Shown: piece after piece, positions 1 through 64,000 of the stretch
How the letters are laid out: each line of letters begins with the position of its first letter
How positions within the stretch are numbered: the first letter of the stretch is position 1
Translations under genes and position numbers: made by a program
The notes under the pieces: generated by a model
What the model saw: the letters and a program-made list of their open reading frames with translations, nothing else
Told to the model about the DNA's origin: nothing
Database searches by the model: none
Assembly: GCA_012517315.1 (NCBI GenBank)
Contig: JAAYVE010000029.1
Location: 124,001 to 188,000 of the forward strand
Reading direction: 5' to 3'
Source of the DNA: Deltaproteobacteria bacterium
GTDB taxonomy: Bacteria > Desulfobacterota > Syntrophobacteria > Syntrophobacterales > Syntrophobacteraceae
Length of the DNA: 64,000 nt

Positions 1-2
1 CC

Positions 3-473
3 AAGTTCCGCTTCAGGGCGACAAACCAATGGGTTAAGGGCGGTCACAATCGCACCACCATTCGGGATTTCCATGGCGCTTTGGAAACGCACGCTCACGA
101 GCGGCCCTTTCAACTGGACGCCGACGAACCGCCTGTACTCCTGGGCGAAGACGGCGGTCCAAACCCGGTGGAATACCTTCTCACGGGATTGGCCGGGTGC
201 CTCACTTCCTCCCTGGTATACCATGCGGCTGCCAAGGGAATTGAAATCAGGAAAGTGGAATCGCGCCTGGAAGGGGATCTTGACCTCCGCGGTTTTCTCG
301 GGCTGTCGCCGGACGTGAAGGTCGGTTATGAGAGCATTCGGGTGTACTTTACCATCGATGCGGACATCTCTCGTGAAGACAAGGAAGAACTGGTGCGAAT
401 GGCCAAGAAATACTCGCCTGTTTTCAACACGGTTTTTCACGCCACACCGGTTTCCGTGGATCTGGAAAAGTGA
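3..473 (+). CDS. OsmC family protein (5' end cut by window)
   Basis: The frame is open from the first bases, so the true start lies outside the window; the visible part is 156 residues. It matches the OsmC/Ohr fold subfamily with an N-terminal Gly-Gly-His-Asn-Arg segment, followed by a Leu-Asp-Ala-Asp-Glu-Pro-Pro strand and the Asn-Pro-Val-Glu-Tyr-Leu-Leu helix with Cys in Ala-Gly-Cys-Leu-Thr. That Cys corresponds to the first redox cysteine of OsmC. The position of the second one reads Ser-Pro-Val, as I recall is usual in this subfamily, so classical organic hydroperoxide reductase activity is doubtful. Probably a cytosolic thiol-related stress protein of uncertain substrate. Family call is firm, function is inferred. 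Confidence 0.9.
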   Translation, partial: KFRFRATNQWVKGGHNRTTIRDFHGALETHAHERPFQLDADEPPVLLGEDGGPNPVEYLLTGLAGCLTSSLVYHAAAKGIEIRKVESRLEGDLDLRGFLGLSPDVKVGYESIRVYFTIDADISREDKEELVRMAKKYSPVFNTVFHATPVSVDLEK

Positions 474-839
474 GACACGACCTCCACAAGATGCCCGGTC
501 TTTCTCCAACGGGGGGGCCGGGCGGACCCGGGTATCGAGCATGCCCGTGCACCCTGCCCTGAAAACATCAGCGGCTACAATTTCACTGCACGATGGCCTA
601 TAATATTTTCATGCAGGAGTGAAGTGACAGAGACACTTGCAGGCTTTGCGCAATCCCTCGACACCATGGGCCGCATTCGGCAAAATATTGAGGATACGAT
701 GGAGTGGATAGTCTTGCGCCTTTCCTCAAGAGACTTCCACCCCTCGAAAGAGGAGATTGCCGCACCGTCTGCAGATAGGGTCGGCTTCCAGGGGATGAAA
801 TCCATCCCAGGTCAGACCGGTGGTGGAAGGAGGCGTCAC
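474..839. other. Intergenic region upstream of cfa
   Basis: No convincing gene here. A G-rich stem (GCCCGG at 493-498 with CCGGGC at 518-523) follows the OsmC gene but has no T-run. The frame of cfa stays open back to a GTG at 624, but homology and the ribosome-binding site favour the start at 840. Confidence 0.5.
599..604 (+). promoter_or_regulatory. Candidate -10 box of cfa promoter
   Basis: A perfect TATAAT stands at 599-604. The hexamer 17 bases upstream (TACAAT) is a poor -35 box. If used, it would give cfa an untranslated leader of about 230 bases. Weak -35 with good -10 is compatible with a stationary-phase sigma factor, but that is inference. Confidence 0.35.
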
Positions 840-1952
840 ATGATCCAGGCAAAGCGTTTGGTCGAGGGGATGCTTCAAGAGGCCGGGGTTCAGCTCGACG
901 GTCCCAACCCGTGGGACATCCATGTCAAAGATGAGAGGCTCTTCGAAAGGGTGCTCCGCTGGAAGAACTTGGGGCTTGGGGAAGCATACATGGACGGCTG
1001 GTGGGAATGCCCCCGGGTGGACGAGTTCATCTGCCGCATCCTCAAAGCGAAGCTGGATGAAAGACTGCGGTTCAACATCAGAGATCTGCCTCACCTGCTC
1101 CCCGCCTTGTTCGTCAACCTTCAGTCCAAGGGGAGAGTCCGCCTTTCAGCCGAGGCCCACTATGATCGGGACACGGAGCTGTTCATGTCTTTCCTGGACC
1201 CCTTCAACCAATACAGCTGCGCCTACTTCAACGGCACCGGTGACCTGAACGAAGCTCAAGAGAGGAAATTGGATCTCATTTGTCGCAAAATCGACCTCAA
1301 GCCGGGGGATCGGGTGCTGGATATCGGATGCGGATGGGGCGGATTCGCCCGATACGCCGCGGAGCGATACGGCTGCGTGGTGACAGCCATCAACGTCTGC
1401 CGGGATCAGATCCGGTATGCGAGGGAGTTTTGCCGGGATCTGCCGGTGCTGATCATGGAATGTGACTACCGCGACTGCACGGAAACCTTTCATAAGATCG
1501 TTTCCATAGGGATGTTCGAGCACGTGGGCTACAGGAACTACCGTCTGTTCATGCGCTGCGTCCGTAGATGCCTCAACGACGACGGGATATTCCTCCTCCA
1601 GACCATCGGGAGCAACCAGTCTCGTGTAAGGACCGACCCATGGATCGGCACCTATATTTTTCCGGACAGCATGCTGCCCAGCATTGCTCAGATCGGACGC
1701 GCCATCGAGGGTCTTTTTGTGATGGAGGATTGGCATAATCTCGGTCCCCATTACGACAGGACGCTCATGGCTTGGTACCGCAATTTTCAGGGAGCGTGGG
1801 AAAGGCTCAGGAAAAGGTTCGACGATCGCTTCAGACGCATGTGGGAATACTACCTGCTCTCCTGTGCTGGGGCTTTCCGTGCCCGCAGCATTCAATTGTG
1901 GCAAATCGTCCTGACTCCTTGCGGCAGGGCTCAGCCTGCATGCCGCCTCTGA
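840..1952 (+). CDS. cfa: Cyclopropane-fatty-acyl-phospholipid synthase
   Basis: A 370-residue enzyme that transfers a methylene group from S-adenosylmethionine to double bonds of membrane phospholipid acyl chains. Start chosen at ATG 840 because AGGAGG lies 7 bases upstream and the protein then begins like E. coli Cfa. Visible landmarks: Gly-Leu-Gly-Glu-X-Tyr-Met-Asp-Gly-Trp-Trp-Glu in the N-terminal part, Gln-Tyr-Ser-Cys-Ala-Tyr at the active site, SAM motif Val-Leu-Asp-Ile-Gly-Cys-Gly-Trp-Gly-Gly, Met-Phe-Glu-His-Val-Gly, and the C-terminal Cys-Ala-Gly-Ala-Phe-Arg-Ala-Arg. Length is close to the family norm of about 380. Monocistronic by appearance. Membrane-surface enzyme, usually a stationary-phase or stress adaptation. 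Confidence 0.96.
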   Translation: MIQAKRLVEGMLQEAGVQLDGPNPWDIHVKDERLFERVLRWKNLGLGEAYMDGWWECPRVDEFICRILKAKLDERLRFNIRDLPHLLPALFVNLQSKGRVRLSAEAHYDRDTELFMSFLDPFNQYSCAYFNGTGDLNEAQERKLDLICRKIDLKPGDRVLDIGCGWGGFARYAAERYGCVVTAINVCRDQIRYAREFCRDLPVLIMECDYRDCTETFHKIVSIGMFEHVGYRNYRLFMRCVRRCLNDDGIFLLQTIGSNQSRVRTDPWIGTYIFPDSMLPSIAQIGRAIEGLFVMEDWHNLGPHYDRTLMAWYRNFQGAWERLRKRFDDRFRRMWEYYLLSCAGAFRARSIQLWQIVLTPCGRAQPACRL

Positions 1953-2413
1953 AGCGTCGCTTTTCCTGTTGCGTCGTTCCCCCTCATTTGGTACATAGGA
2001 GCGGCTGTAGAGAGTTCATTTCATTTTCTCAAACGATGTTCTTTCTCGATCGCTCAGAGCGCTTTAATTGCTCGTAGCTTCGCATCTCCCGACGTCCTGT
2101 GACAACTGAAAAGGCATATCCAGCAGTCGAACAACCCGGCGCGTTCCTTCTTTTAACATTCCACTTTACCCCATGGTGCACAAGTCTCCCCCATGTCGCA
2201 CTTTTTCCTGCAAACGGTAATGCGGATGGCTGTGCGTCTCTCCCTGGGCCGCCGGGGTGCCCGTCGCGGCTCGTCTCGGCGGCGGGTCGGGGTGCCGCCC
2301 CCGCCGGGAACGAGGTGTTGTTCTTGGGATTTTGTTGGAGGCTGTCTTTGCGAGGTGTCCTTTTTTCAATGGCTTTTTTGGCGGGTTTCCATTGAGCCCA
2401 AGGAGGACCGGAG
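1953..2413. other. Intergenic region between cfa and cstA
   Basis: 461 bases with no supportable gene; several short open frames cross it but none has a ribosome-binding site or recognisable product. Its main structure is the strong hairpin at 2270-2314, listed separately. Confidence 0.5.
2270..2314 (+). other. Strong GC-rich hairpin upstream of cstA
   Basis: Nested inverted repeat: CTCGT (2270-2274) pairs with ACGAG (2310-2314), CGGCGGG (2280-2286) with CCCGCCG (2300-2306), and CGG (2288-2290) with CCG (2295-2297) around a GGTG loop. It sits 100 bases before the cstA start. The following sequence is T-rich but lacks a clean T-run, so it may be a leader structure or a weak terminator. Confidence 0.4.
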
Positions 2414-4093
2414 ATGAATGCAGTGGTCGCTTTGATTGTCGGTTTCGTAGTCGCTGTGATCGGGTACCGGTTTTATGCCAGTCGAGTGGATGCGAGAATC
2501 ATCCAGGCGGATCCCAAGCGAGCCACCCCTGCCACCATGTACATGGACGGGGTGGATTTCATGCCCACCAGCAGGAACATCCTCTTCGGCTATCAGTTCA
2601 AATCCATTGCGGGCGCCGGTCCCATCATCGGCCCCATCATCGCCATCCAGTGGGGATGGCTCCCCGCCTTGCTTTGGATTCTCCTGGGGACTTTTTTCAT
2701 CGGTTGGGTTCAGGACTATTCCAGTGCCATGATCGCAGTGCGCAACGAAGGAGCCTCCTTCGGGGGATTGAGCTACCGGTTTATTTCCCCCCGGGCGCGG
2801 ATCATCCTCCTCTCTTTCATCTACTTCTATCTCCTGCTCATCGTGGGCGCGTTCGGTAACGTCGTGGTGAGCACCGCCATCAACCTGAAAGCCGCTCCCA
2901 TGGCGTGGCTGTTTCTCACCATCGCGGGGATCCTGGCCGGCCAGATGATCTATCGATGGAGAAAAGACATTCTGTTGACCACCGCGCTGACCGTGCTCAT
3001 CACTTTGATCGGTATCTGGGCGGGAACCATGGCCCCTTCCGACAAGGTGCTCGGTGAGTCTCTGGCCAACAGCCGGTGGTTGTGGGCCATCGCCGCCTTT
3101 GTCTTTTGCTACTTTGCTGCGGTGCTCCCCATCTGGAGATTTGCTCTGCCCATAAACTACGTTGCGGCTTACATCGTTTTCCTCGGCCTGTTTTTCGGGG
3201 TCATCGGTGTGCTTGTCCTGCGCCCTGATTTCACCCTCCCCGCTTACACGGAATTCACCATCAAGATTGGGCCCATGTGGCCCATCATGTTCGTGACCAT
3301 CGCCTGCGGTGCCATCTCCGGCTGGCACAGCGTGGTCTCCAGTTCCGGAACCGCCCGCCAGTTGGAAAGTGAGCTGGATGCCCGCCCGGTGGGTGCGGGG
3401 GTCATGTTCGTGGAAATGGTCCTGGCCATTTTCGCTCTCATCATCGCCGGCACCATTTACGCCTCCCCTGCCGAATACGGTGCTGCAGTGGCCAAAGGAC
3501 CGGGCGGCGTCTTCGCCGCCGGGGTGGGCAAGTTTCTCGGTGCCCTCGGACTCCCCATCGAACTGGGCAGATCTTACGGCAGCGTCATGATGATCGTTCT
3601 GGCCATCACCATCATGCAGCTTGTGGTGCGGTTCATGAAAGTGGCCACGTCGGAGCTGCTCGGTGACGTGAGCCCCATTTTTAAGAACGCTCACGTGGGA
3701 ACGTTCGTTGCGAGCATCCTGGGAATGGTGCTGGTTCTCACAGGATGGTGGCAGTACCTCTGGGTTCTCTTCGGGGGCGCCAACCAGCTCATGGCATCCC
3801 TAGCCCTTATGCTCATCACGGCATGGCTCATGTCCGAGGGAAGGAGCACCACCTGGGTCTTTTATCCCATGATCTTCATGTTCGTCACCACGGTGGCGGC
3901 ACTCCTCTACACCTCCTACTCCCTCCTGAGCAAGGTTCTCTCTGGAGCAGTGAAGGGAGAAGCCCTCATCGGGAACACCATCATGGGCATCGTGGGATTT
4001 TTCCTGGTCATCGCGGCTTTCTTCCTGGCGGTCGAGGCGTTCAAGGCTTTTGGCCGCTATAAGACCCTGAAGGCGCAGCCGGTCTCCGCCTGA
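2414..4093 (+). CDS. cstA: CstA-type carbon starvation / peptide-pyruvate permease
   Basis: A 559-residue polytopic inner-membrane protein of the CstA family, which in E. coli imports peptides and pyruvate during carbon starvation. The family signature is clear near residues 45-110: Met-Asp-Gly-Val-Asp-Phe-Met-Pro, Phe-Gly-Tyr-Gln-Phe-Lys-Ser-Ile-Ala-Gly-Ala-Gly-Pro-Ile-Ile-Gly-Pro, then Gly-Trp-Val-Gln-Asp-Tyr-Ser. More than a dozen hydrophobic segments follow. It is shorter than E. coli CstA (about 700) but normal for the compact form. AAGGAGG lies about 8 bases before ATG 2414. It heads a plus-strand group with the small protein at 4246 and the two ArsA ATPases, although 150 bases separate it from the next gene. 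Confidence 0.93.
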   Translation: MNAVVALIVGFVVAVIGYRFYASRVDARIIQADPKRATPATMYMDGVDFMPTSRNILFGYQFKSIAGAGPIIGPIIAIQWGWLPALLWILLGTFFIGWVQDYSSAMIAVRNEGASFGGLSYRFISPRARIILLSFIYFYLLLIVGAFGNVVVSTAINLKAAPMAWLFLTIAGILAGQMIYRWRKDILLTTALTVLITLIGIWAGTMAPSDKVLGESLANSRWLWAIAAFVFCYFAAVLPIWRFALPINYVAAYIVFLGLFFGVIGVLVLRPDFTLPAYTEFTIKIGPMWPIMFVTIACGAISGWHSVVSSSGTARQLESELDARPVGAGVMFVEMVLAIFALIIAGTIYASPAEYGAAVAKGPGGVFAAGVGKFLGALGLPIELGRSYGSVMMIVLAITIMQLVVRFMKVATSELLGDVSPIFKNAHVGTFVASILGMVLVLTGWWQYLWVLFGGANQLMASLALMLITAWLMSEGRSTTWVFYPMIFMFVTTVAALLYTSYSLLSKVLSGAVKGEALIGNTIMGIVGFFLVIAAFFLAVEAFKAFGRYKTLKAQPVSA

Positions 4094-4144
4094 TCCGGTC
4101 CCTTCGGGGCGGTGCCAGGCCTCGTGCCAAAGCCTTATAAGTGC

Positions 4145-4172
4145 CCCCAGACACGGAAACGCTTTCCTGGGG
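4145..4172 (+). other. Hairpin between cstA and the small membrane-type gene
   Basis: CCCCAG (4145-4150) pairs with CTGGGG (4167-4172) around a 16-base loop. There is no T-run. It may separate cstA expression from the downstream genes. Confidence 0.3.
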
Positions 4173-4245
4173 AGGCATTGGGCAGACTGCATGAGGGAAC
4201 TCATGGAAAGACGGGTGGAAGGATCTGACGAAAGGAGATTTGTGC

Positions 4246-4518
4246 ATGTCGGAAGAAGAGAAGAGGAAAGGTGGAATCTTCAAAGCAGTCAAGGAGTTCG
4301 TCTACGGGGTCGCGGCCCATGACTCGGCCCGGTTTGCCCTGAAAACCCGCTCGAGTATGGAACATCTTTTCATACTCATCACCATGGGAGACATGCTGGG
4401 GGTTCCCATTCTGCCCCCTTACTATTCCCTGAGACTCCTTCCCTACGTGGTTCCCCAGATTTCCACCTGGAAGCGACGCATGCTGAGAGAAAAGGATCTC
4501 ACGGATGCCTTGGCGTGA
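4246..4518 (+). CDS. Small hydrophobic-segment protein upstream of ArsA pair
   Basis: A 90-residue protein I do not recognise. AAAGGAG stands 8 bases before ATG 4246, so translation is well supported. The N-terminal third is charged (Ser-Glu-Glu-Glu-Lys-Arg-Lys). Residues about 38-71 are hydrophobic and rich in Leu, Ile, Pro and Tyr, with Pro-Ile-Leu-Pro-Pro-Tyr-Tyr in the middle. A basic stretch (Lys-Arg-Arg) and a polar tail follow. It could be a membrane-attached or monotopic peptide. It lies between cstA and two ArsA/Get3-type ATPases in the same direction, about 95 bases from the first, so a role as their client or membrane partner is conceivable but unproven. Confidence 0.75.
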   Translation: MSEEEKRKGGIFKAVKEFVYGVAAHDSARFALKTRSSMEHLFILITMGDMLGVPILPPYYSLRLLPYVVPQISTWKRRMLREKDLTDALA

Positions 4519-4614
4519 CAGATCGGGAAACGGTCGGCCCGTTCCCCGTGTCGGCCTGCGGTGCGGGGGGAACGGGTTCTACACCATCATACGACGGCCA
4601 ACAAACAGAGAGGG

Positions 4615-5604
4615 GTGATTCCTATTACGCTCGCACGCATTTTCCAGCAGTATCCAGACCGGCGATACATCATGTTCGGGGGGAAGGGAGGACTGGGAAA
4701 GACCACTTTTTCCGCCGCAACAGCTTATTATCTCGCGAAAACGGGGAAGAAGGTGCTCGTGTTTTCCGTGGACCCCCAGGCGTCTCTGAGCGACATTTTC
4801 CAGCGGGACATTTTCGGGAAAGGTCCAACGGAGATCATGCCGAACCTCTTCGCCCAGGAAATCGATGCGGACCGCCGCGTCAAGGAGTATCAACAGGAGA
4901 TCCGGCAGAAGATCTTCGACATGTACGGAATGGATCGCATTCCCGACGAGATCGAGAGCTACATCCAGGCTGCGGCTGCGGAACCCGCCATGGAGGAGAG
5001 CGCCATTTTTGACGAGGTGGTGGACATCGTCGTCAAGGGCGGCTACGACTATTACATCTACGACCTGGTTCCCCTGGGCCACGCACTCTATTATCTCAGC
5101 ATGGCGTCCGTGTACGATGCCTGGATCGACAAGATCACGAAGCTGCGCGAACAGATGAGTGAGTACGACCAGGTGGCATCCGTCATCCGCCGGGATAAAG
5201 AGGCGGAGGAGGACATGATCCTCAAGGAACTGCTTTACATCAAGGACCGCATCAACAAGTCCTCCGGGATCCTCACGGACAAGAAGCAGACCGCATTTTT
5301 CTTCGTCCTGACCGCCGAAGAAATGGTGATCAAAGACACCATGAAGGCAGCGGAGCTCTTCGCCAAGTTCGATGTGCCGCTGAGCGGCTACATCATCAAC
5401 AGGGTGCTGCCGCCCGAACTCAAGAACCAGAACATTCCCGAATACCTCAGGAACCGGCTTAAAATGCAGGACCACTACCTGGAAGTCATCGAAAGGGAAT
5501 TCTCGGGGAACATCCATGCGTCGGTTCCGGAAATGGAACGTGACGTGACCGGCTTGGCGATGATCGAAAAGATGAGCCGGGCCATGTACGGCGAATATCT
5601 CTGA
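4615..5604 (+). CDS. ArsA/Get3-family ATPase, first of a tandem pair
   Basis: A 329-residue soluble P-loop ATPase of the ArsA/Get3 type, cousins of which power arsenite extrusion or carry tail-anchored proteins. Deviant Walker A Gly-Gly-Lys-Gly-Gly-Leu-Gly-Lys-Thr-Thr at residues 22-31. The switch I motif is Ser-Val-Asp-Pro with the catalytic Asp kept (D53). The usual Asp-Thr-Ala-Pro-Thr-Gly-His motif is changed to Asp-Leu-Val-Pro-Leu-Gly-His (150-156). Start: GTG 4615 is favoured because both paralogues then begin Val-Ile-X-Ile-Thr; GTG 4561 is the alternative. It stands 21 bases before its paralogue. No arsenic genes are nearby, so arsenite transport is unlikely. Client unknown. Confidence 0.88.
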   Translation: MIPITLARIFQQYPDRRYIMFGGKGGLGKTTFSAATAYYLAKTGKKVLVFSVDPQASLSDIFQRDIFGKGPTEIMPNLFAQEIDADRRVKEYQQEIRQKIFDMYGMDRIPDEIESYIQAAAAEPAMEESAIFDEVVDIVVKGGYDYYIYDLVPLGHALYYLSMASVYDAWIDKITKLREQMSEYDQVASVIRRDKEAEEDMILKELLYIKDRINKSSGILTDKKQTAFFFVLTAEEMVIKDTMKAAELFAKFDVPLSGYIINRVLPPELKNQNIPEYLRNRLKMQDHYLEVIEREFSGNIHASVPEMERDVTGLAMIEKMSRAMYGEYL

Positions 5605-5625
5605 TGCATGAGGCGGGGGACCAAA

Positions 5626-6627
5626 GTGATTGCCATCACCAAGAGCATGAAAGAGTTCATGAAGGATCATCCCCGGCAGAAATACATTTTTTTCGGGGGC
5701 AAGGGAGGTGTAGGAAAGACGGTCATGGCTGGTGCTGCGGCCATCTGGTCCGCCGGGCAGGGTCGCAGGACCCTTCTGGCATCCACCAATCCCGTCCACA
5801 GCCTTTCCAACCTGCTTGGCCAGGATGTTTTCGGGAAACCGACTCCGGTGGAAGGCGTGCCCAATTGCCACGCCTTCGAAATCGACACTCGTGACACCAT
5901 CGAGCGTTCCAAGCGCGAAATCCGTGAAAAGATCAACTGGTTTCTCAAGTTTGCGGACATCACCACCAAAGCGGAGGATTTCATCGAATCGGCCACTATG
6001 AATCCCGCCTTCGAGGAATCCGCCATGTTTGAGAACATGATGGACCTCATGTTCAAGGACGAATACGAGTTCTACGTCTTTGACACCGCCCCCACCGCCA
6101 ACGCCCGGAGGCTGTTGGGCATGTCCAAGGTGTACTCCATGTGGGTGGAAAAGATGGTGAAGAGCCGGGAAGAGGCGAAATCCCTGAGGGAGATGCTTTC
6201 TTTCACCAAGAAGAAGGAGGATAAAGACCCTTTGCTGGACTACCTGCTCAGCCTGAGGGAGAGAATGGCGCACGCCAAGGAACTTCTCACCGATGAAGCC
6301 CTGACCGCCTTCTATTTCGTCACGCTGCCCGAAAGCCTGCCCATCGCGGTCATCACCCGTTTCATCAACTGGTTCCATGAATTTGGAATCCCGGTGGGAG
6401 GAGTCATTGTGAACGGCGTCATTCAAAAGGAGCAGGCGGGCACCGACGCAGCCGAATTCGTCCTCAACCGCATCAAGATGCAGGAGGAGCATCTCCGGAC
6501 CATCGAGAAGATCTTCGGAGACGGGGTGAGAGCTGTCGTGCCGCTTTTTGAAACGGAAGTCAAAGGGACCCACATGCTTCACCGAATGGTGGAACGTCTC
6601 TTTGTAAACAACGGGGGGACCGTTTGA
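5626..6627 (+). CDS. ArsA/Get3-family ATPase, second of a tandem pair
   Basis: A 333-residue paralogue of the preceding ATPase. Walker A Gly-Gly-Lys-Gly-Gly-Val-Gly-Lys-Thr at 24-32. Switch I reads Ser-Thr-Asn-Pro (N55), where Get3 and ArsA have Ser-Thr-Asp-Pro; the matching Get3 D57N substitution is known to block hydrolysis. The later motif keeps Asp-Thr-Ala-Pro-Thr but lacks Gly-His (Asp-Thr-Ala-Pro-Thr-Ala-Asn, 153-159). It therefore looks ATP-binding but poorly hydrolytic and may pair with its neighbour as an asymmetric heterodimer, like the two halves of E. coli ArsA. GTG 5626 is chosen by paralogue alignment and a preceding GGGGGA; ATG 5608 is possible. Translationally close to the upstream gene. 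Confidence 0.88.
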   Translation: MIAITKSMKEFMKDHPRQKYIFFGGKGGVGKTVMAGAAAIWSAGQGRRTLLASTNPVHSLSNLLGQDVFGKPTPVEGVPNCHAFEIDTRDTIERSKREIREKINWFLKFADITTKAEDFIESATMNPAFEESAMFENMMDLMFKDEYEFYVFDTAPTANARRLLGMSKVYSMWVEKMVKSREEAKSLREMLSFTKKKEDKDPLLDYLLSLRERMAHAKELLTDEALTAFYFVTLPESLPIAVITRFINWFHEFGIPVGGVIVNGVIQKEQAGTDAAEFVLNRIKMQEEHLRTIEKIFGDGVRAVVPLFETEVKGTHMLHRMVERLFVNNGGTV

Positions 6628-6669
6628 TTCCTTCAGGTTTGCAATGAGCCCGGACCGCCCAGGTTTCTC

Positions 6670-7404
6670 ATGATCCGGTTTGAAGGCGTCAACAAGTGGT
6701 TCAAGAAGCTCCATGTTCTCAAGGACATCCATCTGACCGTGAAGCAGGGGGAAGTGTTTGTTCTCTGCGGGCCTTCCGGATCAGGAAAATCGACCCTCAT
6801 CAGGACCATCAACCGCCTGGAGCATATTGACAGCGGAAAGCTGGTGGTGGACGGTATGGACCTCTCCGATCCGGACACCGACATCCGCAAACTCCGAGCG
6901 GAGATCGGATTCGTTTTTCAGCAGTTCAATCTCTACCCGCATCTCAACGCCTTGGGGAACATCACCCTGGCCCCCATGAAAATCAGGAAACTGAGCAGGA
7001 AGGAAGCCGAGGAACAGGCGATGGCCCTGCTCCAGAGGGTGGGTCTCGCCGACAAACGGAATTATTTCCCGTCCCAGCTCTCGGGAGGACAGCAGCAGCG
7101 TGTCGCCATAGCCAGGGCACTGGCCATGAAACCGAAGATCATGCTCTTCGACGAACCCACTTCAGCTCTGGACCCAGAGATGATAGGGGAAGTGCTCTCC
7201 GTAATGAAAGACTTGGTGGAGTGGGGAATGACCATGGTGGTGGTGACCCATGAAATGGGATTCGCCAGGGAGGTGTCTCACCGCATCGCGTTCATGGACC
7301 ATGGCTGCATATTGGAGGAAGGGGCGCCTCTCGAGTTCTTCAGTACACCGAGACACGAAAGGACCCGCCAATTCCTCAAGGAGATTCTTTCCCCCTTACG
7401 CTAG
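6670..7404 (+). CDS. glnQ: Polar amino acid ABC transporter, ATP-binding protein
   Basis: A 244-residue ABC ATPase of the GlnQ/HisP class. Walker A Gly-Pro-Ser-Gly-Ser-Gly-Lys-Ser (about 36-43), Q-loop [11 protein letters not shown], signature Leu-Ser-Gly-Gly-Gln-Gln-Gln-Arg, Walker B [11 protein letters not shown] and switch His in Val-Thr-His-Glu-Met-Gly-Phe-Ala are all intact. It would energise import of a glutamine/glutamate/histidine-type amino acid. The only fitting permease and binding protein lie just downstream on the opposite strand (7561-9136), so the transporter is encoded by two convergent transcripts. ATG 6670 has only a weak ribosome-binding site. Confidence 0.92.
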
Positions 7405-7560
7405 TGCCCCGTCACCTCTTGACTCTCCGGTTGACACATCTCCCTTTCACGGCACGCCCGGGGGCACTGAACCCTGCAGAACAGTGCCGGCGGAACACGA
7501 GGGAAGATTTGTCGCTGAAGGACCTCCCCGCGGGGGACATCCCCCAATCCCCTCCCCTGC

Positions 7561-8301
7561 TCAGTGCTCATATTTCATTCCCTTTTCCAACCGCCTCGTC
7601 AGGTAGGACAAAGGGTACGTGAGCATAAGATAGAGCCCCGCGAGGGGAAGGTATGCCTCGAATGTCTTGTATGTCGTGGCATTGATGATCTCAGACGCCT
7701 TGGTCAGTTCCCGCACCGAGATGACGGAGAGGAGGGATGAATCCTTGATAAGGGAAACGAATTGCCCTGTCACCGGCGGAATGATCCGCTTGAGCGCTTG
7801 AGGAAAGATGATGTAGCGCATGGTCTGCCAGTAGTCGAGACCCGTGGATTTGGCTGCTTCCACCTGTCCCTTGTCCACGGATTCAATGCCCGCTCTCACC
7901 ATCTCCGAGATGTAAGCCCCGGAGAAGCAAGCCAGCGTGACAATCCCGATGACCATGGCGTTGTCGTATCTGACGACGGTGGCGAGGCAGAAATAGAACA
8001 CGTAAATCTGAACAAGAAGGGGTGTCCCCCGGAAGATCTCCACGTAAAGGGCGGCCAGTTCCCTGGCCATGATGCTGTTGGAAACGCGTCCCAGTCCTCC
8101 CACAACGCCCAGGCAGAAACCTAGGGCGATGGAACCGACGGAAGCCACCAAGGTAAAATAGAAACCTTGCATGAAAAGGGAACGGTATTCCCAAGGCACC
8201 CGCCAGTTCCATGGATAGTCGATGCTGGCGAAAAGGACGTAGAGTCCACCGGCGATGAAAATGCCGAAAAACAGTCGCAATGAGAGTCTGTAAATGCTCA
8301 T
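7561..8301 (-). CDS. Polar amino acid ABC transporter, permease
   Basis: A 246-residue inner-membrane permease of the HisM/GlnP family with about five transmembrane segments. The first is near the N-terminus (Leu-Phe-Phe-Gly-Ile-Phe-Ile-Ala-Gly-Gly). The family hallmark Glu-Ile-Phe-Arg-Gly-Thr-Pro-Leu-Leu-Val-Gln at about residues 88-98 and the EAA loop with Gly-Gln-Val-Glu-Ala-Ala-Lys-Ser-Thr-Gly are present; that loop docks the ATPase. It lies 13 bases downstream of the binding-protein gene and is co-transcribed with it. The ATPase gene at 6670-7404 converges on it. A single permease implies a homodimeric membrane channel. Substrate cannot be read from sequence. Confidence 0.93.
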   Translation of the reverse strand: MSIYRLSLRLFFGIFIAGGLYVLFASIDYPWNWRVPWEYRSLFMQGFYFTLVASVGSIALGFCLGVVGGLGRVSNSIMARELAALYVEIFRGTPLLVQIYVFYFCLATVVRYDNAMVIGIVTLACFSGAYISEMVRAGIESVDKGQVEAAKSTGLDYWQTMRYIIFPQALKRIIPPVTGQFVSLIKDSSLLSVISVRELTKASEIINATTYKTFEAYLPLAGLYLMLTYPLSYLTRRLEKGMKYEH

Positions 8302-8314
8302 GGCAGCGCTTCAG

Positions 8315-9136
8315 CTACTGCAGGTGCAGGATGTCGCGGAAGTGCTTTTCGTAGAATTCCTTGTAGCGGCCGTCTGCCTTGATGGTCTCCAGGTAGAGGT
8401 TCAGCCATCCCAGAAAATCGGCGTCGCCCTTGCGGATGGCGATGGCGAACGGCTCGTAGGTGAACGGCTTGAGAAGGGCCCGAGTTGTGTCCAGATTCTC
8501 CTTGTGATGCTTGCTGATGGACAGCTGGTCGTAAAGGAAGGCATCCGCCCGTCCCGTCACCACCTCCCGGACGCACGCGGTCTCATCCTTGTACCGGTTC
8601 ACCTGGGCCTTGGGAAAGAGCTTTCCCGTGATGAGATCGCCAGTGGTCCCGAGCTTTACGGCGAGAATGCGTTCGGGAGCGTTCAGTTCGCTCACCTCCT
8701 GAATCTTTTCCGCGCGCTGTTTGCTCAAGAGCACGCAGAGCCCGGTCTCGAAATAAGGCTGGGTGAAACTCACCGCTTTTGACCGGGTGAGCGTTCTCGT
8801 CATTCCCGAGATGATCATGTCGATTTTTCCCCCCTGCAGCGCGGGAATCAAACCGCTGAATTCCATGTCCTTGATCTCTAGCTCCACCCCGAGCTCTTTT
8901 GCGGCCAGCGCGGCGATGTCCACGTCGAAACCCACCGGTTGTCCTTTTTCATCGGCGTATTCAAAGGGAAAGAACTTCACTTCCATCCCGACGATAAGTT
9001 TGTTGCGGTCGATGATTTGTTTGAGTGCGCTGCCCTGAAAAATATCGAAGGGCGTAACGGAAGCGGTCATCCCTTGAGAAGTGCCGGCAAGGACACAGGC
9101 AAGGGAGAGAAGAAGGACGCCAAGTCTGTGTTTCAC
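8315..9136 (-). CDS. Polar amino acid ABC transporter, substrate-binding protein
   Basis: A 273-residue periplasmic solute-binding protein of family 3. Start placed at GTG 9136 because AGGAGG lies 6 bases upstream and a compact signal peptide follows (Lys-His-Arg then Leu-Gly-Val-Leu-Leu-Leu-Ser-Leu-Ala). An upstream in-frame ATG (9157) would prepend a poor leader. Typical features: Leu-Ile-Val-Gly-Met-Glu-Val-Lys-Phe-Phe-Pro-Phe-Glu-Tyr near the start, Gly-Phe-Asp-Val-Asp-Ile-Ala, and Asp-Met-Ile-Ile-Ser-Gly-Met-Thr-Arg-Thr. These place it among binding proteins for charged or polar amino acids. First gene of the two-gene minus-strand operon with the permease. Confidence 0.93.
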   Translation of the reverse strand: MKHRLGVLLLSLACVLAGTSQGMTASVTPFDIFQGSALKQIIDRNKLIVGMEVKFFPFEYADEKGQPVGFDVDIAALAAKELGVELEIKDMEFSGLIPALQGGKIDMIISGMTRTLTRSKAVSFTQPYFETGLCVLLSKQRAEKIQEVSELNAPERILAVKLGTTGDLITGKLFPKAQVNRYKDETACVREVVTGRADAFLYDQLSISKHHKENLDTTRALLKPFTYEPFAIAIRKGDADFLGWLNLYLETIKADGRYKEFYEKHFRDILHLQ

Positions 9137-9528
9137 TCTATTCCTCCTCTGACTCATGATGGTGAACAAAAAGCCTTTACGCCAAGGGAACTCATCCACG
9201 ACAAGAATCCGACCCAGGTAAGGAATGCAAAGAAGACAAGAGAATGGTTGTTATTTTTGCACATGTGCCTTGCGGGTGTCATTTCCTTTTTTTCCCACCC
9301 CCCGACTCCCCTTCACTCACAATGGAGCCCAACCATGAGTGCTGCCGTCAACTGTCAGCAGGAGACGTCACGGTAGGCTCCCGACGGGATGAAAAGGGTG
9401 ATCGAAGGGGGGGCTCGACCTTCCATGGGGTTCCGCTCCCACTTTTGTGCAACACATGTCATGCTGTTTGGCGTATGATGAAGGCGTGTCGTCAGCTCTC
9501 GTACTCGGCCAAAACAAGAGGGCACTCC
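9137..9528. other. Divergent intergenic region
   Basis: 392 bases between the divergent binding-protein gene and the hydrolase gene. It should hold both promoters, but I see no strong -35/-10 pair. A 10-base palindrome GCACATGTGC lies at 9259-9268, and a T-rich tract follows near 9285-9295. Confidence 0.45.
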
Positions 9529-10161
9529 ATGAGATCTCGAGTCATCCCCTATGCCAGTTTTTCGGAACTGGCCGAAAACGAGGTGGAAGGCTCAGACTAC
9601 GGCATTCATCTCATCGACGCAGGTTCTCCTGTCTTGATTCTGGCCCCTCACGGGGGAGGCATCGAGCCGGGAACTTCGGAAATCGCTTTTGCCGTCGCAG
9701 TTCCTCATTACAATTGCTATAACTTTGAGGGACTCAAAAGAGCGGGAAACTGGATCCTCCATGTCACGAGCAACGCCTACGATGAGCCTGTGGCCCTCTC
9801 CGCAGTGCGAAAGGCTTCCGTTGTCCTCTCCTTCCACGGGTGCTCGGGACCTCTGCCCGTGGCTTACCTCGGCGGGCTGGATGTGCGCTTCAAGGAGATC
9901 CTCCGAGGTCAGCTCAGGACAGCCGGCTTTCAGACGGGTGAACACGAAGAGTTTCCCGGGACAAACCCGCACAACATCTGCAACAAGGGCCTGTGTGGCC
10001 GGGGGGCCCAACTGGAGCTCTCTCACGGTCTGCGGATGCTCATGTTCGCGGGCATCACTCGGGAGGAGAGAAAACGTCCCACGGAACTGTTCTTCACTTT
10101 TGTCGCCGCCGTCAAGCGGGCTGTGCGAGAAAGAATCGAGGAGGCCACCGGCCGCCGATGA
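9529..10161 (+). CDS. Poly-gamma-glutamate hydrolase family protein
   Basis: A 210-residue protein matching the family of phage and bacterial poly-gamma-glutamate hydrolases (PF05908, formerly DUF867), zinc-dependent enzymes related to carboxypeptidases. Visible: Tyr-Ala-Ser-Phe-Ser-Glu-Leu near the start, Ala-Pro-His-Gly-Gly-Gly-Ile-Glu-Pro-Gly-Thr-Ser-Glu-Ile-Ala (first metal ligands His and Glu), Ser-Phe-His-Gly-Cys (third ligand), and Gln-Leu-Glu-Leu-Ser-His-Gly-Leu-Arg near the end. No signal peptide, so cytoplasmic. Start at ATG 9529 rather than an upstream start, since the conserved region begins there and AGAGG precedes it. It stands alone between divergent and convergent neighbours. 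Natural substrate in this organism is unknown. Confidence 0.88.
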   Translation: MRSRVIPYASFSELAENEVEGSDYGIHLIDAGSPVLILAPHGGGIEPGTSEIAFAVAVPHYNCYNFEGLKRAGNWILHVTSNAYDEPVALSAVRKASVVLSFHGCSGPLPVAYLGGLDVRFKEILRGQLRTAGFQTGEHEEFPGTNPHNICNKGLCGRGAQLELSHGLRMLMFAGITREERKRPTELFFTFVAAVKRAVRERIEEATGRR

Positions 10162-10195
10162 CCTTGCTTCCGGAGCTTGGGGCGGGCACAGCTTC

Positions 10196-10861
10196 TTACT
10201 GAAATGGCTCGCAGTGATGCTTGATGTTGACACCCCTCACGATGAAAACCACACTCTCCGCAATGTTGGTGCAATGATCGGCCACCCGTTCCATACAACG
10301 GGCCGTAATGATCGCCTGAACCCCTCTCTCGATTGCCGGAGCCTCATGGATCATATAATCCATCAGGTTCTTCAGTGTCAGCAGATTCAACTCATCCACT
10401 GCGTCGTCCATGAGGCACACGTCCATCGCTTGGTCCACGTTGAGGTTGGCAAAACAGCTCAATGTCACGTGCAGCATATCCAGGGAGGTTTCCGTAAGAT
10501 CTCTCAGGGCAGGGTCTTTGGGGAGCGCCGGGCGGGTGCTCAAATAACGTGCCCGGTGGGCGATGCTGACCGCCTGATCGGCGATCCGCTCCAGGTCGGA
10601 CGAAATCCTCATGCATCCCACCAGAAAACGCAGATCCCGGGCCATTGGCTGGTCGAGGGCCAACAATCTGAGGATGATCCGGTCGATTTCCATTTCGAGT
10701 TGGTCGATTTCGTGATCTCTGGCGATGATGGCATCGGCCAGCTGTACATCCCTCTCCCATAACGCCCTGAAGGCGTTCTCCACAGCTTTTTCCGTCAGGT
10801 TCGCCATCTTCAGGATGGTTACCCTGAGTTGCTCCAATTCCTGGTGGAAACGGCTGTCCAT
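10196..10861 (-). CDS. phoU: Phosphate-specific transport signalling protein PhoU
   Basis: A 221-residue all-helical cytoplasmic protein. Two PhoU repeats are visible, each with the metal-binding Glu/Asp-X3-Asp pattern (Ser-Ser-Asp-Leu-Glu-Arg-Ile-Ala-Asp-Gln-Ala in the first, Arg-Cys-Met-Glu-Arg-Val-Ala-Asp-His-Cys-Thr-Asn in the second). PhoU links the Pst transporter to the PhoR sensor and restrains phosphate uptake. Start at 10861 is chosen because GGGAGGC lies 7 bases upstream; a longer form from 10900 is less likely. Last gene of the pst operon, 42 bases after the second pstB. No phoB/phoR genes are in the window. Confidence 0.95.
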   Translation of the reverse strand: MDSRFHQELEQLRVTILKMANLTEKAVENAFRALWERDVQLADAIIARDHEIDQLEMEIDRIILRLLALDQPMARDLRFLVGCMRISSDLERIADQAVSIAHRARYLSTRPALPKDPALRDLTETSLDMLHVTLSCFANLNVDQAMDVCLMDDAVDELNLLTLKNLMDYMIHEAPAIERGVQAIITARCMERVADHCTNIAESVVFIVRGVNIKHHCEPFQ

Positions 10862-10903
10862 GGCTTGCCTCCCGATGGCCGCAGTCGGCTGGGCCCCCAC
10901 TCC

Positions 10904-11656
10904 TCAACCCGCTCTGCCGGTGATATAATCCTCCGTCAGTTGCTGGGCCGGCCGGGTGAAAATCTTCTCAGTCACGTCAAATTCCACCAATTCCCCCATC
11001 CAGAAAAAGCCTGTCCAATCGGAGACACGGGCAGCCTGCTGCATGTTGTGTGTCACGATGACCAGCGTGTAGTCCTTTTTCAGCGATTGCATCAGTTCCT
11101 CGATCTGCAACGTCGCAATGGGATCCAGGGCGGAACAGGGTTCGTCCATGAGGATGATTTCCGGTCTGACGGCGATGGTGCGTGCGATGCACAGTCTCTG
11201 CTGCTGGCCCAGGGAGAGGCTCAGGGCGTCCTGCTTGAGTCTGTCCTTCACCTCCTCCCAGAGAGCCGCTCCGCGCAGGCTGTTCTCTATGATTTCGGGC
11301 AGGTGAAAGTGTTTGTCCAGACCGAGGACCCGCGGCCCGAAAGCAACATTGTCCCAAATGGACTGAGGAAAGGGATTGGGCCGCTGAAACACCATGCCCA
11401 CCCGCTGGCGCAGTTCCACCACGTTGATCCCGGACTTGTAAATGTCTTGCCCGTCAAGAAAAATCTTCCCCTGGACCCTGGTCCCACGGATGGTGTCGTT
11501 CATTCGGTTCAGGCAGCGCAAAAAGGTTGACTTGCCACACCCCGACGGGCCGATGAGCGCGGTGATCTGGCGCTCTTGAACGGAAAGAGAAATGTCTTTC
11601 AGCGCAGCAACCCTGCCATAGAAGAAATTGAGGCTTTCGACCCGGAACTTTTCCAT
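10904..11656 (-). CDS. pstB: Phosphate ABC transporter ATP-binding protein PstB (copy with altered signature)
   Basis: A 250-residue ATPase of the phosphate importer. Walker A Gly-Pro-Ser-Gly-Cys-Gly-Lys-Ser, Q-loop Val-Phe-Gln-Arg-Pro-Asn-Pro-Phe-Pro, Walker B [12 protein letters not shown] and switch His in Val-Thr-His-Asn-Met-Gln-Gln are all standard PstB. The ABC signature reads Leu-Ser-Leu-Gly-Gln-Gln-Gln instead of Leu-Ser-Gly-Gly-Gln-Gln-Gln. This Gly-to-Leu change would be expected to weaken the composite ATP site formed with the partner subunit. ATG 11656 is preferred to the upstream TTG 11671. Its upstream neighbour is a second PstB with a different defect, overlapping or nearly touching it. 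Confidence 0.93.
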
Positions 11657-11667
11657 CTCGCCCAGCC

Positions 11668-12426
11668 TCAACCGAACCGACCGGTGACATAGTCTTCGGT
11701 TCGCGGATCTTGGGGCGTGGTGAAAATCCTTGTTCCCTCCTGCACTTCCACCAAATCCCCCATGAGGAAGAACGCCGCGTAGTCCGCCACGCGCGCCGCC
11801 TGCTGCACGCTATGGGGAACGATGACTATGGTGTACTGCTGCTTCAATTCGAAAAGGGACTCCTCGACTTTAGCTGTAGAAATGGGGTCCAGCCCCGATG
11901 TGGGTTCGTCCAGGAGCAGCACTTCAGGCTCCAGTGCCAGGCTGCGGGCGATGCAAAGGCGTTGCTGTTGGCCGCCGGAAAGGGCTACGGCGGGATCGTC
12001 CAGGCGATCTTTCACTTCGTTCCACAGTGCGGCCTGTGCAAGACTGCGCTCCAATATTTCCTCCAACCGGCCCCAGTCGCGAATACCTGCCAGCCGGGGA
12101 CCGCAGACGACGTTTTCCCTCACGGTGCCCGGAAGGGGCAGCGGCAGGGCGAATACCATTCCCACTCGGCGTCGAAGCCTGGGAACATCCACGCCGGGAG
12201 CATAGATGTTTTCACCGTCCAATAAAATGGTCCCCTGCATCCTTGTGCCCTCAACCAGGTCGTTGAGCCGGTTGATGAGCCGCAGCAGCGTGGTTTTGCC
12301 TCCTCCCGACGGGCCGAAAAAGGCCGTGACGGCATTGGCCGGCACGTCCAGGTTGATTTCCCGCAAAGCCTCTGCGCCACCGTAGGAGTAACTCAATTGT
12401 CGGATTCGGATTTTGGCGTCTACCAC
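11668..12426 (-). CDS. pstB: Second phosphate ABC transporter ATP-binding protein (altered Q-loop)
   Basis: A 252-residue PstB paralogue. Walker A Gly-Pro-Ser-Gly-Gly-Gly-Lys-Thr-Thr, intact signature [10 protein letters not shown], Walker B [12 protein letters not shown], and His in Val-Pro-His-Ser-Val-Gln-Gln. The Q-loop reads Met-Val-Phe-Ala-Leu-Pro, with Ala in place of the glutamine that senses the gamma-phosphate and contacts the permease. GTG 12426 overlaps the end of pstA (tight coupling). With its downstream sister it could form a PstB heterodimer matching the PstC/PstA heterodimer. Confidence 0.92.
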
Positions 12427-13265
12427 TGGCGCCTCCGGCGGAAATAGCTGCGGATCACCGTGGCGGTAACGTTCATGGACAGCACCAGGGTGAGGAGGAC
12501 CAAAGCCGTGCCGTGCTGGATCCTCAACGGCATGCCCGGGACCTGTGTGCTGATGACATACAGGTGGTATGGAAGTGCCATGGTCGGGTCAAAAGGGCTG
12601 TGGGGGAGGCGGGGCAGATAGAATGCGGCAACCGTGAACAGGATGGGCGCCGTCTCCCCGGCAGCTCTCAGCAGCCCCAGGATGATTCCTGTGATGATGC
12701 CGGGCAAGGCTTGGGGAAGCACCACTCCCCGTATACCCTGCCAGCGGGTCCCCCCAAGGCTTGCGATGATGGTGCGAAATTCCGTGGGCACGGCTCGCAA
12801 TGCCTCTTCCGTCGTGCTGATGATGATGGGTATCGTCATGATGGCCAGTGTCAGAGCGCCGGCCAGGATCGAGGTGCCGAACTGAAGAAAGAGAACAAAC
12901 AACCCCAGACCGAACAGGCCGTAAACAACGGATGGGATGCCAGCCAAATTCACGATGGCAAGCCGGATGGCTCGGGTGAGCCAAGTGTCTCGAGCGTATT
13001 CGGCCAGGTAAATGGCACCGCCCACCCCGACGGGGATGGAGGCCATGGCCGTGCCCAGCATGAGTAGAAAAGTGCCGACAATGGTGGGGAAGATGCCGCC
13101 CCCTTTCATTCCATCACTGGGCATGGCTGATAGGAATTCCCAGGTGATGGCCATGCTGCCCTCCACCACGATGACTCCCAGCACGAACAGGATAGGCACC
13201 ACCACCACAAGAGCCACAAAGAGAAGCAGGGCAAATCCGAGCCGCTGCACCAGAAAACGGTCCAT
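12420..13265 (-). CDS. pstA: Phosphate ABC transporter permease PstA
   Basis: A 281-residue inner-membrane permease with six predicted helices; the first follows the N-terminus directly (Phe-Ala-Leu-Leu-Leu-Phe-Val-Ala-Leu-Val-Val-Val-Val-Pro). PstA hallmarks: Gly-Gly-Ile-Phe-Pro-Thr-Ile-Val-Gly-Thr, Tyr-Leu-Ala-Glu-Tyr-Ala, Gly-Ile-Pro-Ser-Val-Val-Tyr-Gly-Leu-Phe-Gly, Arg-Ala-Val-Pro-Thr-Glu-Phe-Arg in the EAA loop, and Arg-Ala-Ala-Gly-Glu-Thr-Ala-Pro. Start at ATG 13265 shares bases with the pstC stop (ATGA overlap). The frame remains open far upstream inside pstC, which is a shadow. It pairs with PstC to form the phosphate channel. Confidence 0.95.
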   Translation of the reverse strand: MDRFLVQRLGFALLLFVALVVVVPILFVLGVIVVEGSMAITWEFLSAMPSDGMKGGGIFPTIVGTFLLMLGTAMASIPVGVGGAIYLAEYARDTWLTRAIRLAIVNLAGIPSVVYGLFGLGLFVLFLQFGTSILAGALTLAIMTIPIIISTTEEALRAVPTEFRTIIASLGGTRWQGIRGVVLPQALPGIITGIILGLLRAAGETAPILFTVAAFYLPRLPHSPFDPTMALPYHLYVISTQVPGMPLRIQHGTALVLLTLVLSMNVTATVIRSYFRRRRQW

Positions 13266-14188
13266 CACCTCAGTCCCCCTCGCCGTTGCTTTCGAAAAAT
13301 GGCCGAAGCGGCTGTCAGGTTGATCAAAAAAGTCAACACAAAGAGGATGATGCCGATGCCGAAAAGGGCATGGTAATGGGTACTCCCTTGGGCAACCTCC
13401 CCCATTTCGGCCGCGATGGTGGCTGTCATGGTTCTCGCCGGTCGAAACAGGGAATCGAAGGTCAGGGGCAGGCGGGCGGCGTTGCCGGTCACCATCATCA
13501 CCGCCATGGTTTCCCCAATGGCCCGCCCCATTCCCAGCATGACCGCCATGAGAATCCCAGATCGGGCGGCAGGCACCACCACCTTCCAGATCGTCTGCCA
13601 CTGGGTAGCTCCCATGGCGAGCCCCGCATCGCGGTAACTCTTGGGAACGGTGTCCAGGGCGTCTTCGGCCACACTGATGATGGTGGGAAGGGCCATGTAG
13701 GCAAGGATGAGGGCCCCGGTAAAGACTGTTAGGCCTGTCGGTGCGCCGAAAATGTTGCGGATCAAGGGAGCGACGAAGTGCATTCCAAAGAAACCCAGCA
13801 CAACCGAGGGAATTCCGGCCAGAACTTCGATCATCGGTTTGAGGATTTCCCGCACCCAGTCGGGTGCCAGTTCCCTCACGAACACTGCCGTGGCCACTCC
13901 CAGGGGCAACGCGATCAAAATGGCCGTGACGGTGACCAAGATCGAGCCCAACAGCAAGGGCAGAGTGCCGAACAGTTCAAAAGTAGGATACCACCGGGTC
14001 CCAAAGAGGTTGCCCGTTGGCACTTCGTAGAATATGGGCAGGCCTTCACGGAGCAGAAACAGAAAAATCAACAGAACAAAACCGATGGTGGAAAAGCCCA
14101 GTACCCGGATGGTGGCTTCTATGGGCACTTCCGTCCATCGACGACCGGAAATCCCTCCACGGTTCGTCACGATCACACCTTTATCCAT
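13265..14188 (-). CDS. pstC: Phosphate ABC transporter permease PstC
   Basis: A roughly 307-residue inner-membrane permease, partner of PstA. One hydrophobic helix lies near the N-terminus (Phe-Val-Leu-Leu-Ile-Phe-Leu-Phe-Leu-Leu), followed by a periplasmic loop ending Gly-Thr-Arg-Trp-Tyr-Pro. The PstC signatures Leu-Ala-Gly-Ile-Pro-Ser-Val-Val-Leu-Gly-Phe-Phe-Gly, Thr-Val-Pro-Lys-Ser-Tyr-Arg-Asp-Ala-Gly and Gly-Arg-Ala-Ile-Gly-Glu-Thr-Met-Ala-Val follow. ATG 14188 is chosen; a GTG one codon earlier is equally possible. The gene lies about 100 bases after pstS and overlaps pstA, so all six genes probably form one transcript. Confidence 0.95.
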   Translation of the reverse strand: MDKGVIVTNRGGISGRRWTEVPIEATIRVLGFSTIGFVLLIFLFLLREGLPIFYEVPTGNLFGTRWYPTFELFGTLPLLLGSILVTVTAILIALPLGVATAVFVRELAPDWVREILKPMIEVLAGIPSVVLGFFGMHFVAPLIRNIFGAPTGLTVFTGALILAYMALPTIISVAEDALDTVPKSYRDAGLAMGATQWQTIWKVVVPAARSGILMAVMLGMGRAIGETMAVMMVTGNAARLPLTFDSLFRPARTMTATIAAEMGEVAQGSTHYHALFGIGIILFVLTFLINLTAASAIFRKQRRGGLR

Positions 14189-14288
14189 CACAACCCGTCC
14201 GAGAATGTTTCATCATGGAAAACGAAGGGAACGGCATCATGCCGTTCGCAAGATCAATGGGAAACCGGCATCCTTGTCGACGTTTCAT

Positions 14289-15230
14289 CTATGATTTCGG
14301 TTCCGCAGGAGCTTGGGCCAGCGGAACAAAGCCCAACCTTGGAACCAGCATTTGCCCGCGGGTGAGCACCCAGTCCAGAAAGATCCGCACATGACCGGTC
14401 GGTTCACCGGCAGTGTACATGTAAAGAGGTCGGGAAATGGGATAGGATCCGTCATTGACCGTTTGAATCGATGGAAGAACATAAGGTCCCTCGGGGCTCC
14501 TGGCGACGGCCACCAGCTTTTGATCCTGCGTCACATAGCCGAGTCCGTCGTATCCGATGGCATTTGGATTTTGACGCACTTCCGTGCTGATCCCCTCCGA
14601 GGATGGCATCAAGAGGGTGTCCGGGGAGAAGAGCAGGTTGTTATCCTTTTTCCCCATCCGGATGACGTTTTCCAGGAAATAGACATAAGTTCCGGAGTTC
14701 GACTCCCGTGAAAGCAGGACGATAGGTCGATCCTGTCCTCCCAACTCACGCCAGTTGGTGATCTTTCCTGTGTAAATGTCCGAAATCTGCTTGAGGGTCA
14801 ACTCCTGGACGGGATTGGAGGGATTGACCACGACAGCAATGGCATCCCTCGCCACGACAAATTCCACGGGCGTGATGCCGTTGGCGCGCGCAGCGGCTAT
14901 TTCTTCCTCCTTCATCTCCCTGGAAGCGTTGGCGATGCTCACCGTCCCGTTGATCATTGCGGCGATTCCTGTTCCTGTTCCACCGCCGGTCACCGAAATG
15001 CAAACCTCGGGATGCGATTCCATGAAAACCTCCGCCCAGGCCAACGCCAGGTTGACCAGGGTATCCGAACCTTTGTTCTCGATAGCCTGTGTGGCCTGAT
15101 TCCCGAAGGGCGAAGCGGACTGCTGCGGCTTGCAGGCCCCGAGAAGAAGGGCGAGAAGAAGCCACAATGAACCGATGGAGATACTTGTCTTTGAGAAATA
15201 ACGGATCAATGGATACGCGCCAGCAATCAT
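14289..15230 (-). CDS. pstS: Phosphate-binding lipoprotein PstS
   Basis: A 313-residue solute-binding protein exported as a lipoprotein: basic N-terminus, hydrophobic core, then lipobox Leu-Leu-Gly-Ala-Cys with Cys at about residue 33. The phosphate pocket is recognisable in Asn-Lys-Gly-Ser-Asp-Thr-Leu (Ser-Asp ligands) and Ser-Arg-Glu-Ser-Asn-Ser-Gly-Thr. Gly-Gly-Gly-Thr-Gly-Thr-Gly and Asp-Ala-Ile-Ala-Val-Val-Val-Asn are typical of the PstS family. The start is uncertain: ATG 15230 gives a normal lipoprotein leader but has no clear ribosome-binding site, while the frame is open back to 15320. First gene of the pst operon, presumably induced by phosphate limitation. Confidence 0.93.
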   Translation of the reverse strand: MIAGAYPLIRYFSKTSISIGSLWLLLALLLGACKPQQSASPFGNQATQAIENKGSDTLVNLALAWAEVFMESHPEVCISVTGGGTGTGIAAMINGTVSIANASREMKEEEIAAARANGITPVEFVVARDAIAVVVNPSNPVQELTLKQISDIYTGKITNWRELGGQDRPIVLLSRESNSGTYVYFLENVIRMGKKDNNLLFSPDTLLMPSSEGISTEVRQNPNAIGYDGLGYVTQDQKLVAVARSPEGPYVLPSIQTVNDGSYPISRPLYMYTAGEPTGHVRIFLDWVLTRGQMLVPRLGFVPLAQAPAEPKS

Positions 15231-15811
15231 TCTGTTTATAGAATTCGGGGGAAAAGACGCTCGCTGCTCTCCGGGAGATCCTCCCTTCCCCTTCTCCCTC
15301 GCCTCCAACCGCAACATCACAACTTATCACAATTTTGGCCATAAGGAGAGATAAAAAGCTCATTCGCCGAATGAAATCATGCTGTTGTATCTTACAAAAG
15401 TGAATGGATGGGGCCTTCCGGACGCCGCTTCCCAGAGACGGGCCACGGCCGATGGTCTGTTTCCTCGAGGAGGAAACTTGCCGGGAATACGCTCCTTCCA
15501 TCTGGCATCGCAGGGAGATTCCGGATATATTGAAAATCAAAGGCCCTGTGGACGGATGGAACCGTCCCGGTGGGAACAAAACATCCCACTTTCAACCCCC
15601 ATGATCTGCCCTGCGATTCAATGGATAACGGAATCCTCACCTTTCATGGATGCTGAGAACCGTTCGGGTTTTATGGGAACTGCGGGACAGTTTTAGGCCC
15701 AGGCGGGTGACGGTTTGTTGTTGCACAAGAGGAGCATGAGGCTGGACTCGCTTTTCCGCAAAGGAGCGAGAGGGGAAAGGGACGCATCGGAAACAATCGA
15801 AAGGAGAAACC
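15231..15811. other. Divergent intergenic region upstream of pstS
   Basis: 581 bases between pstS (minus) and the DUF4347-like gene (plus). No gene is supportable. I looked for a canonical Pho box and found none clear enough to claim. The palindrome at 15360-15374 is listed separately. Confidence 0.45.
15360..15374. promoter_or_regulatory. Palindrome upstream of pstS
   Basis: TCATTCG and CGAATGA form perfect 7-base arms around one central base. It lies 130 bases before the preferred pstS start. Size and symmetry suit a dimeric regulator site, but it does not match the E. coli Pho box. Confidence 0.35.
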
Positions 15812-16384
15812 ATGGGCAATGTGCATGTGGTAGACAAGCGTTTGTTTCTCAACGAGGCGGATCTCCACTCATTCATGCGAAGTCTCCAGCGTCTTCCGGG
15901 AGACAATGCGGTTTTCCGCGTGGACGGGAGGTGGACCATCTGGGGCATCTGCCGCCGCGTCCGAGAACTCCGGGGAACGGTGGGGATCCTTGGCCTGCAC
16001 TGTCATGGGAATGCATCATGGTTGCAGCTGGGTCCAGGATTGTCCCTTCCCGCTCAAACGGCAAACTTCAGTGTCCTCCGGGGTTGCTGGGTCGGCAGAT
16101 ACCCAAGAATCGAAATCCATGCCTGCGCAGTCGCCAGCGCAACTCCCATTGCGTGCAGTGCAGCAATGGCAACGGTCGAGTCGCTGCCATCCGTCTGTAC
16201 CCCTGGCACGGACAGCCCGGGCTCGCCCGGCAGGGCACTGGTGCAGGCCATCGCAGACAATGCAGGGGTTCTGACCATTGCCGCCTTCAACGCCCAACTT
16301 ATCGAACGACTTGGCTTCGAAGGAGCTGTCGTCTATTGCAGGCCGGCCACCTATGCGACAGCCGCTGCGCTGATCGGGCCATGA
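15812..16384 (+). CDS. Small DUF4347-like protein, possible clan CD peptidase fold
   Basis: A 190-residue protein with a good ribosome-binding site (AAAGGAG) before ATG 15812. Residues about 58-73 read Gly-Ile-Leu-Gly-Leu-His-Cys-His-Gly-Asn then Leu-Gln-Leu-Gly. Residues 100-107 read Ile-Glu-Ile-His-Ala-Cys-Ala-Val. The C-terminal part has a helix (Leu-Val-Gln-Ala-Ile-Ala) and a strand (Val-Leu-Thr-Ile-Ala-Ala). This spacing of His-Gly (H65), a Cys after a beta strand (C105) and a final strand resembles DUF4347 domains of giant adhesins and the caspase/CHAT fold. There it stands free rather than at the end of a large surface protein. No signal peptide. Assignment by pattern only. Confidence 0.7.
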   Translation: MGNVHVVDKRLFLNEADLHSFMRSLQRLPGDNAVFRVDGRWTIWGICRRVRELRGTVGILGLHCHGNASWLQLGPGLSLPAQTANFSVLRGCWVGRYPRIEIHACAVASATPIACSAAMATVESLPSVCTPGTDSPGSPGRALVQAIADNAGVLTIAAFNAQLIERLGFEGAVVYCRPATYATAAALIGP

Positions 16385-16739
16385 GATAGTTTGCGGGATG
16401 TCTTGGCCGATGCGCGGAGATATTTGGGAAAATCGGCGATGGAGAAACCGCTGCCATACCGGCTGGACGAGGCCACCGGCGGTCCCCTTCCGCAAGGAAG
16501 GTTTACACAAATTCGGGTCTCCCCTGCTATCTGAGGCACTGGACACCCCCCGCCCCATGGACGGACCCCCCTCAAGCGGCCGAGGGAGCGGCCGGAATGG
16601 ACAGAGCAAAAACGAATGGGCTTTCGGCGGTGCTTTCATTCCCTCGAAGGCGCCGACCTTTGCATGGAAGTGCATGCCATGAAAGACTGGGATCGAGACG
16701 CAAACGCATACACGGTTTCCATTGGAGTGAATTGAACCC
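16385..16739. other. Intergenic region
   Basis: 355 bases between the DUF4347-like gene and the MEMO-AMMECR1 gene. Short open frames exist on both strands but none has a plausible start or recognisable product. I see no clear promoter or terminator. Confidence 0.45.
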
Positions 16740-18299
16740 ATGCGGGACATTCCCATGAACACAATTTTTCCTCGGCAAAAGGGTTCCCGGCGCTATAAAG
16801 AAGTGTCGGCGGTTTTCAGAAAAGTGCTTTGCCTTCTGGCTGCAGGGTTGTTCTTCCCGAATCCTTCCTTGTGCGACCCCACTGAGGAGGTACGGGAGTC
16901 CGCCATCGCCGGGACATGGTATTCTTCCAACCCATCGGCCCTCCGCTCACAAATCGAAGGTTTTCTATCTCAGGTGAAGGAACGGCACCTCCAGGGGTGC
17001 CTCGTAGCTTTGGTCTCTCCCCATGCCGGTTATACGTATTCCGGTTTGGTGGCCGCCCATGGCTACAAGATCCTCCAGAAGGAGCGATTCGATTCGGTGG
17101 TCGTCCTGGCACCAAGCCATCACATGCGGTTTGACGGAGTGTCTGTTTATGACCGTGGGGGATTTCGCACCCCCTTGGGGGTAGTACCACTGGACAAAGA
17201 ACTGATCCAGGAACTCAAGAAGCGTGAAGCGTCGGTGCGTTCCTTTCCCGAAGCTCACGAAAAAGAACATTCCCTTGAAATCCAGCTCCCCTTTCTGCAG
17301 GTGGTGCTGCCGGGGTTCAAGCTCGTTCCCCTGGTAATGGGACAACAAGATAAGCCCACCTGCGAAAAACTTGCAGAAGCACTCTATCAGAGCCTCCGGG
17401 GTAAGAGGGTTCTCGTGGTTGCCAGCTCCGACCTGTCCCACTATCACTCCTATGACAGGGCAAGGGAATTGGATGGGGAAGTCTTGCAGAGTCTGGGCGC
17501 ACTAGACCCCGATGGGTTCATGAACAAGCTCGCCTCCGGCAAATGTGAGGCTTGTGGGGGTGGCCCCATAGCGACGGCCATGCTCTACGCCCGAAAAATG
17601 GGGGCAGATCGGGGTGAAGTGCTGCATTACGCCAACTCGGGAGATGCAACAGGAATCCGCAACGACCCACGGGGGGTCGTGGGGTACGTTTCGGCGGCGT
17701 TTTGGATTCCAGGTTTGGGTACATCTCAGGGTGCGGCGCCAAAGGGAGAGAACACTGTCCATTCCGGCTTGAACGCCTCTGACAAGGCTTTGCTCCATGA
17801 GATCGCCAGAGAAGTTATTGAAGCGGGCTGTCGCGGCAGGCAACCGCCGGAGCGTCACATCGATTCTCCCAAACTCAAGGAGGTGCATGGTGCTTTCGTC
17901 ACTTTGCACAAGAACGGCTCCTTGAGGGGGTGTATTGGCCACATCACGGGAAAACGGACGCTCGCGGATACCGTCGCGGAAATCGCCTTTGAAGCAGCCT
18001 TCCGAGATCCTCGATTTCCTCCACTCCAGGAGGAAGAACTGAGGACGGTGGAGATAGAAATCTCTGTCCTGACCCCTCTCAAGCGCCTTCAAGATCCTAA
18101 TGATATTGAGATCGGGGTCCATGGCCTGGTGCTGAAGAAGGGGATGCGTAGCGGGCTTCTCCTTCCCCAAGTGGCCATTCAACAGGGGTGGGACAAGAAG
18201 ACCTTCCTGGAGAATGCGTGCCTCAAGGCGGGGCTCCCCCGAGATGCCTGGAACGAGAAGGAAACGGAAATTTACGTCTTCTTCGCCGACGTTTTCTGA
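16740..18299 (+). CDS. AmmeMemoRadiSam system MEMO-AMMECR1 fusion protein, exported
   Basis: A 519-residue two-domain protein. A signal-peptide-like stretch at about residues 25-40 (Val-Leu-Cys-Leu-Leu-Ala-Ala-Gly-Leu-Phe-Phe) suggests export. Residues about 48-325 form the MEMO (AmmeMemoRadiSam B) domain with ligands in Ser-Pro-His-Ala-Gly-Tyr, Pro-Ser-His-His, Ser-Asp-Leu-Ser-His-Tyr and Cys-Gly-Gly-Gly-Pro. Residues about 345-519 form the AMMECR1 (A) domain with Leu-Arg-Gly-Cys-Ile-Gly-His. Its radical SAM partner AmrS is encoded at 20286, with one signalling gene between. The biochemical role of this system is not settled. ATG 16755 is an alternative start. Confidence 0.9.
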   Translation: MRDIPMNTIFPRQKGSRRYKEVSAVFRKVLCLLAAGLFFPNPSLCDPTEEVRESAIAGTWYSSNPSALRSQIEGFLSQVKERHLQGCLVALVSPHAGYTYSGLVAAHGYKILQKERFDSVVVLAPSHHMRFDGVSVYDRGGFRTPLGVVPLDKELIQELKKREASVRSFPEAHEKEHSLEIQLPFLQVVLPGFKLVPLVMGQQDKPTCEKLAEALYQSLRGKRVLVVASSDLSHYHSYDRARELDGEVLQSLGALDPDGFMNKLASGKCEACGGGPIATAMLYARKMGADRGEVLHYANSGDATGIRNDPRGVVGYVSAAFWIPGLGTSQGAAPKGENTVHSGLNASDKALLHEIAREVIEAGCRGRQPPERHIDSPKLKEVHGAFVTLHKNGSLRGCIGHITGKRTLADTVAEIAFEAAFRDPRFPPLQEEELRTVEIEISVLTPLKRLQDPNDIEIGVHGLVLKKGMRSGLLLPQVAIQQGWDKKTFLENACLKAGLPRDAWNEKETEIYVFFADVF

Positions 18300-18307
18300 G
18301 TTCCACA

Positions 18308-18341
18308 CGGCACTCTGGGCGTGAGCCCGACCGCCGTGCCG
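18308..18341 (+). other. Hairpin after the MEMO-AMMECR1 gene
   Basis: CGGCAC (18308-18313) pairs with GTGCCG (18336-18341), enclosing GGGC-GTGA-GCCC. It begins nine bases after the stop codon. No T-run follows, so termination is possible but not certain. Confidence 0.4.
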
Positions 18342-18459
18342 CGCAACGTAAATAAATTGTTTAACAAATGGAATGCTTCTCCGATTTTTTGTTTGTCGGC
18401 TCATTCGGCATGACACCGTCCGGAGATGCAACGCTCGCAAATGAGAGGGAGGATAAACC

Positions 18460-19938
18460 TTGAGCCAGGAGGACTTGGATTCCTTTGTCAGTTGGCTGAA
18501 CGACAAGCGGATTCCGGCTTTTTCCAGCACTGTGAGCACACTCACCAAGCTCACTGCGAAGGACGATACCTCCATCTCCGAGTTGGTGCTGACCATCCTC
18601 AAGGACGCCGCCATGACGGCGCAAATCCTCAGGGTTGCAAACAGCTCCTTCTACAATCCCACCATCAGCAGGACAGGCACCGTCACGAGGGCGGTCATGC
18701 TCATCGGGTTCGAGAGTGTCCGCAGCATCTGCCTATCCATCAAGGTCATCGAATCCTTCCTCAGGGGAGCGCGAAGGGAAGAGCTGGTGAAGGAGATGGC
18801 CCGCTGTTTTCACGCGGCGGTGCAGGCACGTTCCATCGCCAAGGTCAAGGGGGATGAGTGCCCGGAAGAGATCTTCGTGGCCGCCCTGCTTTTTCGCATC
18901 GGCGAGATCGCTTTTTGGGCTTTTTGCCCCGACGAGACGTGCGAGGAGCTGGAATCGCGATTGTCGGAGGGAAAGTGTTCTTCCTCCATTGCGGAGACTG
19001 AGGTCCTTGGCTTTCGCCTGAGAGAACTGACCACGCGCCTGATTGCAGAGTGGAGCCTGGGGGAGTTGCTGATCAACGCTTGCGCAGGGAATCCCTCGAA
19101 CAACCTGAGGGTTAAATACATTCTGGTGGGCTATGAACTGGCGCTAATCCTTGAAGACGGATGGGAGAACCCTAGGCTCAAGCGGCTCGTAAAGCAACTG
19201 GTGGAGTTCATCAAGAAACCGGAAGAGAGGGTCTACGAGCTCCTTCGGTCCAATTCGAGCATCGCGGCGAAAACCGTTGCCAGCTACGGCGCCGAGCATA
19301 TCAGTCGACTCATCCCCGCCCCGATGGAGGAGGATGAGAACCCTCCCTCCTCCCCTTCCAGGGAACGGGCAGAAGATGGAAAAGCGATGCACTTTGCGGA
19401 GTCGGATCCGTGCCTGCAGCTTCAGATCCTGCGCGAATATGCCGCTCTCCTCACGGATGGCAAACAGAATCCCAAGCTACTCATTTCCATGATACTCGAG
19501 GGAATCTTGCGGGGTGTCGCCATGGACCGGGTCCTTTTCGCCGCCATAACCCCCGACGCGAAAAACCTGCGGGTGACGCACGCCCTTGGGTGGACCCCGG
19601 AGACACCGCTGCCGGAACTTCCCCCCATATCCTTGAACTCCACCTACAACGTGTTCAGCCACGTCCTGAAAACCCGCAAAGCCAAATGGCTGAAGGAGGA
19701 AACCCAGGATTCCTCCTCTCAGCTCGTGCCGGGGGAAATCAAACAGATCATGGGCAATCCTCCCTTTTTTGTGGGACCCGTCTTCGCCTTCAACCGACCC
19801 GTCGGCGTCATATGTAGCGACCGGAACCTGAGTGGCAAGGACCTCGACGAAGAAAGTTTCGCCGGGTTCAGAAGCTTCTGCAACCAAGCGAGTGTCGGCC
19901 TCGCCTTCATCCAGCGTGCCGCAAATTCCCAGCAATGA
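18460..19938 (+). CDS. HDOD-domain signalling protein with C-terminal GAF-like domain
   Basis: A 492-residue cytoplasmic protein. Residues about 10-215 form an HDOD domain, a non-catalytic relative of HD hydrolases used in bacterial signalling; visible are Lys-Asp-Ala-Ala-Met-Thr-Ala-Gln-Ile-Leu-Arg-Val-Ala-Asn-Ser-Ser-Phe-Tyr-Asn and Ala-Val-Met-Leu-Ile-Gly-Phe-Glu. A Glu/Pro/Ser-rich linker (about 288-310) leads to a GAF-like domain (about 330-485). The TTG start at 18460 follows GGGAGG. It lies between the two AmmeMemoRadiSam genes in the same direction, 160 bases after the first. No kinase or cyclase domain is attached, so its partner is unknown. Confidence 0.88.
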   Translation: MSQEDLDSFVSWLNDKRIPAFSSTVSTLTKLTAKDDTSISELVLTILKDAAMTAQILRVANSSFYNPTISRTGTVTRAVMLIGFESVRSICLSIKVIESFLRGARREELVKEMARCFHAAVQARSIAKVKGDECPEEIFVAALLFRIGEIAFWAFCPDETCEELESRLSEGKCSSSIAETEVLGFRLRELTTRLIAEWSLGELLINACAGNPSNNLRVKYILVGYELALILEDGWENPRLKRLVKQLVEFIKKPEERVYELLRSNSSIAAKTVASYGAEHISRLIPAPMEEDENPPSSPSRERAEDGKAMHFAESDPCLQLQILREYAALLTDGKQNPKLLISMILEGILRGVAMDRVLFAAITPDAKNLRVTHALGWTPETPLPELPPISLNSTYNVFSHVLKTRKAKWLKEETQDSSSQLVPGEIKQIMGNPPFFVGPVFAFNRPVGVICSDRNLSGKDLDEESFAGFRSFCNQASVGLAFIQRAANSQQ

Positions 19939-20285
19939 TGCCATTCTCCGCCGTGAGGTCTCTCTGATCGGCTCCCGAAATACCTTCTCAAACTTTGGAG
20001 GGAGAGGAGTCCCTGCGTCTCCACACCACTTTGGTTTGCTCAACAGCCTAAGGTCCCGCTTTTCTCGCAAACGCGTCTCCGCTCTGTCCATATGATGGAT
20101 TCAATGTTATAGGAAAGGCGACGTTCTCCATCAGATCGGGCGGCGACGTTAGGTGACCGAGCCAGGACAGCACGGGAACCGCACACTTTTGAGCCTTTGC
20201 CATGCGGGTCCCTTGATGGGGGGCTGTAGACCTTTTCTTGGCATGGCCACGAAACCTCCAACTGAAGAAATGGCAGGGACGGCTC
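19939..20285. other. Intergenic region upstream of amrS
   Basis: 347 bases without a supportable gene. The frame of amrS is open back to 20238, but the Tat leader marks the start at 20286. I see no clear promoter. Confidence 0.45.
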
Positions 20286-21440
20286 ATGAAAAGGACCATC
20301 ACCCGACGCGATTTTCTCGCTCAAGGCAGCCGGTACAGCCTGTATTGCGTGGGAATGTCATTCTCGACCGCCTGGCTGCCTGTACCCGCCTCTTGTGGTA
20401 CGAGCCCGGCAAAGGGTTTTTTGGACCGAAAGCTCTCCCCCTACTTCGAACCCCTGGAAGAAGGGCGCATCCGATGCACTCTTTGTCCGAGAGAATGCGA
20501 AGTTGCGGAAGGGGAGAGGGGGTACTGCCGTGTGCGGGAAAACGGCGGCGGGAAGTACTATTCCTTGGCCTATGGGAATCCATGTGCCGTTCACGTGGAT
20601 CCCATCGAAAAAAAACCTTTCTTCCACGTGCTGCCCGGAACGCTATCCTTTTCTGTGGCCACAGCGGGGTGCAACTTCCACTGCAAGTTTTGCCAGAATT
20701 GGGAGATATCCCAGGCCAAGCCCGAGGAAACCTTCAATTTCGACCTACCTCCCCCCCGCGTCGTTGAAGAGGCCGTGCGTCTTCGATGCCAATCCATTGC
20801 ATCAACCTACGTAGAACCCACCATCTTCATGGAATACATGAGGGACCTGGGGCAACTCGCCAGGGAACGCGGCCTGCTCAAAGTGATGCATTCCAACGGC
20901 TACGTGAACGAAGCCCCCCTACGCGATCTTTGTGGGGTGCTCCATGCGGCCTGCATTGACCTGAAGGGTTTCTCCGATTCCTTCTACCGGGAACTCACGG
21001 AAGGGACCCTTCAACCGGTCTTGAGCACTCTCAAGAGACTCCACCAATGGGGGGTTCACACGGAGATCGTGAACCTGGTGATTCCCGGGAAGAACGACGA
21101 CATGGGCGAAATCCGGGCCATGAGCCGATGGATCAAGCAGGAATTGGGGCCGGAGATTCCCCTTCATTTCACACGGTTCTATCCCCTTTACAAACTCAAA
21201 GGCCTTCCCCCCACTCCTCTTTCCACTCTGGAGGAAGCCCGTCAGGTCGCATGCCACGAGGGGCTCCAATTCGTTTACATCGGAAACGTGCCCGGTCACC
21301 CGGCCGAACACACCGACTGCCCCAAATGCAAGGAGCGGCTCGTGGAGCGTGCCGGATACCGCGTGGAGATCCGGGCTCTGAAGGATGGCAAGTGCGGCCG
21401 TTGCGGTCGTCCCATTCCGGGGATCTGGTCCATTGGTTAG
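20286..21440 (+). CDS. amrS: AmmeMemoRadiSam system radical SAM enzyme AmrS, Tat-exported
   Basis: A 384-residue radical SAM protein. The N-terminus has a twin-arginine leader: Thr-Arg-Arg-Asp-Phe-Leu-Ala, then a weakly hydrophobic stretch. This both fixes the start at ATG 20286 and suggests folded export. AmrS features follow: Cys-Thr-Leu-Cys-Pro-Arg-Glu-Cys, Gly-Tyr-Cys-Arg-Val-Arg-Glu-Asn, and the [4Fe-4S] motif Cys-Asn-Phe-His-Cys-Lys-Phe-Cys-Gln-Asn-Trp (C-X3-C-X2-C). The tail has two further Cys-X2-Cys pairs (Cys-Pro-Lys-Cys and Cys-Gly-Arg-Cys) that could bind metal. Partner of the MEMO-AMMECR1 fusion at 16740. Radical chemistry outside the cytoplasm would be unusual. Confidence 0.9.
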   Translation: MKRTITRRDFLAQGSRYSLYCVGMSFSTAWLPVPASCGTSPAKGFLDRKLSPYFEPLEEGRIRCTLCPRECEVAEGERGYCRVRENGGGKYYSLAYGNPCAVHVDPIEKKPFFHVLPGTLSFSVATAGCNFHCKFCQNWEISQAKPEETFNFDLPPPRVVEEAVRLRCQSIASTYVEPTIFMEYMRDLGQLARERGLLKVMHSNGYVNEAPLRDLCGVLHAACIDLKGFSDSFYRELTEGTLQPVLSTLKRLHQWGVHTEIVNLVIPGKNDDMGEIRAMSRWIKQELGPEIPLHFTRFYPLYKLKGLPPTPLSTLEEARQVACHEGLQFVYIGNVPGHPAEHTDCPKCKERLVERAGYRVEIRALKDGKCGRCGRPIPGIWSIG

Positions 21441-21461
21441 CTTTTTCGCTTTCAAACGAGC

Positions 21462-23840
21462 TCATTGAGGTTTCAGGCAGGAGGAACCCCGGAGAAGGGT
21501 CAAAGCGGTTGACAGGGTGAGGAGGCTGAGTGCCGCCAGGGTTCCCCCGATGCCGTGAACGGGGAGGAAATAGAGCGAAGCGAGAAAGGCGCCGCAAGCG
21601 GCTCCCAGCAGGTCCAGTCCGTACAAGCCCGGCCCCCCTTCCCCTCTTTCCCCCTCGATCCACTCCAGTGCATGAACCGCCGACCCGAAGTGCACTCCAC
21701 CCAAGATGCCTGCAGCAAGGGCCATGACTGCAAAGACGCCGTTCACGGGAAACCTCGGCCAGATCCCGTGGATCCTGAGCCGATGCAATAGGAGCAGGAT
21801 TCCCAACACGCCCAGGAGGTACACTCCTGTGAGGATTTGAACTCCTAGGAGTCGAACCGTGGCTGCCGACCTCCTGCCGGCTATTCGCCCGCAAACGCTG
21901 GGACCTGAAAAATCCTTCTCTTCCCTGCCATTTCTCTTCTTTCCACCTTCCGAACTCCAGTCTCTCAGCCTCCGGTTGAGAGCCGATCCTAAAGCCAGAC
22001 CCGTCATGAAACAGGCGATGAGAAGGGCCAGTTCCCTGTAGACGAAGCCTTCGAGAATTTGGAAGGCAATGAGCAGGAGGACTTCCAGCACCATGAGGAC
22101 GCCGCCAGTCAAGGTAACACAAAGGCCGACGGCGAGCCTCGGTTTGGGGGAGCCCATCGCGAAGAAAGCGATGACAAGAGCGAGGACTCCGGTCAGGGGA
22201 CCCCAGAACCTGAAGCCCTTCAAAGCCCAAGCCCCACTCAGAAGTCTTTCGAGAAACGGGTGTACCTGAGCGCCCCACATGGTGAGTGCGTGGAAATAGC
22301 AAGTGGGATTGAAGTCCTGGTTGGGAGGAAGATCCTCAATTTCCACGGCGTTCAGCACGGCTTCCAGCAAGGTGATGCGCATGGGACTGAACCGGTCCAG
22401 GAGAGCATTTTCCTGCAGATGGGTGGTTTGCAGATCACGTTCCTTGAGTCGGCGGGCCAGCTCTGCTGGCTCCACATGCACCGATCCGGGTTCGTCGGAT
22501 GCGACGAAACGTGCATTCTCTCCGGGGTAGGTCACGGAATGGGCAAAAACGCTCCTCACGGTTGCCTGGAGCGATCTGAGGAATCGTGCCTGAACAACTC
22601 CCACCATGTCCGGGGAAGAAGAGACTGCGAAGCTGAAAAGACCCCCGGGACGGAGCAGCCTTTTCAGGGTCTCCATGAATTCCCGGGTGTAAAAACGGTT
22701 CATATCTGCATTCAACGGGTCTCCCGTGCTGGAGAGGATCACATCGTAGGATTCCCGGGCGGATCGGGTGAAAGCTCCTGCATCCAGTGCGAAGACACGC
22801 AGGCGCGGTTCGGAATCCCCCGTGAGGCGGGGAAAGAAACCGAACGCTTGTCCCAGACGGATGATTTCCTCATCGGGTTCAATGTAGTCCAATCGCCGCA
22901 CCGTCGGGTGCTTCAAAATCTCCCTGATTGACCCAGCCGTTCCCCCCCCGATGAGCAGTACGCTCTCTGGGCCCGGATGGTGGAGAAGTGGCGGGTGCAC
23001 GGCAAATTCGGTCGTCTGGGGATCGGGAACGGAAAAGAGCCACTGGCCGTTGGCGAACAGGCTGAACTGCTCCCCGCTTTTCATGAGCGTCAGATTGTGA
23101 AAAGGGGTATCGCGAGCTTCCACGATCCCTTCCTCCCACTGCCAGCGGCGGGTCTCTACATCGAGCCGCTCCAGGAGGGGCAGAGCGCTTCCCAGGCAGA
23201 AGGCCGTCAGGACCGCGACACCCAGATTCACGAGGTACTTCCCGCTTCTATTTAATCCCCTCTGGGAGACCCAGACGCCTCCCATTGCAAGTCCGACGGA
23301 AGCAGACCATGCGGCGGTCAGGGTCGAGAACCGGGAGAGAAGGAAGAGATAGAACAGACAACCTCCCAAAGCCGCTCCTGAAGCTTCTCCAACGTAAATG
23401 ACGGTGGCATCTGCCTCGTGGGAACGGCTGGTGATCGTCCATGCCAAACCAAAGGCAAAACCTGAAGCAAGGCAGAAAAAGGCGGTTGCTGAAACGGCTG
23501 CGGCAACCATGATACCGGGGTGGAGCATCTCGCCCTTCCCTACGCACCAGATGATGCGGGACGCCCGAATCCACACAAGGGTCGCGGGAAGGGAAAGGGC
23601 AAGGAGACAAAGGCTGCTTGATAAGGCCGTCATCCCCAAGGAAAGACGTCGGGAGATCCTTCCTCCCATCGCACTGCCGAGGGCTGTCCAGAGGAGCCAG
23701 CAGGTAAAGATGATCCCCGTGGAAAGTTCATTGCCAAGGAAAAGGACAAGCAATTCCCGGAGGATCACCACCTGCGCCACGGAAGCGGCTCCACCCACGA
23801 GAACGATGGAGAAAAGAGCGGACCGGGGAAGTGCGCTCAT
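21462..23840 (-). CDS. Polytopic membrane protein with spermidine-synthase-like domain
   Basis: A 792-residue fusion. The N-terminal about 230 residues are mainly hydrophobic helices. A cytosolic Rossmann methyltransferase-type domain of the spermidine synthase family spans about 240-480, with Val-Leu-Leu-Ile-Gly-Gly-Gly-Thr-Ala-Gly and Leu-Asp-Tyr-Ile-Glu-Pro-Asp. Another block of hydrophobic helices ends the protein. Members are often annotated as fused MFS/spermidine synthase. The usual Gly-Gly-Gly-Asp-Gly loop reads Gly-Gly-Gly-Thr-Ala-Gly, so polyamine synthesis is doubtful. Last gene of the minus-strand run, overlapping the alpha/beta hydrolase by ATGA. It converges with amrS. Confidence 0.85.
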   Translation of the reverse strand: MSALPRSALFSIVLVGGAASVAQVVILRELLVLFLGNELSTGIIFTCWLLWTALGSAMGGRISRRLSLGMTALSSSLCLLALSLPATLVWIRASRIIWCVGKGEMLHPGIMVAAAVSATAFFCLASGFAFGLAWTITSRSHEADATVIYVGEASGAALGGCLFYLFLLSRFSTLTAAWSASVGLAMGGVWVSQRGLNRSGKYLVNLGVAVLTAFCLGSALPLLERLDVETRRWQWEEGIVEARDTPFHNLTLMKSGEQFSLFANGQWLFSVPDPQTTEFAVHPPLLHHPGPESVLLIGGGTAGSIREILKHPTVRRLDYIEPDEEIIRLGQAFGFFPRLTGDSEPRLRVFALDAGAFTRSARESYDVILSSTGDPLNADMNRFYTREFMETLKRLLRPGGLFSFAVSSSPDMVGVVQARFLRSLQATVRSVFAHSVTYPGENARFVASDEPGSVHVEPAELARRLKERDLQTTHLQENALLDRFSPMRITLLEAVLNAVEIEDLPPNQDFNPTCYFHALTMWGAQVHPFLERLLSGAWALKGFRFWGPLTGVLALVIAFFAMGSPKPRLAVGLCVTLTGGVLMVLEVLLLIAFQILEGFVYRELALLIACFMTGLALGSALNRRLRDWSSEGGKKRNGREEKDFSGPSVCGRIAGRRSAATVRLLGVQILTGVYLLGVLGILLLLHRLRIHGIWPRFPVNGVFAVMALAAGILGGVHFGSAVHALEWIEGERGEGGPGLYGLDLLGAACGAFLASLYFLPVHGIGGTLAALSLLTLSTALTLLRGSSCLKPQ

Positions 23841-24679
23841 GGGACGGGGTGTTTCCCCAGGAAGGCGTTGAGCCCGTTCTTGAAACGTTCCACCGATTGC
23901 ATGACCCCTGAGTTGTGATCTCCCCGAAGCTCCAGGAAATCCCTGGGGCCGCTCACGGCAGCATGGAGTCTCACTGCATGGGCGAAGGGAACGATTTCGT
24001 CGTCACGGCTGTGAACGATCAAGACAGGACATCGCACTGCGGAAAGATGATCGAGTGTGTTATAGCGATGGCGCGCAATGAGGCGAACGGGCAAGAAAGG
24101 GTAGATCTCCGCACCGATGTCGGGAAGGCTGGTAAAAGCCGATTGGAGGACGAGTGCTCGAGGGCTCCTGGCCCGTGCCAGCCAGGACGCCACCGCCCCT
24201 CCCAGGGATTCTCCGTAAAGGACGATGTCCGTCGCCGACACACCCATTTGTTCCACCAGATAATCCCAGGCCGCCGCCGCATCCAGATAGGTCCCCTGTT
24301 CCGACGGCCGCCCCTCGCTCTTGCCATACCCCCGATAGTCGAACATGAGGGTGGAAAATCCCAGGTCATGGAACACCTTGAGATACTCATAGCGGTAGGA
24401 GATGTTGCCCCCGTTGCCGTGGCAATACAGGATTGCCCCCCTTTTCCCGCCGGATGGTACATACCATGCCGAGAGATCCACACCGTCCGCTGCACTGAAG
24501 GTCACATCGTGGTATGCGAGGCCCCACTCCCCGGGATTGGTGACGTAGCGGGCCTCGGGAAAGTAGACGAGGCGGTCCTGGAACCAGGCCAACAGAAGGA
24601 CCACCACAAGATAGGCGGCGGCGGCCGCAACCAACCATCGCATGACAGGAGCACAGATCCTTCCAAGGGTTGATCTCAT
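23837..24679 (-). CDS. Membrane-anchored alpha/beta hydrolase
   Basis: A roughly 280-residue hydrolase of the ABHD13/17 (Bem46) type. One N-terminal transmembrane helix (Leu-Val-Ala-Ala-Ala-Ala-Ala-Tyr-Leu-Val-Val-Val-Leu-Leu-Leu-Ala) would anchor it, with the catalytic domain probably outside. Oxyanion motif His-Gly-Asn-Gly-Gly-Asn, Tyr-Arg-Gly-Tyr-Gly-Lys-Ser, nucleophile Gly-Glu-Ser-Leu-Gly-Gly, acid in Ser-Arg-Asp-Asp-Glu-Ile-Val-Pro and His in Gly-Asp-His-Asn. All triad residues are present. Start is ambiguous: 24703, 24679 and 24643 all precede the helix. The stop overlaps the start of the spermidine-synthase-like gene. Substrate unknown. Confidence 0.88.
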   Translation of the reverse strand: MRSTLGRICAPVMRWLVAAAAAYLVVVLLLAWFQDRLVYFPEARYVTNPGEWGLAYHDVTFSAADGVDLSAWYVPSGGKRGAILYCHGNGGNISYRYEYLKVFHDLGFSTLMFDYRGYGKSEGRPSEQGTYLDAAAAWDYLVEQMGVSATDIVLYGESLGGAVASWLARARSPRALVLQSAFTSLPDIGAEIYPFLPVRLIARHRYNTLDHLSAVRCPVLIVHSRDDEIVPFAHAVRLHAAVSGPRDFLELRGDHNSGVMQSVERFKNGLNAFLGKHPVP

Positions 24680-24728
24680 GCGATCAAGCGAATTCGAGCC
24701 CATCGTCTATGCACGGCGGGAAATCCAC

Positions 24729-26822
24729 TCACGACAGGACAATACGGCAGTCAACGCACCAGCATCCTTCAGGGGACACGATGACGGGATTGAGGTCCAG
24801 TTCGTTGATCTCTGGGTGTTCCAGGGCAAGCTGGGAGAGGGAGAGCATGGCCTGCGCCAGGCCGGAGAGGTCTGCAGCTACGCCTCCTCGAATGCCCTCC
24901 AGGATGGGATAGCCTCTCAGGCCCCTCAGGAGGCTCAAGGCCTCTTCCTTGGCTGGGAGGGGTAGGAGCGATCTTGCCACGTCCTTGAGCACCTCGGTGT
25001 AGATCCCACCCATCCCCGCCAGGAGAACCGGGCCGAATTGAGGATCCCTCTTGATCCCAAGGATGAGTTCCGTCCCTTGCATCTGCTTCTGAACGAGGAT
25101 TCCCTCCAATTGACCGTCAGGCGTCGCGCGTTGAAAGAGGGCGAGCAATTCCGCGAAAGCTGTCTCCAGTTGAACTGGTGAAAACACGTTCAGCCGAATT
25201 CCGCCCAAGTCCGATTTGTGGACCCATTGAGGGGAGACGATCTTGAGGACCACGGGGTAACCCGTCTTTTTCGATATCTCCAGGGCATGCGCCAGACTGC
25301 CCGCAACGCCTCCCGGTGCCGCCGGGATCCCATAATCTCTCAAGAGCCGCCATGCCTCATTGCCAGCCACAACCCCCGATTCCACAGTGGTGAAACGGGG
25401 TGCAAGCCGGACCGAAGGAGAAGCGGGAAAATCGGGCGTCTTCTCCAGTGACCGGCGCAATGTTTCGCAACGCCAAAGGGCTGAGAGCCCCAGGAGTGCT
25501 TCATCGATGCTGGAAAAACAGGCCACGTTGGGGACACCGGCAAGGAGTGCGCACTGGCGTGCCTGGTCGCCGCCATAAAGCCACAGCGCCAGCGGTTTTG
25601 GGATGCCCCGCGTACTGCCCAGTTCCCGCACCGCCCCGACCATGTCCAGATCCGCATGGAGCGGCGAAGGCAGGACGGGGGCGATCCCGAGGATTGCGTC
25701 CACCTTGGGGTCCGACATGAGGCCCGCAACCCCCTTTGTGAACACCTCGACGAATGACCCCGTCACCATTCCGAGGGGCCAGATGTCCAGGGGGTTGTGG
25801 AGGCGATGCCAGGGAATGCGGGGGTTTTCGAGACTTGCCCGCACGGTCTCCGGAAAGGGAGCCAACTCCAGTCCGTAATCCTCGCAGGCGTCCGCCGTTA
25901 TGATTCCGCAGGCGCCTGTGGCCGTAATCACTCCCAGCCGGGGACCGACGGGAGGGGTGAAGTTCAAGAGTGCGCGGCAGGCGGCCTTCATCTCCAACAT
26001 GTTCCGCACACGGAGGACACCGCCGCGTGCAAAGGCTGCATCCAGCACGGCGTCTTCACCCACGAGGGATCCCGTGTGGGAGAGGGCCGCCCTGGCGCCG
26101 GCGACGCTCCGACCTGTCTTCAGGACAACGATGGGTTTGCTTCGGGCAATGCGCGATGCTACTTGCAGAAACTTCCGCCCACGCTTCACCCCCTCCATGT
26201 GCAAGACGATGACCTTCGTCTGCGGATCCTGTTCCAGGTATTCCATTACATCCACAAAATCGACATCGCAACCGTTCCCGATATCGATTGCCTTTCCCAT
26301 GCCTTCCGTGAAGCATTCGTACCCGACCTGGAAGACTCCCGACTGGACGATCATGGACAGAGGCGGTGGACAAGGGTCTTTGAGAATGTCCACGAAGGCG
26401 GTGGAGAAGCCGTTGAAGGGATTCACCACACCCATGGTGTTGGGTCCGACCACGCGGGCGCTGGCGTCCTCAGCAAGGCGTGCCAGTTCCACCTGCAGCC
26501 TCTTGCCCTCTTCGTCCGCATCGGCAAACCCCTGACTGATGACCACGAACCGTTTGATGCCCTTGCGGAGGCATTTGGTGAAAGCAGGAAGCACCCTGTC
26601 CCTTCCCAGGGAGATCACCGCCAGGTCCGGAACCTGTGGAAGGGCCTCAACGTCTGGAAAGGCCTCCACCCCGGCGATCTCTTTCACCTTGGGATGCACG
26701 ACGAAGACTCTGCCACTGTAGCCGTAGCGCAGCATCATCTGGACATTGTTGTAGGAACCGGTCCCCATCCGACGTGTGACACCGATGAGGACGACGGAAC
26801 CCGGTTCGAAAAAAAGCCTCAT
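24729..26822 (-). CDS. ADP-forming acyl-CoA synthetase (fused alpha-beta form)
   Basis: A 697-residue enzyme interconverting acyl-CoA + ADP + phosphate with acid + ATP + CoA. Residues about 1-130 form the CoA-binding Rossmann domain (Val-Val-Leu-Ile-Gly-Val-Thr). About 150-450 forms the succinyl-CoA-ligase-like part with phospho-His in Ala-Leu-Ser-His-Thr-Gly-Ser-Leu. About 470-697 is the ATP-grasp domain (Tyr-Pro-Val-Val-Leu-Lys-Ile, His-Lys-Ser-Asp-Leu-Gly-Gly-Ile and Glu-Leu-Asp-Leu-Asn-Pro-Val). Such enzymes conserve energy from acyl-CoA in fermentative and syntrophic anaerobes. It lies 20 bases after the UPF0210 gene, so probably co-transcribed. Acid specificity unknown. Confidence 0.93.
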   Translation of the reverse strand: MRLFFEPGSVVLIGVTRRMGTGSYNNVQMMLRYGYSGRVFVVHPKVKEIAGVEAFPDVEALPQVPDLAVISLGRDRVLPAFTKCLRKGIKRFVVISQGFADADEEGKRLQVELARLAEDASARVVGPNTMGVVNPFNGFSTAFVDILKDPCPPPLSMIVQSGVFQVGYECFTEGMGKAIDIGNGCDVDFVDVMEYLEQDPQTKVIVLHMEGVKRGRKFLQVASRIARSKPIVVLKTGRSVAGARAALSHTGSLVGEDAVLDAAFARGGVLRVRNMLEMKAACRALLNFTPPVGPRLGVITATGACGIITADACEDYGLELAPFPETVRASLENPRIPWHRLHNPLDIWPLGMVTGSFVEVFTKGVAGLMSDPKVDAILGIAPVLPSPLHADLDMVGAVRELGSTRGIPKPLALWLYGGDQARQCALLAGVPNVACFSSIDEALLGLSALWRCETLRRSLEKTPDFPASPSVRLAPRFTTVESGVVAGNEAWRLLRDYGIPAAPGGVAGSLAHALEISKKTGYPVVLKIVSPQWVHKSDLGGIRLNVFSPVQLETAFAELLALFQRATPDGQLEGILVQKQMQGTELILGIKRDPQFGPVLLAGMGGIYTEVLKDVARSLLPLPAKEEALSLLRGLRGYPILEGIRGGVAADLSGLAQAMLSLSQLALEHPEINELDLNPVIVSPEGCWCVDCRIVLS

Positions 26823-26842
26823 GAGGATGCCAACTCCATGTT

Positions 26843-28216
26843 TCAGTTGCTGAAGCTCTGGACGGGGGCCGGAATACGCCCGCCGAGACGGATGAATTCG
26901 GTGGAACCGTTGTGCGGGGAGACGGGGATGATGATGGCCTCTCCCAGCAACCCCCCGAAAAAGGCCTTCTCGCCCGGTCTTTTGCCGGGCACGGGGATGA
27001 GTCTGGCTGCGGTGGACTTGTTGTTGATGACCCCAATGGCCATTTCGTCGGCGATGATGGCGGCAATGGTTTCCGGGGCCGTGTCCCCGGGGATGGCCAC
27101 CATGTCCAGCCCAACGGAACAGACACTGGTCATGGCTTCCAGTTTCTCCAAGGTTAGAATGCCACGCCCCGCAGCCTCCGCAATGTTCAGGTCCTCGCTC
27201 ACCGGAATGAAGGCGCCACTCAGCCCTCCCACGTAGGAACTGGCAAAGACGCCGCCCTTTTTCACCGCGTCGTTGAGCATCGCCAGGACGGCGGTGCTCC
27301 CGGGAACGCCGATGCTCTTGAGTCCCAAACTCTGGAAGATCTCTCCAACGCTGTCTCCCACGTTTGGCGTCGGGGCCAGTGACAGGTCCACGACGCCAAA
27401 CGGAACCCGGAGCTTTTCCGCCACTTCACGGCCGATGAGTTCGCCCACCCGGGTCACCTTGAATGCGGTCCGCTTGATGATGTCCGCAAGGCGACCGAGA
27501 TCCAGGTGAGGATTGGCGGACCGGGCCCGGTCAATAGCCTTCCGGACCACCCCGGGGCCGCTCACGCCCACGTTGATCACCGTGTCTGGTTCCCCCACCC
27601 CCAGATAGGCGCCGGCCATGAACGGGATGTCCTGGGGAATGTTGGCAAACACGCACAGTTTGGCGCATGCCACCCCGTCCGCATCCGCCGTGAGTTGCGA
27701 CGCCCTCTGGATCGTCTTCCCCATGAGGCGGACGGCGTCCATATTGATTCCAGCGCGGGTGGAAGCCACGTTCACTGAAGCGCAAACCCTCCGGGTGGAA
27801 GCGAGGGCCTCGGGTATGGCTTCAATCAGGGCGTGGTCCCCCAGTGTCATCCCCTTTTCCACCAATGCGCTGAAACCGCCGATGAAGTCGACGCCGATTT
27901 CCATGGCCGTCTCGTCCAACACTCGGGCCACCTGAGCCATCTCCTCCGGCGAGTGAAAGCACGCCGACACCGCGATGGGACTCACCGCAACCCGCTTGTT
28001 CACAACCGGTATGCCATACCGCAACCCCACCTCATCGCAGATCTTCACCAATTCCCCTGCAATCCGGGCGACCTTTGAGCGGACCCGGTTGCAGAACTGC
28101 GCGGGATCCTGGTGGGCGCAGTCGAACAGGCTCACTCCGAGAGTGACCGTACGCACGTCCAGGTGCTCGCTACGGAGCATTTCAAGAGTCGAAAGGACTT
28201 CTCGGTCGGTGATCAT
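26843..28216 (-). CDS. UPF0210 / PFL family protein (DUF711)
   Basis: A roughly 457-residue protein of the UPF0210 family, which is structurally related to pyruvate-formate-lyase-type barrels but has no established reaction. Visible conserved stretches: Asp-Val-Arg-Thr-Val-Thr-Leu-Gly near the start, Val-Asn-Lys-Arg-Val-Ala-Val-Ser-Pro-Ile, Asp-Phe-Ile-Gly-Gly-Phe-Ser-Ala-Leu-Val, Gly-Val-Gly-Glu-Pro-Asp and Val-Gly-Val-Ser-Gly-Pro-Gly-Val. ATG 28216 is chosen (AGAGGTGG upstream); GTG 28222 is possible. It follows the ACT gene by 16 bases; this ACT-UPF0210 pairing is common in bacteria, implying that the ACT protein regulates it or joins it in a complex. Confidence 0.92.
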   Translation of the reverse strand: MITDREVLSTLEMLRSEHLDVRTVTLGVSLFDCAHQDPAQFCNRVRSKVARIAGELVKICDEVGLRYGIPVVNKRVAVSPIAVSACFHSPEEMAQVARVLDETAMEIGVDFIGGFSALVEKGMTLGDHALIEAIPEALASTRRVCASVNVASTRAGINMDAVRLMGKTIQRASQLTADADGVACAKLCVFANIPQDIPFMAGAYLGVGEPDTVINVGVSGPGVVRKAIDRARSANPHLDLGRLADIIKRTAFKVTRVGELIGREVAEKLRVPFGVVDLSLAPTPNVGDSVGEIFQSLGLKSIGVPGSTAVLAMLNDAVKKGGVFASSYVGGLSGAFIPVSEDLNIAEAAGRGILTLEKLEAMTSVCSVGLDMVAIPGDTAPETIAAIIADEMAIGVINNKSTAARLIPVPGKRPGEKAFFGGLLGEAIIIPVSPHNGSTEFIRLGGRIPAPVQSFSN

Positions 28217-28232
28217 GTCCACCTCTGCATCG

Positions 28233-28784
28233 CTAGACTCTGTGGATCGCCTCGAAAATGTGCCGGTGTTGCAGGCTGATTTCCAGTCCTAGTTCTAGGG
28301 CCCTCTCACAGAGGTCCGACCGGAACGCATGCTGGTCTGTCTCAAGAGGGATGTCCACTTCATAGATCATGATGTTTCGCATGGGTTCGTCACCTCCCCT
28401 GAAGACGGCCTTGAGATTGCTGATATTGATCCGGTGGCGCGCCATGACCTCTGTGATGCCTGCAACAAGCCCAATGCGATCCGGGCCGGTGGTGGTGATA
28501 ATGAAAGGCTCACTTGGCGGGGGCACCCACTCCTGCTGTCTCACCATGGGTTTCACCACCACTGAAAGCCCCATGGGTTCGAGCTTCGAGGTGAGATCGC
28601 GCAGCAAGTCGGCTTCGTCCAGATCATCAGGACGAGTGACGACGAAAACCCCCACAAATTCGCTCTGCAGAATTGTTTGGCTCACGTCTTCGATGTTGCA
28701 GCGATGGTCGGACAAAATTCTGGATACTGAGGCTATGATGCCGGGTTTGTCGTATCCCAGGACGGAAATGACGGTTTTGTTCAT
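28233..28784 (-). CDS. ACT-domain regulatory protein (tandem ACT, GcvR-like)
   Basis: A 183-residue cytoplasmic protein with two ACT domains, at about residues 1-85 and 95-180. Each begins with a ligand-binding loop: Gly-Tyr-Asp-Lys-Pro-Gly-Ile-Ile-Ala in the first and Gly-Pro-Asp-Arg-Ile-Gly-Leu-Val-Ala-Gly in the second, followed by Asn-Ile-Glu-Asp and Asn-Ile-Ser-Asn strands. ACT pairs usually bind an amino acid and control a partner enzyme, here most likely the UPF0210 protein encoded 16 bases downstream. The start at ATG 28784 is set by the first ACT strand; open frame upstream is a shadow of the kinase gene. Confidence 0.9.
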   Translation of the reverse strand: MNKTVISVLGYDKPGIIASVSRILSDHRCNIEDVSQTILQSEFVGVFVVTRPDDLDEADLLRDLTSKLEPMGLSVVVKPMVRQQEWVPPPSEPFIITTTGPDRIGLVAGITEVMARHRINISNLKAVFRGGDEPMRNIMIYEVDIPLETDQHAFRSDLCERALELGLEISLQHRHIFEAIHRV

Positions 28785-28836
28785 GGCTATTCCCAACTCC
28801 GCTGGAAGGAATTGGATGTCGCTCCGCAAAAGGCCG

Positions 28837-29475
28837 TCAGCACCTCTCCAGCTGACACACTCTCTTGAGAAACCCCTCAATTCCCTGCACTTCGGACTTG
28901 TGCTCATGAAACGGGATGGTGAGATGGGCCGCCTTGGCGTACAGTGCTTCCCGCCTTTCGAGGAGTTCCACGTAGCATCGGGCGAGGGCGGATGCTTCCG
29001 TCTCACCCTTTTGCTTCTTGAAAAAGCCGCGCCAAAGAACCGGCCTCGGCTTCCGGACGTAGCTTTCGAGCATGTCCAAGCGCACGTGGGACGGGGTCTC
29101 CAGGTGAACAACGGTGGTCTGGGCCTTCAACGCTGCCAACAGTGCATCTCCGGTATAAATGACACTCCCCGTAGTGTCCACCACTACCTTTTCATCCCGG
29201 GTCCGATCGAGGCTCCACAGGTAAGTCAATATCTCCTCGATGACCTCCGTTTCACATTGGAGATACTTGGATTCCCGCTCTGCATATCCCGGCTCAAAAG
29301 GAAAACCCATCCATTCGCCCAGATCCCTGAGGGACCCGTCATGATTGCGCAGGTCACCAGAGAGTCTCGCGGCGATGAGTTCGTCGCAGCAAAAGCGCCG
29401 AAACCCTGCTTGAGAAAGCTTCAGGGACCAGTGAGATTTTCCGGAACCGGACATTCCGATCAGAGAAAGACGCAT
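28837..29475 (-). CDS. Shikimate-kinase-like P-loop kinase
   Basis: A 212-residue P-loop protein. Walker A Gly-Met-Ser-Gly-Ser-Gly-Lys-Ser stands at residues 7-14, typical of small-molecule kinases such as shikimate kinase. A Cys-Cys-Asp-Glu follows in the position of the acceptor-binding Asp. Val-Val-Val-Asp-Thr-Thr-Gly-Ser resembles the second nucleotide-binding strand, and Arg-Lys-Pro-Arg-Pro the lid. It lacks the typical shikimate-binding Gly-Gly-Gly, so it is probably a relative with another substrate. GGGGAG precedes ATG 29475 by about 9 bases. First gene of the minus-strand run ending at 21462. Confidence 0.78.
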   Translation of the reverse strand: MRLSLIGMSGSGKSHWSLKLSQAGFRRFCCDELIAARLSGDLRNHDGSLRDLGEWMGFPFEPGYAERESKYLQCETEVIEEILTYLWSLDRTRDEKVVVDTTGSVIYTGDALLAALKAQTTVVHLETPSHVRLDMLESYVRKPRPVLWRGFFKKQKGETEASALARCYVELLERREALYAKAAHLTIPFHEHKSEVQGIEGFLKRVCQLERC

Positions 29476-29783
29476 GAATGGAACTCCCCAGTGCAAACCG
29501 CAGCCTTGTCCGGTGCGTTTTCCGCAAAAAGCCCGGACGGCAAGCCGGAAGGAAGCGGGAAAATCATGTTTAACCGCTTTCTCTCACAGGATCAACAGAA
29601 CAGTGAACAAATCATTCCTTTCTCGTGCTTGCAATCGAAAGGAAATGAGCGGGCCATCCGCACCTTCCTTCGCGTCCCGGGTAGTCGCCGGACGAAAAGC
29701 CTTGCAAAGCTCCGGACAATCCGTATGTTGAATCTGCCGCCGGCAAAAAGGAACGGCGAGTTTGGCAATGAAGGAGGGAGAGA

Positions 29784-30137
29784 ATGGCTGAACTTCAAGA
29801 CGGACGGAAATACCGGCTTCCCACGGGTCAGTTGGTCGTTGCACGAGAGACAGGAGAAGGATTTCTCCTGGAATTCAGAAGGAGATACGCTTCTCCCATC
29901 CTGGTCGACAGCCATGGCCTCCTCATTCATAACGGGGATGCCATGAGATTGACGGTGGACTGTCTCACCCCCGTGTATACCGAGAACGAGGATGCCTCCA
30001 ACCTTGAAATGAGTGCCATCGTGCAAATGATGCTTGATATTCACGAGCGGGGAGGAAGGGATTGGGAGGAACTGGCGACAGAGGTCAAACGGATTCATGG
30101 AAGGGCTCTGGAGGGTTCCCGGCATGAGTCGGCCTGA
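29784..30137 (+). CDS. Conserved-looking hypothetical protein
   Basis: A 117-residue soluble protein that I do not recognise. Translation is strongly supported by AAGGAGG six bases before ATG 29784. The first 40 residues look like short beta strands (Gly-Arg-Lys-Tyr-Arg-Leu-Pro-Thr-Gly-Gln-Leu-Val-Val). The last 50 look helical and charged (Glu-Met-Ser-Ala-Ile-Val-Gln-Met-Met-Leu-Asp-Ile-His-Glu-Arg). No cysteines other than one central Cys, no membrane segment, no signal peptide. It diverges from the kinase operon and precedes the transglutaminase-like gene by about 175 bases in the same direction. Function unknown. Confidence 0.75.
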   Translation: MAELQDGRKYRLPTGQLVVARETGEGFLLEFRRRYASPILVDSHGLLIHNGDAMRLTVDCLTPVYTENEDASNLEMSAIVQMMLDIHERGGRDWEELATEVKRIHGRALEGSRHESA

Positions 30138-30311
30138 AGGAATAGGTTCGCTTCAGACATGCCATGATTCACAAAATGGCCCGCATTGCCCTGTGTACGT
30201 CAGGGATGAATCAAGTCGTGTTCCGCGTCGGTGTTAGGTGATCGTGAGGTTGACTTCAGTTTGTTGAAAACAGTTACGGAATTGCCGCCTGCGCATTGAG
30301 GCCGTTTAAAA

Positions 30312-31016
30312 ATGGAAGAGACCCAGGATCTTGAAAAATATCTGAGACCTACGCCCATCATTGACAGTGACGCCCCGGCGATCCTGCAACATGCCCACAG
30401 GATCGTCGGAGAGTTCACCACTCCTGTGGAGCGGGCAGTGAGACTCTATCTCGCCGTTCGTGACGGCATACGTTACGATCCCTATGCCCCCTTTCATCTG
30501 CCCCGACATTATCAGGCAAGCTGGGTTCTGAGGCGGGGCAGGAGCTTCTGTATCCCCAAAGCCTCTCTGCTCTGTGCCCTTGCCAGAGCCTCCAGTATTC
30601 CGGCGCGTGTGGGATTTGCCACCGTCCGCAACCACCTCGCCACAAAACAACTGCTGGACTACCTGGGAAGCGACACTTTCGTATGCCATGCCTATACGGA
30701 TCTCTACCTTGAAGGCAAATGGGTCAAAGCGACGCCCGCTTTCAACAAGGAACTGTGTGAAAGGCACGGGGTTTCGCCGCTCGAATTCAACGGCCGTGAG
30801 GATTCCCTTTTTCACGCCTATGATGGGGAAAATCGAAGATTCATGGAATACCTGGTATACACCGGCACCCATTGGGACATTCCTGTCGCCGAGATTCTGA
30901 TTGCCTGGAAGCGCGCATACGGGGCGTGTCGCATCGAGAACTTGATCAGGGCGTTCGAGCAACTGGAGGACAAAAGCATGGGGGACTTCGATTCGGAGGA
31001 AGTGCTGAAGGCTTGA
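30312..31016 (+). CDS. Transglutaminase-like domain protein
   Basis: A 234-residue protein of the transglutaminase-like (papain-fold) superfamily. The Cys nucleophile is C80 in Gly-Arg-Ser-Phe-Cys-Ile-Pro-Lys-Ala, on the usual helix Ser-Leu-Leu-Cys-Ala-Leu-Ala-Arg-Ala. The helix ends Ile-Pro-Ala-Arg-Val-Gly-Phe. The His is H126 in Cys-His-Ala-Tyr-Thr. After Gly-Lys-Trp-Val-Lys-Ala the third residue position reads Thr-Pro-Ala-Phe-Asn rather than the common Asp, as I recall for this subgroup. No signal peptide, so probably cytoplasmic. A peptidase or amidase role is more likely than cross-linking. Stands alone. Confidence 0.88.
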   Translation: MEETQDLEKYLRPTPIIDSDAPAILQHAHRIVGEFTTPVERAVRLYLAVRDGIRYDPYAPFHLPRHYQASWVLRRGRSFCIPKASLLCALARASSIPARVGFATVRNHLATKQLLDYLGSDTFVCHAYTDLYLEGKWVKATPAFNKELCERHGVSPLEFNGREDSLFHAYDGENRRFMEYLVYTGTHWDIPVAEILIAWKRAYGACRIENLIRAFEQLEDKSMGDFDSEEVLKA

Positions 31017-31125
31017 AAACCCCACTTTTCCAACCCACACTGCATCTTCGACCGGGGGTCCCTCTCCTTTGCCAACTTTCCCATGTCCCCGCCGCAATTG
31101 ATTCAAGCCCGACCTCGCCGCAGAA

Positions 31126-31656
31126 TCACAGCCTTTTCTTTTCGAACCAGAAAAAGAGCGCGATGACCCCCGCCCAAAACAAGGCAACGACGACCCACGG
31201 GGACAAACCGATGGTTTCCGGCAACCCCACCTTGCCGAAATCTTTCCATGCGAGCACAGTGGATTTGAAAAAGGGATAAAGCTCCGCGTAGATGGCAGCC
31301 CCCAACAACATGCCGATGACGGCGAAAAGGGCATGCCAGCGTCCCTCCCCCAGAGCACCGATGGACGTTCCCGGGCAAAACCCCATGATTGCCCAACCCG
31401 CGCCAAACATGGCTCCTCCTACGAGAACCGCTCCGACGTTCATGGACTTGTGACCGACCTTGATGATTCCTCCTTGTGATAGGAGAAGAATCCCCACCAT
31501 GCCCACGAGAATGGCGGAAAGCATGAACTTGAATATGGTCATGTCTCTGAGAAGCATCGCGCCCACCTGCTTATCGAACCGGAGAACCCGCCCCTTTTGC
31601 AGAAGGAACCCAAAGACAACACCGGTCACCAAGCCCAAGATCTGTTCGTGACTCAT
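31126..31656 (-). CDS. YeeE/YedE-type sulfur transporter half, second
   Basis: A 176-residue membrane protein with about four to five helices, half of the YeeE/YedE (DUF395, PF04143) family whose full-length members import thiosulfate or other sulfur species. The central Cys motif Gly-Phe-Cys-Pro-Gly-Thr-Ser-Ile-Gly-Ala is present at about residues 83-92, with Gly-Ala-Met-Phe-Gly-Ala-Gly-Trp-Ala before it. ATG 31656 overlaps the stop of the preceding half (ATGA), so the two halves are co-translated and probably form one transporter. No rhodanese, TusA or sulfite-reducing genes stand beside it. Confidence 0.9.
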   Translation of the reverse strand: MSHEQILGLVTGVVFGFLLQKGRVLRFDKQVGAMLLRDMTIFKFMLSAILVGMVGILLLSQGGIIKVGHKSMNVGAVLVGGAMFGAGWAIMGFCPGTSIGALGEGRWHALFAVIGMLLGAAIYAELYPFFKSTVLAWKDFGKVGLPETIGLSPWVVVALFWAGVIALFFWFEKKRL

Positions 31657-32198
31657 GAGGACCCCCTTCCGTAAAGCAAATGGGCAACCAGCACTCCAAA
31701 CGCGAAAAACATGGCGAGAGCAAAGAATGCGCTCAAGGACAGCTGCATCATTCCGCTGAGTCCATGACCGCTGGGGCAGCCATCGGCCATTCGGGCCCCC
31801 AGCATCGCCAGAGACCCCCCGACGATTGCGGCGAGAGCCCTCTTGCCGACAGATGCTCCAAATCGCCGCTCCCAAGTTGGAGGGATCCCCTCCAGTTTGA
31901 AACTCCTGTCGCTCGCAGAGGCTGCGAGAGCCCCCAGAAAGATTCCGATAACCAGCATGAACTGCCAGTCCACCCGAACCTTTTCCTTGGAAAAGTACTC
32001 ATTGGCTTCCACATGCTCCGAGGCGAACGTCTTCTCCAGGAGTCCCGCCGCGCGGACAAACGTTGTGGATGCGCCGAGATAATTTGTCTTCCCAAGCCAC
32101 TGGGTGGTGACAACGGCCGAGACGATGGCCAATATCCCTGCCAAAGCTCCGGCCACATATGGACTCCAGCCCCCATCCTCGCTTCTCCTTCGCGCCAT
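31653..32198 (-). CDS. YeeE/YedE-type sulfur transporter half, first
   Basis: A 181-residue membrane protein, partner of the following half-transporter. It has an N-terminal helix (Val-Ala-Gly-Ala-Leu-Ala-Gly-Ile-Leu-Ala-Ile-Val), then a hydrophilic loop of about 50 residues that includes Tyr-Phe-Ser-Lys-Glu-Lys-Val-Arg-Val-Asp-Trp. The family motif Gly-Ala-Arg-Met-Ala-Asp-Gly-Cys-Pro-Ser-Gly-His-Gly-Leu-Ser-Gly stands at about residues 136-151, with the substrate-relaying Cys. Two ATGs are adjacent (32201, 32198); the second has the better distance from AAAGGAG. The perfect inverted repeat at 32251-32281 lies just upstream and may control this operon. Confidence 0.9.
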   Translation of the reverse strand: MARRRSEDGGWSPYVAGALAGILAIVSAVVTTQWLGKTNYLGASTTFVRAAGLLEKTFASEHVEANEYFSKEKVRVDWQFMLVIGIFLGALAASASDRSFKLEGIPPTWERRFGASVGKRALAAIVGGSLAMLGARMADGCPSGHGLSGMMQLSLSAFFALAMFFAFGVLVAHLLYGRGSS

Positions 32199-32250
32199 CA
32201 TTGCTCCTTTCTCAGCGAACCCTTCTCCCTGCTTCATGCTCACGGATATT

Positions 32251-32281
32251 CAATGAATTTCTTATCCGGTTCAATTCATTG
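32251..32281. promoter_or_regulatory. Inverted repeat upstream of the YeeE/YedE pair
   Basis: CAATGAATT (32251-32259) and AATTCATTG (32273-32281) are perfect 9-base arms with a 13-base spacer. Arm centres are 22 bases apart, about two helical turns. The site is AT-rich against a GC-rich background and lies 53 bases before the transporter start. It suits a dimeric repressor or activator. Confidence 0.5.
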
Positions 32282-32301
32282 CTGCTCCGCAACGTGAATC
32301 T

Positions 32302-32442
32302 TTATTTCCACAATGGCTTGAAAGCACACTCGAAGCCATCGCCCAGGAAAATAATGTCCCTCTTGGGCGCTGCGCAACCTTTCCCTCTTCCACAAGCGTC
32401 AGAAACAGTGGCGGGCTCTCCGTCATATGGATCTTTATTCAT
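32302..32442 (-). CDS. Possible 46-residue cysteine-containing small protein
   Basis: ATG 32442 opens a 46-codon frame ending at TAA 32302, co-oriented with the YeeE/YedE pair and about 100 bases upstream of it. The product has a compact composition (Asp-Ala-Cys-Gly-Arg-Gly-Lys-Gly-Cys-Ala-Ala-Pro-Lys, then Phe-Glu-Cys-Ala-Phe-Lys), three cysteines in Cys-X5-Cys...Cys. It does not resemble translated noise, but I do not recognise a family. The ribosome-binding site is weak (AAAGAAC). The frame is open upstream to 32526. A small sulfur- or metal-related peptide is one idea; it may equally be chance. Confidence 0.35.
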   Translation of the reverse strand: MNKDPYDGEPATVSDACGRGKGCAAPKRDIIFLGDGFECAFKPLWK

Positions 32443-32614
32443 TGCTTGTTCTTTGCTTTTCCATTCGGTACCATGAACGCAATCCTTCCCGGGGGTCAGA
32501 ACAGCCTTTTTGCGAGGGTGCGCCATTTCTTCGAGTCAGCGAATGCGAGGGATTTGACCGGCAGCCTTGGAACGGGTTTCGAGCAGATGGGGAAAAGCCT
32601 GAAGGAGAGTTGAA

Positions 32615-33013
32615 ATGAGCAAGAAAAGGGTCAGGATCTTGATGACGAAGTTCGGCGAAGGGTATGAGGAAGCCCTCCTCAAGCTATCCCGGGCCTTCAG
32701 CGAAGCAGGTTTCGAGGTGATCTACACGACGATGAACGACCCCGAAGCAATCGTTATCGCTGCAGCCCAGGAATCGGTGGATCACATCGGGGTCACTACC
32801 CTGCCTGGGTCCAAAATCGAGGACTTTGCCAGGCTTCTTCAATTGCTTGCGGCAAAAGACTTGTCTCATGTCCGAGTGAGTGCCGGAGGGTTCCTGGAAG
32901 ACCAAGACATCCCGAGAATTAAGGAAATGGGAGTTGTGGAATTCTTTCCGAAAGGAACCACCTTCGCCGAACTGATCCAGTGGAGCAAAGAACACATCAA
33001 GCACGCCGACTGA
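32615..33013 (+). CDS. Cobalamin-binding-domain protein lacking the His ligand
   Basis: A 132-residue single-domain protein resembling the B12-binding C-terminal domain or small subunit of methylmalonyl-CoA mutase. The Rossmann-type fold signature is clear: Val-Arg-Ile-Leu-Met-Thr-Lys at the start, Ala-Gly-Phe-Glu-Val-Ile-Tyr-Thr, Val-Asp-His-Ile-Gly-Val-Thr-Thr-Leu-Pro-Gly, Val-Ser-Ala-Gly-Gly-Phe, and Ile-Lys-Glu-Met-Gly-Val-Val-Glu-Phe-Phe-Pro-Lys-Gly-Thr. The key Asp-X-His-X2-Gly loop reads Gly-Glu-Gly-Tyr-Glu-Glu-Ala (14-20), one residue shorter and with Tyr in the His position. Base-off B12 binding is therefore unlikely. GAAGGAGAG lies upstream. No mutase catalytic subunit is nearby. 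Confidence 0.85.
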   Translation: MSKKRVRILMTKFGEGYEEALLKLSRAFSEAGFEVIYTTMNDPEAIVIAAAQESVDHIGVTTLPGSKIEDFARLLQLLAAKDLSHVRVSAGGFLEDQDIPRIKEMGVVEFFPKGTTFAELIQWSKEHIKHAD

Positions 33014-33910
33014 GACCATACTCAGGTTTGCATCCACTACCCTGCGCAGGCGTACTGCAGGGTTCCACACGGTTTGACCAATGCTCGGTTTCTTCTCTCG
33101 AGGGAGTGCCATGTCACAAGACAGGACGAAAATCCCCCTGCCCTGCCCTTTGCCCCGGTGACCGGCTGTGGGTGCCGGGGTTCGCACCCTCGCATGGTCC
33201 GTGCTGCCAGCCGACGGTAATCTCCAACGATCTTGAAAAAAACTCACGAACACACCAAGAGACTCGAGCCGCCCCAGGAAAATGGCGAATGTTTCCAACC
33301 ACAGGGCAACGCCGGGCATGGCGGTAGAAGTGACCCCCATGGAGAGGCCGACTCTCCCCAGAGGGGATGCGTACTCAAAGAGGGAGTCTTGAAGAACGCA
33401 GCCGCACGGACGCGAGATGCGGCTCCCGCCGTGTCTTTCCCGTGAAGGTCTCCAAGAGTTGAGCTGCCCTGCATGCTGGATACCCTCCTCCGGGTTGCTG
33501 TTGATGATGGTGACATGGTGGCCAACGGACGCTCAGTTGCTGCAACGATGCCGTTCCTCCTGTTGGCGAAGATTTGCTGCGATGGAGTTGAGAGGCGACC
33601 GCTCCCGTACAAGGAACCAAGGCGGCGGCTCTTCTTCTGAAAAGAGCGTGGTGCTGCGAAATTGCGGAATAATGAGAACAATAAGGTGAGCAAATTGGCG
33701 AGTCACTTTGTCACAAATGGAAAAACCCCAAGTGAACTTTTCAGATCCCCGACTTTTCCATTTCTGGATCATCCCGGTTTCTCCCCTCAGCTTCCCCTCA
33801 AGGAATGTTTTCCTTTTGTTTCCGCTGAATTTTGCCCCCGGGCATTTTATCGGGTTTCTTACTCAAACCTCTTGGGGTTTGAGTAAACAATACCAGGGTA
33901 GGAGAAAATG
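33014..33910. other. Gene-free region rich in short hairpins
   Basis: About 900 bases with no gene I can support; all open frames are short, lack ribosome-binding sites or have odd composition. Hairpins visible: GGGTGC/GCACCC (33170-33189) within CGGCTG/CAGCCG (33163-33213), GGAGAG/CTCTCC (33341-33357), AGCCGCA/TGCGGCT (33400-33424), and the long one at 33859-33886. It could hold a structured RNA or decayed sequence. I found no tRNA, tmRNA or cobalamin riboswitch pattern. Confidence 0.45.
33859..33886. repeat. Perfect 11-base inverted repeat downstream of hpt
   Basis: TTACTCAAACC (33859-33869) and GGTTTGAGTAA (33876-33886) are perfect arms around a six-base loop. It begins 24 bases after the hpt stop on the minus strand. 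It could end the hpt transcript, although no T-run follows on that strand. Confidence 0.5.
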
Positions 33911-34507
33911 TCAAGAACTTTTTTGTCCTTCAAGCATTTTTTTTCCACCCTGCAGCCCCGTCACATCGCCACTGAGAACACCAATGTACGGCAGGTTCCG
34001 GTAAAGCTGCCCAAAATCCAGCCCGTAGCCCACGACAAACCTGTCGGGAATTTCGAATCCCCTGAACGCGATGGGAATCTTGAGGATACGCCTCGCCGGC
34101 TTGTCCAGAAACGTGCACAACCTGATGCTGCGCGGTTTTCGAGCTTTGAGATTGCGAAGCAGATAGCCGACCGTCATCCCCGTGTCCACGATGCCCTCAA
34201 CCACCAAAATGTCGCGGCCCTCCACGACATGGTCAAGGTCCTTGGTAATGCGCACCGCCCCACTGGATTGGCGCTGCTCACGATTGGCATAGCTCGCGAC
34301 GGCCATGAAATCCATCTCCAGAGGAATGTGCATTTGTCTCACGAGGTCGGCCATGAAAAGAGCGCTCCCCTTCAACAGTCCAACCAGAAGGGGCGGTGAA
34401 GTCCCGTAGGCGGCGGAAATCTCCTTGCCCAGTGCGGCAACCCGCCGCGCGATAGCATCTTCTGGAATCAAGACCTCTATGATGTGCTGGTCAAGAAGCC
34501 CACACAT
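33911..34507 (-). CDS. hpt: Hypoxanthine phosphoribosyltransferase
   Basis: A 198-residue purine-salvage enzyme joining hypoxanthine or guanine to PRPP. Family features: Leu-Leu-Val-Gly-Leu-Leu-Lys-Gly-Ser-Ala-Leu-Phe-Met-Ala-Asp-Leu, the flexible-loop Ser-Tyr (residues 72-73), the PRPP motif at 101-112, Leu-Cys-Thr-Phe-Leu-Asp-Lys-Pro-Ala-Arg-Arg and Phe-Val-Val-Gly-Tyr-Gly-Leu-Asp. The PRPP motif reads Val-Val-Glu-Gly-Ile-Val-Asp-Thr-Gly, with Gly105 where nearly all members have Asp; that residue normally contacts the ribose hydroxyls. Length and other residues are normal. It follows the kinase/nuclease-like fusion gene by about 100 bases in the same direction. Confidence 0.93.
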   Translation of the reverse strand: MCGLLDQHIIEVLIPEDAIARRVAALGKEISAAYGTSPPLLVGLLKGSALFMADLVRQMHIPLEMDFMAVASYANREQRQSSGAVRITKDLDHVVEGRDILVVEGIVDTGMTVGYLLRNLKARKPRSIRLCTFLDKPARRILKIPIAFRGFEIPDRFVVGYGLDFGQLYRNLPYIGVLSGDVTGLQGGKKMLEGQKSS

Positions 34508-34611
34508 GGGAACCCTCTCTCAGCCATTTCTCCACTACTTTTCATCAGGAGCATGTGAAAAGGACCCGTCTTCCTGGACTTCGGCAACAGGGTCACGCCC
34601 GTACTCTTCTT

Positions 34612-35559
34612 TTAATTTTCCTTCAACAAACCATACTTGGCGAGCAGATTGTAGAAGTCCTTTTGGTAAAAAATGCGAATATTGATCTCTGGGTACAGTC
34701 TCCGCAGCTTCCTGACTTTCCGGTTCTTGCGGGTCACGAGACTTTGTTTCATTGTCGTGAGTTCGATGTAGAGGTCCTGCTCCGTCAGGTAAAAATCGGG
34801 TGTGAACGCTTCGAGCACGTTTCCGTCCTCATCGGTTTCCAAAGGGAAGGTGCGGGGTTCATACAGGTAGGGTATGCGATAGAATTCCAGGAATCGGGCG
34901 AATTCGCGTTCCGTTTCATTGGCGAAACGCCCACCGCCTCGCCCCTCATCGCTTTCGGGGAGAAGGTTCTCCACAATGAGTCGCTTGGGCACCTGTAAGA
35001 GGTCCATCAGTTGTACGGTTCTCAAGATGACGTTCAGGGCCTGCTCAACGGAAAGTCGGTCCATTCGCAGCGTCAGATCGTAAAGGGAAGGATCCTCCCA
35101 GTTGAGCCGGTACAGGCGGCGTACGTAACGGGAGCGTCGCTTTTCCTCCTCCGATACCTGGCGCCTGGCTTCCCTGGCGGAAAGCCCCGTTTGGAGCTGT
35201 ACCTGTCGGACGCGGAACGAACGGGAGGCGATGATGCGGACATGGAGCGTTCCGGGGCGGTCCCGGAACAAACCCTGCCCTCCCCTTCCGACGACTACCA
35301 GATCCTGCTCTTCCGCAAGTTGGGCGATCAGATCCGGCAGCAATTTGACCGAAGTCTCGCTCTCGGAATCAATCCGGTCCCTGCCTCCGACTTGTGCCTC
35401 GTCCGCCGCCTCCAGGCTGGCATCGTCGAGATCCATCTCCCGCCAGAACCGGGCAAGAGTTGAAGTGTCGACGAGCAGAAACCCGAGGGAACCGGCAACC
35501 CTCGCCGCCACTTCTTCCCCGAGGGCACCCGGTTCTCTGGCTATCGTTATGACCGCCAT
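34612..35559 (-). CDS. Cytidylate-kinase-like protein fused to a PD-(D/E)XK nuclease-like domain
   Basis: A 315-residue protein. Residues 1-195 resemble the cytidylate-kinase-like family: Ile-Thr-Ile-Ala-Arg-Glu-Pro-Gly-Ala-Leu-Gly at the P-loop position, which is degenerate, then Leu-Val-Val-Val-Gly-Arg-Gly-Gly-Gln. Residues about 212-310 look like a PD-(D/E)XK-fold domain: Glu-Arg-Glu-Phe-Ala-Arg-Phe-Leu helix, Phe-Thr-Pro-Asp-Phe-Tyr-Leu (D255), Leu-Tyr-Ile-Glu-Leu-Thr (E266), then a basic segment and Ile-Arg-Ile-Phe-Tyr-Gln-Lys-Asp. The usual Lys after Glu is Thr. I recall similar C-terminal domains fused to HPRT in other bacteria; here hpt is the next gene. Role unknown. Confidence 0.8.
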   Translation of the reverse strand: MAVITIAREPGALGEEVAARVAGSLGFLLVDTSTLARFWREMDLDDASLEAADEAQVGGRDRIDSESETSVKLLPDLIAQLAEEQDLVVVGRGGQGLFRDRPGTLHVRIIASRSFRVRQVQLQTGLSAREARRQVSEEEKRRSRYVRRLYRLNWEDPSLYDLTLRMDRLSVEQALNVILRTVQLMDLLQVPKRLIVENLLPESDEGRGGGRFANETEREFARFLEFYRIPYLYEPRTFPLETDEDGNVLEAFTPDFYLTEQDLYIELTTMKQSLVTRKNRKVRKLRRLYPEINIRIFYQKDFYNLLAKYGLLKEN

Positions 35560-35805
35560 TCACCCTCCATCCGTCCCATTTCCCGGAAATCAGGAAAACA
35601 AAGCCGCCTCGAAACGTCTATCGGATCGTCGGTGATTCCGTCAGAGACATCCCGAAAACGGATTTTTGAAAATAAGGGACTTGGGTCTCTCGGAAGGTGC
35701 GTTCGGGGATCGGCAGACGCGTCGCCTGCGGCTGGCTATGGGTCTCCACACCGATTTATCCAGCGGCCTGGACGTCCAGAGGCAACCCTGCCGGTTTCCC
35801 ACGAT

Positions 35806-36735
35806 TTATTGGCGGACCAGGATCTTCTGGCTTTCTCCAACGATCCGCACTTCGCCGTTCACCCTTTTGACTTTCCACACGTTTTCCGCACGCCCCTTGA
35901 TGGACCGCGTCCGATTCTCTACGAAAAAGACGGACTCGAATTTGACGATTCGCATGTCGTGCTGGTCCGTGACGATGAGCACCACGTCTCCTGCCAGGGA
36001 AGTCTCGATCCTGTCCCAGTTTCCGAAATAGCGGGCTTTGTCTTCCCTGATGTAACTGCGATCCACGAGTCCACTGCTGAAATATTCCACCCTGTTCCCG
36101 TAGCAGGAGAGGAGCGTGTCCATGTCCTTTCTACCCGTCGCCTTGAGGCAGGACTGGACGAGCTTGAGGACTTCTTCCCGGGTGATGGGCCTGGCTTCTT
36201 CCTCCTCTTCCTCGTCAACGTCCCACAATCCCCCGTAGGAGGATGATTGCGACGTCGAATAGACGACCACGTCCTCCTCCTGCAGGTCTTCCTCCGTATC
36301 ATCGGCAAATTGGGAGAGGTCCGCCGGCTGCCGATGGGCCGTATCCTCCGGTGCGGCTGCGGAATCTGCCAAGGTGAGATGTTTCGTGTGCTCGTCGGAC
36401 GGGATGATGTCCACCAGCAGCGGGCGCTTGTCCAGGACGAGATCTCCCTTGGAGGAGTAGGTGATGATTGCTTTCTTGTTCCTCAGTTTTTCGGCGGTTT
36501 TGAGGAGTGAATCAAGGCTCTTGGAAGGAAGCTTGTCATCCCAGTAAAAAACAATATTGGGAACATAGACACCGTATTTGTCCACGTGAATGACGGTTGC
36601 CTCCACCTGTCCCTGCCCCGGCGCCTGGGAATCGGATTGCGGAGTGACCTCCATCCCGTCGCAAATGGGAGGTGCGAGGATCACGACGCAACTGAAGAGC
36701 AAGAGCGCAAAGGCCCGAATCGCCGGGTGCTCCAC
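35806..36735 (-). CDS. Exported acidic protein with C-terminal SnoaL/NTF2-like domain
   Basis: A roughly 309-residue protein with a signal peptide (Arg-Ala-Phe-Ala-Leu-Leu-Leu-Phe-Ser-Cys-Val-Val-Ile-Leu-Ala) if started at GTG 36735; ATG 36891 would add 52 residues before it. After export come a beta-rich segment (about 35-110), a long acidic low-complexity linker (about 125-185, with six consecutive acidic residues), and a C-terminal domain (about 190-309). The last resembles SnoaL/NTF2-like folds: Leu-Leu-Ser-Cys-Tyr-Gly, Val-Glu-Tyr-Phe, and a final pair of strands ending Trp-Lys-Val. Function unknown; such domains often sit in periplasmic proteins. It lies just downstream of fabD on the same strand. 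Confidence 0.75.
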   Translation of the reverse strand: MEHPAIRAFALLLFSCVVILAPPICDGMEVTPQSDSQAPGQGQVEATVIHVDKYGVYVPNIVFYWDDKLPSKSLDSLLKTAEKLRNKKAIITYSSKGDLVLDKRPLLVDIIPSDEHTKHLTLADSAAAPEDTAHRQPADLSQFADDTEEDLQEEDVVVYSTSQSSSYGGLWDVDEEEEEEARPITREEVLKLVQSCLKATGRKDMDTLLSCYGNRVEYFSSGLVDRSYIREDKARYFGNWDRIETSLAGDVVLIVTDQHDMRIVKFESVFFVENRTRSIKGRAENVWKVKRVNGEVRIVGESQKILVRQ

Positions 36736-36895
36736 CCACTCGCCCGGAAGAGATCTCGCATGTGTGCAGGGGATCCGCCCCGGCAATGTCCCGTCCTCCC
36801 CTGGACAATTGGCGTCTATCTCACCATGGACTGCAATGTGATGGACGCCTCGGTTCCGAGCACACTTGCCATCTCGGGGAATCGGGTCCATGCGT

Positions 36896-37816
36896 TCATT
36901 GATTCGCCTGGAGGAAGATAGACAGGCTTTCGGTGTCCTCCACATTCAGCACCTTCACGTTGCGGTTGATCCTTCGCATGAGCCCTCGTAAAACCCTTTT
37001 GGGGCCCACTTCCACGAAGTGATTGTAGCCGGCCTCGATCATCCGCTCCATGGACTGCTGCCACAATACCGAACGGCAGATCTGGTCAGTGAGTTTGCCG
37101 GGAACTTCCGAAGCGCTCCGCAGGGGGAGTCCATCCACGTTGTTTACTACCAGGATCTGTGGATCATGGAACGAACATGCCTCCACGATGGGCAGGAACT
37201 TCCGGCGGGCAAGCTCCATGCACCGACTATGCCAGGGGCCGCTTACGTTGAGCTTCAGGCATTTTTTAGCCCCCGCTTCTCCGCTGAGTGCCATCGCTGA
37301 ATTCACCGCCCCCTCTGGTCCGGTGATGATGACCTGTTCGGTGCAATTGATGTTCGCCACTTCCGCGTCGCACAATCTGCAAATCTCCCTGACCCGTTCG
37401 ACGTCGAGATCCATGATGGCCGCCATGGCCCCAGGTTCATTTTCGGCAGCCTCCTGCATGAGCTTCCCGCGCCACTGGACCAAATGTAGGAGGCTCTTGA
37501 GGTCCATCACCCCTGCGGCGTATAGGGCCGAATACTCACCCAGGCTGTGACCGGCAGCGGCGACCGGGTATATTTCGTGAAGCTGCAGGACCGTGTGGCA
37601 GGCCAGGTTGACGACGGTGACAGCTGGCTGCACATTCTCCGTCTGCACGAGGACTTCCTCCGGGCCTTCGAAACAGAGTCTTGCGAGGTCCATCTGCAGG
37701 ATGTCGCTCGCCTGGGTAAAGAGTTCTCTCACCTCGGCATAGTTCTCGTGGAATTCGCGTCCCATTCCCACATACTGAGATCCCTGGCCGGGGAAAAGAA
37801 ACACCCATTCCTTCAT
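36896..37816 (-). CDS. fabD: Malonyl-CoA:acyl-carrier-protein transacylase
   Basis: A 306-residue cytosolic enzyme that loads malonate onto acyl carrier protein for fatty acid synthesis. Phe-Leu-Phe-Pro-Gly-Gln-Gly-Ser-Gln at residues 6-14, nucleophile Ser in Gly-His-Ser-Leu-Gly-Glu-Tyr, the substrate-binding Arg in Val-Gln-Trp-Arg-Gly, and the catalytic His in Ser-Gly-Pro-Trp-His-Ser-Arg-Cys-Met are all present. Pro-Trp-His-Ser instead of the frequent Pro-Phe-His-Ser is conservative. ATG 37816 is favoured by AAGGAG just upstream. No other fab genes are adjacent, which is unusual since fabD often sits with fabH, fabG and acpP. A promoter candidate lies about 65 bases upstream. Confidence 0.94.
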   Translation of the reverse strand: MKEWVFLFPGQGSQYVGMGREFHENYAEVRELFTQASDILQMDLARLCFEGPEEVLVQTENVQPAVTVVNLACHTVLQLHEIYPVAAAGHSLGEYSALYAAGVMDLKSLLHLVQWRGKLMQEAAENEPGAMAAIMDLDVERVREICRLCDAEVANINCTEQVIITGPEGAVNSAMALSGEAGAKKCLKLNVSGPWHSRCMELARRKFLPIVEACSFHDPQILVVNNVDGLPLRSASEVPGKLTDQICRSVLWQQSMERMIEAGYNHFVEVGPKRVLRGLMRRINRNVKVLNVEDTESLSIFLQANQ

Positions 37817-38274
37817 TCGTGAACTCCTTGGATGGGGAGGATGCACGGTTGATATCAAGCGGATCGCACGTTCCGCTCCTTTTAAAAAGGTCATAACCTC
37901 TTGTCAAGCTTATACGCTCAGGCCTTCCTCGGGGAAGAAAAAGAGGAAGAGCTCCCCACGCAAAAGAAAAGGCCAATGGCCTGGAAACCGTCTGACGGCT
38001 CTGGAAGGGCCATGGAGTAGACCGTCTGCGGGTCTTTTCGTGACATCTGTGCAATAGAGGAGCGGATGCGGGTAGGAAGGTCTCGGACAGCTTCCCACTG
38101 TTTGCGGTGGCATTCTAATTGCTTGTCATCTTGCTCACGAGTGGAGGAAACGGTTTCAGAAAAAACGTTTCCGATTCCTTCAATTGCTGTTAAATGCATT
38201 GTTCAAGAAAGGGCGTCTCCCCCCACGTGAGGATGGCGCGCAACATGCCTCAACGACTTTTCAGGAGAACCGAA
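37817..38274. other. Divergent region between fabD and mlaC
   Basis: 458 bases without a supportable gene. It holds a promoter candidate for fabD (listed separately). No clear plus-strand promoter for mlaC. Confidence 0.45.
37878..37907 (-). promoter_or_regulatory. fabD: Candidate sigma70-type promoter of fabD
   Basis: On the minus strand a perfect TTGACA (37902-37907) is followed after 16-17 bases by an AT-rich TTAAAA/TAAAAG element. It lies about 65 bases upstream of the fabD start. Confidence 0.45.
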
Positions 38275-38910
38275 ATGTTGGCAAAAAGGAGTTGGCATCA
38301 CTTTCTCTTCTCGGGGTTGTTGGTTGTGGTCCTTGTCTTGGGCGGGTCAGCGGTTTCAGCGGGAGCGTTGGGTCCCATGGGTGTGGTCAAGTCGGGCACG
38401 GATCGGGCACTGGGCATTCTCAAGAGTCAGCAGACGGGTGAAGGTCAAAAAATCCGACATCGACGGGGAGAAATCCTTCAAATCGTTGACGAGTACTTCA
38501 ACTTCCAAGAGATGGCCCGGCGTGCATTGGGACGCCCCTGGAAGGAGCAGCCGCGGGAGAAGCAGGAGGAATTCGTTCGGTTGTTCAAGGATCTCTTGTT
38601 CAACACCTACGTGGACCGGGTTGAGTCGTACACGGCGGGCGATGAGAGGGTAAGCTACGATGAGGAGCGGATTGAGGGTGATTATGCTTCCGTGCGGACC
38701 CGGGTGAGCAACACCAAGACCAGCAATGTGACCGTGGAATACCGCCTCCGGAAGGTGGACGGCGAGTGGAAAGTCTACGACGTCATCGTTGAAGGAATCA
38801 GTTTCATCGACAACTACCGCAGTCAGTTCAGTTCCATACTGATGAAGGAGTCCTTCGATTCCCTGTTGAATCGCATGCGCCAGCGCGTCAGCGAGAACGC
38901 TGTGCTCTGA
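38275..38910 (+). CDS. mlaC: MlaC/Ttg2D-type phospholipid-binding periplasmic protein
   Basis: A 211-residue exported protein: basic start, hydrophobic core (Leu-Leu-Val-Val-Val-Leu-Val-Leu-Gly-Gly-Ser-Ala) and a cleavage region near Ala-Leu-Gly. MlaC family traits: Ile-Val-Asp-Glu-Tyr-Phe-Asn-Phe-Gln-Glu-Met-Ala-Arg-Arg-Ala-Leu-Gly at about 65-81, a helix with Phe-Lys-Asp-Leu-Leu-Phe-Asn-Thr-Tyr, and Val-Tyr-Asp-Val-Ile-Val-Glu-Gly-Ile-Ser near the end. MlaC shuttles phospholipid between the inner and outer membranes. CAGGAG precedes ATG 38275. The partner genes mlaDEF are not in the window, so it is an orphan copy. It points to a Gram-negative cell envelope. Confidence 0.92.
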   Translation: MLAKRSWHHFLFSGLLVVVLVLGGSAVSAGALGPMGVVKSGTDRALGILKSQQTGEGQKIRHRRGEILQIVDEYFNFQEMARRALGRPWKEQPREKQEEFVRLFKDLLFNTYVDRVESYTAGDERVSYDEERIEGDYASVRTRVSNTKTSNVTVEYRLRKVDGEWKVYDVIVEGISFIDNYRSQFSSILMKESFDSLLNRMRQRVSENAVL

Positions 38911-39004
38911 GGCCTATCCCGCGGATTCTCCCATGGGATCGCCAACTTTTGCCTTCCTCCATCCCCCCGGTTAGCCGGGTCGCCCCTGAGAGGCTTGGGG
39001 AATC

Positions 39005-39715
39005 ATGCGCCATAAGCCGGACGGAGGGATCCTTCCCATGAATATAGGACCTGAGGGCCATCGAAAACGCCTGCGGGAGCGATTTCAGCAGAGCGGATTC
39101 GATGGTTTTCATACGCATGAAATTCTCGAATTTTTGCTCTGCTATGCTATTCCCCGCAAGGATGTGAAGCCCATCGCCAAATCCCTGATCCATGAGTTCG
39201 GGAGCCTTGCTGCCGTCTTCGACGCCCCGTTGGCAGAACTCAGGCGTATCGACGGCCTCGGGGAATATGCGTCCCTCCTCATCCATTCCATTCCGGGCTT
39301 GCTGGAATCCTACCAGCAGGACCGTTGGAAGAAGCGCTCCACCCTCAACTCAACGGGCGAAGCGGTGGCCTTCCTTGCTGCGGAACTGGGCGCGGAGCGA
39401 AACGAAGTCTTCTGCATCCTCGCCCTCAACAGCAGCAATTCGCTAATCGCTAACGAACGGATCCAGGAAGGGACGGTCAATCGCACCGCAGTCTTTCCCC
39501 GCCGGGTGGTGGAAGCCACCATCAAGCACCGAGCCAGTGCCGTGATTCTGGCCCACAACCACCCGGGGGGGGACCCTCAGCCTTCCGCGGCTGACCGGCA
39601 GCTGACCCGTAGGCTCAAGAAGCTCCTCAACGACTTGGACATCGTGGTCCATGACCATATCATCATCGGCGGGCACGGTTATTATTCTTTTTCTGAAAAC
39701 GGTGCACTGGAATGA
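39005..39715 (+). CDS. radC: RadC family JAB/JAMM-domain protein
   Basis: A 236-residue protein with an N-terminal helix-hairpin-helix-like region (Leu-Arg-Arg-Ile-Asp-Gly-Leu-Gly) and a C-terminal JAMM metalloprotease-like domain. The zinc motif His-Asn-His-Pro-Gly-Gly-Asp-Pro-Gln-Pro-Ser-Ala-Ala-Asp lies at about 181-194, with Glu in Arg-Val-Val-Glu-Ala-Thr upstream. The old label DNA repair protein RadC is not supported experimentally; actual function is unclear. Start is 39005 or ATG 39038. The stop overlaps the start of the next gene (ATGA), so the two are co-translated. Confidence 0.92.
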   Translation: MRHKPDGGILPMNIGPEGHRKRLRERFQQSGFDGFHTHEILEFLLCYAIPRKDVKPIAKSLIHEFGSLAAVFDAPLAELRRIDGLGEYASLLIHSIPGLLESYQQDRWKKRSTLNSTGEAVAFLAAELGAERNEVFCILALNSSNSLIANERIQEGTVNRTAVFPRRVVEATIKHRASAVILAHNHPGGDPQPSAADRQLTRRLKKLLNDLDIVVHDHIIIGGHGYYSFSENGALE

Positions 39716-40716
39716 ACGAAAAGCTCATGCAAGCGATCGTCGTGCGGGAGAGCGGCAAAAAGGGGGACTGGAACACGCTGGCGCTGGAAGAGGTTCCATT
39801 GCCTCAAATCGTCCAGGGGGAAGTCTTGGTGCAGGTGGAGGCCTTTTCTGTGAACCGGGCCGATCTTCTCCAGCGCAGGGGACTCTATCCCCCGCCGGCC
39901 GGGGCATCGACCCTCATGGGACTGGATTTCGCCGGCTTCGTCGTACAAACGGCTCCGGACGTGACCGACTGGAGTATCGGAGATCGGGTGTTCGGAATCC
40001 TGGCCGGTGGTGGGTATGGGCGGTTTGCTGCGGTCCCCTCCGTCCACCTCGTGCCTGTTCCGGAACAATTGAGCTTCGTGGAGGCGGCTGCGGTGGCGGA
40101 GGTGTTTTTCACCGCCTTCACCAATCTTTTTCTAGTGGGGGGAATGGAAAAGGGGGAGCGGCTGCTCATCCACGGGGGAGCGAGCGGTGTGGGGACCGCC
40201 GCCATCCAGCTGGCAAGGGAACACGGCATCGAAACCATCATTTCTGCGAGCACACCAGAAAAGATCGCGAGGTGTCTCGAACTTGGGGCTGCGTTCGGCA
40301 TCAACTACAAGGAGGAGGATACCTTTCCCCGAGTGCGGGAGTACACAAACGGGGAAGGGGTTGACGTGGTCCTTGACTGGATGGGGGCTTCACACCTGGC
40401 CGGCAATCTTGATGTGCTGCGATCCAAAGGCCGTCTCATCGTCATCGGCCTCATGGGCGGCAACAAGGGAGAAATCGTAATGGCTCCCCTCCTCTCCAAA
40501 CGCCTGCGCATCATCGGGTCGATTCTCCGGAGTCAGTCCCTCGAAGAAAAGGCTGTCATCACCACCCACTTCAGGCATCGTGTTTTGCCCCTCCTCGAGT
40601 CGGGAAAAGTACGCCCCGTCATCGACCGGATTTTCGCCGTGGACGCCGTCGAGGAGGCCCACGAATTCATGAAACAGGGTCGTCACATTGGGAAGATCCT
40701 TCTCTCCTGGAACTGA
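39712..40716 (+). CDS. NAD(P)H:quinone oxidoreductase-like medium-chain reductase (PIG3 type)
   Basis: A 334-residue cytosolic enzyme of the zinc-free medium-chain dehydrogenase superfamily, closest in appearance to the PIG3/quinone oxidoreductase group. Asn-Arg-Ala-Asp-Leu-Leu-Gln-Arg-Arg-Gly-Leu-Tyr-Pro-Pro-Pro near residues 50-64 is the family signature. Leu-Met-Gly-Leu-Asp-Phe-Ala-Gly follows, and nucleotide binding uses His-Gly-Gly-Ala-Ser-Gly-Val-Gly-Thr-Ala-Ala (about 153-163). No zinc-binding cysteines. It overlaps radC and is followed 27 bases later by an ABC ATPase gene, all on the plus strand. Substrate unknown. Confidence 0.92.
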   Translation: MNEKLMQAIVVRESGKKGDWNTLALEEVPLPQIVQGEVLVQVEAFSVNRADLLQRRGLYPPPAGASTLMGLDFAGFVVQTAPDVTDWSIGDRVFGILAGGGYGRFAAVPSVHLVPVPEQLSFVEAAAVAEVFFTAFTNLFLVGGMEKGERLLIHGGASGVGTAAIQLAREHGIETIISASTPEKIARCLELGAAFGINYKEEDTFPRVREYTNGEGVDVVLDWMGASHLAGNLDVLRSKGRLIVIGLMGGNKGEIVMAPLLSKRLRIIGSILRSQSLEEKAVITTHFRHRVLPLLESGKVRPVIDRIFAVDAVEEAHEFMKQGRHIGKILLSWN

Positions 40717-40743
40717 ACCCTTCCTCCGCGGGAAACGGACCTC

Positions 40744-41571
40744 ATGAACTGCAACTGGATCTGCCTGGAATCGGTCTCATTCATCCGGAACCGTCGCAGC
40801 ATTCTCACGAACATCTGCTGGGAGGTGGAACGTGGAAGCCATTGGGCGATCATCGGGGCCAACGGGTCCGGAAAGACCACGTTGCTGCAATTGCTTGCTG
40901 GCTACCTCTGGCCGACGACCGGCCGCATCACCGTTCTCGGCGAACGGTTTGGACATACAGACCTGCGGGAGCTGAGAAAAAGGATCGGATGGGTTGGTTC
41001 CTTCCTGGAGGCGAGAATTCCACCGGCCCAGAAACCTCTTCACCTCATTGCCGGCGGGAAGACTGCCACCATCGGAAATTTTCGGGAGCCCGGAGGAGAG
41101 GAACTGGAAAAGGCCCGTGAAATCGCCGCAGCTCTGGGATGCGAGCAAACGATCGATTCGGAGTACGGGATCTTGTCACAGGGGGAAAAACAGCGGCTCC
41201 TCATCGCCAGAGCCCTGATGAACGAGCCGGAATTGCTCATCCTCGATGAACCCTGCGCAGGACTCGACATCGTGGCAAGAGAGGGCCTCCTCGGCATGCT
41301 CCAGGCTTTCGGCGAAAGAGTCGACGCTCCCTCCATGGTCTTCGTCACTCACCACATCGAGGAAATCATGCCTGTCTTCAGTCACGTGCTCCTGCTCAGG
41401 GGTGGGAGACGCCTTGCGGGCGGCACGAAACAGCGGGTTCTCGAGTCTTCCGTTCTGTCTGAAGCCTTTGGAATCACTCTAGCGGTGGAGGAAAAGGACG
41501 GCCGTTATCTGGTGCGCATGTCGGCGCCGGACTCCTGCCATGGGGATTGGCCCATTGCCAGGCGCGCGTAA
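40744..41571 (+). CDS. Orphan ABC ATPase (ModF/YlmA-like)
   Basis: A 275-residue ABC ATP-binding protein. Walker A Gly-Ala-Asn-Gly-Ser-Gly-Lys-Thr-Thr at about 38-46, signature Leu-Ser-Gln-Gly-Glu-Lys-Gln-Arg, Walker B Leu-Leu-Ile-Leu-Asp-Glu-Pro-Cys-Ala-Gly-Leu-Asp, and switch His in Val-Thr-His-His-Ile-Glu-Glu-Ile. The Q-loop lacks a clear Gln (Ile-Gly-Trp-Val-Gly-Ser-Phe). It resembles B. subtilis YlmA and half of ModF. No permease or binding protein is near, so an import role is not supported. Its last 67 bases overlap tail-to-tail with the nucleotidyltransferase gene on the other strand. Confidence 0.9.
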   Translation: MNCNWICLESVSFIRNRRSILTNICWEVERGSHWAIIGANGSGKTTLLQLLAGYLWPTTGRITVLGERFGHTDLRELRKRIGWVGSFLEARIPPAQKPLHLIAGGKTATIGNFREPGGEELEKAREIAAALGCEQTIDSEYGILSQGEKQRLLIARALMNEPELLILDEPCAGLDIVAREGLLGMLQAFGERVDAPSMVFVTHHIEEIMPVFSHVLLLRGGRRLAGGTKQRVLESSVLSEAFGITLAVEEKDGRYLVRMSAPDSCHGDWPIARRA

Positions 41572-42365
41572 AGGTCCTGGACCCGAGCAAGGCTCTCAGG
41601 GGTATCGACACCCGTCACCTCAAACTCCGGGGCGACGACCATGCCGGCACGCATGCCGTCTTCATTCATGAGTTCCACCAGGTCCGTCAGGAAAAACTCC
41701 TCCACGTCGACCCAGCGGTCTCCTCGCTGCTTGCGAACCACGTGGGGCCGAGCAGCCAGTTTTTCCAGGTAACGTAGGAGAACCCGCCGCCTCGCTGCAT
41801 ACACTCCCGCATTGCCGTACCGCAACTTCTCCTGTTTTTGACCCGGGTACTTGGACCAGTACTTCCACTCCACGATTCCGACCACGCTCTCCCCTTCCAT
41901 CTCGACCATTCCGTACTGGCCCCTGTCCTTCGGCTCGAAAGCCAAGAGGACAAATGCATGATGTGAGAGGGCCGCCATCAGTCTTTCATAAGTGGCAGGG
42001 CGAATGAGCGGCACGTCCCCCATGGTGATGATGACCGTTTCTTCGGGGACGATCGCAAGAAAATGCCGTGCGGCAAGCAACGCTCCACCGGTACCGTTGG
42101 CTGCCGGTTGGTGGAGGTACTCCAGTTCCAGTTCTTGCGTCGCTTCTCGGATGTCCTGTGCCCGATGGTGCACAACGACGCCCTTGGGACCAGGCGGAAG
42201 ATTGGACAACACCTCAAGGAGCATGGGGTGTTGCCCCTCATAGAGTGAACCCCTTGAAACGAGGGGGAGGAGGGTCTTGTTTCCGTCGAAACCGATCATG
42301 CGACTGCCTTTTCCTGCCGCAAAAACGACGCTTGCCGCCCGCTTCTTCATCTCTCCGTCATTCAA
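41505..42365 (-). CDS. Sugar-phosphate nucleotidyltransferase (GlmU N-terminal type)
   Basis: A 286-residue enzyme with the pyrophosphorylase fold. The nucleotide loop Phe-Ala-Ala-Gly-Lys-Gly-Ser-Arg-Met lies at about 15-23; Gln-Pro-Ala-Ala-Asn-Gly-Thr-Gly-Gly-Ala and Gly-Asp-Val-Pro-Leu-Ile follow, as in GlmU (UDP-GlcNAc pyrophosphorylase). The C-terminal left-handed beta-helix acetyltransferase domain of GlmU is missing, so it is a pyrophosphorylase-only form. Substrate uncertain. Start at 42365 or ATG 42350. It lies about 45 bases downstream of mltG on the same strand. Its 3' end overlaps the convergent ABC gene by 67 bases. Confidence 0.88.
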   Translation of the reverse strand: MNDGEMKKRAASVVFAAGKGSRMIGFDGNKTLLPLVSRGSLYEGQHPMLLEVLSNLPPGPKGVVVHHRAQDIREATQELELEYLHQPAANGTGGALLAARHFLAIVPEETVIITMGDVPLIRPATYERLMAALSHHAFVLLAFEPKDRGQYGMVEMEGESVVGIVEWKYWSKYPGQKQEKLRYGNAGVYAARRRVLLRYLEKLAARPHVVRKQRGDRWVDVEEFFLTDLVELMNEDGMRAGMVVAPEFEVTGVDTPESLARVQDLYARLAMGQSPWQESGADMRTR

Positions 42366-42411
42366 CGCGTTCCACCTTTCCCAAATTGGATAGCCGCCTC
42401 ATTGCTCAGCT

Positions 42412-43527
42412 TCACCGGCTCTCGCCGCCTTCACCAGGCTGTTGTGGAAGGAGACCCCGCCGGAACGGCGCCTCCCCTCCCCCTTCGTCCTGCCGTTCCT
42501 TTCGTTTGCGGTAATAGCGGGACACCGCCTTCTGATGTTCTTCCAGACTATCGGAAAACTGATGGCTTCCATCGTCGTTGCTCACAAAGTAGAGATAAGG
42601 AACGTTCTCGGGAGCCAGCACCGCACGGATGGATTTTGCCCCCGGATTACAGATGGGCCCGGGGGGAAGACCTTTGATCCAGTAGGTGTTGTAGGGACTC
42701 TGCCGTTTGAGGTGGATCGGTTCGACGGGTCCGCGAAAATCCTCGAGATCGTATACCGCTGTGGGATCGCTCTGGAGGGGCATTCCCCTTTTCAGACGAT
42801 TGAGGAAAACCGCTGCGATAAGCGGACGTTCCCCATCCAGCACCGCCTCTTTCTCGACGATGGACGCCAGGATCACCACCTGGTGGAGTGTCAGCCCCAG
42901 TTTCTCGGCGTTCTGCTCCCAGGACTCAGGCAGTCGCCTTCTGAATTCGTTCACCATGGTCTTTAAGATGAACGGGGCGCTCATGGCCTTTTCGAAATGG
43001 TAGGTTTCGGGGAAGAGATACCCCTCGAGGGATGCTGCAGGAATGCCGAACTCCTGGACGCTTTGCGAATCCCCGGCGATTCTGAGCGTTTCATGAACAG
43101 GCGCCAAACCTTTTTCATGAAGAATGGCAGCAACGTCGCGAATGGTGGACCCCTCGGGGAAGGTCACTTTGTGGAGGACGACCCTCCCGGTCACAAGCTG
43201 GTCCAGAATCCTTTGAGGAGTGGACAGGGCAAGAAATGCGTACTCACCTGCCTTCAGCTTCTGACCTGCACTCCGGTACCAACACAGAAAAGAAAAGAGC
43301 ATGGGGTTGGAGATGATCCCTTTTTCGTGGAGAAGGCGCCCAATCCCCCGGCTGCCCGTCCCTGGAGTGATGACCACTTCCCGCACGCCGAGGCTCGGAC
43401 TTCCGGGCGCTTTCAGAAACACCCAGAAATGGGAAAGGGACAGGAAGCCGACCAAGATCGCGAAGGCCATGAAGGAGAGCAAATAGACCAGGACTCTCCC
43501 CGCATTTCTCATGAACATCCCGTACAT
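42412..43527 (-). CDS. mltG: Endolytic murein transglycosylase MltG
   Basis: A 371-residue inner-membrane protein that cuts nascent peptidoglycan glycan strands and so sets their length. N-terminal transmembrane helix (Val-Leu-Val-Tyr-Leu-Leu-Ser-Phe-Met-Ala-Phe-Ala-Ile-Leu), a LysM-like subdomain, then the YceG domain with Ala-Ser-Ile-Val-Glu-Lys-Glu-Ala (catalytic Glu). Leu-Gln-Ser-Asp-Pro-Thr-Ala-Val-Tyr and Tyr-Asn-Thr-Tyr-X5-Pro-Pro-Gly-Pro-Ile-Cys-Asn-Pro-Gly follow. AGGTGG stands just before ATG 43527; ATG 43518 and 43512 are near alternatives. It diverges from purM. Confidence 0.94.
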   Translation of the reverse strand: MYGMFMRNAGRVLVYLLSFMAFAILVGFLSLSHFWVFLKAPGSPSLGVREVVITPGTGSRGIGRLLHEKGIISNPMLFSFLCWYRSAGQKLKAGEYAFLALSTPQRILDQLVTGRVVLHKVTFPEGSTIRDVAAILHEKGLAPVHETLRIAGDSQSVQEFGIPAASLEGYLFPETYHFEKAMSAPFILKTMVNEFRRRLPESWEQNAEKLGLTLHQVVILASIVEKEAVLDGERPLIAAVFLNRLKRGMPLQSDPTAVYDLEDFRGPVEPIHLKRQSPYNTYWIKGLPPGPICNPGAKSIRAVLAPENVPYLYFVSNDDGSHQFSDSLEEHQKAVSRYYRKRKERQDEGGGEAPFRRGLLPQQPGEGGESR

Positions 43528-44041
43528 TGTCCACCTCACCGTTCTTTTGTTTACCATGAAAGGTGCAGTCGCACAACAGGAGCCCGCGGTCCTCTTCCGT
43601 CGTCGGTGTGGAGACCCGGCAGACACAGCGCCAACTCGAGTCGGCACCTTTCCCAATGTTTCCCAAGGACTCCGTTGGATCTGGTTCGCCCGGATGGGGA
43701 AATGCAAGAGGTGGATGAGGACGAAAGTTGGAGAGTCGCTCTCGAGGCCGCCAACAGCAGAGGTGCGAAATGATTTGACACAGGCGAAAAAGTTCTCATA
43801 AAGTTACTAAGTTACGTCAAATGGGCTGCGAGCGTTTTCTCTCGTTGGCAGTGCCAGCCGATGGAGTCCTCGCGACGGGAACTCGATTCCCAACGATAGG
43901 GCAAGGAGTGGGCCGGGATGCAGGGGGTGTGGGCAGGTGAGGCGGTTGTCCACTTTTCCAGCGGTCTAGCCTGCGGCCGTGAACAGCCGCAGAGCGGGCA
44001 ACATAGGGTCCTTTTTCAACGAAGAAGGGAATTTCCAAGAC
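43528..44041. other. Divergent region and purM leader
   Basis: 514 bases between mltG and purM. The plus strand holds a promoter candidate at 43775-43802 (listed separately), which leaves an untranslated leader of about 230 bases before purM. I see no purine riboswitch consensus in it. Confidence 0.45.
43775..43802 (+). promoter_or_regulatory. purM: Candidate promoter of purM
   Basis: Perfect TTGACA at 43775-43780, a 16-base spacer, and CATAAA at 43797-43802 as -10 element. Predicted transcription start is about 230 bases before the purM start codon. Confidence 0.45.
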
Positions 44042-45088
44042 ATGACGAAAAGCCACTACAAAGAGGCGGGAGTCGACCTGAACAAGGCCAACGAACTGGT
44101 GAAACGCATCCAGCCGTTGGTTCGCCGCACCTTTCACGGCGGTGTGATCACGGATATCGGGGGGTTCGGCGGCTTGTACTCTCTCAATTGCACGGACATG
44201 GAAGGCCCGGTGCTCGTCTCTTCGACGGACGGCGTGGGAACCAAGCTCAAGGTTGCTTCCTGGGCCGACCGCCACGACACGATCGGCATCGATCTGGTGG
44301 CCATGTGCGTCAACGACATCATCGTTCAAGGGGCCCGCCCCCTCTTCTTTCTGGATTACATCGCCATGTCGCAGATCGACCTGGACCTTTTGGAACAGCT
44401 CGTCACCGGGATCGTTGCGGGATGCAAGGAGGCCAACTGCCCCCTCATTGGTGGAGAGACGGCGGAGATGCCGGGGTTTTACGGCGAAAACGATTATGAC
44501 ATGGCCGGTTTCGCCGTGGGAATCGTTGAGAATGCCGATATCATCGATGGTTCCACCATCCACGTTGGGGATCAGATCATCGGCCTGGCTTCCACCGGCC
44601 TCCACTCTAACGGCTACAGTCTCGTTCGGCGCATCGTTTTGGAGCAAATGGGGATGGAGCCGGACAAACTCATTGCACAATGCGGCCGGAGCGCTGCGGA
44701 TGAACTTCTGGAACCCACCCGCATCTACGTCGATACAGTGCTCAAGACCATTCGACAGTTTCGCATCGCCGGTATGGCTCACATTACCGGCGGCGGTTTC
44801 TACGACAACATCCCCCGCATTCTGCCCCGCACCTGCCAGGCCCTGGTGTACAGGGGATCTTGGAAAGTGCCGCCCATATTTGCCTTTCTCCAGGAACAGG
44901 GGGGCATTCCGGACGAGGAAATGTTCCACGTCTTCAACAACGGTATCGGCTTCGTAATGGTCGTTGATCCCAAGGTGGCTCAGGATGTCATCGATTTTCT
45001 CATCGCGGCGGGAGAAGAGGCCTTTCGCATCGGGGAAATCGTGCCTAGGGAGCGTGAGGCGCCCGCCGTTCGCGTGGTTCTCCGGTGA
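44042..45088 (+). CDS. purM: Phosphoribosylformylglycinamidine cyclo-ligase (AIR synthetase)
   Basis: A 348-residue enzyme making aminoimidazole ribotide in purine synthesis, using ATP. Tyr-Lys-Glu-Ala-Gly-Val-Asp at the start is typical; Ser-Ser-Thr-Asp-Gly-Val-Gly-Thr-Lys binds nucleotide, and Met-Cys-Val-Asn-Asp-Ile-Ile-Val-Gln-Gly-Ala, Gly-Gly-Glu-Thr-Ala-Glu-Met-Pro-Gly and His-Ile-Thr-Gly-Gly-Gly-Phe are conserved. ATG 44042 is chosen by alignment; open frame from 43979 is probably leader. Followed by rpmB, with 136 bases between. No other pur genes in the window. Confidence 0.96.
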   Translation: MTKSHYKEAGVDLNKANELVKRIQPLVRRTFHGGVITDIGGFGGLYSLNCTDMEGPVLVSSTDGVGTKLKVASWADRHDTIGIDLVAMCVNDIIVQGARPLFFLDYIAMSQIDLDLLEQLVTGIVAGCKEANCPLIGGETAEMPGFYGENDYDMAGFAVGIVENADIIDGSTIHVGDQIIGLASTGLHSNGYSLVRRIVLEQMGMEPDKLIAQCGRSAADELLEPTRIYVDTVLKTIRQFRIAGMAHITGGGFYDNIPRILPRTCQALVYRGSWKVPPIFAFLQEQGGIPDEEMFHVFNNGIGFVMVVDPKVAQDVIDFLIAAGEEAFRIGEIVPREREAPAVRVVLR

Positions 45089-45224
45089 ATTGAAAAAGGC
45101 CTTGCTGGTCGCCGCCGATTGTGTTAAAGAAGCTCTCTTAACGTCTCCTGGGACAGAAAAATGAAGCGAGCGTCCCCGGCGCTTTGGCTTTTTGAGAGTG
45201 ATCTACGGAAAGGAATCACCGGTC

Positions 45225-45419
45225 ATGAGCAGGCAATGCGAGTTCTGCGGAAAGACCCCGCAAGTGGGAAACAATGTCAGCCACGCGAATAACAAGACGA
45301 AGCGGGTGTGGCACCCCAACCTCCAGCAGGTGAGACACGTGGACAAAGAAGGCAGGGTGCGCCGAGTGCGGGTTTGTACACGCTGCATTCGAACCGGCCT
45401 GGTGGTAAAGCCCGTCTGA
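45225..45419 (+). CDS. rpmB: 50S ribosomal protein L28 (zinc-binding form)
   Basis: A 64-residue ribosomal protein. [13 protein letters not shown] is the L28 core. Two Cys-X2-Cys pairs (Cys-Glu-Phe-Cys near residue 4 and Cys-Thr-Arg-Cys near 52) show the C-plus form that binds zinc. Such forms are often paired in other genomes with Zur-controlled C-minus copies. AAGGAA precedes ATG 45225 by about 10 bases. Length fits the short L28 type. It stands alone between purM and ubiE/menG. Confidence 0.96.
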
Positions 45420-45638
45420 GCGGTCTCGTCGAAAGCGCCGCCCTCTCCCTTTATTTTCAGCATAACCTTTCTCGGTTCAATCAGAGATCCCCTTTGGAAC
45501 TTGGTGCCCACTCCGGCTGGCAACCCACGGCGTGATTGCCTCGTAGGCCCATTCCGTGATGGATCCGTGAGGGGTCATGAACAATCAACCTCTATTTGAC
45601 AAAGCCACCAATAACCTTCTCACAGTTCGGGAATCCTC

Positions 45639-46436
45639 ATGAGATCCACAAAACCATATGTTCTCCGGTCCCTCCGCCGGGAACAGGCGATGGATGATGG
45701 GGTCGTCGATTTTGGATACTTGAAGGTTCCGGAAAGCGAGAAGGTGCATTGGGTGAGGCGCCATTTCAACACGGTCGCCGCCAAGTATGACTTCATGAAC
45801 ACGCTCCTCAGCTTCGGTGTCCACTACCTGTGGAAAAGACTGGCTGTGGAAATGATGGATCTGAGGGAGGGCCAACGGGTCATCGACGTTTGCGGAGGGA
45901 CCGCCGACCTCTCTCTCCTGGCGGCTCGCCGGGTGGGTGCAACCGGAAGAGTGGTGCTCTACGACATCAACTGGGCCATGATGGTCGCGGGACGCCCCAA
46001 AGTGGAAAGGTCCGGCTTATGCGACCGCATTGACCACGTCCAAGGGGACGCAGAGCGCCTTGCCTTCGCAGATGGCAGCTTCGATGCCGCCATGGTGGGT
46101 TTTGGGATCCGCAACCTCACCCACATGGAAGCGGGTTTTGGCGAAATGCACCGCGTACTGAAGCCCGGTGGAAAGCTCATGTGCCTGGAGTTTTCCGAGC
46201 CGGTGACCCCCTGGTTTCGTGCTCTCTATGACTTCTATTCCTTCCATATCATGCCTGCCCTGGGCAGTTTGCTTGCAGGATGCCGCCATGCATACACGTA
46301 CCTCCCCGAATCCATCCGGCTGTTTCCCGATCCCCCCGAGCTCAAAAGGCTGCTGGAGGCCATGGGTTTTCACCACGTCGTCTACCGCCGTTTGACCAAC
46401 GGTATTGCCGTGATTCACACCTGTGTGAAATCGTAG
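45639..46436 (+). CDS. ubiE: Ubiquinone/menaquinone C-methyltransferase UbiE/MenG type
   Basis: A 265-residue SAM-dependent methyltransferase. Family signatures: Val-Ala-Ala-Lys-Tyr-Asp-Phe-Met-Asn at about 46-54, SAM loop Val-Ile-Asp-Val-Cys-Gly-Gly-Thr-Ala-Asp-Leu, Gly-Phe-Gly-Ile-Arg-Asn-Leu-Thr, and Arg-Val-Leu-Lys-Pro-Gly-Gly. In an anaerobe the product would be menaquinone (from demethylmenaquinone), so menG may be the better name. The start could be 45639 or ATG 45690; neither has a strong ribosome-binding site. The next methyltransferase gene begins 10 bases after its stop. Confidence 0.92.
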   Translation: MRSTKPYVLRSLRREQAMDDGVVDFGYLKVPESEKVHWVRRHFNTVAAKYDFMNTLLSFGVHYLWKRLAVEMMDLREGQRVIDVCGGTADLSLLAARRVGATGRVVLYDINWAMMVAGRPKVERSGLCDRIDHVQGDAERLAFADGSFDAAMVGFGIRNLTHMEAGFGEMHRVLKPGGKLMCLEFSEPVTPWFRALYDFYSFHIMPALGSLLAGCRHAYTYLPESIRLFPDPPELKRLLEAMGFHHVVYRRLTNGIAVIHTCVKS

Positions 46437-46445
46437 GGAAGTCCC

Positions 46446-47039
46446 GTGAAACTCAATTGGGCCGAGCGCTGGGTCGTCAACAACCCCATCAGGGTCTTGG
46501 AGCAAAGGCTGCAAATGAGCTGGTTTAAGGCGAGGGCACCCCTAGACCGCGGCGGGATAATCCTGGAAATCGGAGCCGGTCGAGGGGCAGGGGCCAGTTT
46601 GATCCTGAGGGAGTTCCATCCCTCGGTGCTGCATGCGTCCGATCTTGACTATGACATGATTCGCAGAGCGAAGGATTATCTCTCACCGGGGGAGCGAGCC
46701 CGCATTTCCCTGATCACCGCCGACGCCACGCACCTTCCCTATCGAGACCAAGCTCTGGACGCTGTCTTCGGATTCGGTTTCCTCCACCATGTTCCCGAGT
46801 GGAGAGCGGCCCTGGACGAAGTGGCCCGGATCCTGAAAGGAGGCGGTATCTATTTCATGGAGGAACTGTATCCCAGCCTCTACCAGAACTGCATCACCAG
46901 GCATCTCCTTGTTCACCCCACGGAAGACCGCTTTCGCAGCGCCGATCTCCGGATCGCCCTCAAGGAGCGGGGTTTTCGAATGGAAGCGGCCGCGGAGACT
47001 CGACACGTTGGGATCCTCGCCATCCTGCGCAAGGATTAG
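46446..47039 (+). CDS. Class I SAM-dependent methyltransferase
   Basis: A 197-residue methyltransferase. SAM motif I Ile-Leu-Glu-Ile-Gly-Ala-Gly-Arg-Gly at about 39-47, an acidic residue at the end of strand 2 (Ala-Ser-Asp-Leu-Asp), Ala-Asp-Ala-Thr-His-Leu-Pro-Tyr, and motif IV-like Phe-Gly-Phe-Gly-Phe-Leu-His-His-Val. GTG 46446 follows AGGGAAG and is 10 bases after ubiE, so the two are co-transcribed. A role in quinone or lipid methylation is suggested only by the neighbour. Confidence 0.88.
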   Translation: MKLNWAERWVVNNPIRVLEQRLQMSWFKARAPLDRGGIILEIGAGRGAGASLILREFHPSVLHASDLDYDMIRRAKDYLSPGERARISLITADATHLPYRDQALDAVFGFGFLHHVPEWRAALDEVARILKGGGIYFMEELYPSLYQNCITRHLLVHPTEDRFRSADLRIALKERGFRMEAAAETRHVGILAILRKD

Positions 47040-47131
47040 GTGAAAGCCGGATTCCGGTTCTTCCCCCGGGTTCTTGCGGCGCGCTGACCGACGCTTTACC
47101 GGCCGGCTCAACCTAAGAGCTCCCTTTTCGT

Positions 47132-47145
47132 AGAGTGCGCACTCT
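47132..47145. repeat. 14-base palindrome between convergent genes
   Basis: AGAGTGCGCACTCT is a perfect palindrome between the ends of the methyltransferase and rpe genes. It might be a protein-binding site; it has no loop to act as a good hairpin. Confidence 0.35.
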
Positions 47146-47178
47146 GCCTTTAGCCGTTGGAGCGGAAAAGGGACCGCC

Positions 47179-47829
47179 TCACATCCTTTTTTTGAGTGCC
47201 GTGATATTGCTCGCATAATCGCCGCCGTTGAAGACAGCGGAACCAGCCACGAAAACATCCGCGCCGGCGGCGGTCAGATCTCCGATGGTCAACTCGTTCA
47301 CGCCCCCGTCCACCTCGAGCAGCACAGGAAGCCGCAGACGGTCGATCATGTCCCGGCACTCGCGGACTTTCCGGAGCATGCCAGGAATGAAGCTCTGTCC
47401 GCCGAGACCGGGATTCACTGTCATGAGGAGCACCATGTCCACGTCGGGAAGTATCGGTTCGATGGTGCACAGCGGTGTGGCGGGGTTCAAGGTGACAACG
47501 GGGTGCACCCCCAGTTCCCTGATGGTTTGAACGGTCCTGTGGAGATGAGGCGAAACCTCCACATGGACTCCCAGCCAGTCGGCTCCAGCCTCCGCGAACT
47601 CCCTGAGATAACGCTCCGGCCGTTCGATCATGAGGTGGACGTCCAGGGGCAGCCTGGTCGACCTCCTCACGGCCCTCACCACATCGGGCCCTATGGTGAT
47701 GTTGGGGACGAAGTGGCCGTCCATGACATCCACATGGATCCAATCCGTCCCCGCTTCCTCCACGTCCCTGATCTCTTCGGCAAGTCTGGCGAAATCGGCG
47801 GAGAGGATGGATGCCGAAAGCCTCTTCAT
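47179..47829 (-). CDS. rpe: Ribulose-phosphate 3-epimerase
   Basis: A 216-residue TIM-barrel enzyme interconverting ribulose 5-phosphate and xylulose 5-phosphate in the pentose phosphate pathway. Ser-Ala-Ser-Ile-Leu-Ser-Ala-Asp-Phe at the start, His-Val-Asp-Val-Met-Asp-Gly-His-Phe-Val-Pro-Asn-Ile with metal and catalytic residues, Val-His-Leu-Met, Met-Thr-Val-Asn-Pro-Gly-Leu-Gly-Gly-Gln-Ser-Phe, Glu-Val-Asp-Gly-Gly-Val and the phosphate-binding Ala-Gly-Ser-Ala-Val-Phe are all intact. Normal length. Divergent from the liv operon. Confidence 0.96.
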   Translation of the reverse strand: MKRLSASILSADFARLAEEIRDVEEAGTDWIHVDVMDGHFVPNITIGPDVVRAVRRSTRLPLDVHLMIERPERYLREFAEAGADWLGVHVEVSPHLHRTVQTIRELGVHPVVTLNPATPLCTIEPILPDVDMVLLMTVNPGLGGQSFIPGMLRKVRECRDMIDRLRLPVLLEVDGGVNELTIGDLTAAGADVFVAGSAVFNGGDYASNITALKKRM

Positions 47830-48313
47830 GGTCGCTCCTGTCTCGAATGGGACCGTTCAAGAGAAGAATCACGTCAAAGGCTGTCTCACGAGGGTTCTAT
47901 TCCGACGGCGCGCCGGTGTCAATGGGATCTTCGGCTCACAAGCCGCCCCCCCTTACCGGTGGTATTCGCTTCTTGACACGCAAACGCACTTCTGGTATCC
48001 AATCGGCTCCACGTGCGATTCTTCCGGATCATGCGCCAGCTCCTGCCTCAACCTTACTCCACGGCGGCTTCATAGTGTCAATGTGACAGCGCCCCCGTCG
48101 ACCTCCACGTGCTCCTCCCTTCCCGAACCCGTGAACTCCGACGAGATTCATTCACTTTCTTGCTCCCCCGCCACTTTTGCCATGTCCATGAAGCAGCGTG
48201 CTTTGACGGCGGCCGTTAGATCCTTGAGTGTGCATTTTTTCGGGTGGAGGGGGAAAACCGCTCCGCCGTCATTTGAGCGATTCTCGGACGGGAATGGGGA
48301 GAGGCTTTCCAGC
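47830..48313. other. Divergent region upstream of livG
   Basis: 484 bases between rpe and livG. The livG frame is open through much of it, but conserved sequence starts only at 48314. A promoter candidate for the liv operon is at 47973-48001. Confidence 0.45.
47973..48001 (+). promoter_or_regulatory. Candidate promoter of the liv/CoA-ligase operon
   Basis: Perfect TTGACA at 47973-47978, a 17-base spacer, then TATCCA at 47996-48001. This would give a leader of about 300 bases before livG. Confidence 0.4.
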
Positions 48314-49135
48314 ATGACGACCCCCCACACGACAATAGAAGACGAAGTGATTTTGTCGCTTCAGAAAGTCTCCTTGGATTTCGGCCGTGTTCGTGCCCTG
48401 GTGAATGTGAGTCTGCAGGTGCGCCGCGGCACGATCCATTCCATCATCGGACCCAACGGGGCCGGAAAAACGGTGATGCTCAACTGCATCTCCGGTCTGT
48501 ACCGCCCACAGGAGGGGACCATCCTCCTGGACGGCCGGCCCATCAACCACTTGAAACCCTATGAGCGGGCCCGGCTGGGTATTGCTCGCACATTCCAGAA
48601 GATAGAGCTTTTCAAGGGGATGACCGTTCTGGACAACATCCGCCTCGGGCGCCACATGCATCTCCATTCGGGGGTTTTGAGCGGCGCGTTTTACTTGGGA
48701 AAGACAGCCAGGGAAGAAATCGAACACCGGGCTTTCATCGAGGAGGAGATCATCGAGTTGCTGGAAATCGCCCACATTCGCAACCGCGTGGTGGGCATGC
48801 TTCCGTACGGCCTGCAGAAACGGGTGGAACTGGGAAGGGCCCTGGCCTTGCAGCCTCGAATCATACTCCTGGACGAACCGTTGGCCGGCCTCAATCTCGA
48901 GGAAGTGGAGGACATGGCCCGTTTTATCCTGGACATCAACGAGGAGGAACGCTGGAGGATCACCTGCGTTTTGGTGGAGCACGACATGGGAGTGGTAATG
49001 GACCTCTCCGACCGGGTTTTTGCCCTGAACTTTGGGGTTCCCATCATGGAAGGGACCCCTGCCGAAGTGCAGAACAGTCCCGCAGTGATCGAGGCCTACC
49101 TCGGACAGGAAGACCGCTATGCCACTCGGAGATAG
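48314..49135 (+). CDS. livG: Branched-chain-type ABC transporter ATPase LivG
   Basis: A 273-residue ATPase of the HAAT (branched-chain amino acid type) family. Walker A Gly-Pro-Asn-Gly-Ala-Gly-Lys-Thr, then Gly-Ile-Ala-Arg-Thr-Phe-Gln-Lys, the LivG-type signature Leu-Pro-Tyr-Gly-Leu-Gln-Lys-Arg-Val, Walker B Ile-Leu-Leu-Asp-Glu-Pro-Leu-Ala-Gly-Leu and switch His in Val-Glu-His-Asp-Met-Gly. The insertion after Gly-Arg-His is typical of LivG. GGGGAGAGG lies before ATG 48314. First gene of an eight-gene plus-strand operon in which transporter and CoA-ligase genes are mixed. Confidence 0.93.
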   Translation: MTTPHTTIEDEVILSLQKVSLDFGRVRALVNVSLQVRRGTIHSIIGPNGAGKTVMLNCISGLYRPQEGTILLDGRPINHLKPYERARLGIARTFQKIELFKGMTVLDNIRLGRHMHLHSGVLSGAFYLGKTAREEIEHRAFIEEEIIELLEIAHIRNRVVGMLPYGLQKRVELGRALALQPRIILLDEPLAGLNLEEVEDMARFILDINEEERWRITCVLVEHDMGVVMDLSDRVFALNFGVPIMEGTPAEVQNSPAVIEAYLGQEDRYATRR

Positions 49136-49386
49136 AGGTAAGCGCCCGGATTCCTGGGAGGGGCGTCATCCAAAACCTCAGGGTCTGAGATGGCGCCCCT
49201 TCTGCGAGCAGTTATCCTCCTCGACGCAGTCCGGCGGTTGGCCCTTGTCGCCCCCGGAAACGGTCAGCGGTGGGCCGAAGGGTTGATGGTTTCATGAAAA
49301 GCCCGGCCCGCAAGACAATGCTGGCCTTTATGCACCAGGCTTCAAAGTTTGTTTTCGGGCAGCGATCCTCATCTTAAGCGACGGGA

Positions 49387-51342
49387 ATGGTGATGGTGAT
49401 CCAGAATCGCATTGCAGAACCGACCTCCAGGGAAATCCCCCCTGACCTGACCATCCCGAAGCTTTTCCTGCAGAAGGCCGCCCAGTTCGGTTCAAATCGC
49501 GTGGCCATGCGGGAAAAGGAAGGAGGAATCTGGCGGCCCATTTCATGGGAACGATACTTGAAAAATGTGCGTGACATCGCTCTGGGACTTTGCCGCATGG
49601 GACTCCAGAGGGGCGATAAAGTGGCGATGATTGGGGACAACCGTCCGGAGGGGCTCTGGACGGAGATGGCCACCCTGTGCGCGGGCGGTATCGCCGTATG
49701 GCTTTTCCAGGATTGCCTTTTGGATGAGGTGCAGTACATCCTGGATCATTCCGATGCGCGATTCCTGGTGTGTGAAGGGCAGGAAGAGGTGGACAAGGGG
49801 CTCAGCATTCGCCATAAATGCCCGGGGCTTCAAAAGATCATCTGGGACGACCCGAAGGGAATGCGCGGCTACACGGAGGAATGTCTTGTCAGTTTGAAGG
49901 ACGTGATGCGGTTGGGCAGGGAATCGGCGGAACGGGACCCTTCCGAATTGGATGAGATGGTGCAACAAGGGCATGGGAACGATGTCGCCCTTCTCTTCTA
50001 CACCTCCGGCACAACGTCGGAACCCAAGGGTGTCCTCCTCACCCACCACAACATGCTCACCATGGGCGCACATCTCATGGAGGTGGATCCGTGCCTGGCG
50101 TCGGACGATTTCGTCTCGTTTCTCCCCTTCGCGTGGATCGGCGAACAGATGATGTCCATATCGTGCGGGCTCCTGCTCGGCTTCACCATCAACTTCCCCG
50201 AGGAGCCGGAGACGGCCCTGTCGGACCTGCGGGAAATCGGTCCCCACGTCATGTTCGCTCCCCCGAGGCTCTATGAGCAGATGACCCGTACCGTCCAGGT
50301 GAAGCACCTCGATTCGGGCTGGCTCAAGAGGATCGCCTTTCGATGGGCGATGGCCATCGGTCACAAGGTGGCGGACATGAAGTTCAAGAAACTCCCTGTC
50401 CCCTGGACCTGGCGGGTTCTTCGACGGATCGCCTTCGAAGGGGTGCACAAGAAACTACGGGACCATCTGGGACTCTCCCGGATCCGCAACGCCTACACGG
50501 GTGGGGCGGCCCTGGGGCCGGATCACTTTCGGTTCTTCCATGCTCTGGGTGTCAACCTCAAACAGATCTACGGTCAGACGGAAATTGCAGGAATATCCGT
50601 CGTGCATCGCTCCGACGACATCAAGTTCGACACCGTCGGCAAACCCATTCCCGGTACGGAAATCGCCATCACCGAGGACGGGGAAATCATCGCCAGGAGC
50701 CCCTCGGTGTTTGTAGGCTACTACAAGAACCCCGAAGCGACGGCGGGGACCCTGCGGGACGGCTGGCTCTATTCGGGCGATCGTGGATTCATCGATGAGG
50801 ACGGTCATCTCGTGGTGTTTGACCGATCCAAGGATGTCATGACCCTGGTAGACGGTCGGCCCTTTTCCCCCCAATACTTGGAAACGCGCCTGAAATTCAG
50901 TCCTTACATCAAGGACGCCTGGGTCATCGGGGACCGCAGGGAGTTCGTCACCGCGGTGGTCTGCATCGATTACTCCGTAGTAGGGCGATGGGCCGACGGG
51001 TTAGGTGTCAACTACACTTCCTACTCTGAACTGTCGCAAAAGGAAGAGACCTACCAACTCATCGCCGCCCAGATCCGAGACGCCAACCGGGACCTCCCCC
51101 CCCCGGCGCGCATCAGACGCTTCCTGAACCTTTACAAAGAATTCGATCCCGACGACGATGAACTCACCCGAACCCGGAAGCTGCGGCGAGCATTTGTGGA
51201 ACAGCGTTACGGAAGCCTGGTTGAAGCCCTCTATGCCATGGTGGACGTGTACCACATGGACACGACGATCACCTACGAGGATGGCCGTGAGGCCAAGATC
51301 AGAACGGACTTGAAGATCAGAGCGGTACCCGAGACAGGCTGA
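49387..51342 (+). CDS. AMP-forming long-chain-type acyl-CoA synthetase
   Basis: A 651-residue ANL-superfamily ligase activating an organic acid as acyl-AMP and then acyl-CoA. Phosphate loop Tyr-Thr-Ser-Gly-Thr-Thr-Ser-Glu-Pro-Lys-Gly at about 207-217, Tyr-Gly-Gln-Thr-Glu motif, and Tyr-Ser-Gly-Asp-Arg-Gly with the ribose-binding Asp. Asp-Arg-Ser-Lys-Asp replaces the common Asp-Arg-X-Lys-Asp/Glu hinge faithfully. Like some relatives it has no signal peptide. It sits between livG and livH, which suggests that the imported acid is activated on entry. It looks similar to FadD-15-type ligases, but chain length cannot be predicted. Confidence 0.93.
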   Translation: MVMVIQNRIAEPTSREIPPDLTIPKLFLQKAAQFGSNRVAMREKEGGIWRPISWERYLKNVRDIALGLCRMGLQRGDKVAMIGDNRPEGLWTEMATLCAGGIAVWLFQDCLLDEVQYILDHSDARFLVCEGQEEVDKGLSIRHKCPGLQKIIWDDPKGMRGYTEECLVSLKDVMRLGRESAERDPSELDEMVQQGHGNDVALLFYTSGTTSEPKGVLLTHHNMLTMGAHLMEVDPCLASDDFVSFLPFAWIGEQMMSISCGLLLGFTINFPEEPETALSDLREIGPHVMFAPPRLYEQMTRTVQVKHLDSGWLKRIAFRWAMAIGHKVADMKFKKLPVPWTWRVLRRIAFEGVHKKLRDHLGLSRIRNAYTGGAALGPDHFRFFHALGVNLKQIYGQTEIAGISVVHRSDDIKFDTVGKPIPGTEIAITEDGEIIARSPSVFVGYYKNPEATAGTLRDGWLYSGDRGFIDEDGHLVVFDRSKDVMTLVDGRPFSPQYLETRLKFSPYIKDAWVIGDRREFVTAVVCIDYSVVGRWADGLGVNYTSYSELSQKEETYQLIAAQIRDANRDLPPPARIRRFLNLYKEFDPDDDELTRTRKLRRAFVEQRYGSLVEALYAMVDVYHMDTTITYEDGREAKIRTDLKIRAVPETG

Positions 51343-51439
51343 AGGCGACTACACTTCTTTTTGCCCGGGTTCCGGTGGCACCGCGCGGGAGCGGCATCGG
51401 CCACTTCCCCGGGACTTGTGATTTCTGGAGGAAAAACGG

Positions 51440-52324
51440 ATGGAGCTTTTCCTCATGACTCTGGTCACAGGACTGATGCTGGGAGGCATTTACGCACTGG
51501 TGGCCCTTGGCTGGGTTCTCATCTATAAGTGCTCGGGAGTCCTGAACCTTGCCATGGGGGAGTTGACGCTTCTCGGAGCATACGTCTCCTTGAGTTTCTA
51601 TTCCCTTGGCATGCCCCTGATCATTGCCCTGCTCCTTTCCCTGGCTATTGGGCTCATCCTTGGAATCCTCACCGAAAGGATCTTTCTGGACCGCCTCATC
51701 GGGGAACCGGTTCTCACGGTCATAATGATGACCGTGGGACTTTCCTTTTTTTTCCGAGGATTGGTTGAATTCATCTGGGGAACCGACACCCGGGTCTTCG
51801 ACCCGCCTGTTTTCTCCATTCAACCAGTCAAGATCGGTTTTCTGGTCATCGGACAGGTGTATCTCTGGAGTTTCCTCGCCGCCGTCGTGCTTCTCATCGT
51901 TTTTGTTTCCTTTTTCAAGTACACCCGCTGGGGTCTCGCCATGCAGGCAACGGCGGACGACGAGATGGCGGCCCTCTCCCTCGGGATCAGCGCCCGCTTC
52001 GTCTACGCGGCCGCCTGGTCCATCGCCTTCATGGCCGCCGGCGTTGGGGGCACCCTTCTCGGCAACATCAACGGACTCAACATCTCGGTGGGTTACCTGG
52101 GCCTGCTGGTGCTGCCGGCCGTTGTCCTGGGGGGACTCAACTCCATCCCGGGGGCCATCGTGGGCGGATTTCTCATCGGCACGCTCCAGAACCTATCGGG
52201 GACATACCTCGATCACTATTTCCCTGGGGGGGTGAGGGAAATCGCCCCCTTCGTGTTCATGACCATATTTTTGCTTTTCAAACCTCACGGTCTTTGGGGT
52301 TGGGAGAGGATCGAACGCGTCTGA
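51440..52324 (+). CDS. livH: Branched-chain-type ABC transporter permease LivH
   Basis: A 294-residue polytopic permease. Gly-Gly-Ile-Tyr-Ala-Leu-Val-Ala-Leu-Gly at about 15-24 and Asn-Leu-Ala-Met-Gly-Glu are hallmarks of LivH. The EAA-like segment Gln-Ala-Thr-Ala-Asp-Asp-Glu-Met-Ala-Ala-Leu-Ser-Leu-Gly-Ile contacts the ATPases, and Leu-Pro-Ala-Val-Val-Leu-Gly-Gly-Leu-Asn-Ser-Ile-Pro-Gly-Ala-Ile is conserved near the end. About eight membrane segments. GGAGG precedes ATG 51440. Followed by livM 38 bases later. Confidence 0.94.
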   Translation: MELFLMTLVTGLMLGGIYALVALGWVLIYKCSGVLNLAMGELTLLGAYVSLSFYSLGMPLIIALLLSLAIGLILGILTERIFLDRLIGEPVLTVIMMTVGLSFFFRGLVEFIWGTDTRVFDPPVFSIQPVKIGFLVIGQVYLWSFLAAVVLLIVFVSFFKYTRWGLAMQATADDEMAALSLGISARFVYAAAWSIAFMAAGVGGTLLGNINGLNISVGYLGLLVLPAVVLGGLNSIPGAIVGGFLIGTLQNLSGTYLDHYFPGGVREIAPFVFMTIFLLFKPHGLWGWERIERV

Positions 52325-52362
52325 GAGCTGGCTGGTGGCCTGATTGAGGGGGATTGAGCATT

Positions 52363-53457
52363 ATGTCTCATATGCCATGCGGAGTCTATCATGAGCGTTA
52401 TGCCCAGGACCATGCCCTGTGGCGAAGCCGTTTCGTGAGAGTGAAGATGCTCTTGCTGGCCGTGTTCGTCTACCTCCTCTTCCCTCTCTGGGCGGACACG
52501 TATTACCTGGGTGTCGCCAACATGGTCGGTTACACGGTGTTGGGGGCTCTTGGCGTCCAACTGCTCATCGGGTACTGCGGGCAGGTGACCCTGGGGCATG
52601 CGGCCTTTCTGGCCGTGGGGGCTTACACGAGCACGCTCCTCGTCCTTCAGGTACCTTGGCCCAATTTCATGCTGAGGGCGGGGCTCGCCTACCCTGTGAG
52701 CATCATCGCGGCCGCCTTCGCGGCGGGGCTTTGGAGCCTGCTTTTCGGCCTCCCGTCGGCAAGGGTCAAAGGTTTCTACCTCATCCTGACGACAATGGCC
52801 GCCCAGTTCATCACGGTAGATTTTGTCATCACCCAGTACGTGAGCCAGATCGGCGGCCGGGGGCAGGCGTTTTCCCTTCCCCCGGGCACCATTAAGATCG
52901 GGGTTTGGACCATCGACAACGATCGCAGAGTGTATTTCCTCATGGCATTCTTGGTGACCTGTCTCACTTTCGCGTTGGTCAATCTCCTGCGCTCCAAGGT
53001 GGGGCGGGCATGGATCGCCATCCGGGACAACGACATCGCGGCGGAAACCATGGGCATCAACGTCGTCCGGTATAAACTCCTCGCCTTTTTTGTGGCGGGT
53101 TTCATGGGGGGCATCGCAGGGGCCTTCTGGATCAGCAACCTGGCGGCCGTCAGCCCTGAACATTTCCCCTGGTCCTGGTCGCTCTGGCTGGTGGGGGTCA
53201 TCCTCATCGGGGGGGTGGGTTCCATTCACGGCGTCTTTTTCGGTTCCCTTTTCATGGTGGTGGTCATGGAACTGCTCACCCTGGCGGTGATGTCACTGGC
53301 CGGTGTCTATCCCGAACTCCTCATGAAGCTCAATTTCGTCAAGGAATCAGCGTTCGGTCTCGCCATCTGCGGTTTTCTCCTGTTCGAGCCTAACGGAATC
53401 GCTTACCGATGGTGGCAGATGAAGAACTATTTCAACCTGTGGCCCTTCTCCTATTGA
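52363..53457 (+). CDS. livM: Branched-chain-type ABC transporter permease LivM
   Basis: A 364-residue permease pairing with LivH. It shows Gly-Tyr-Cys-Gly-Gln-Val-Thr-Leu-Gly-His-Ala-Ala-Phe, Arg-Val-Lys-Gly-Phe-Tyr-Leu-Ile-Leu-Thr-Thr-Met-Ala, and the coupling segment Arg-Asp-Asn-Asp-Ile-Ala-Ala-Glu-Thr-Met-Gly-Ile. Gly-Gly-Val-Gly-Ser-Ile-His-Gly follows near the end. ATG 52363 (GAGGGG about 11 bases upstream) is preferred to TTG 52354. An extra N-terminal tail of about 25 polar residues precedes the first helix. It is followed by a 350-base gap with hairpins before livK. Confidence 0.93.
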   Translation: MSHMPCGVYHERYAQDHALWRSRFVRVKMLLLAVFVYLLFPLWADTYYLGVANMVGYTVLGALGVQLLIGYCGQVTLGHAAFLAVGAYTSTLLVLQVPWPNFMLRAGLAYPVSIIAAAFAAGLWSLLFGLPSARVKGFYLILTTMAAQFITVDFVITQYVSQIGGRGQAFSLPPGTIKIGVWTIDNDRRVYFLMAFLVTCLTFALVNLLRSKVGRAWIAIRDNDIAAETMGINVVRYKLLAFFVAGFMGGIAGAFWISNLAAVSPEHFPWSWSLWLVGVILIGGVGSIHGVFFGSLFMVVVMELLTLAVMSLAGVYPELLMKLNFVKESAFGLAICGFLLFEPNGIAYRWWQMKNYFNLWPFSY

Positions 53458-53807
53458 AAGCGCAGCGCTGAATTGAAAAGACACCCCGGTGATGGCAATG
53501 CGGGAACGCTTGGTTTCTGGAACAAAGCTGGACTCCCGTTCGCTTTTCCCCGCTGAAACGTCGCATGTCGCGTTCCAGGGCACTTGCGAAGCATGCTATG
53601 CGGTAGTGGGGGGAACGAGGACGCCCGGGAGTGGTCCGTCAGGAAATCCAGGGGGGTGAGAACCGGTGCCGGGCAAGGGAGGTGACCTGCCGAGGGACGG
53701 CATGCCCGGTTGAAGGCTGAGAAACCATCGGCCGGCCGGAGCGAGGAGGCGCACCGGGAGCACCCGGTGCCAGTTGCAAACGGAGCAAGGATGGAAAGGG
53801 GGCGAAC
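53458..53807. other. livM-livK intergenic region with stem-loops
   Basis: 350 bases without a gene inside the operon. Two stem-loops lie near its 3' end (53669-53709 and 53751-53770, listed separately). The rest is featureless. Confidence 0.5.
53669..53770 (+). other. Two stem-loops before livK
   Basis: CCGGGCA (53669-53675) pairs with TGCCCGG (53703-53709). Then GCACCGGG (53751-53758) pairs perfectly with CCCGGTGC (53763-53770) around a four-base loop. The second ends 37 bases before the livK start. No T-run follows. The position before a binding-protein gene fits mRNA processing or stabilisation that raises its expression above the permeases. Confidence 0.5.
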
Positions 53808-55061
53808 ATGCGACTCACAACGGTCCGCAATTGGATTTTGGCGGCTGTCGTCGTGGCGGCTGTCATTGGGTTCAATCCGCACACACCGTATGCCGCAGAG
53901 GAGATTGTTATCGGGTCCCTCAACGACATGACGGGGGCAACGTCCGACGTGGGAAAGGACTACGCCATGGGGGTGGCGGAAGCCGTCGCCTATGTGAATG
54001 AGACGGGCGGCATCAACGGCAAGAAGATCAAGCTCTATCAGTTTGACTACGGATACCGTATTCCGGAAGCACTCACCAAGTACAACCTCTTCAAGAAATT
54101 CGGAGCCCGGGCCGTGCTGGGATGGGGCACCGGAGATACGGAATCCCTTTCGCCCACCATCACCAAGGACCAGATCCCTTACATCTCCGCGTCCTATTCT
54201 GCTCATTTGACCGATCCCAAGAAGACACCCTACAATTTGTTTTTTGCCACCGACTACTCCACCAACGCCCGTGCAGCCATCACCGCCTGGTTTGACAAGA
54301 AATGGCCACAGCACAAGGAGTACGGCAAACGCAAACCCCGCCTCGTGTGCAGTTATATGTTCGCATCCCCATACTGCAGCGCCCCCATCAAGGCAATCAA
54401 AGACCAGGCCCAACTCCTGGGATTCGATGTGGGAGACGACCAGGACGTGTCACTGCTTGCCCTGGACACGAAGAGCCAGGTCCTTGCCATGAAACAGTTC
54501 CAGCCTGATCTCGTCTGGCATGGAAACACCACCATGTCCGTTGCCGCAACTCTGCGGGACGCTTATGCCCTGAGTCTCGGAGCGGACCATATCATCAACA
54601 ACTGGGGCATCGACGAGAATCTCCCGAAGCTCGCCGGGGAGGCGGCGGAAGGAGCCATGGGCGCTGCAGTCTGTGCCTTCTTCGGTGAAAATGTGCCCAT
54701 GATGAAACACATCGTGGAATACGCCAAGAAACTCAATCCGGGCGTTCCTCCGGAAAAGCGGATGATCCGCACGGTACAGGGCTGGGGTGCCGTGCTCCTC
54801 GCGGCTGAGGCCCTCCGCCGGGCCGACAAGGCCGGGGGGGAACTCACCGGTCAGGCCATTCTGCAGAAAGGCTTCGAAACCTTGCGTGAATTCGAACTGG
54901 GAGTCGGTTCCGCTCCGGTGACGTTCACGGCCGAAGACCACCGCCCTGCAGGGAAGGTGCCCATCTACGAGTGGAAGGGAGGCAAGTTCAACCTGGTGGA
55001 ACAGGTGGACGTCAAGGGAAGGTGGCCTGAAAAGTGGCAGAAAGAGTGGCTTGGGTGGTGA
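53808..55061 (+). CDS. livK: Branched-chain-type ABC transporter substrate-binding protein
   Basis: A 417-residue periplasmic protein. Signal peptide with Trp-Ile-Leu-Ala-Ala-Val-Val-Val-Ala-Ala-Val-Ile and a likely cut after Ala-Tyr-Ala-Ala. Mature part starts Glu-Ile-Val-Ile-Gly-Ser-Leu-Asn-Asp-Met-Thr-Gly, then Val-Asn-Glu-Thr-Gly-Gly-Ile-Asn-Gly-Lys-Lys-Ile, as in Leu/Ile/Val-binding relatives. It is longer than E. coli LivK (about 370), as common in relatives that bind aromatic or other organic acids. The name livK is by position and family; the CoA ligase genes beside it argue that the ligand may be an organic acid rather than an amino acid. Confidence 0.92.
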   Translation: MRLTTVRNWILAAVVVAAVIGFNPHTPYAAEEIVIGSLNDMTGATSDVGKDYAMGVAEAVAYVNETGGINGKKIKLYQFDYGYRIPEALTKYNLFKKFGARAVLGWGTGDTESLSPTITKDQIPYISASYSAHLTDPKKTPYNLFFATDYSTNARAAITAWFDKKWPQHKEYGKRKPRLVCSYMFASPYCSAPIKAIKDQAQLLGFDVGDDQDVSLLALDTKSQVLAMKQFQPDLVWHGNTTMSVAATLRDAYALSLGADHIINNWGIDENLPKLAGEAAEGAMGAAVCAFFGENVPMMKHIVEYAKKLNPGVPPEKRMIRTVQGWGAVLLAAEALRRADKAGGELTGQAILQKGFETLREFELGVGSAPVTFTAEDHRPAGKVPIYEWKGGKFNLVEQVDVKGRWPEKWQKEWLGW

Positions 55062-55078
55062 GCGGGGGAAAGACGCAG

Positions 55079-55885
55079 ATGTCCGAGGCACTCCTGAGGC
55101 TGAACAACATTGAAGTGAAGTACCACGAAGTCATTCTGGTGCTGAAAGGGGTTTCCATCGAAGTGCCCAGGGGGGGAATCGTGGCCCTGCTGGGGGCCAA
55201 CGGCGCAGGAAAGAGCACAACGCTCAAAGCGATATCGGGGCTGTTGAAACACGAAAACGGCAGAGTCACTGACGGCTCCATCGAATACGAAGGGCGCCGC
55301 ATCGACAGGCTTTCCAGCGAGAAGATCTCCCGGGAAGGAATTGTCCAGATCATCGAAGGCAGGCGGGTTTTCGAACACCTGACGGTGGAACAGAATCTTC
55401 GGGTGGGTGCTCACGCCCGGCGCGGCAATTTCTCTGTCAGGGAGGGCATCGAGATGGTCTATCATTACTTCCCCAGGCTTCGGGAGAAGCGAAACGTCGC
55501 AGCGGGTTTCACCAGCGGCGGTGAACAGCAGATGATCGTTTTGGGAAGAGCCATAATGGCCGCCCCGCGACTCATTCTTCTCGATGAACCCTCCATGGGT
55601 CTGGCTCCTCTTCTCATTCACGAGATCTTCAACATCCTCATGCGCCTTAACGAAGATGAGAAGATCTCCATGCTCCTCGTGGAACAGAACGCGAAACTGG
55701 CGCTGGGTGTGGCGCCGTATGCGTATGTGATGGAAAACGGAAGGGTGGTCATGGACGACACGTCGGAAAGACTGAAGGAGAATCCGGACATCAAGGATTT
55801 CTACCTGGGCCTCACGGACCTTGAGGGCAGAAAGAGTTTCAAGAACGTGAAGCATTACAAAAGGCGAAAACGCTGGCTGTCCTGA
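55079..55885 (+). CDS. livF: Branched-chain-type ABC transporter ATPase LivF
   Basis: A 268-residue second ATPase of the transporter. Walker A Gly-Ala-Asn-Gly-Ala-Gly-Lys-Ser-Thr-Thr, then Ile-Ile-Glu-Gly-Arg-Arg-Val-Phe, signature Thr-Ser-Gly-Gly-Glu-Gln-Gln-Met, Walker B Leu-Ile-Leu-Leu-Asp-Glu-Pro-Ser-Met-Gly-Leu-Ala-Pro and switch Gln in Val-Glu-Gln-Asn, all as in LivF. It carries a C-terminal basic tail of about 25 residues after the normal end (Lys-His-Tyr-Lys-Arg-Arg-Lys). Start ATG 55079 follows a G-rich ribosome-binding site, 17 bases after livK. Confidence 0.94.
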   Translation: MSEALLRLNNIEVKYHEVILVLKGVSIEVPRGGIVALLGANGAGKSTTLKAISGLLKHENGRVTDGSIEYEGRRIDRLSSEKISREGIVQIIEGRRVFEHLTVEQNLRVGAHARRGNFSVREGIEMVYHYFPRLREKRNVAAGFTSGGEQQMIVLGRAIMAAPRLILLDEPSMGLAPLLIHEIFNILMRLNEDEKISMLLVEQNAKLALGVAPYAYVMENGRVVMDDTSERLKENPDIKDFYLGLTDLEGRKSFKNVKHYKRRKRWLS

Positions 55886-55938
55886 TAGGAGGGCCGGGGA
55901 ATGCCGGCAGTATGCCGCCGTCAACACAGGAGGAGAAA

Positions 55939-56550
55939 ATGGTGTGCAACAAAATTGCCCTGTACTGCATGAGGATCGTCCTCGCCTTCACGGCCTTGTC
56001 CTTTTTTCCGGCGACGCCCATCCACTCGGCTCCAGCCATCAAGGCCCCGGTGATTTCCCTTGCAGGGGTGGAAGTGGCTCACTATTGGGGCTACTGGTTC
56101 GTGGACAAGAAAACGGAACCCACGAAGGGAAAGCTCCCGGCAAACGTGGGTGCACCCCTCGACCTGGCCTTTGTGCTGAACATCAAGAATCCCAATCCCT
56201 ACCCGGTGCAACTGGAGGAACTGAAATTCACCGTCGCCTTCGAGGACTTCGAATTGAATACGGTCAATGCATACGAAACCATGTGGATCCCAGGCGATAA
56301 GACCAACCAGGTGCGCGTGCACGCCATGTTCGACGTGGCCACGTCGTTCTTGAGCCTCGGGGCGACAGGAGGGTTCCAGCTTCAGAAAAAGCAGGTGAGT
56401 GCCTGGGATCAGCTGGAAAAGTGGTGGACGGGAATCCAGACCTTTTCCTTTCCCGTTCGCGTGACCAACGGGACCGCCCGCTTCACCTCCGGTGTCAAAG
56501 GCGTCATCAGCAGCTTCGAAGGGGTCTATCCACCAAAGGCCTCCAAATGA
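55939..56550 (+). CDS. Exported LEA type 2 (WHy-domain) protein
   Basis: A 203-residue protein with a signal peptide (Met-Arg-Ile-Val-Leu-Ala-Phe-Thr-Ala-Leu-Ser-Phe-Phe) and a single immunoglobulin-like LEA_2/WHy domain at about 40-195. The family core Asn-Pro-Asn-Pro-Tyr-Pro-Val-Gln-Leu-Glu-Glu-Leu is visible near residue 90. Relatives are stress or cell-surface proteins of unclear role. AGGAGG precedes ATG 55939. It lies between livF and the PaaK-like ligase, so it may assist the transporter in the periplasm. That idea rests on position only. Confidence 0.85.
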   Translation: MVCNKIALYCMRIVLAFTALSFFPATPIHSAPAIKAPVISLAGVEVAHYWGYWFVDKKTEPTKGKLPANVGAPLDLAFVLNIKNPNPYPVQLEELKFTVAFEDFELNTVNAYETMWIPGDKTNQVRVHAMFDVATSFLSLGATGGFQLQKKQVSAWDQLEKWWTGIQTFSFPVRVTNGTARFTSGVKGVISSFEGVYPPKASK

Positions 56551-56590
56551 TGGGGGCCTTCAACGGGATGGTTCGTAAGGGAGGCGAAAG

Positions 56591-57874
56591 ATGAGGGTGG
56601 AACGGGCAGCAGGCTTCTATCTCCCCGACCTGGAGACGATGTCTCACGCCGAGAGAATGGACTACTTGGCGGGAAGACTCAGGGAGACTCTGGCTCATGC
56701 GCATCAGCATGCACCTTCCATGAGAAGGCGACTGGAGAAAGTCGGGATTCGCCCGGGGAGCATCCCGTCGATTCAGGATCTCGAGCGGATCCCCATCCTG
56801 AGGAAGTCGGAACTCATCGAGGAGCAGCGCAGGACGCCTCCCTTCGGCGGATTCTGTACGGTAAAACCCCAGGAACTGCGACGCATCTATGTCTCCCCCG
56901 GTCCCATCTACGAACCGGAAGAAATGGAGTCCCACGACATGAGGTGGCCACAGGCGCTGTACGCCGCAGGATTTCGCGGGGGGGACATCGCCCAGATCAC
57001 GTTCAACTTCCAGATGGTGCCCGTAGGATTCTGGCTGGATGAGGCCCTCCACCGGCTTGGCTGTGTGACCGTCCCGGCCGGTGTCGGCAATACGGAGCTT
57101 CAGATTCAGATCATGAGGGAAGCGGGGGTGAACGCCTATCTGGGCACCCCCAGCTTCCTTGCAGCCATTGCCGAACGGGCTCAAGGCATGGGATTGGATT
57201 TGCGAAAGGACCTTCGACTCCGGGTGGGGTTCGTAGCGGCGGAGCCCCTTCCCGAATCCCTCAGGTCCGACCTCGAAGAACGCTTTGGCATGACCGTTCG
57301 CCAAAGCTACGGCACCGCCGATGTGGGATGCCTCGGTTTCGAATGCCCTGCGAAATGCGGCATGCACTTTCCCGAGGACTGCATCGTCGAGGTCGTGAAC
57401 CCCGAAACAGGACATTCTTTGGGACCTGGAGAGGTGGGAGAGGTGGTGGCGACGGTCTTCCATCGAACCTACCCTCTCATCCGGTTTGCGACGGGAGACC
57501 TCTCCTCTTACGCCGACGAACCCTGCGATTGCGGAAGAACCTCAAGGCGCCTGTTGAAGATTCTGGGGCGTGTCGATCAGCTGACCAAGGTGAAAGGGCT
57601 TTTCATCCATCCCCGTCAGGTGGATGAGGTGGCCCGGAAATTCCCGGAGATTGGAAACGCCCAGATCCGCGTCCTGCGCGAGGGTAACCAGGATCGTATG
57701 GTTTTCCGCGCTGAGTGGCTGAGGGAAGAGCCACCCATTGTGGGTTTCACCGATCGTCTTGCCAGCACCATACAGGGAATCCTGCGTCTCAGGGGGGATG
57801 TGGAACTGGTGCAGCCGGGAAGCATTCCGGCGGATGCAAAGAAGATAGAAGACTTGCGCAAGTGGGACGATTGA
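56591..57874 (+). CDS. Phenylacetate-CoA ligase-like protein (PaaK family)
   Basis: A 427-residue ANL-superfamily protein with the PaaK layout: N-terminal Leu-X3-Leu-Ala-His-Ala segment, Gln-Ser-Tyr-Gly-Thr-Ala-Asp in the position of the Tyr-Gly-X-Thr/Ser-Glu motif, Arg-Phe-Ala-Thr-Gly-Asp-Leu-Ser, and Gly-Arg-Val-Asp-Gln-Leu-Thr-Lys-Val-Lys-Gly. The phosphate loop, normally Ser-Ser-Gly-Thr-Thr-Gly, is replaced by Val-Ser-Pro-Gly-Pro-Ile-Tyr-Glu-Pro (about 100-108). ATP use may therefore differ. Cys-Asp-Cys-Gly could bind metal. Last gene of the liv operon; GGAGGCGAAAG lies before ATG 56591. Confidence 0.9.
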   Translation: MRVERAAGFYLPDLETMSHAERMDYLAGRLRETLAHAHQHAPSMRRRLEKVGIRPGSIPSIQDLERIPILRKSELIEEQRRTPPFGGFCTVKPQELRRIYVSPGPIYEPEEMESHDMRWPQALYAAGFRGGDIAQITFNFQMVPVGFWLDEALHRLGCVTVPAGVGNTELQIQIMREAGVNAYLGTPSFLAAIAERAQGMGLDLRKDLRLRVGFVAAEPLPESLRSDLEERFGMTVRQSYGTADVGCLGFECPAKCGMHFPEDCIVEVVNPETGHSLGPGEVGEVVATVFHRTYPLIRFATGDLSSYADEPCDCGRTSRRLLKILGRVDQLTKVKGLFIHPRQVDEVARKFPEIGNAQIRVLREGNQDRMVFRAEWLREEPPIVGFTDRLASTIQGILRLRGDVELVQPGSIPADAKKIEDLRKWDD

Positions 57875-58376
57875 GACACCTTCAGGGCATGTACAAGAAT
57901 ACCACGGCAAGTTCTGCGCCGCTCCGTTGATTTGGACGCGACCGCCTGCTCCCTGCAATGATACGAGACCAATCCCTGCATCCGGGATTGTGATGCCGGC
58001 TCCGCTTTGAGGAAGTTGCTCCGCCCTGATTCACGTGGACACAAGACAGGCGCCAATCGGCCTTTTCGATTTTCCCCCATGCAATCCAGAGCCTTTCCCG
58101 CATCGCCATCCAACGGATGAGAAATACCTTTTGCACGTCTTTCATGGCCGACTGTATGATCACATTCTTTGATGCGTTTCCCGCATGGGAGCACAATATT
58201 GCTTTCAAGAGCGTCTCCCGTTCCGTCCCTCTCCGCCGCTATTTGCCTCCAGCCCAACCTTGAGGGAGAGCGGGACCATCCCTGCGATGCCTCGTATCAG
58301 GAGCGAGCAAATAAGAGCGAAGAGAGTGTCCTCACCTTCTGAGCATGTCTCCTCGGCCTTCGAGAAAAAAGGAACG
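57875..58376. other. Intergenic region upstream of the sigma-factor hairpin
   Basis: About 500 bases with no supportable gene and no clear promoter pair. It would carry the leader of the sigma-factor operon if transcription starts upstream of the hairpin at 58377. Confidence 0.45.
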
Positions 58377-58402
58377 TCCCACCGGGTGTGGGATCTTTTT
58401 TT
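58371..58402. terminator. Intrinsic-terminator-like hairpin just before the sigma-factor gene
   Basis: TCCCAC (58377-58382) and GTGGGA (58388-58393) form a six-base stem with a five-base loop, followed by TCTTTTTTT (58394-58402). An A-run precedes it, so it could work in both directions. It ends only 16 bases before the sigma-factor ATG. The 5' side also holds GGAAC (58371-58375), which matches an ECF-type -35 element. Confidence 0.6.
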
Positions 58403-58418
58403 CCTGAGGTTTGTCTGA

Positions 58419-59024
58419 ATGATTGGGAACGCATTGTATGAACAGACACCGGAAGAAGATAGGCTGAGGATCCGGGCTTTTCTCGAGGGAGACAGGACGG
58501 CTTTCGACAGCATCGTTCTTTGCCACCAGGACTCCGTGTACAACCTCTGCCTCCGCCTCATGGGCGACCGGGAAGATGCCGCCGATTGCGCACAGGAGGT
58601 CTTTTTGAGAGTCTTCCGCTCCCTCAAGGGGTTCCGCTTTCGATCTCGGTTTTCCACGTGGCTGTATGCCATCGTTGTGAACACGTGCAGGAACCGCCTG
58701 AATTCCGCAGAATTCCGAAACAGGTCCCGAAAGGTTTCCATCCAGTCCTTCTTCGAAAACAGCGAAAGTCGAGAGGGACATGACGTCGAAGACCCTGCGC
58801 CGACTCCTTTGGCGAGACTCGCCCAAAAGGAACGGGACCGACTGGTGCAGGCGGCCATTAACGAGCTTCCCTCGGAAGGGAGAGAACTGGTCATTCTGAG
58901 GGACATGGAAGAGCTGTCTTACGAGGAAATCGTGGCCGTGACGGGTTATAATCTGGGCACGGTCAAGTCCAGGCTGGCGCGAGCCAGACAGCAGCTTCGA
59001 GAAAAACTCAAAGGGGTGATGTGA
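58419..59024 (+). CDS. ECF-type RNA polymerase sigma factor
   Basis: A 201-residue sigma70-family factor with regions 2 and 4 only. Region 2 shows Asp-Ser-Val-Tyr-Asn-Leu-Cys-Leu-Arg-Leu, Asp-Ala-Ala-Asp-Cys-Ala-Gln-Glu-Val-Phe-Leu-Arg-Val-Phe and Phe-Ser-Thr-Trp-Leu-Tyr-Ala-Ile. Region 4 shows Glu-Leu-Pro, Tyr-Glu-Glu-Ile-Val-Ala and Gly-Thr-Val-Lys-Ser-Arg-Leu-Ala-Arg-Ala-Arg. It is an RpoE-like factor. The anti-sigma gene starts at the next base after its stop, so the pair is co-translated. A weak GAGG lies 11 bases before ATG 58419. A terminator-like hairpin just upstream may regulate it. Confidence 0.94.
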   Translation: MIGNALYEQTPEEDRLRIRAFLEGDRTAFDSIVLCHQDSVYNLCLRLMGDREDAADCAQEVFLRVFRSLKGFRFRSRFSTWLYAIVVNTCRNRLNSAEFRNRSRKVSIQSFFENSESREGHDVEDPAPTPLARLAQKERDRLVQAAINELPSEGRELVILRDMEELSYEEIVAVTGYNLGTVKSRLARARQQLREKLKGVM

Positions 59025-60155
59025 GTGAACTGCGATCGAGTTGTTGAGAACCTCTCCGCCTATATTGACGAGACACTGGATTCTGACGGCAGAACAGAGG
59101 TGGAAGAGCATCTGGCGACATGCGAACGATGCCGCTTGGAGCTCCAGGCGTTGCGGACCTGCATTGAGGCGGTGCATTCTCTCGAACGGGTCCCTGCGCC
59201 GCCCGGTTTTCTCGAGAAAATTCGGGAATGCACCGAGCAACCATCGCCTTGGAGACGCATCGTCGAGACCCTGCTGCTTCCATGGCACGTGAAGTTGCCT
59301 CTGCATCTCGCAGGGGCGGTGGCCATGGTTTTCCTGATCCTCGCCACCACCTCCTTGACTCGTCATGGGCGGGACTCTCTCGGGCCCGGACAGTCCCCTG
59401 TCTCCCAGACCCAGGACGAAGTGCGCCCGACCGGTTTGCCTTCCACGGGGAATTCAGGCCAGGAAGGAGCCTCGGAATCGCTCTTGCCCGCGGAGGGCCG
59501 AGTCGAGGCTGAGAGCCTCGGGAGTCAGGCCAGGCCCTTTCAGCTCGTTCTCCTCATTCCCCGGAAGGAAAGCCTTCCCAGAGAGATCTCAGCCGAAAGG
59601 GAAGACAAGGGAGCGTCCCCCTCATTGCGCCATCGTGGAGAGTCCACCGCCATCCCGCCTCTTCAGGCGGGGCCGGAGCCTTTGCAGCCGCGCTCCGCGG
59701 CTCCGCCCCATGCAAGCGGAAGTCCACTTCCTCGTGCCCAACTGGAGAAAAAGCTCGACCGCTTCCGCGATGACGACCATGCCGGAAAATTTGACACAGC
59801 TCCGAAGCCGCAGCAGGCGTCCCCAGTGGTTGGAGTGGCTCAGGAGCGGGGGGATCTCTCCCCAACGCAGGGGGACCGGGGTGCCGACAAGGAAACGGGC
59901 GGGGTGGATCCGGATACCCACGACACCCTGATGCGCTGGATCACCGATGCCGGGGGAACGTTACACTCCGTGGATCGCGAGAAAGGGAAGGTGCTTCCTT
60001 CCTCGATACTCTTCTCTATTCCAGCTGAAATCTACCCTGATCTCCTCCGAGAGCTCCGGTTTCTGGGGGAATTGAGCTACAACCCATCGTCACTTCCACC
60101 TTTCAGGGAGCATGGAGCAGTCTTCGTGCACATTGCCTTCACCACCGTGGACTGA
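59025..60155 (+). CDS. Zinc-type anti-sigma factor with periplasmic C-terminal domain
   Basis: A 376-residue membrane protein. The N-terminal anti-sigma zinc finger shows Cys3, then His29-X3-Cys33-X2-Cys36. One transmembrane helix follows at about 95-113 (Leu-Ala-Gly-Ala-Val-Ala-Met-Val-Phe-Leu-Ile-Leu). Then comes a long Pro/Ser/Gly-rich linker of about 170 residues and a folded C-terminal domain (about 300-376) resembling the DUF2275 anti-sigma tail. This arrangement fits an inner-membrane sensor that releases the adjacent sigma factor on an envelope signal. GTG 59025 directly follows the sigma stop. Confidence 0.88.
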   Translation: MNCDRVVENLSAYIDETLDSDGRTEVEEHLATCERCRLELQALRTCIEAVHSLERVPAPPGFLEKIRECTEQPSPWRRIVETLLLPWHVKLPLHLAGAVAMVFLILATTSLTRHGRDSLGPGQSPVSQTQDEVRPTGLPSTGNSGQEGASESLLPAEGRVEAESLGSQARPFQLVLLIPRKESLPREISAEREDKGASPSLRHRGESTAIPPLQAGPEPLQPRSAAPPHASGSPLPRAQLEKKLDRFRDDDHAGKFDTAPKPQQASPVVGVAQERGDLSPTQGDRGADKETGGVDPDTHDTLMRWITDAGGTLHSVDREKGKVLPSSILFSIPAEIYPDLLRELRFLGELSYNPSSLPPFREHGAVFVHIAFTTVD

Positions 60156-60734
60156 GTCCTCTTTTCCCACCAAGGGGGCTTTGATCCTCTCTATTGTACA
60201 TAGGAAAAGGGATTCTTCGGCCATGTGAAAACGCCGGAGAAAAGGCCGAATTCCATGCGCACACTGAAAGATCTGCAAACCGTTAGCGGCATGGAATCGG
60301 GACCTCTTCTCCATCTCGCTATTTCTCCAACCCCTGGGTCAGTGGAGCTTTCGTTCCACCTGCAGCGCCTGGCGCAACCTGAAAGCGATCCCAAAGGCAG
60401 TAGGGGGCGACCGGCGAGCGATCTTCCTCAAGTGCCACCTTCCGCACCACCCGTTTTCAAAAAGAAACCAGGAACTGAAGTGCTTTTGCGCCATGAGGAA
60501 TCCTACCCCCTCCGAATCAAGGTTTTCAGGAACTTTTTCCCTGTCAACCGGTCTAATGGCTCAGAGACAATCAACGAGCCTGCTTCGGGTCATGGAACCG
60601 GTCGATCCCTGCTGAACGGGACGACTCCTCCTGCAGCTTTCCCGGAGTCAGACGAAGCAATGGCCAAAAGCGGCGAGGACTGGATCGATGGAACGGAATT
60701 GAATGGAAAGGGTTTTTCCCTGGGGAGAACAGTG
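60156..60734. other. Region before the VIT/VWA gene
   Basis: 579 bases. The frame of the VIT/VWA gene is open back to GTG 60225, but this upstream part is low in recognisable features, so it may be leader or an N-terminal extension of 170 residues. No promoter stands out. Confidence 0.4.
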
Positions 60735-63257
60735 ATGAGACGACTGAAAGCGGCGACATGGGTCTATTTCATGAAATCAAGAGTGATTCGGCGGGGAAAT
60801 GGTCCGTGGGCGGCATGTCCATGCGAGGAGAAGGTGCGTCGGGCTGAAGGAAGCGGTGTCTCGAGGGTTATGCATGGCGTTTTCCGATGCGCGATGATGC
60901 CTCTCGTCTTCACAGCCGCAGTCATTCAACTCTCCTTCGCCAGTCCCCCGCTGGTTCCACCGGGTGCAAGAGGGAGTGAACAAATCTCGAGTCGCAGCAG
61001 GGAAGACAAGACCTTGTCCCCATATTTCTTTGTGAAAAGCGACAATCCCTCCGTGGACCACTTGCCTCTCAAGTCGACGTCCGCCAAAGTGGAAATCGCA
61101 GGGGTCATCGCAAATGTCACTGTGACCCAAGTGTATAAGAACGAGGGCAAAAAAGCCCTCGAAGCGGTCTACGTCTTCCCGGCGTCGACGAGGGCCGCCG
61201 TTTACGGCATGAAGATGACCATCGGAGAGCGGACAGTCACTGCCCAAATCCAGAAGCGGGAGGAAGCCCGCGCCGCATATGAGAAGGCAAAACAGGAGGG
61301 AAGGAGTGCCTCCCTTCTGGAGCAGCAGCGGCCCAACGTTTTTCAGATGAACGTGGCGAATATCCTGCCGGGAGACGAGATCAAGACTGAGCTTCAATAC
61401 ACGGAACTGATCCATCTGTCCGATGGCGTTTATGAATTCGTGTATCCAACAGTGGTCGGACCGCGATACTCCAATCAAACCAGTGCCAACGCCCCGACGT
61501 CGGAGCATTGGCTTCGGAACCCTTACCTACACTCCAGTGAAGCTCCTCCCTATTCGTTCGACATCGACGTGCGCCTGTCTGCGGGAGTACCTGTGGGCGA
61601 AATGCAGTGCACTTCTCACCGGGTGGATATCCGGTACGAGGACCAGTCCAATGCGAGGGTGAGCCTGGCAGCATCTGAGAAGCACGGCGGAAACAGGGAT
61701 TTCATCCTCAAGTACCGTCTCTCGGGGGATGCGACGGAAGCAGGGCTGCTGCTCTATGAAGGGGAGCGGGAGAAATTCTTTCTCCTCATGGTACAGCCGC
61801 CCAGGTCTGTACCGCTGAGTGGCATCCCTCCCAGGGAGTACATCTTCATCGTGGATGTGTCCGGTTCCATGAACGGGTTTCCGCTTGAGGTTTCCAAGCG
61901 GCTGTTGAAAGATCTCATCGGAAACCTCCGCCCCACGGACCATTTCAACGTCCTGCTCTTCTCCGGCGGTTCCGAGGTTTTGGCGGACCAATCCTTGCCG
62001 GCGTCCGAGGAAAACATCAGGAAGGCGCTGGATGTCATTGAGCGTCAGCGAGGCGGGGGTGGGACGGAGCTGCTCCCCGCCCTCAAGAAGGCCCTCACTC
62101 TTCCCCGGCGCGAAGGGACGAGCAGGACCGTTGCCATCGTGACGGACGGTTACGTGGCGGTGGAGACGGAGGCATTCGACCTCATCCGCAGGGAACTGGG
62201 TCGTGCCAACTGCTTCACTTTCGGCATCGGTTCCAGTGTGAACCGTTTCCTCATTGAAGGAATGGCCAGAGCGGGGGTGGGAGAACCGTTCGTCGTGACT
62301 CGGCCTGATGAAGCTCCAGCCGCTGCGGAACGATTTCGGAAGATGATTCTGAGTCCGCTCCTCACGGGGGTGACCGTGGAATTTGGGGGCTTCGAGGCTT
62401 ACGACGTGGTACCCGGAGCCATTCCGGATGTTTTCGCACGACGGCCGGTCCTTGTTTACGGCAAGTGGCGCGGAACACCCCGAGGAGTCGTCACTGTGAA
62501 GGGAACCGGCAGCGATCAAGTGTACAAGCACGATATCGATGTTTCCAGGGTGAAGCCCCTCGAAACCAATGGGGCCCTGCGCCATCTGTGGGCCAGATCT
62601 CGCATTGCGGAACTCTCCGACTCTAACCTCCTCCATCCCCAGGACTCCCGGGTGCGCGAGATCACCCGACTTGGCCTGGATTACAGTCTCCTCACCGCCT
62701 ATACCTCATTTGTGGCCGTGGATACTCTTGTCCGGCGCGAAGGCGGAGAGACGACCACAGTGCAGCAGCCCCTTCCTCTCCCGGAGGGTGTCCCCGATTC
62801 CGCCATCGCCGCCTCCTCCGGACGGCTCATGCTCCAGGGGGCACACCCCATGGCGTCTCCCGAACCAGCGGTCATCAGGAAAAAGACGGAGGCTCAGGAA
62901 AGTGAAGCGCCCAGCTTCGAGGGGAAGGGGGGAACACTTGCCCGGCAACCGGCACTCCGACTGGCGCGCGTTGCGGTGAGCCCAGGACTTTCGAAATCCG
63001 CTGTTCAAGTGGTGTTTGAGAGAGATTTGGAAAATATTCGCAGATGCCTGCTGATCGCGACTCAAAAGCGGAAGGAAATCCAGGTGATCTTAACCGTCGA
63101 CCGTTCGGGGAAGGTAACCGCGGTGCGAATCGCTCCGCTGAAAGGGATTTCCCGTGCGGTGGAGCACTGTCTCCGTGACACCATGATGTCGTGGATGTTC
63201 TCGCCCCCCGGCCAGGCCGCATCCGGCAGCGTCCGCATGACATTCACAATTGAATGA
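60735..63257 (+). CDS. Exported VIT and von Willebrand A domain protein
   Basis: An approximately 840-residue protein. A signal-like helix (Met-Pro-Leu-Val-Phe-Thr-Ala-Ala-Val-Ile) lies at about residues 54-68, and ATG 60870 is an alternative start. Residues about 100-235 form a VIT domain (Tyr-Val-Phe-Pro, Lys-Arg-Glu-Glu-Ala-Arg-Ala-Ala-Tyr-Glu-Lys-Ala, Asn-Val-Phe-Gln-Met-Asn-Val-Ala). About 370-545 forms a VWA domain with metal site Asp-Val-Ser-Gly-Ser. The last about 95 residues resemble the AgmX/TonB-type C-terminal fold. It follows the sigma/anti-sigma pair and is probably a target of that sigma factor. Role likely in cell-envelope binding or mechanics. Confidence 0.87.
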   Translation: MRRLKAATWVYFMKSRVIRRGNGPWAACPCEEKVRRAEGSGVSRVMHGVFRCAMMPLVFTAAVIQLSFASPPLVPPGARGSEQISSRSREDKTLSPYFFVKSDNPSVDHLPLKSTSAKVEIAGVIANVTVTQVYKNEGKKALEAVYVFPASTRAAVYGMKMTIGERTVTAQIQKREEARAAYEKAKQEGRSASLLEQQRPNVFQMNVANILPGDEIKTELQYTELIHLSDGVYEFVYPTVVGPRYSNQTSANAPTSEHWLRNPYLHSSEAPPYSFDIDVRLSAGVPVGEMQCTSHRVDIRYEDQSNARVSLAASEKHGGNRDFILKYRLSGDATEAGLLLYEGEREKFFLLMVQPPRSVPLSGIPPREYIFIVDVSGSMNGFPLEVSKRLLKDLIGNLRPTDHFNVLLFSGGSEVLADQSLPASEENIRKALDVIERQRGGGGTELLPALKKALTLPRREGTSRTVAIVTDGYVAVETEAFDLIRRELGRANCFTFGIGSSVNRFLIEGMARAGVGEPFVVTRPDEAPAAAERFRKMILSPLLTGVTVEFGGFEAYDVVPGAIPDVFARRPVLVYGKWRGTPRGVVTVKGTGSDQVYKHDIDVSRVKPLETNGALRHLWARSRIAELSDSNLLHPQDSRVREITRLGLDYSLLTAYTSFVAVDTLVRREGGETTTVQQPLPLPEGVPDSAIAASSGRLMLQGAHPMASPEPAVIRKKTEAQESEAPSFEGKGGTLARQPALRLARVAVSPGLSKSAVQVVFERDLENIRRCLLIATQKRKEIQVILTVDRSGKVTAVRIAPLKGISRAVEHCLRDTMMSWMFSPPGQAASGSVRMTFTIE

Positions 63258-63376
63258 AAATTCGAGCGGTTGAATTGAAAACACCCTTGACACTCCCATG
63301 AACACGGAATACGCAAGAACCGTAAGCGCTTCATACAACATGGAACGGACCCACTGGCTGGTGGAGGGTCGAGGGC

Positions 63377-64000
63377 ATGGTCAGAAAACGCTCGTATGAG
63401 GAATTGGAAAAATACGCCCGGGGACTGGAGGCGGAGTGCAACCGCCTGGCAACAGTGGAGGCCGAACTGAAGAGGAGTCTTCGGTTTACGGAGTCCCTCC
63501 TCATGGCCATTCCCACGCCGGTCTTCTTTAAGGACGAAAAGGGACGCTACCAGGGCTGCAATCCCGCATTCACTGAAATGATGGGGGTGACCTCCGAAGA
63601 ACTGAAGGGAAAGACCGTTCATGAGTTGTGGCCCGGAGAGCAGGCGGAGGTCTACCATCAAATGGATCTCCAGCTCATGGGAAACCGTGGTCGGCAGATC
63701 TATGAGTTCGAGGTAACGGACAAGAATGGAATCACTCGACCGGTCGTGTTTTACAAGAGCGTTTACCATGACGAGCACGGGAAGGTGGCCGGCCTGGTGG
63801 GTGGGTTTGTGGACCTGACGGAACGCAGAAGGGCCGAAGGGGAACTACTGGTCTTTTTTGCCATGTCGCTGGACATGCTTTGCATCGCGGACATCAACAC
63901 GGCAAGCTTTGTCAAGGTCAGCCCCTCTTTCACCGAGACACTCGGATACACAGAGGAGGAACTTCTGGGGAGGCCCTTCACGGAATTCATCCATCCGGAA
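63377..64000 (+). CDS. PAS-domain sensor protein (3' end cut by window)
   Basis: ATG 63377, preceded by GGAGGG, opens a frame that runs uninterrupted to the window end (208 codons visible). A short coiled-coil-like helix (Tyr-Glu-Glu-Leu-Glu-Lys-Tyr-Ala-Arg-Gly-Leu-Glu) leads to a PAS domain at about 40-155 (Lys-Asp-Glu-Lys-Gly-Arg-Tyr, Cys-Asn-Pro-Ala-Phe, ending Asp-Leu-Thr-Glu-Arg-Arg). A second PAS domain begins at about 160 (Lys-Val-Ser-Pro-Ser-Phe-Thr-Glu-Thr-Leu-Gly-Tyr). The missing part probably holds a histidine kinase or a cyclase. No signal peptide, so the visible part is cytoplasmic. Confidence 0.9.
   Translation, partial: MVRKRSYEELEKYARGLEAECNRLATVEAELKRSLRFTESLLMAIPTPVFFKDEKGRYQGCNPAFTEMMGVTSEELKGKTVHELWPGEQAEVYHQMDLQLMGNRGRQIYEFEVTDKNGITRPVVFYKSVYHDEHGKVAGLVGGFVDLTERRRAEGELLVFFAMSLDMLCIADINTASFVKVSPSFTETLGYTEEELLGRPFTEFIHPE

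Follow-up and report, generated by a model that had tools for sequence, protein, structure and literature searches.

The window analysed here is a 64,000 bp stretch of a Deltaproteobacteria bacterium genome (family Syntrophobacteraceae; GenBank assembly GCA_012517315.1, contig JAAYVE010000029.1, positions 124,001–188,000). The region of interest contains four genes on the same strand: a gene for a CstA-type transporter, a gene for a small cory/CstX-like protein (hereafter cory), and two adjacent genes for Get3/ArsA-type ATPases, A and B (Table 1).

Table 1. Genes of the ATPase A/B locus, with positions in the window and profile scores.
Product	Position	Strand	Profile match
CstA, carbon starvation / pyruvate-peptide transporter family	2414..4093	+	PF02554, Pfam 455 bits
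cory/CstX-like protein, ~90 aa	4240..4518 (ATG 4246 likely)	+	NF041419 36.9 bits
ATPase A, predicted hydrolytic subunit	4615..5604	+	PF02374 244 bits, TIGR00345 236.7 bits
ATPase B, predicted ATP-binding, non-hydrolysing subunit	5608..6627	+	PF02374 222 bits, TIGR00345 219.1 bits

Both ATPases belong to the GET3/ArsA/TRC40 family: their whole-protein profile scores lie far above the cut-offs (24.3 bits for PF02374, 135 bits for TIGR00345), and both contain the deviant P-loop GKGGxGKT with its signature lysine. ATPase A (start GTG 4615, stop ending at 5604; 329 aa) carries the P-loop GGKGGLGKTT, the switch I sequence SVDP (D53), and D150-L-V-P-L-G-H156. ATPase B carries the P-loop GGKGGVGKT, the switch I sequence STNP, and DTAPTAN in the switch II stretch DTAPTANARRLL. 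Read from ATG 5608, the ATPase B open reading frame encodes 339 aa and the switch I Asn is N61; read from GTG 5626, the same residue is N55. The second start is the likelier one, because most homologues also start there and because of a Shine-Dalgarno-like aggcggggg. A sequence-only reading of this DNA had described an ATPase with SVDP and DLVPLGH, followed by one with STNP and with DTAPT but no GH; the reading frames and motifs are in place, and its numbering (N55) is right if translation of B begins at GTG 5626.

The closest solved relatives of A and B are the archaeal Get3 structures 3zq6 and 3ug6, with which both proteins align from end to end and which read STDP and DTAPTGH at the matching positions. 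Mapping onto these structures places A D53 and the B Asn at the position of the switch I Asp, while A DLVPLGH and B DTAPTANARRLL fall on DTAPTGHTLRLL. The pair thus departs from the canonical two-site arrangement of Get3/ArsA proteins, in which every subunit has the switch I Asp and DTAPTGH. The changes had been called a complementary loss, a description that needs one correction: A has lost the T/A/T of switch II while keeping the Walker-B-type Asp and GH, and B has lost the catalytic Asp and GH.

The distribution of the pair was examined in three surveys, drawn mostly from metagenome-assembled genomes. Firstly, a B-seeded survey of 247 genomes from the same phylum as the window found B orthologues (62–82% identity) in 24 other genomes; A adjoins each of them, shortened in one case by the contig end. 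Secondly, an A-seeded scan of GTDB species genomes gave 334 relatives, and B adjoins A in all 80 loci examined (the best 80 of the 334). Judged from record titles, these loci come mostly from Deltaproteobacteria/Desulfobacterota and Chloroflexi, with others in Bacillota and in one metagenome-assembled genome each labelled Actinomycetes and Spirochaetes. Thirdly, a B-profile survey of 199 genomes, Bacillota by record title, yielded pairs in seven, of which four share no more than 45–49% identity with the window proteins. Because its search pattern was FSVDPQAS, the A-seeded scan favours D in A; no such bias attaches to the two B-seeded surveys, and they give the same result. Neither gene was found as an orphan in the two B-seeded surveys (247 and 199 genomes) or in the 80 A-seeded loci, and the two reading frames overlap as ATGA in about a quarter of 99 pairs.

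The proteins were aligned as 104 A rows (93 distinct sequences) and 105 B rows (95 distinct); as a joint A+B alignment, only read-through fusions were taken. Switch I carries D in 104/104 A rows and N in 105/105 B rows. GH is present in every one of the 104 A rows and absent from all 104 readable B rows, and both P-loop lysines are retained in all readable rows of either subunit. Since the key residues do not vary in the 93–95 distinct sequences available for each subunit, even at 45–49% identity, the motif pattern is not due to chance. Co-conservation of D53/N55 and of the two motif variants, proposed earlier as a check, therefore holds over ~100 pairs from several phyla, and no pair within the A/B family keeps both full motifs. 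The sequence asymmetry of A and B is real, old and fixed. The four divergent Bacillota pairs (L219–L222) read STDP and DMPPFGH in A (the latter in the three that are readable) and SLNP and DTAAVAN in B; their CstA is ~37% identical to that of the window. Lacking the catalytic Asp and GH, B could also be a decaying duplicate without function. This is extremely improbable, and already contradicted by conservation: identity in B is 62–90% across most loci, and none of the 95 distinct sequences departs from the Asn or from either lysine.

Is asymmetry a general property of tandem ATPase genes of this family? Among single-gene CstA-type ATPases—12 of 13 with a cory-like gene or CstA visible alongside in the stretch read—the switch I D is found in 13/13, all with D-T-[AP]-P-T-G. 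Three split ArsA pairs from ars operons, verified by their neighbours (ArsD in 3/3, ArsR in 2/3, Acr3 in 2/3), have D in 6/6 halves and keep DTAPTGH in both genes. Asn at switch I is absent from the 13 single-gene ATPases, the six split ArsA halves and nine other relatives. The degeneration is therefore tied to the two-gene CstA-type module, rather than to tandem arrangement in general.

In a phylogenetic tree, A and B form sister clades (support 99/97 for A+B, and 100/99 for each of A and B), with the single-gene and archaeal forms falling outside A+B. The topology is consistent with one old duplication; it comes with a program warning on meeting long branches, and the root is the midpoint only. 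The window's genome encodes a third full-length ArsA-family protein (L188, G000:C28, 4268–5452; 395 aa), which reads SLDP and DCAPTAE and sits on a very divergent, separate branch.

A and B could each form a separate homodimer, with an active A2 and an ATP-locked B2 serving as sensor or competitor; all P-loop residues are kept in each subunit, and Get3 itself is a homodimer. We regard this arrangement as improbable, given that A and B are never found apart, often overlap translationally, derive from one duplication and carry opposite fixed substitutions.

The sequence-only reading had left the client of the ATPases unknown, which proves too weak: CstA and cory/CstX recur beside the ATPases, a conserved neighbourhood already published in 2010 for related operons (PMC2963123). 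The gene order CstA>cory>A>B is found in most loci. CstA and cory lie beside the pair in 19 of 20 loci (the twentieth ends at the contig end), with CstA divergent, on the opposite strand, in three of the 19. Among the best 80 of the 334 A relatives, the exact order occurs in 45 loci and a version with two cory genes in 12. Roughly a dozen loci have CstA divergent, on the other strand or missing from the stretch read, and the transporter may therefore not be an obligatory partner. In seven loci with an intact cory-A-B (L049, L051, L052, L103, L109, L111 and L112), the CstA close by lies on the opposite strand and is only distantly homologous (~42%); CstA may thus be a replaceable partner. The CstA of the window is the only one in its genome.

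As stated in the earlier reading, no arsenic gene lies beside the pair. An arsenical function of A and B was considered and rejected: the genome's only Acr3 match is on another contig, and ArsD was not found in the genome. Neither protein is an arsenical pump ATPase ArsA, since their TIGR04291 scores (100.5 and 117.1 bits) compare with a cut-off of 650 and ars neighbours are lacking. The GlnQ-type ABC genes downstream were likewise rejected as parts of the module, because their adjacency to the pair is not conserved in relatives.

The small protein between CstA and the ATPases contains one hydrophobic stretch, has K/R-rich ends on both sides, and terminates in TDALA. It is a relative rather than a member of the cory-CC-star family by the curated cut-off (36.9 bits against 80 for NF041419), and the terminal CC is absent. 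Its conservation ranks among the highest in the module and extends to the charged and proline residues of its hydrophobic part, and in most Desulfobacterota loci the A-adjacent copy is 86–97% identical to that of the window. Its predicted structure is a long helix, a PP hinge and a second helix, at moderate confidence (pLDDT 74.5, pTM 0.45). A C-terminal CC was found in the cory proteins of three single-gene operons (L227 1981–2271, L230 1941–2231 and L231 4284–4544) and in 0/99 A-adjacent copies, which suggests that the CC end and a symmetric ATPase go together.

High-scoring cory genes (>140 bits) are confined to A/B genomes among the 247; in G005, which is counted among these, the pair is represented only by a fragment of A at the end of a contig. 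A second cory gene, of lower score, is present in 16/26 A/B genomes versus 5/221 others (Fisher p 1.6e-14, a value inflated by relatedness). It lies directly before the first in Chloroflexota-type loci and on another contig in the window's genome. In a cory tree several solitary copies group with the Chloroflexota second copies (88/92, from few columns). It is conceivable, if unlikely, that cory was duplicated in parallel with the ATPase, such that each half of a half-dead Get3-type heterodimer would have its own membrane partner in an ATP-gated CstA complex, present in several phyla after one old duplication. Two divergent second cory genes lie outside the operon: one in the window's genome (L177, G000:C57, 4397–4744), before a thioredoxin-2-like gene, and one in G140 (L178, 4353–4655), between FeoB and an ABC/ABC-3 type transporter.

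A small protein with one hydrophobic stretch raises a different role for the ATPases. The A-B heterodimer could be a dedicated Get3-like targeting factor: instead of acting on the finished transporter, it would bind the hydrophobic segment of cory, or else part of CstA, and insert this into the membrane. The closest solved relatives being archaeal Get3 fits this, as does the stretch after the switch II helix, which is long in archaeal Get3, short in split ArsA, and kept in both A and B; in A, however, this stretch is charged rather than hydrophobic. Known tail anchors are conserved mainly in hydrophobicity. In the hydrophobic part of cory, by contrast, the individual residues are conserved, charged and proline residues included, and because of this the idea of cory as a tail-anchored client was demoted; nor do the K/R-rich ends of cory suggest a tail anchor. 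Targeting is a possible role, but the less probable one, and the conservation of cory tilts us slightly toward gating or energising of CstA via cory over membrane insertion of cory.

How, then, might an asymmetric pair work? In Get3/ArsA proteins, the ATP of each subunit is served by that subunit's own switch I Asp, in cis, and by the P-loop signature Lys of the partner, in trans. The D57N mutant of Get3 binds ATP and does not hydrolyse it (PMC12506534). Combining these points, site A (A D53 with the B signature Lys) should hydrolyse ATP, while site B (Asn in place of Asp, with the A signature Lys) should only bind it and would stay closed, like Get3 D57N. A and B would be the two halves of one ATPase made from adjacent, co-expressed genes: B would keep the dimer together and determine its state, and a single hydrolysis per cycle, in A, would drive opening. 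Given DLVPLGH, A could be impaired as well. The pair would dock on cory and in this way gate CstA or energise it, much as ArsA serves ArsB. In evolutionary terms, a symmetric single-gene ATPase would have been duplicated and later fixed as an asymmetric pair.

A and B were also modelled without a template as one joined chain, the single in-frame stop being read as a residue; the confidence is modest (pLDDT 67.6, pTM 0.58). Compared with E. coli ArsA (1ihu), both halves align over 518 residues (3.6 Å, Z 25.8), a match that is favoured because the halves are linked in cis as a pseudo-dimer.

An obligate asymmetric pair with one hydrolytic and one regulatory site had been proposed from the sequence. 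The D/N co-conservation, the constant adjacency, the single duplication and the intact single-gene relatives all argue for such a pair; from these and from the neighbourhood we infer (i) the heterodimer, (ii) hydrolysis at one site, (iii) cory as the dock, and (iv) the action on CstA, with the heterodimer and the CstA link well founded. The position of A and B beside CstA and a small helper protein points to a probable one-sided motor for CstA. On balance, we find it rather probable that A-B is an asymmetric Get3/ArsA-type heterodimer, A hydrolysing and B binding ATP only, that acts on CstA through cory.

Several known systems resemble the locus. Castillo and Saier (2010) listed 26 CstA-ArsA associations, 24 of them with CstX, and adjacent ArsA genes in two organisms, Pyrobaculum arsenaticum and Symbiobacterium thermophilum (31% and 25% identity); they proposed that CstA is energised by ArsA, with CstX as a linker and ArsA perhaps a homodimer, and remarked of the switch I Asp that it 'can be substituted only by N', but took this no further (PMC2963123). 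Those operons share with the window CstA, a ~90-aa CstX and ~330-aa single-domain ArsA homologues, a cluster type seen at window positions 2414–6627 and in most relatives; from its size and context, cory is presumably the published CstX. Unlike the present analysis, the published account is without fixed asymmetry, duplication tree or site assignment (PMC2963123). No paper found in the open-access literature, to which the search was confined, describes the A/B asymmetry.

Mycobacterium tuberculosis BagA/BagB (Rv3679/Rv3680; PDB 6bs3–6bs5) are also adjacent Get3-like genes, whose products were solved together: 6bs3 holds two proteins in one crystal entry, titled Get3-like A and B. BagA-type relatives have EVEGRQ for switch I, while BagB-type relatives have GSGGVGKT, without the signature Lys, together with TIDP; these losses are opposite to each other and lie at other positions than those of A and B. 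Sequence similarity to A and B is weak, and membership was rejected on profile scores (NF053622/NF053621: 53.4/39.7 bits for A and 40.3/43 for B, against cut-offs of 400/521). In the open-access literature searched, nothing relevant came up on BagA/BagB or on CstA together with Get3. ArsA, fused or split, consists of two non-identical homologous halves forming one ATPase, as A and B would in a heterodimer; split ArsA of ars operons differs in having D and DTAPTGH in both halves, and in the ars genes that are absent at the A/B locus. Get3/TRC40 shares fold and motifs with A and B, but is a homodimer with two intact sites. The intersubunit CxxC zinc motif is present in the archaeal Get3 rows and absent from the A and B rows shown.

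The 2010 study, which suggested homodimers, did not explain why some CstA-linked operons have two ArsA genes. Here, a natural counterpart of Get3 D57N is fixed in one subunit. This yields an exact prediction, namely a single site of hydrolysis in each dimer, together with a ready-made set of mutants. A/B would join mycobacterial BagA/BagB as a second Get3-like pair that is asymmetric, the opposite losses of the two pairs falling at different positions. E. coli CstA is a pyruvate/peptide transporter described without such an ATPase; A/B would provide a test case for whether CstA can be powered or gated by an ATPase of the ArsA type.
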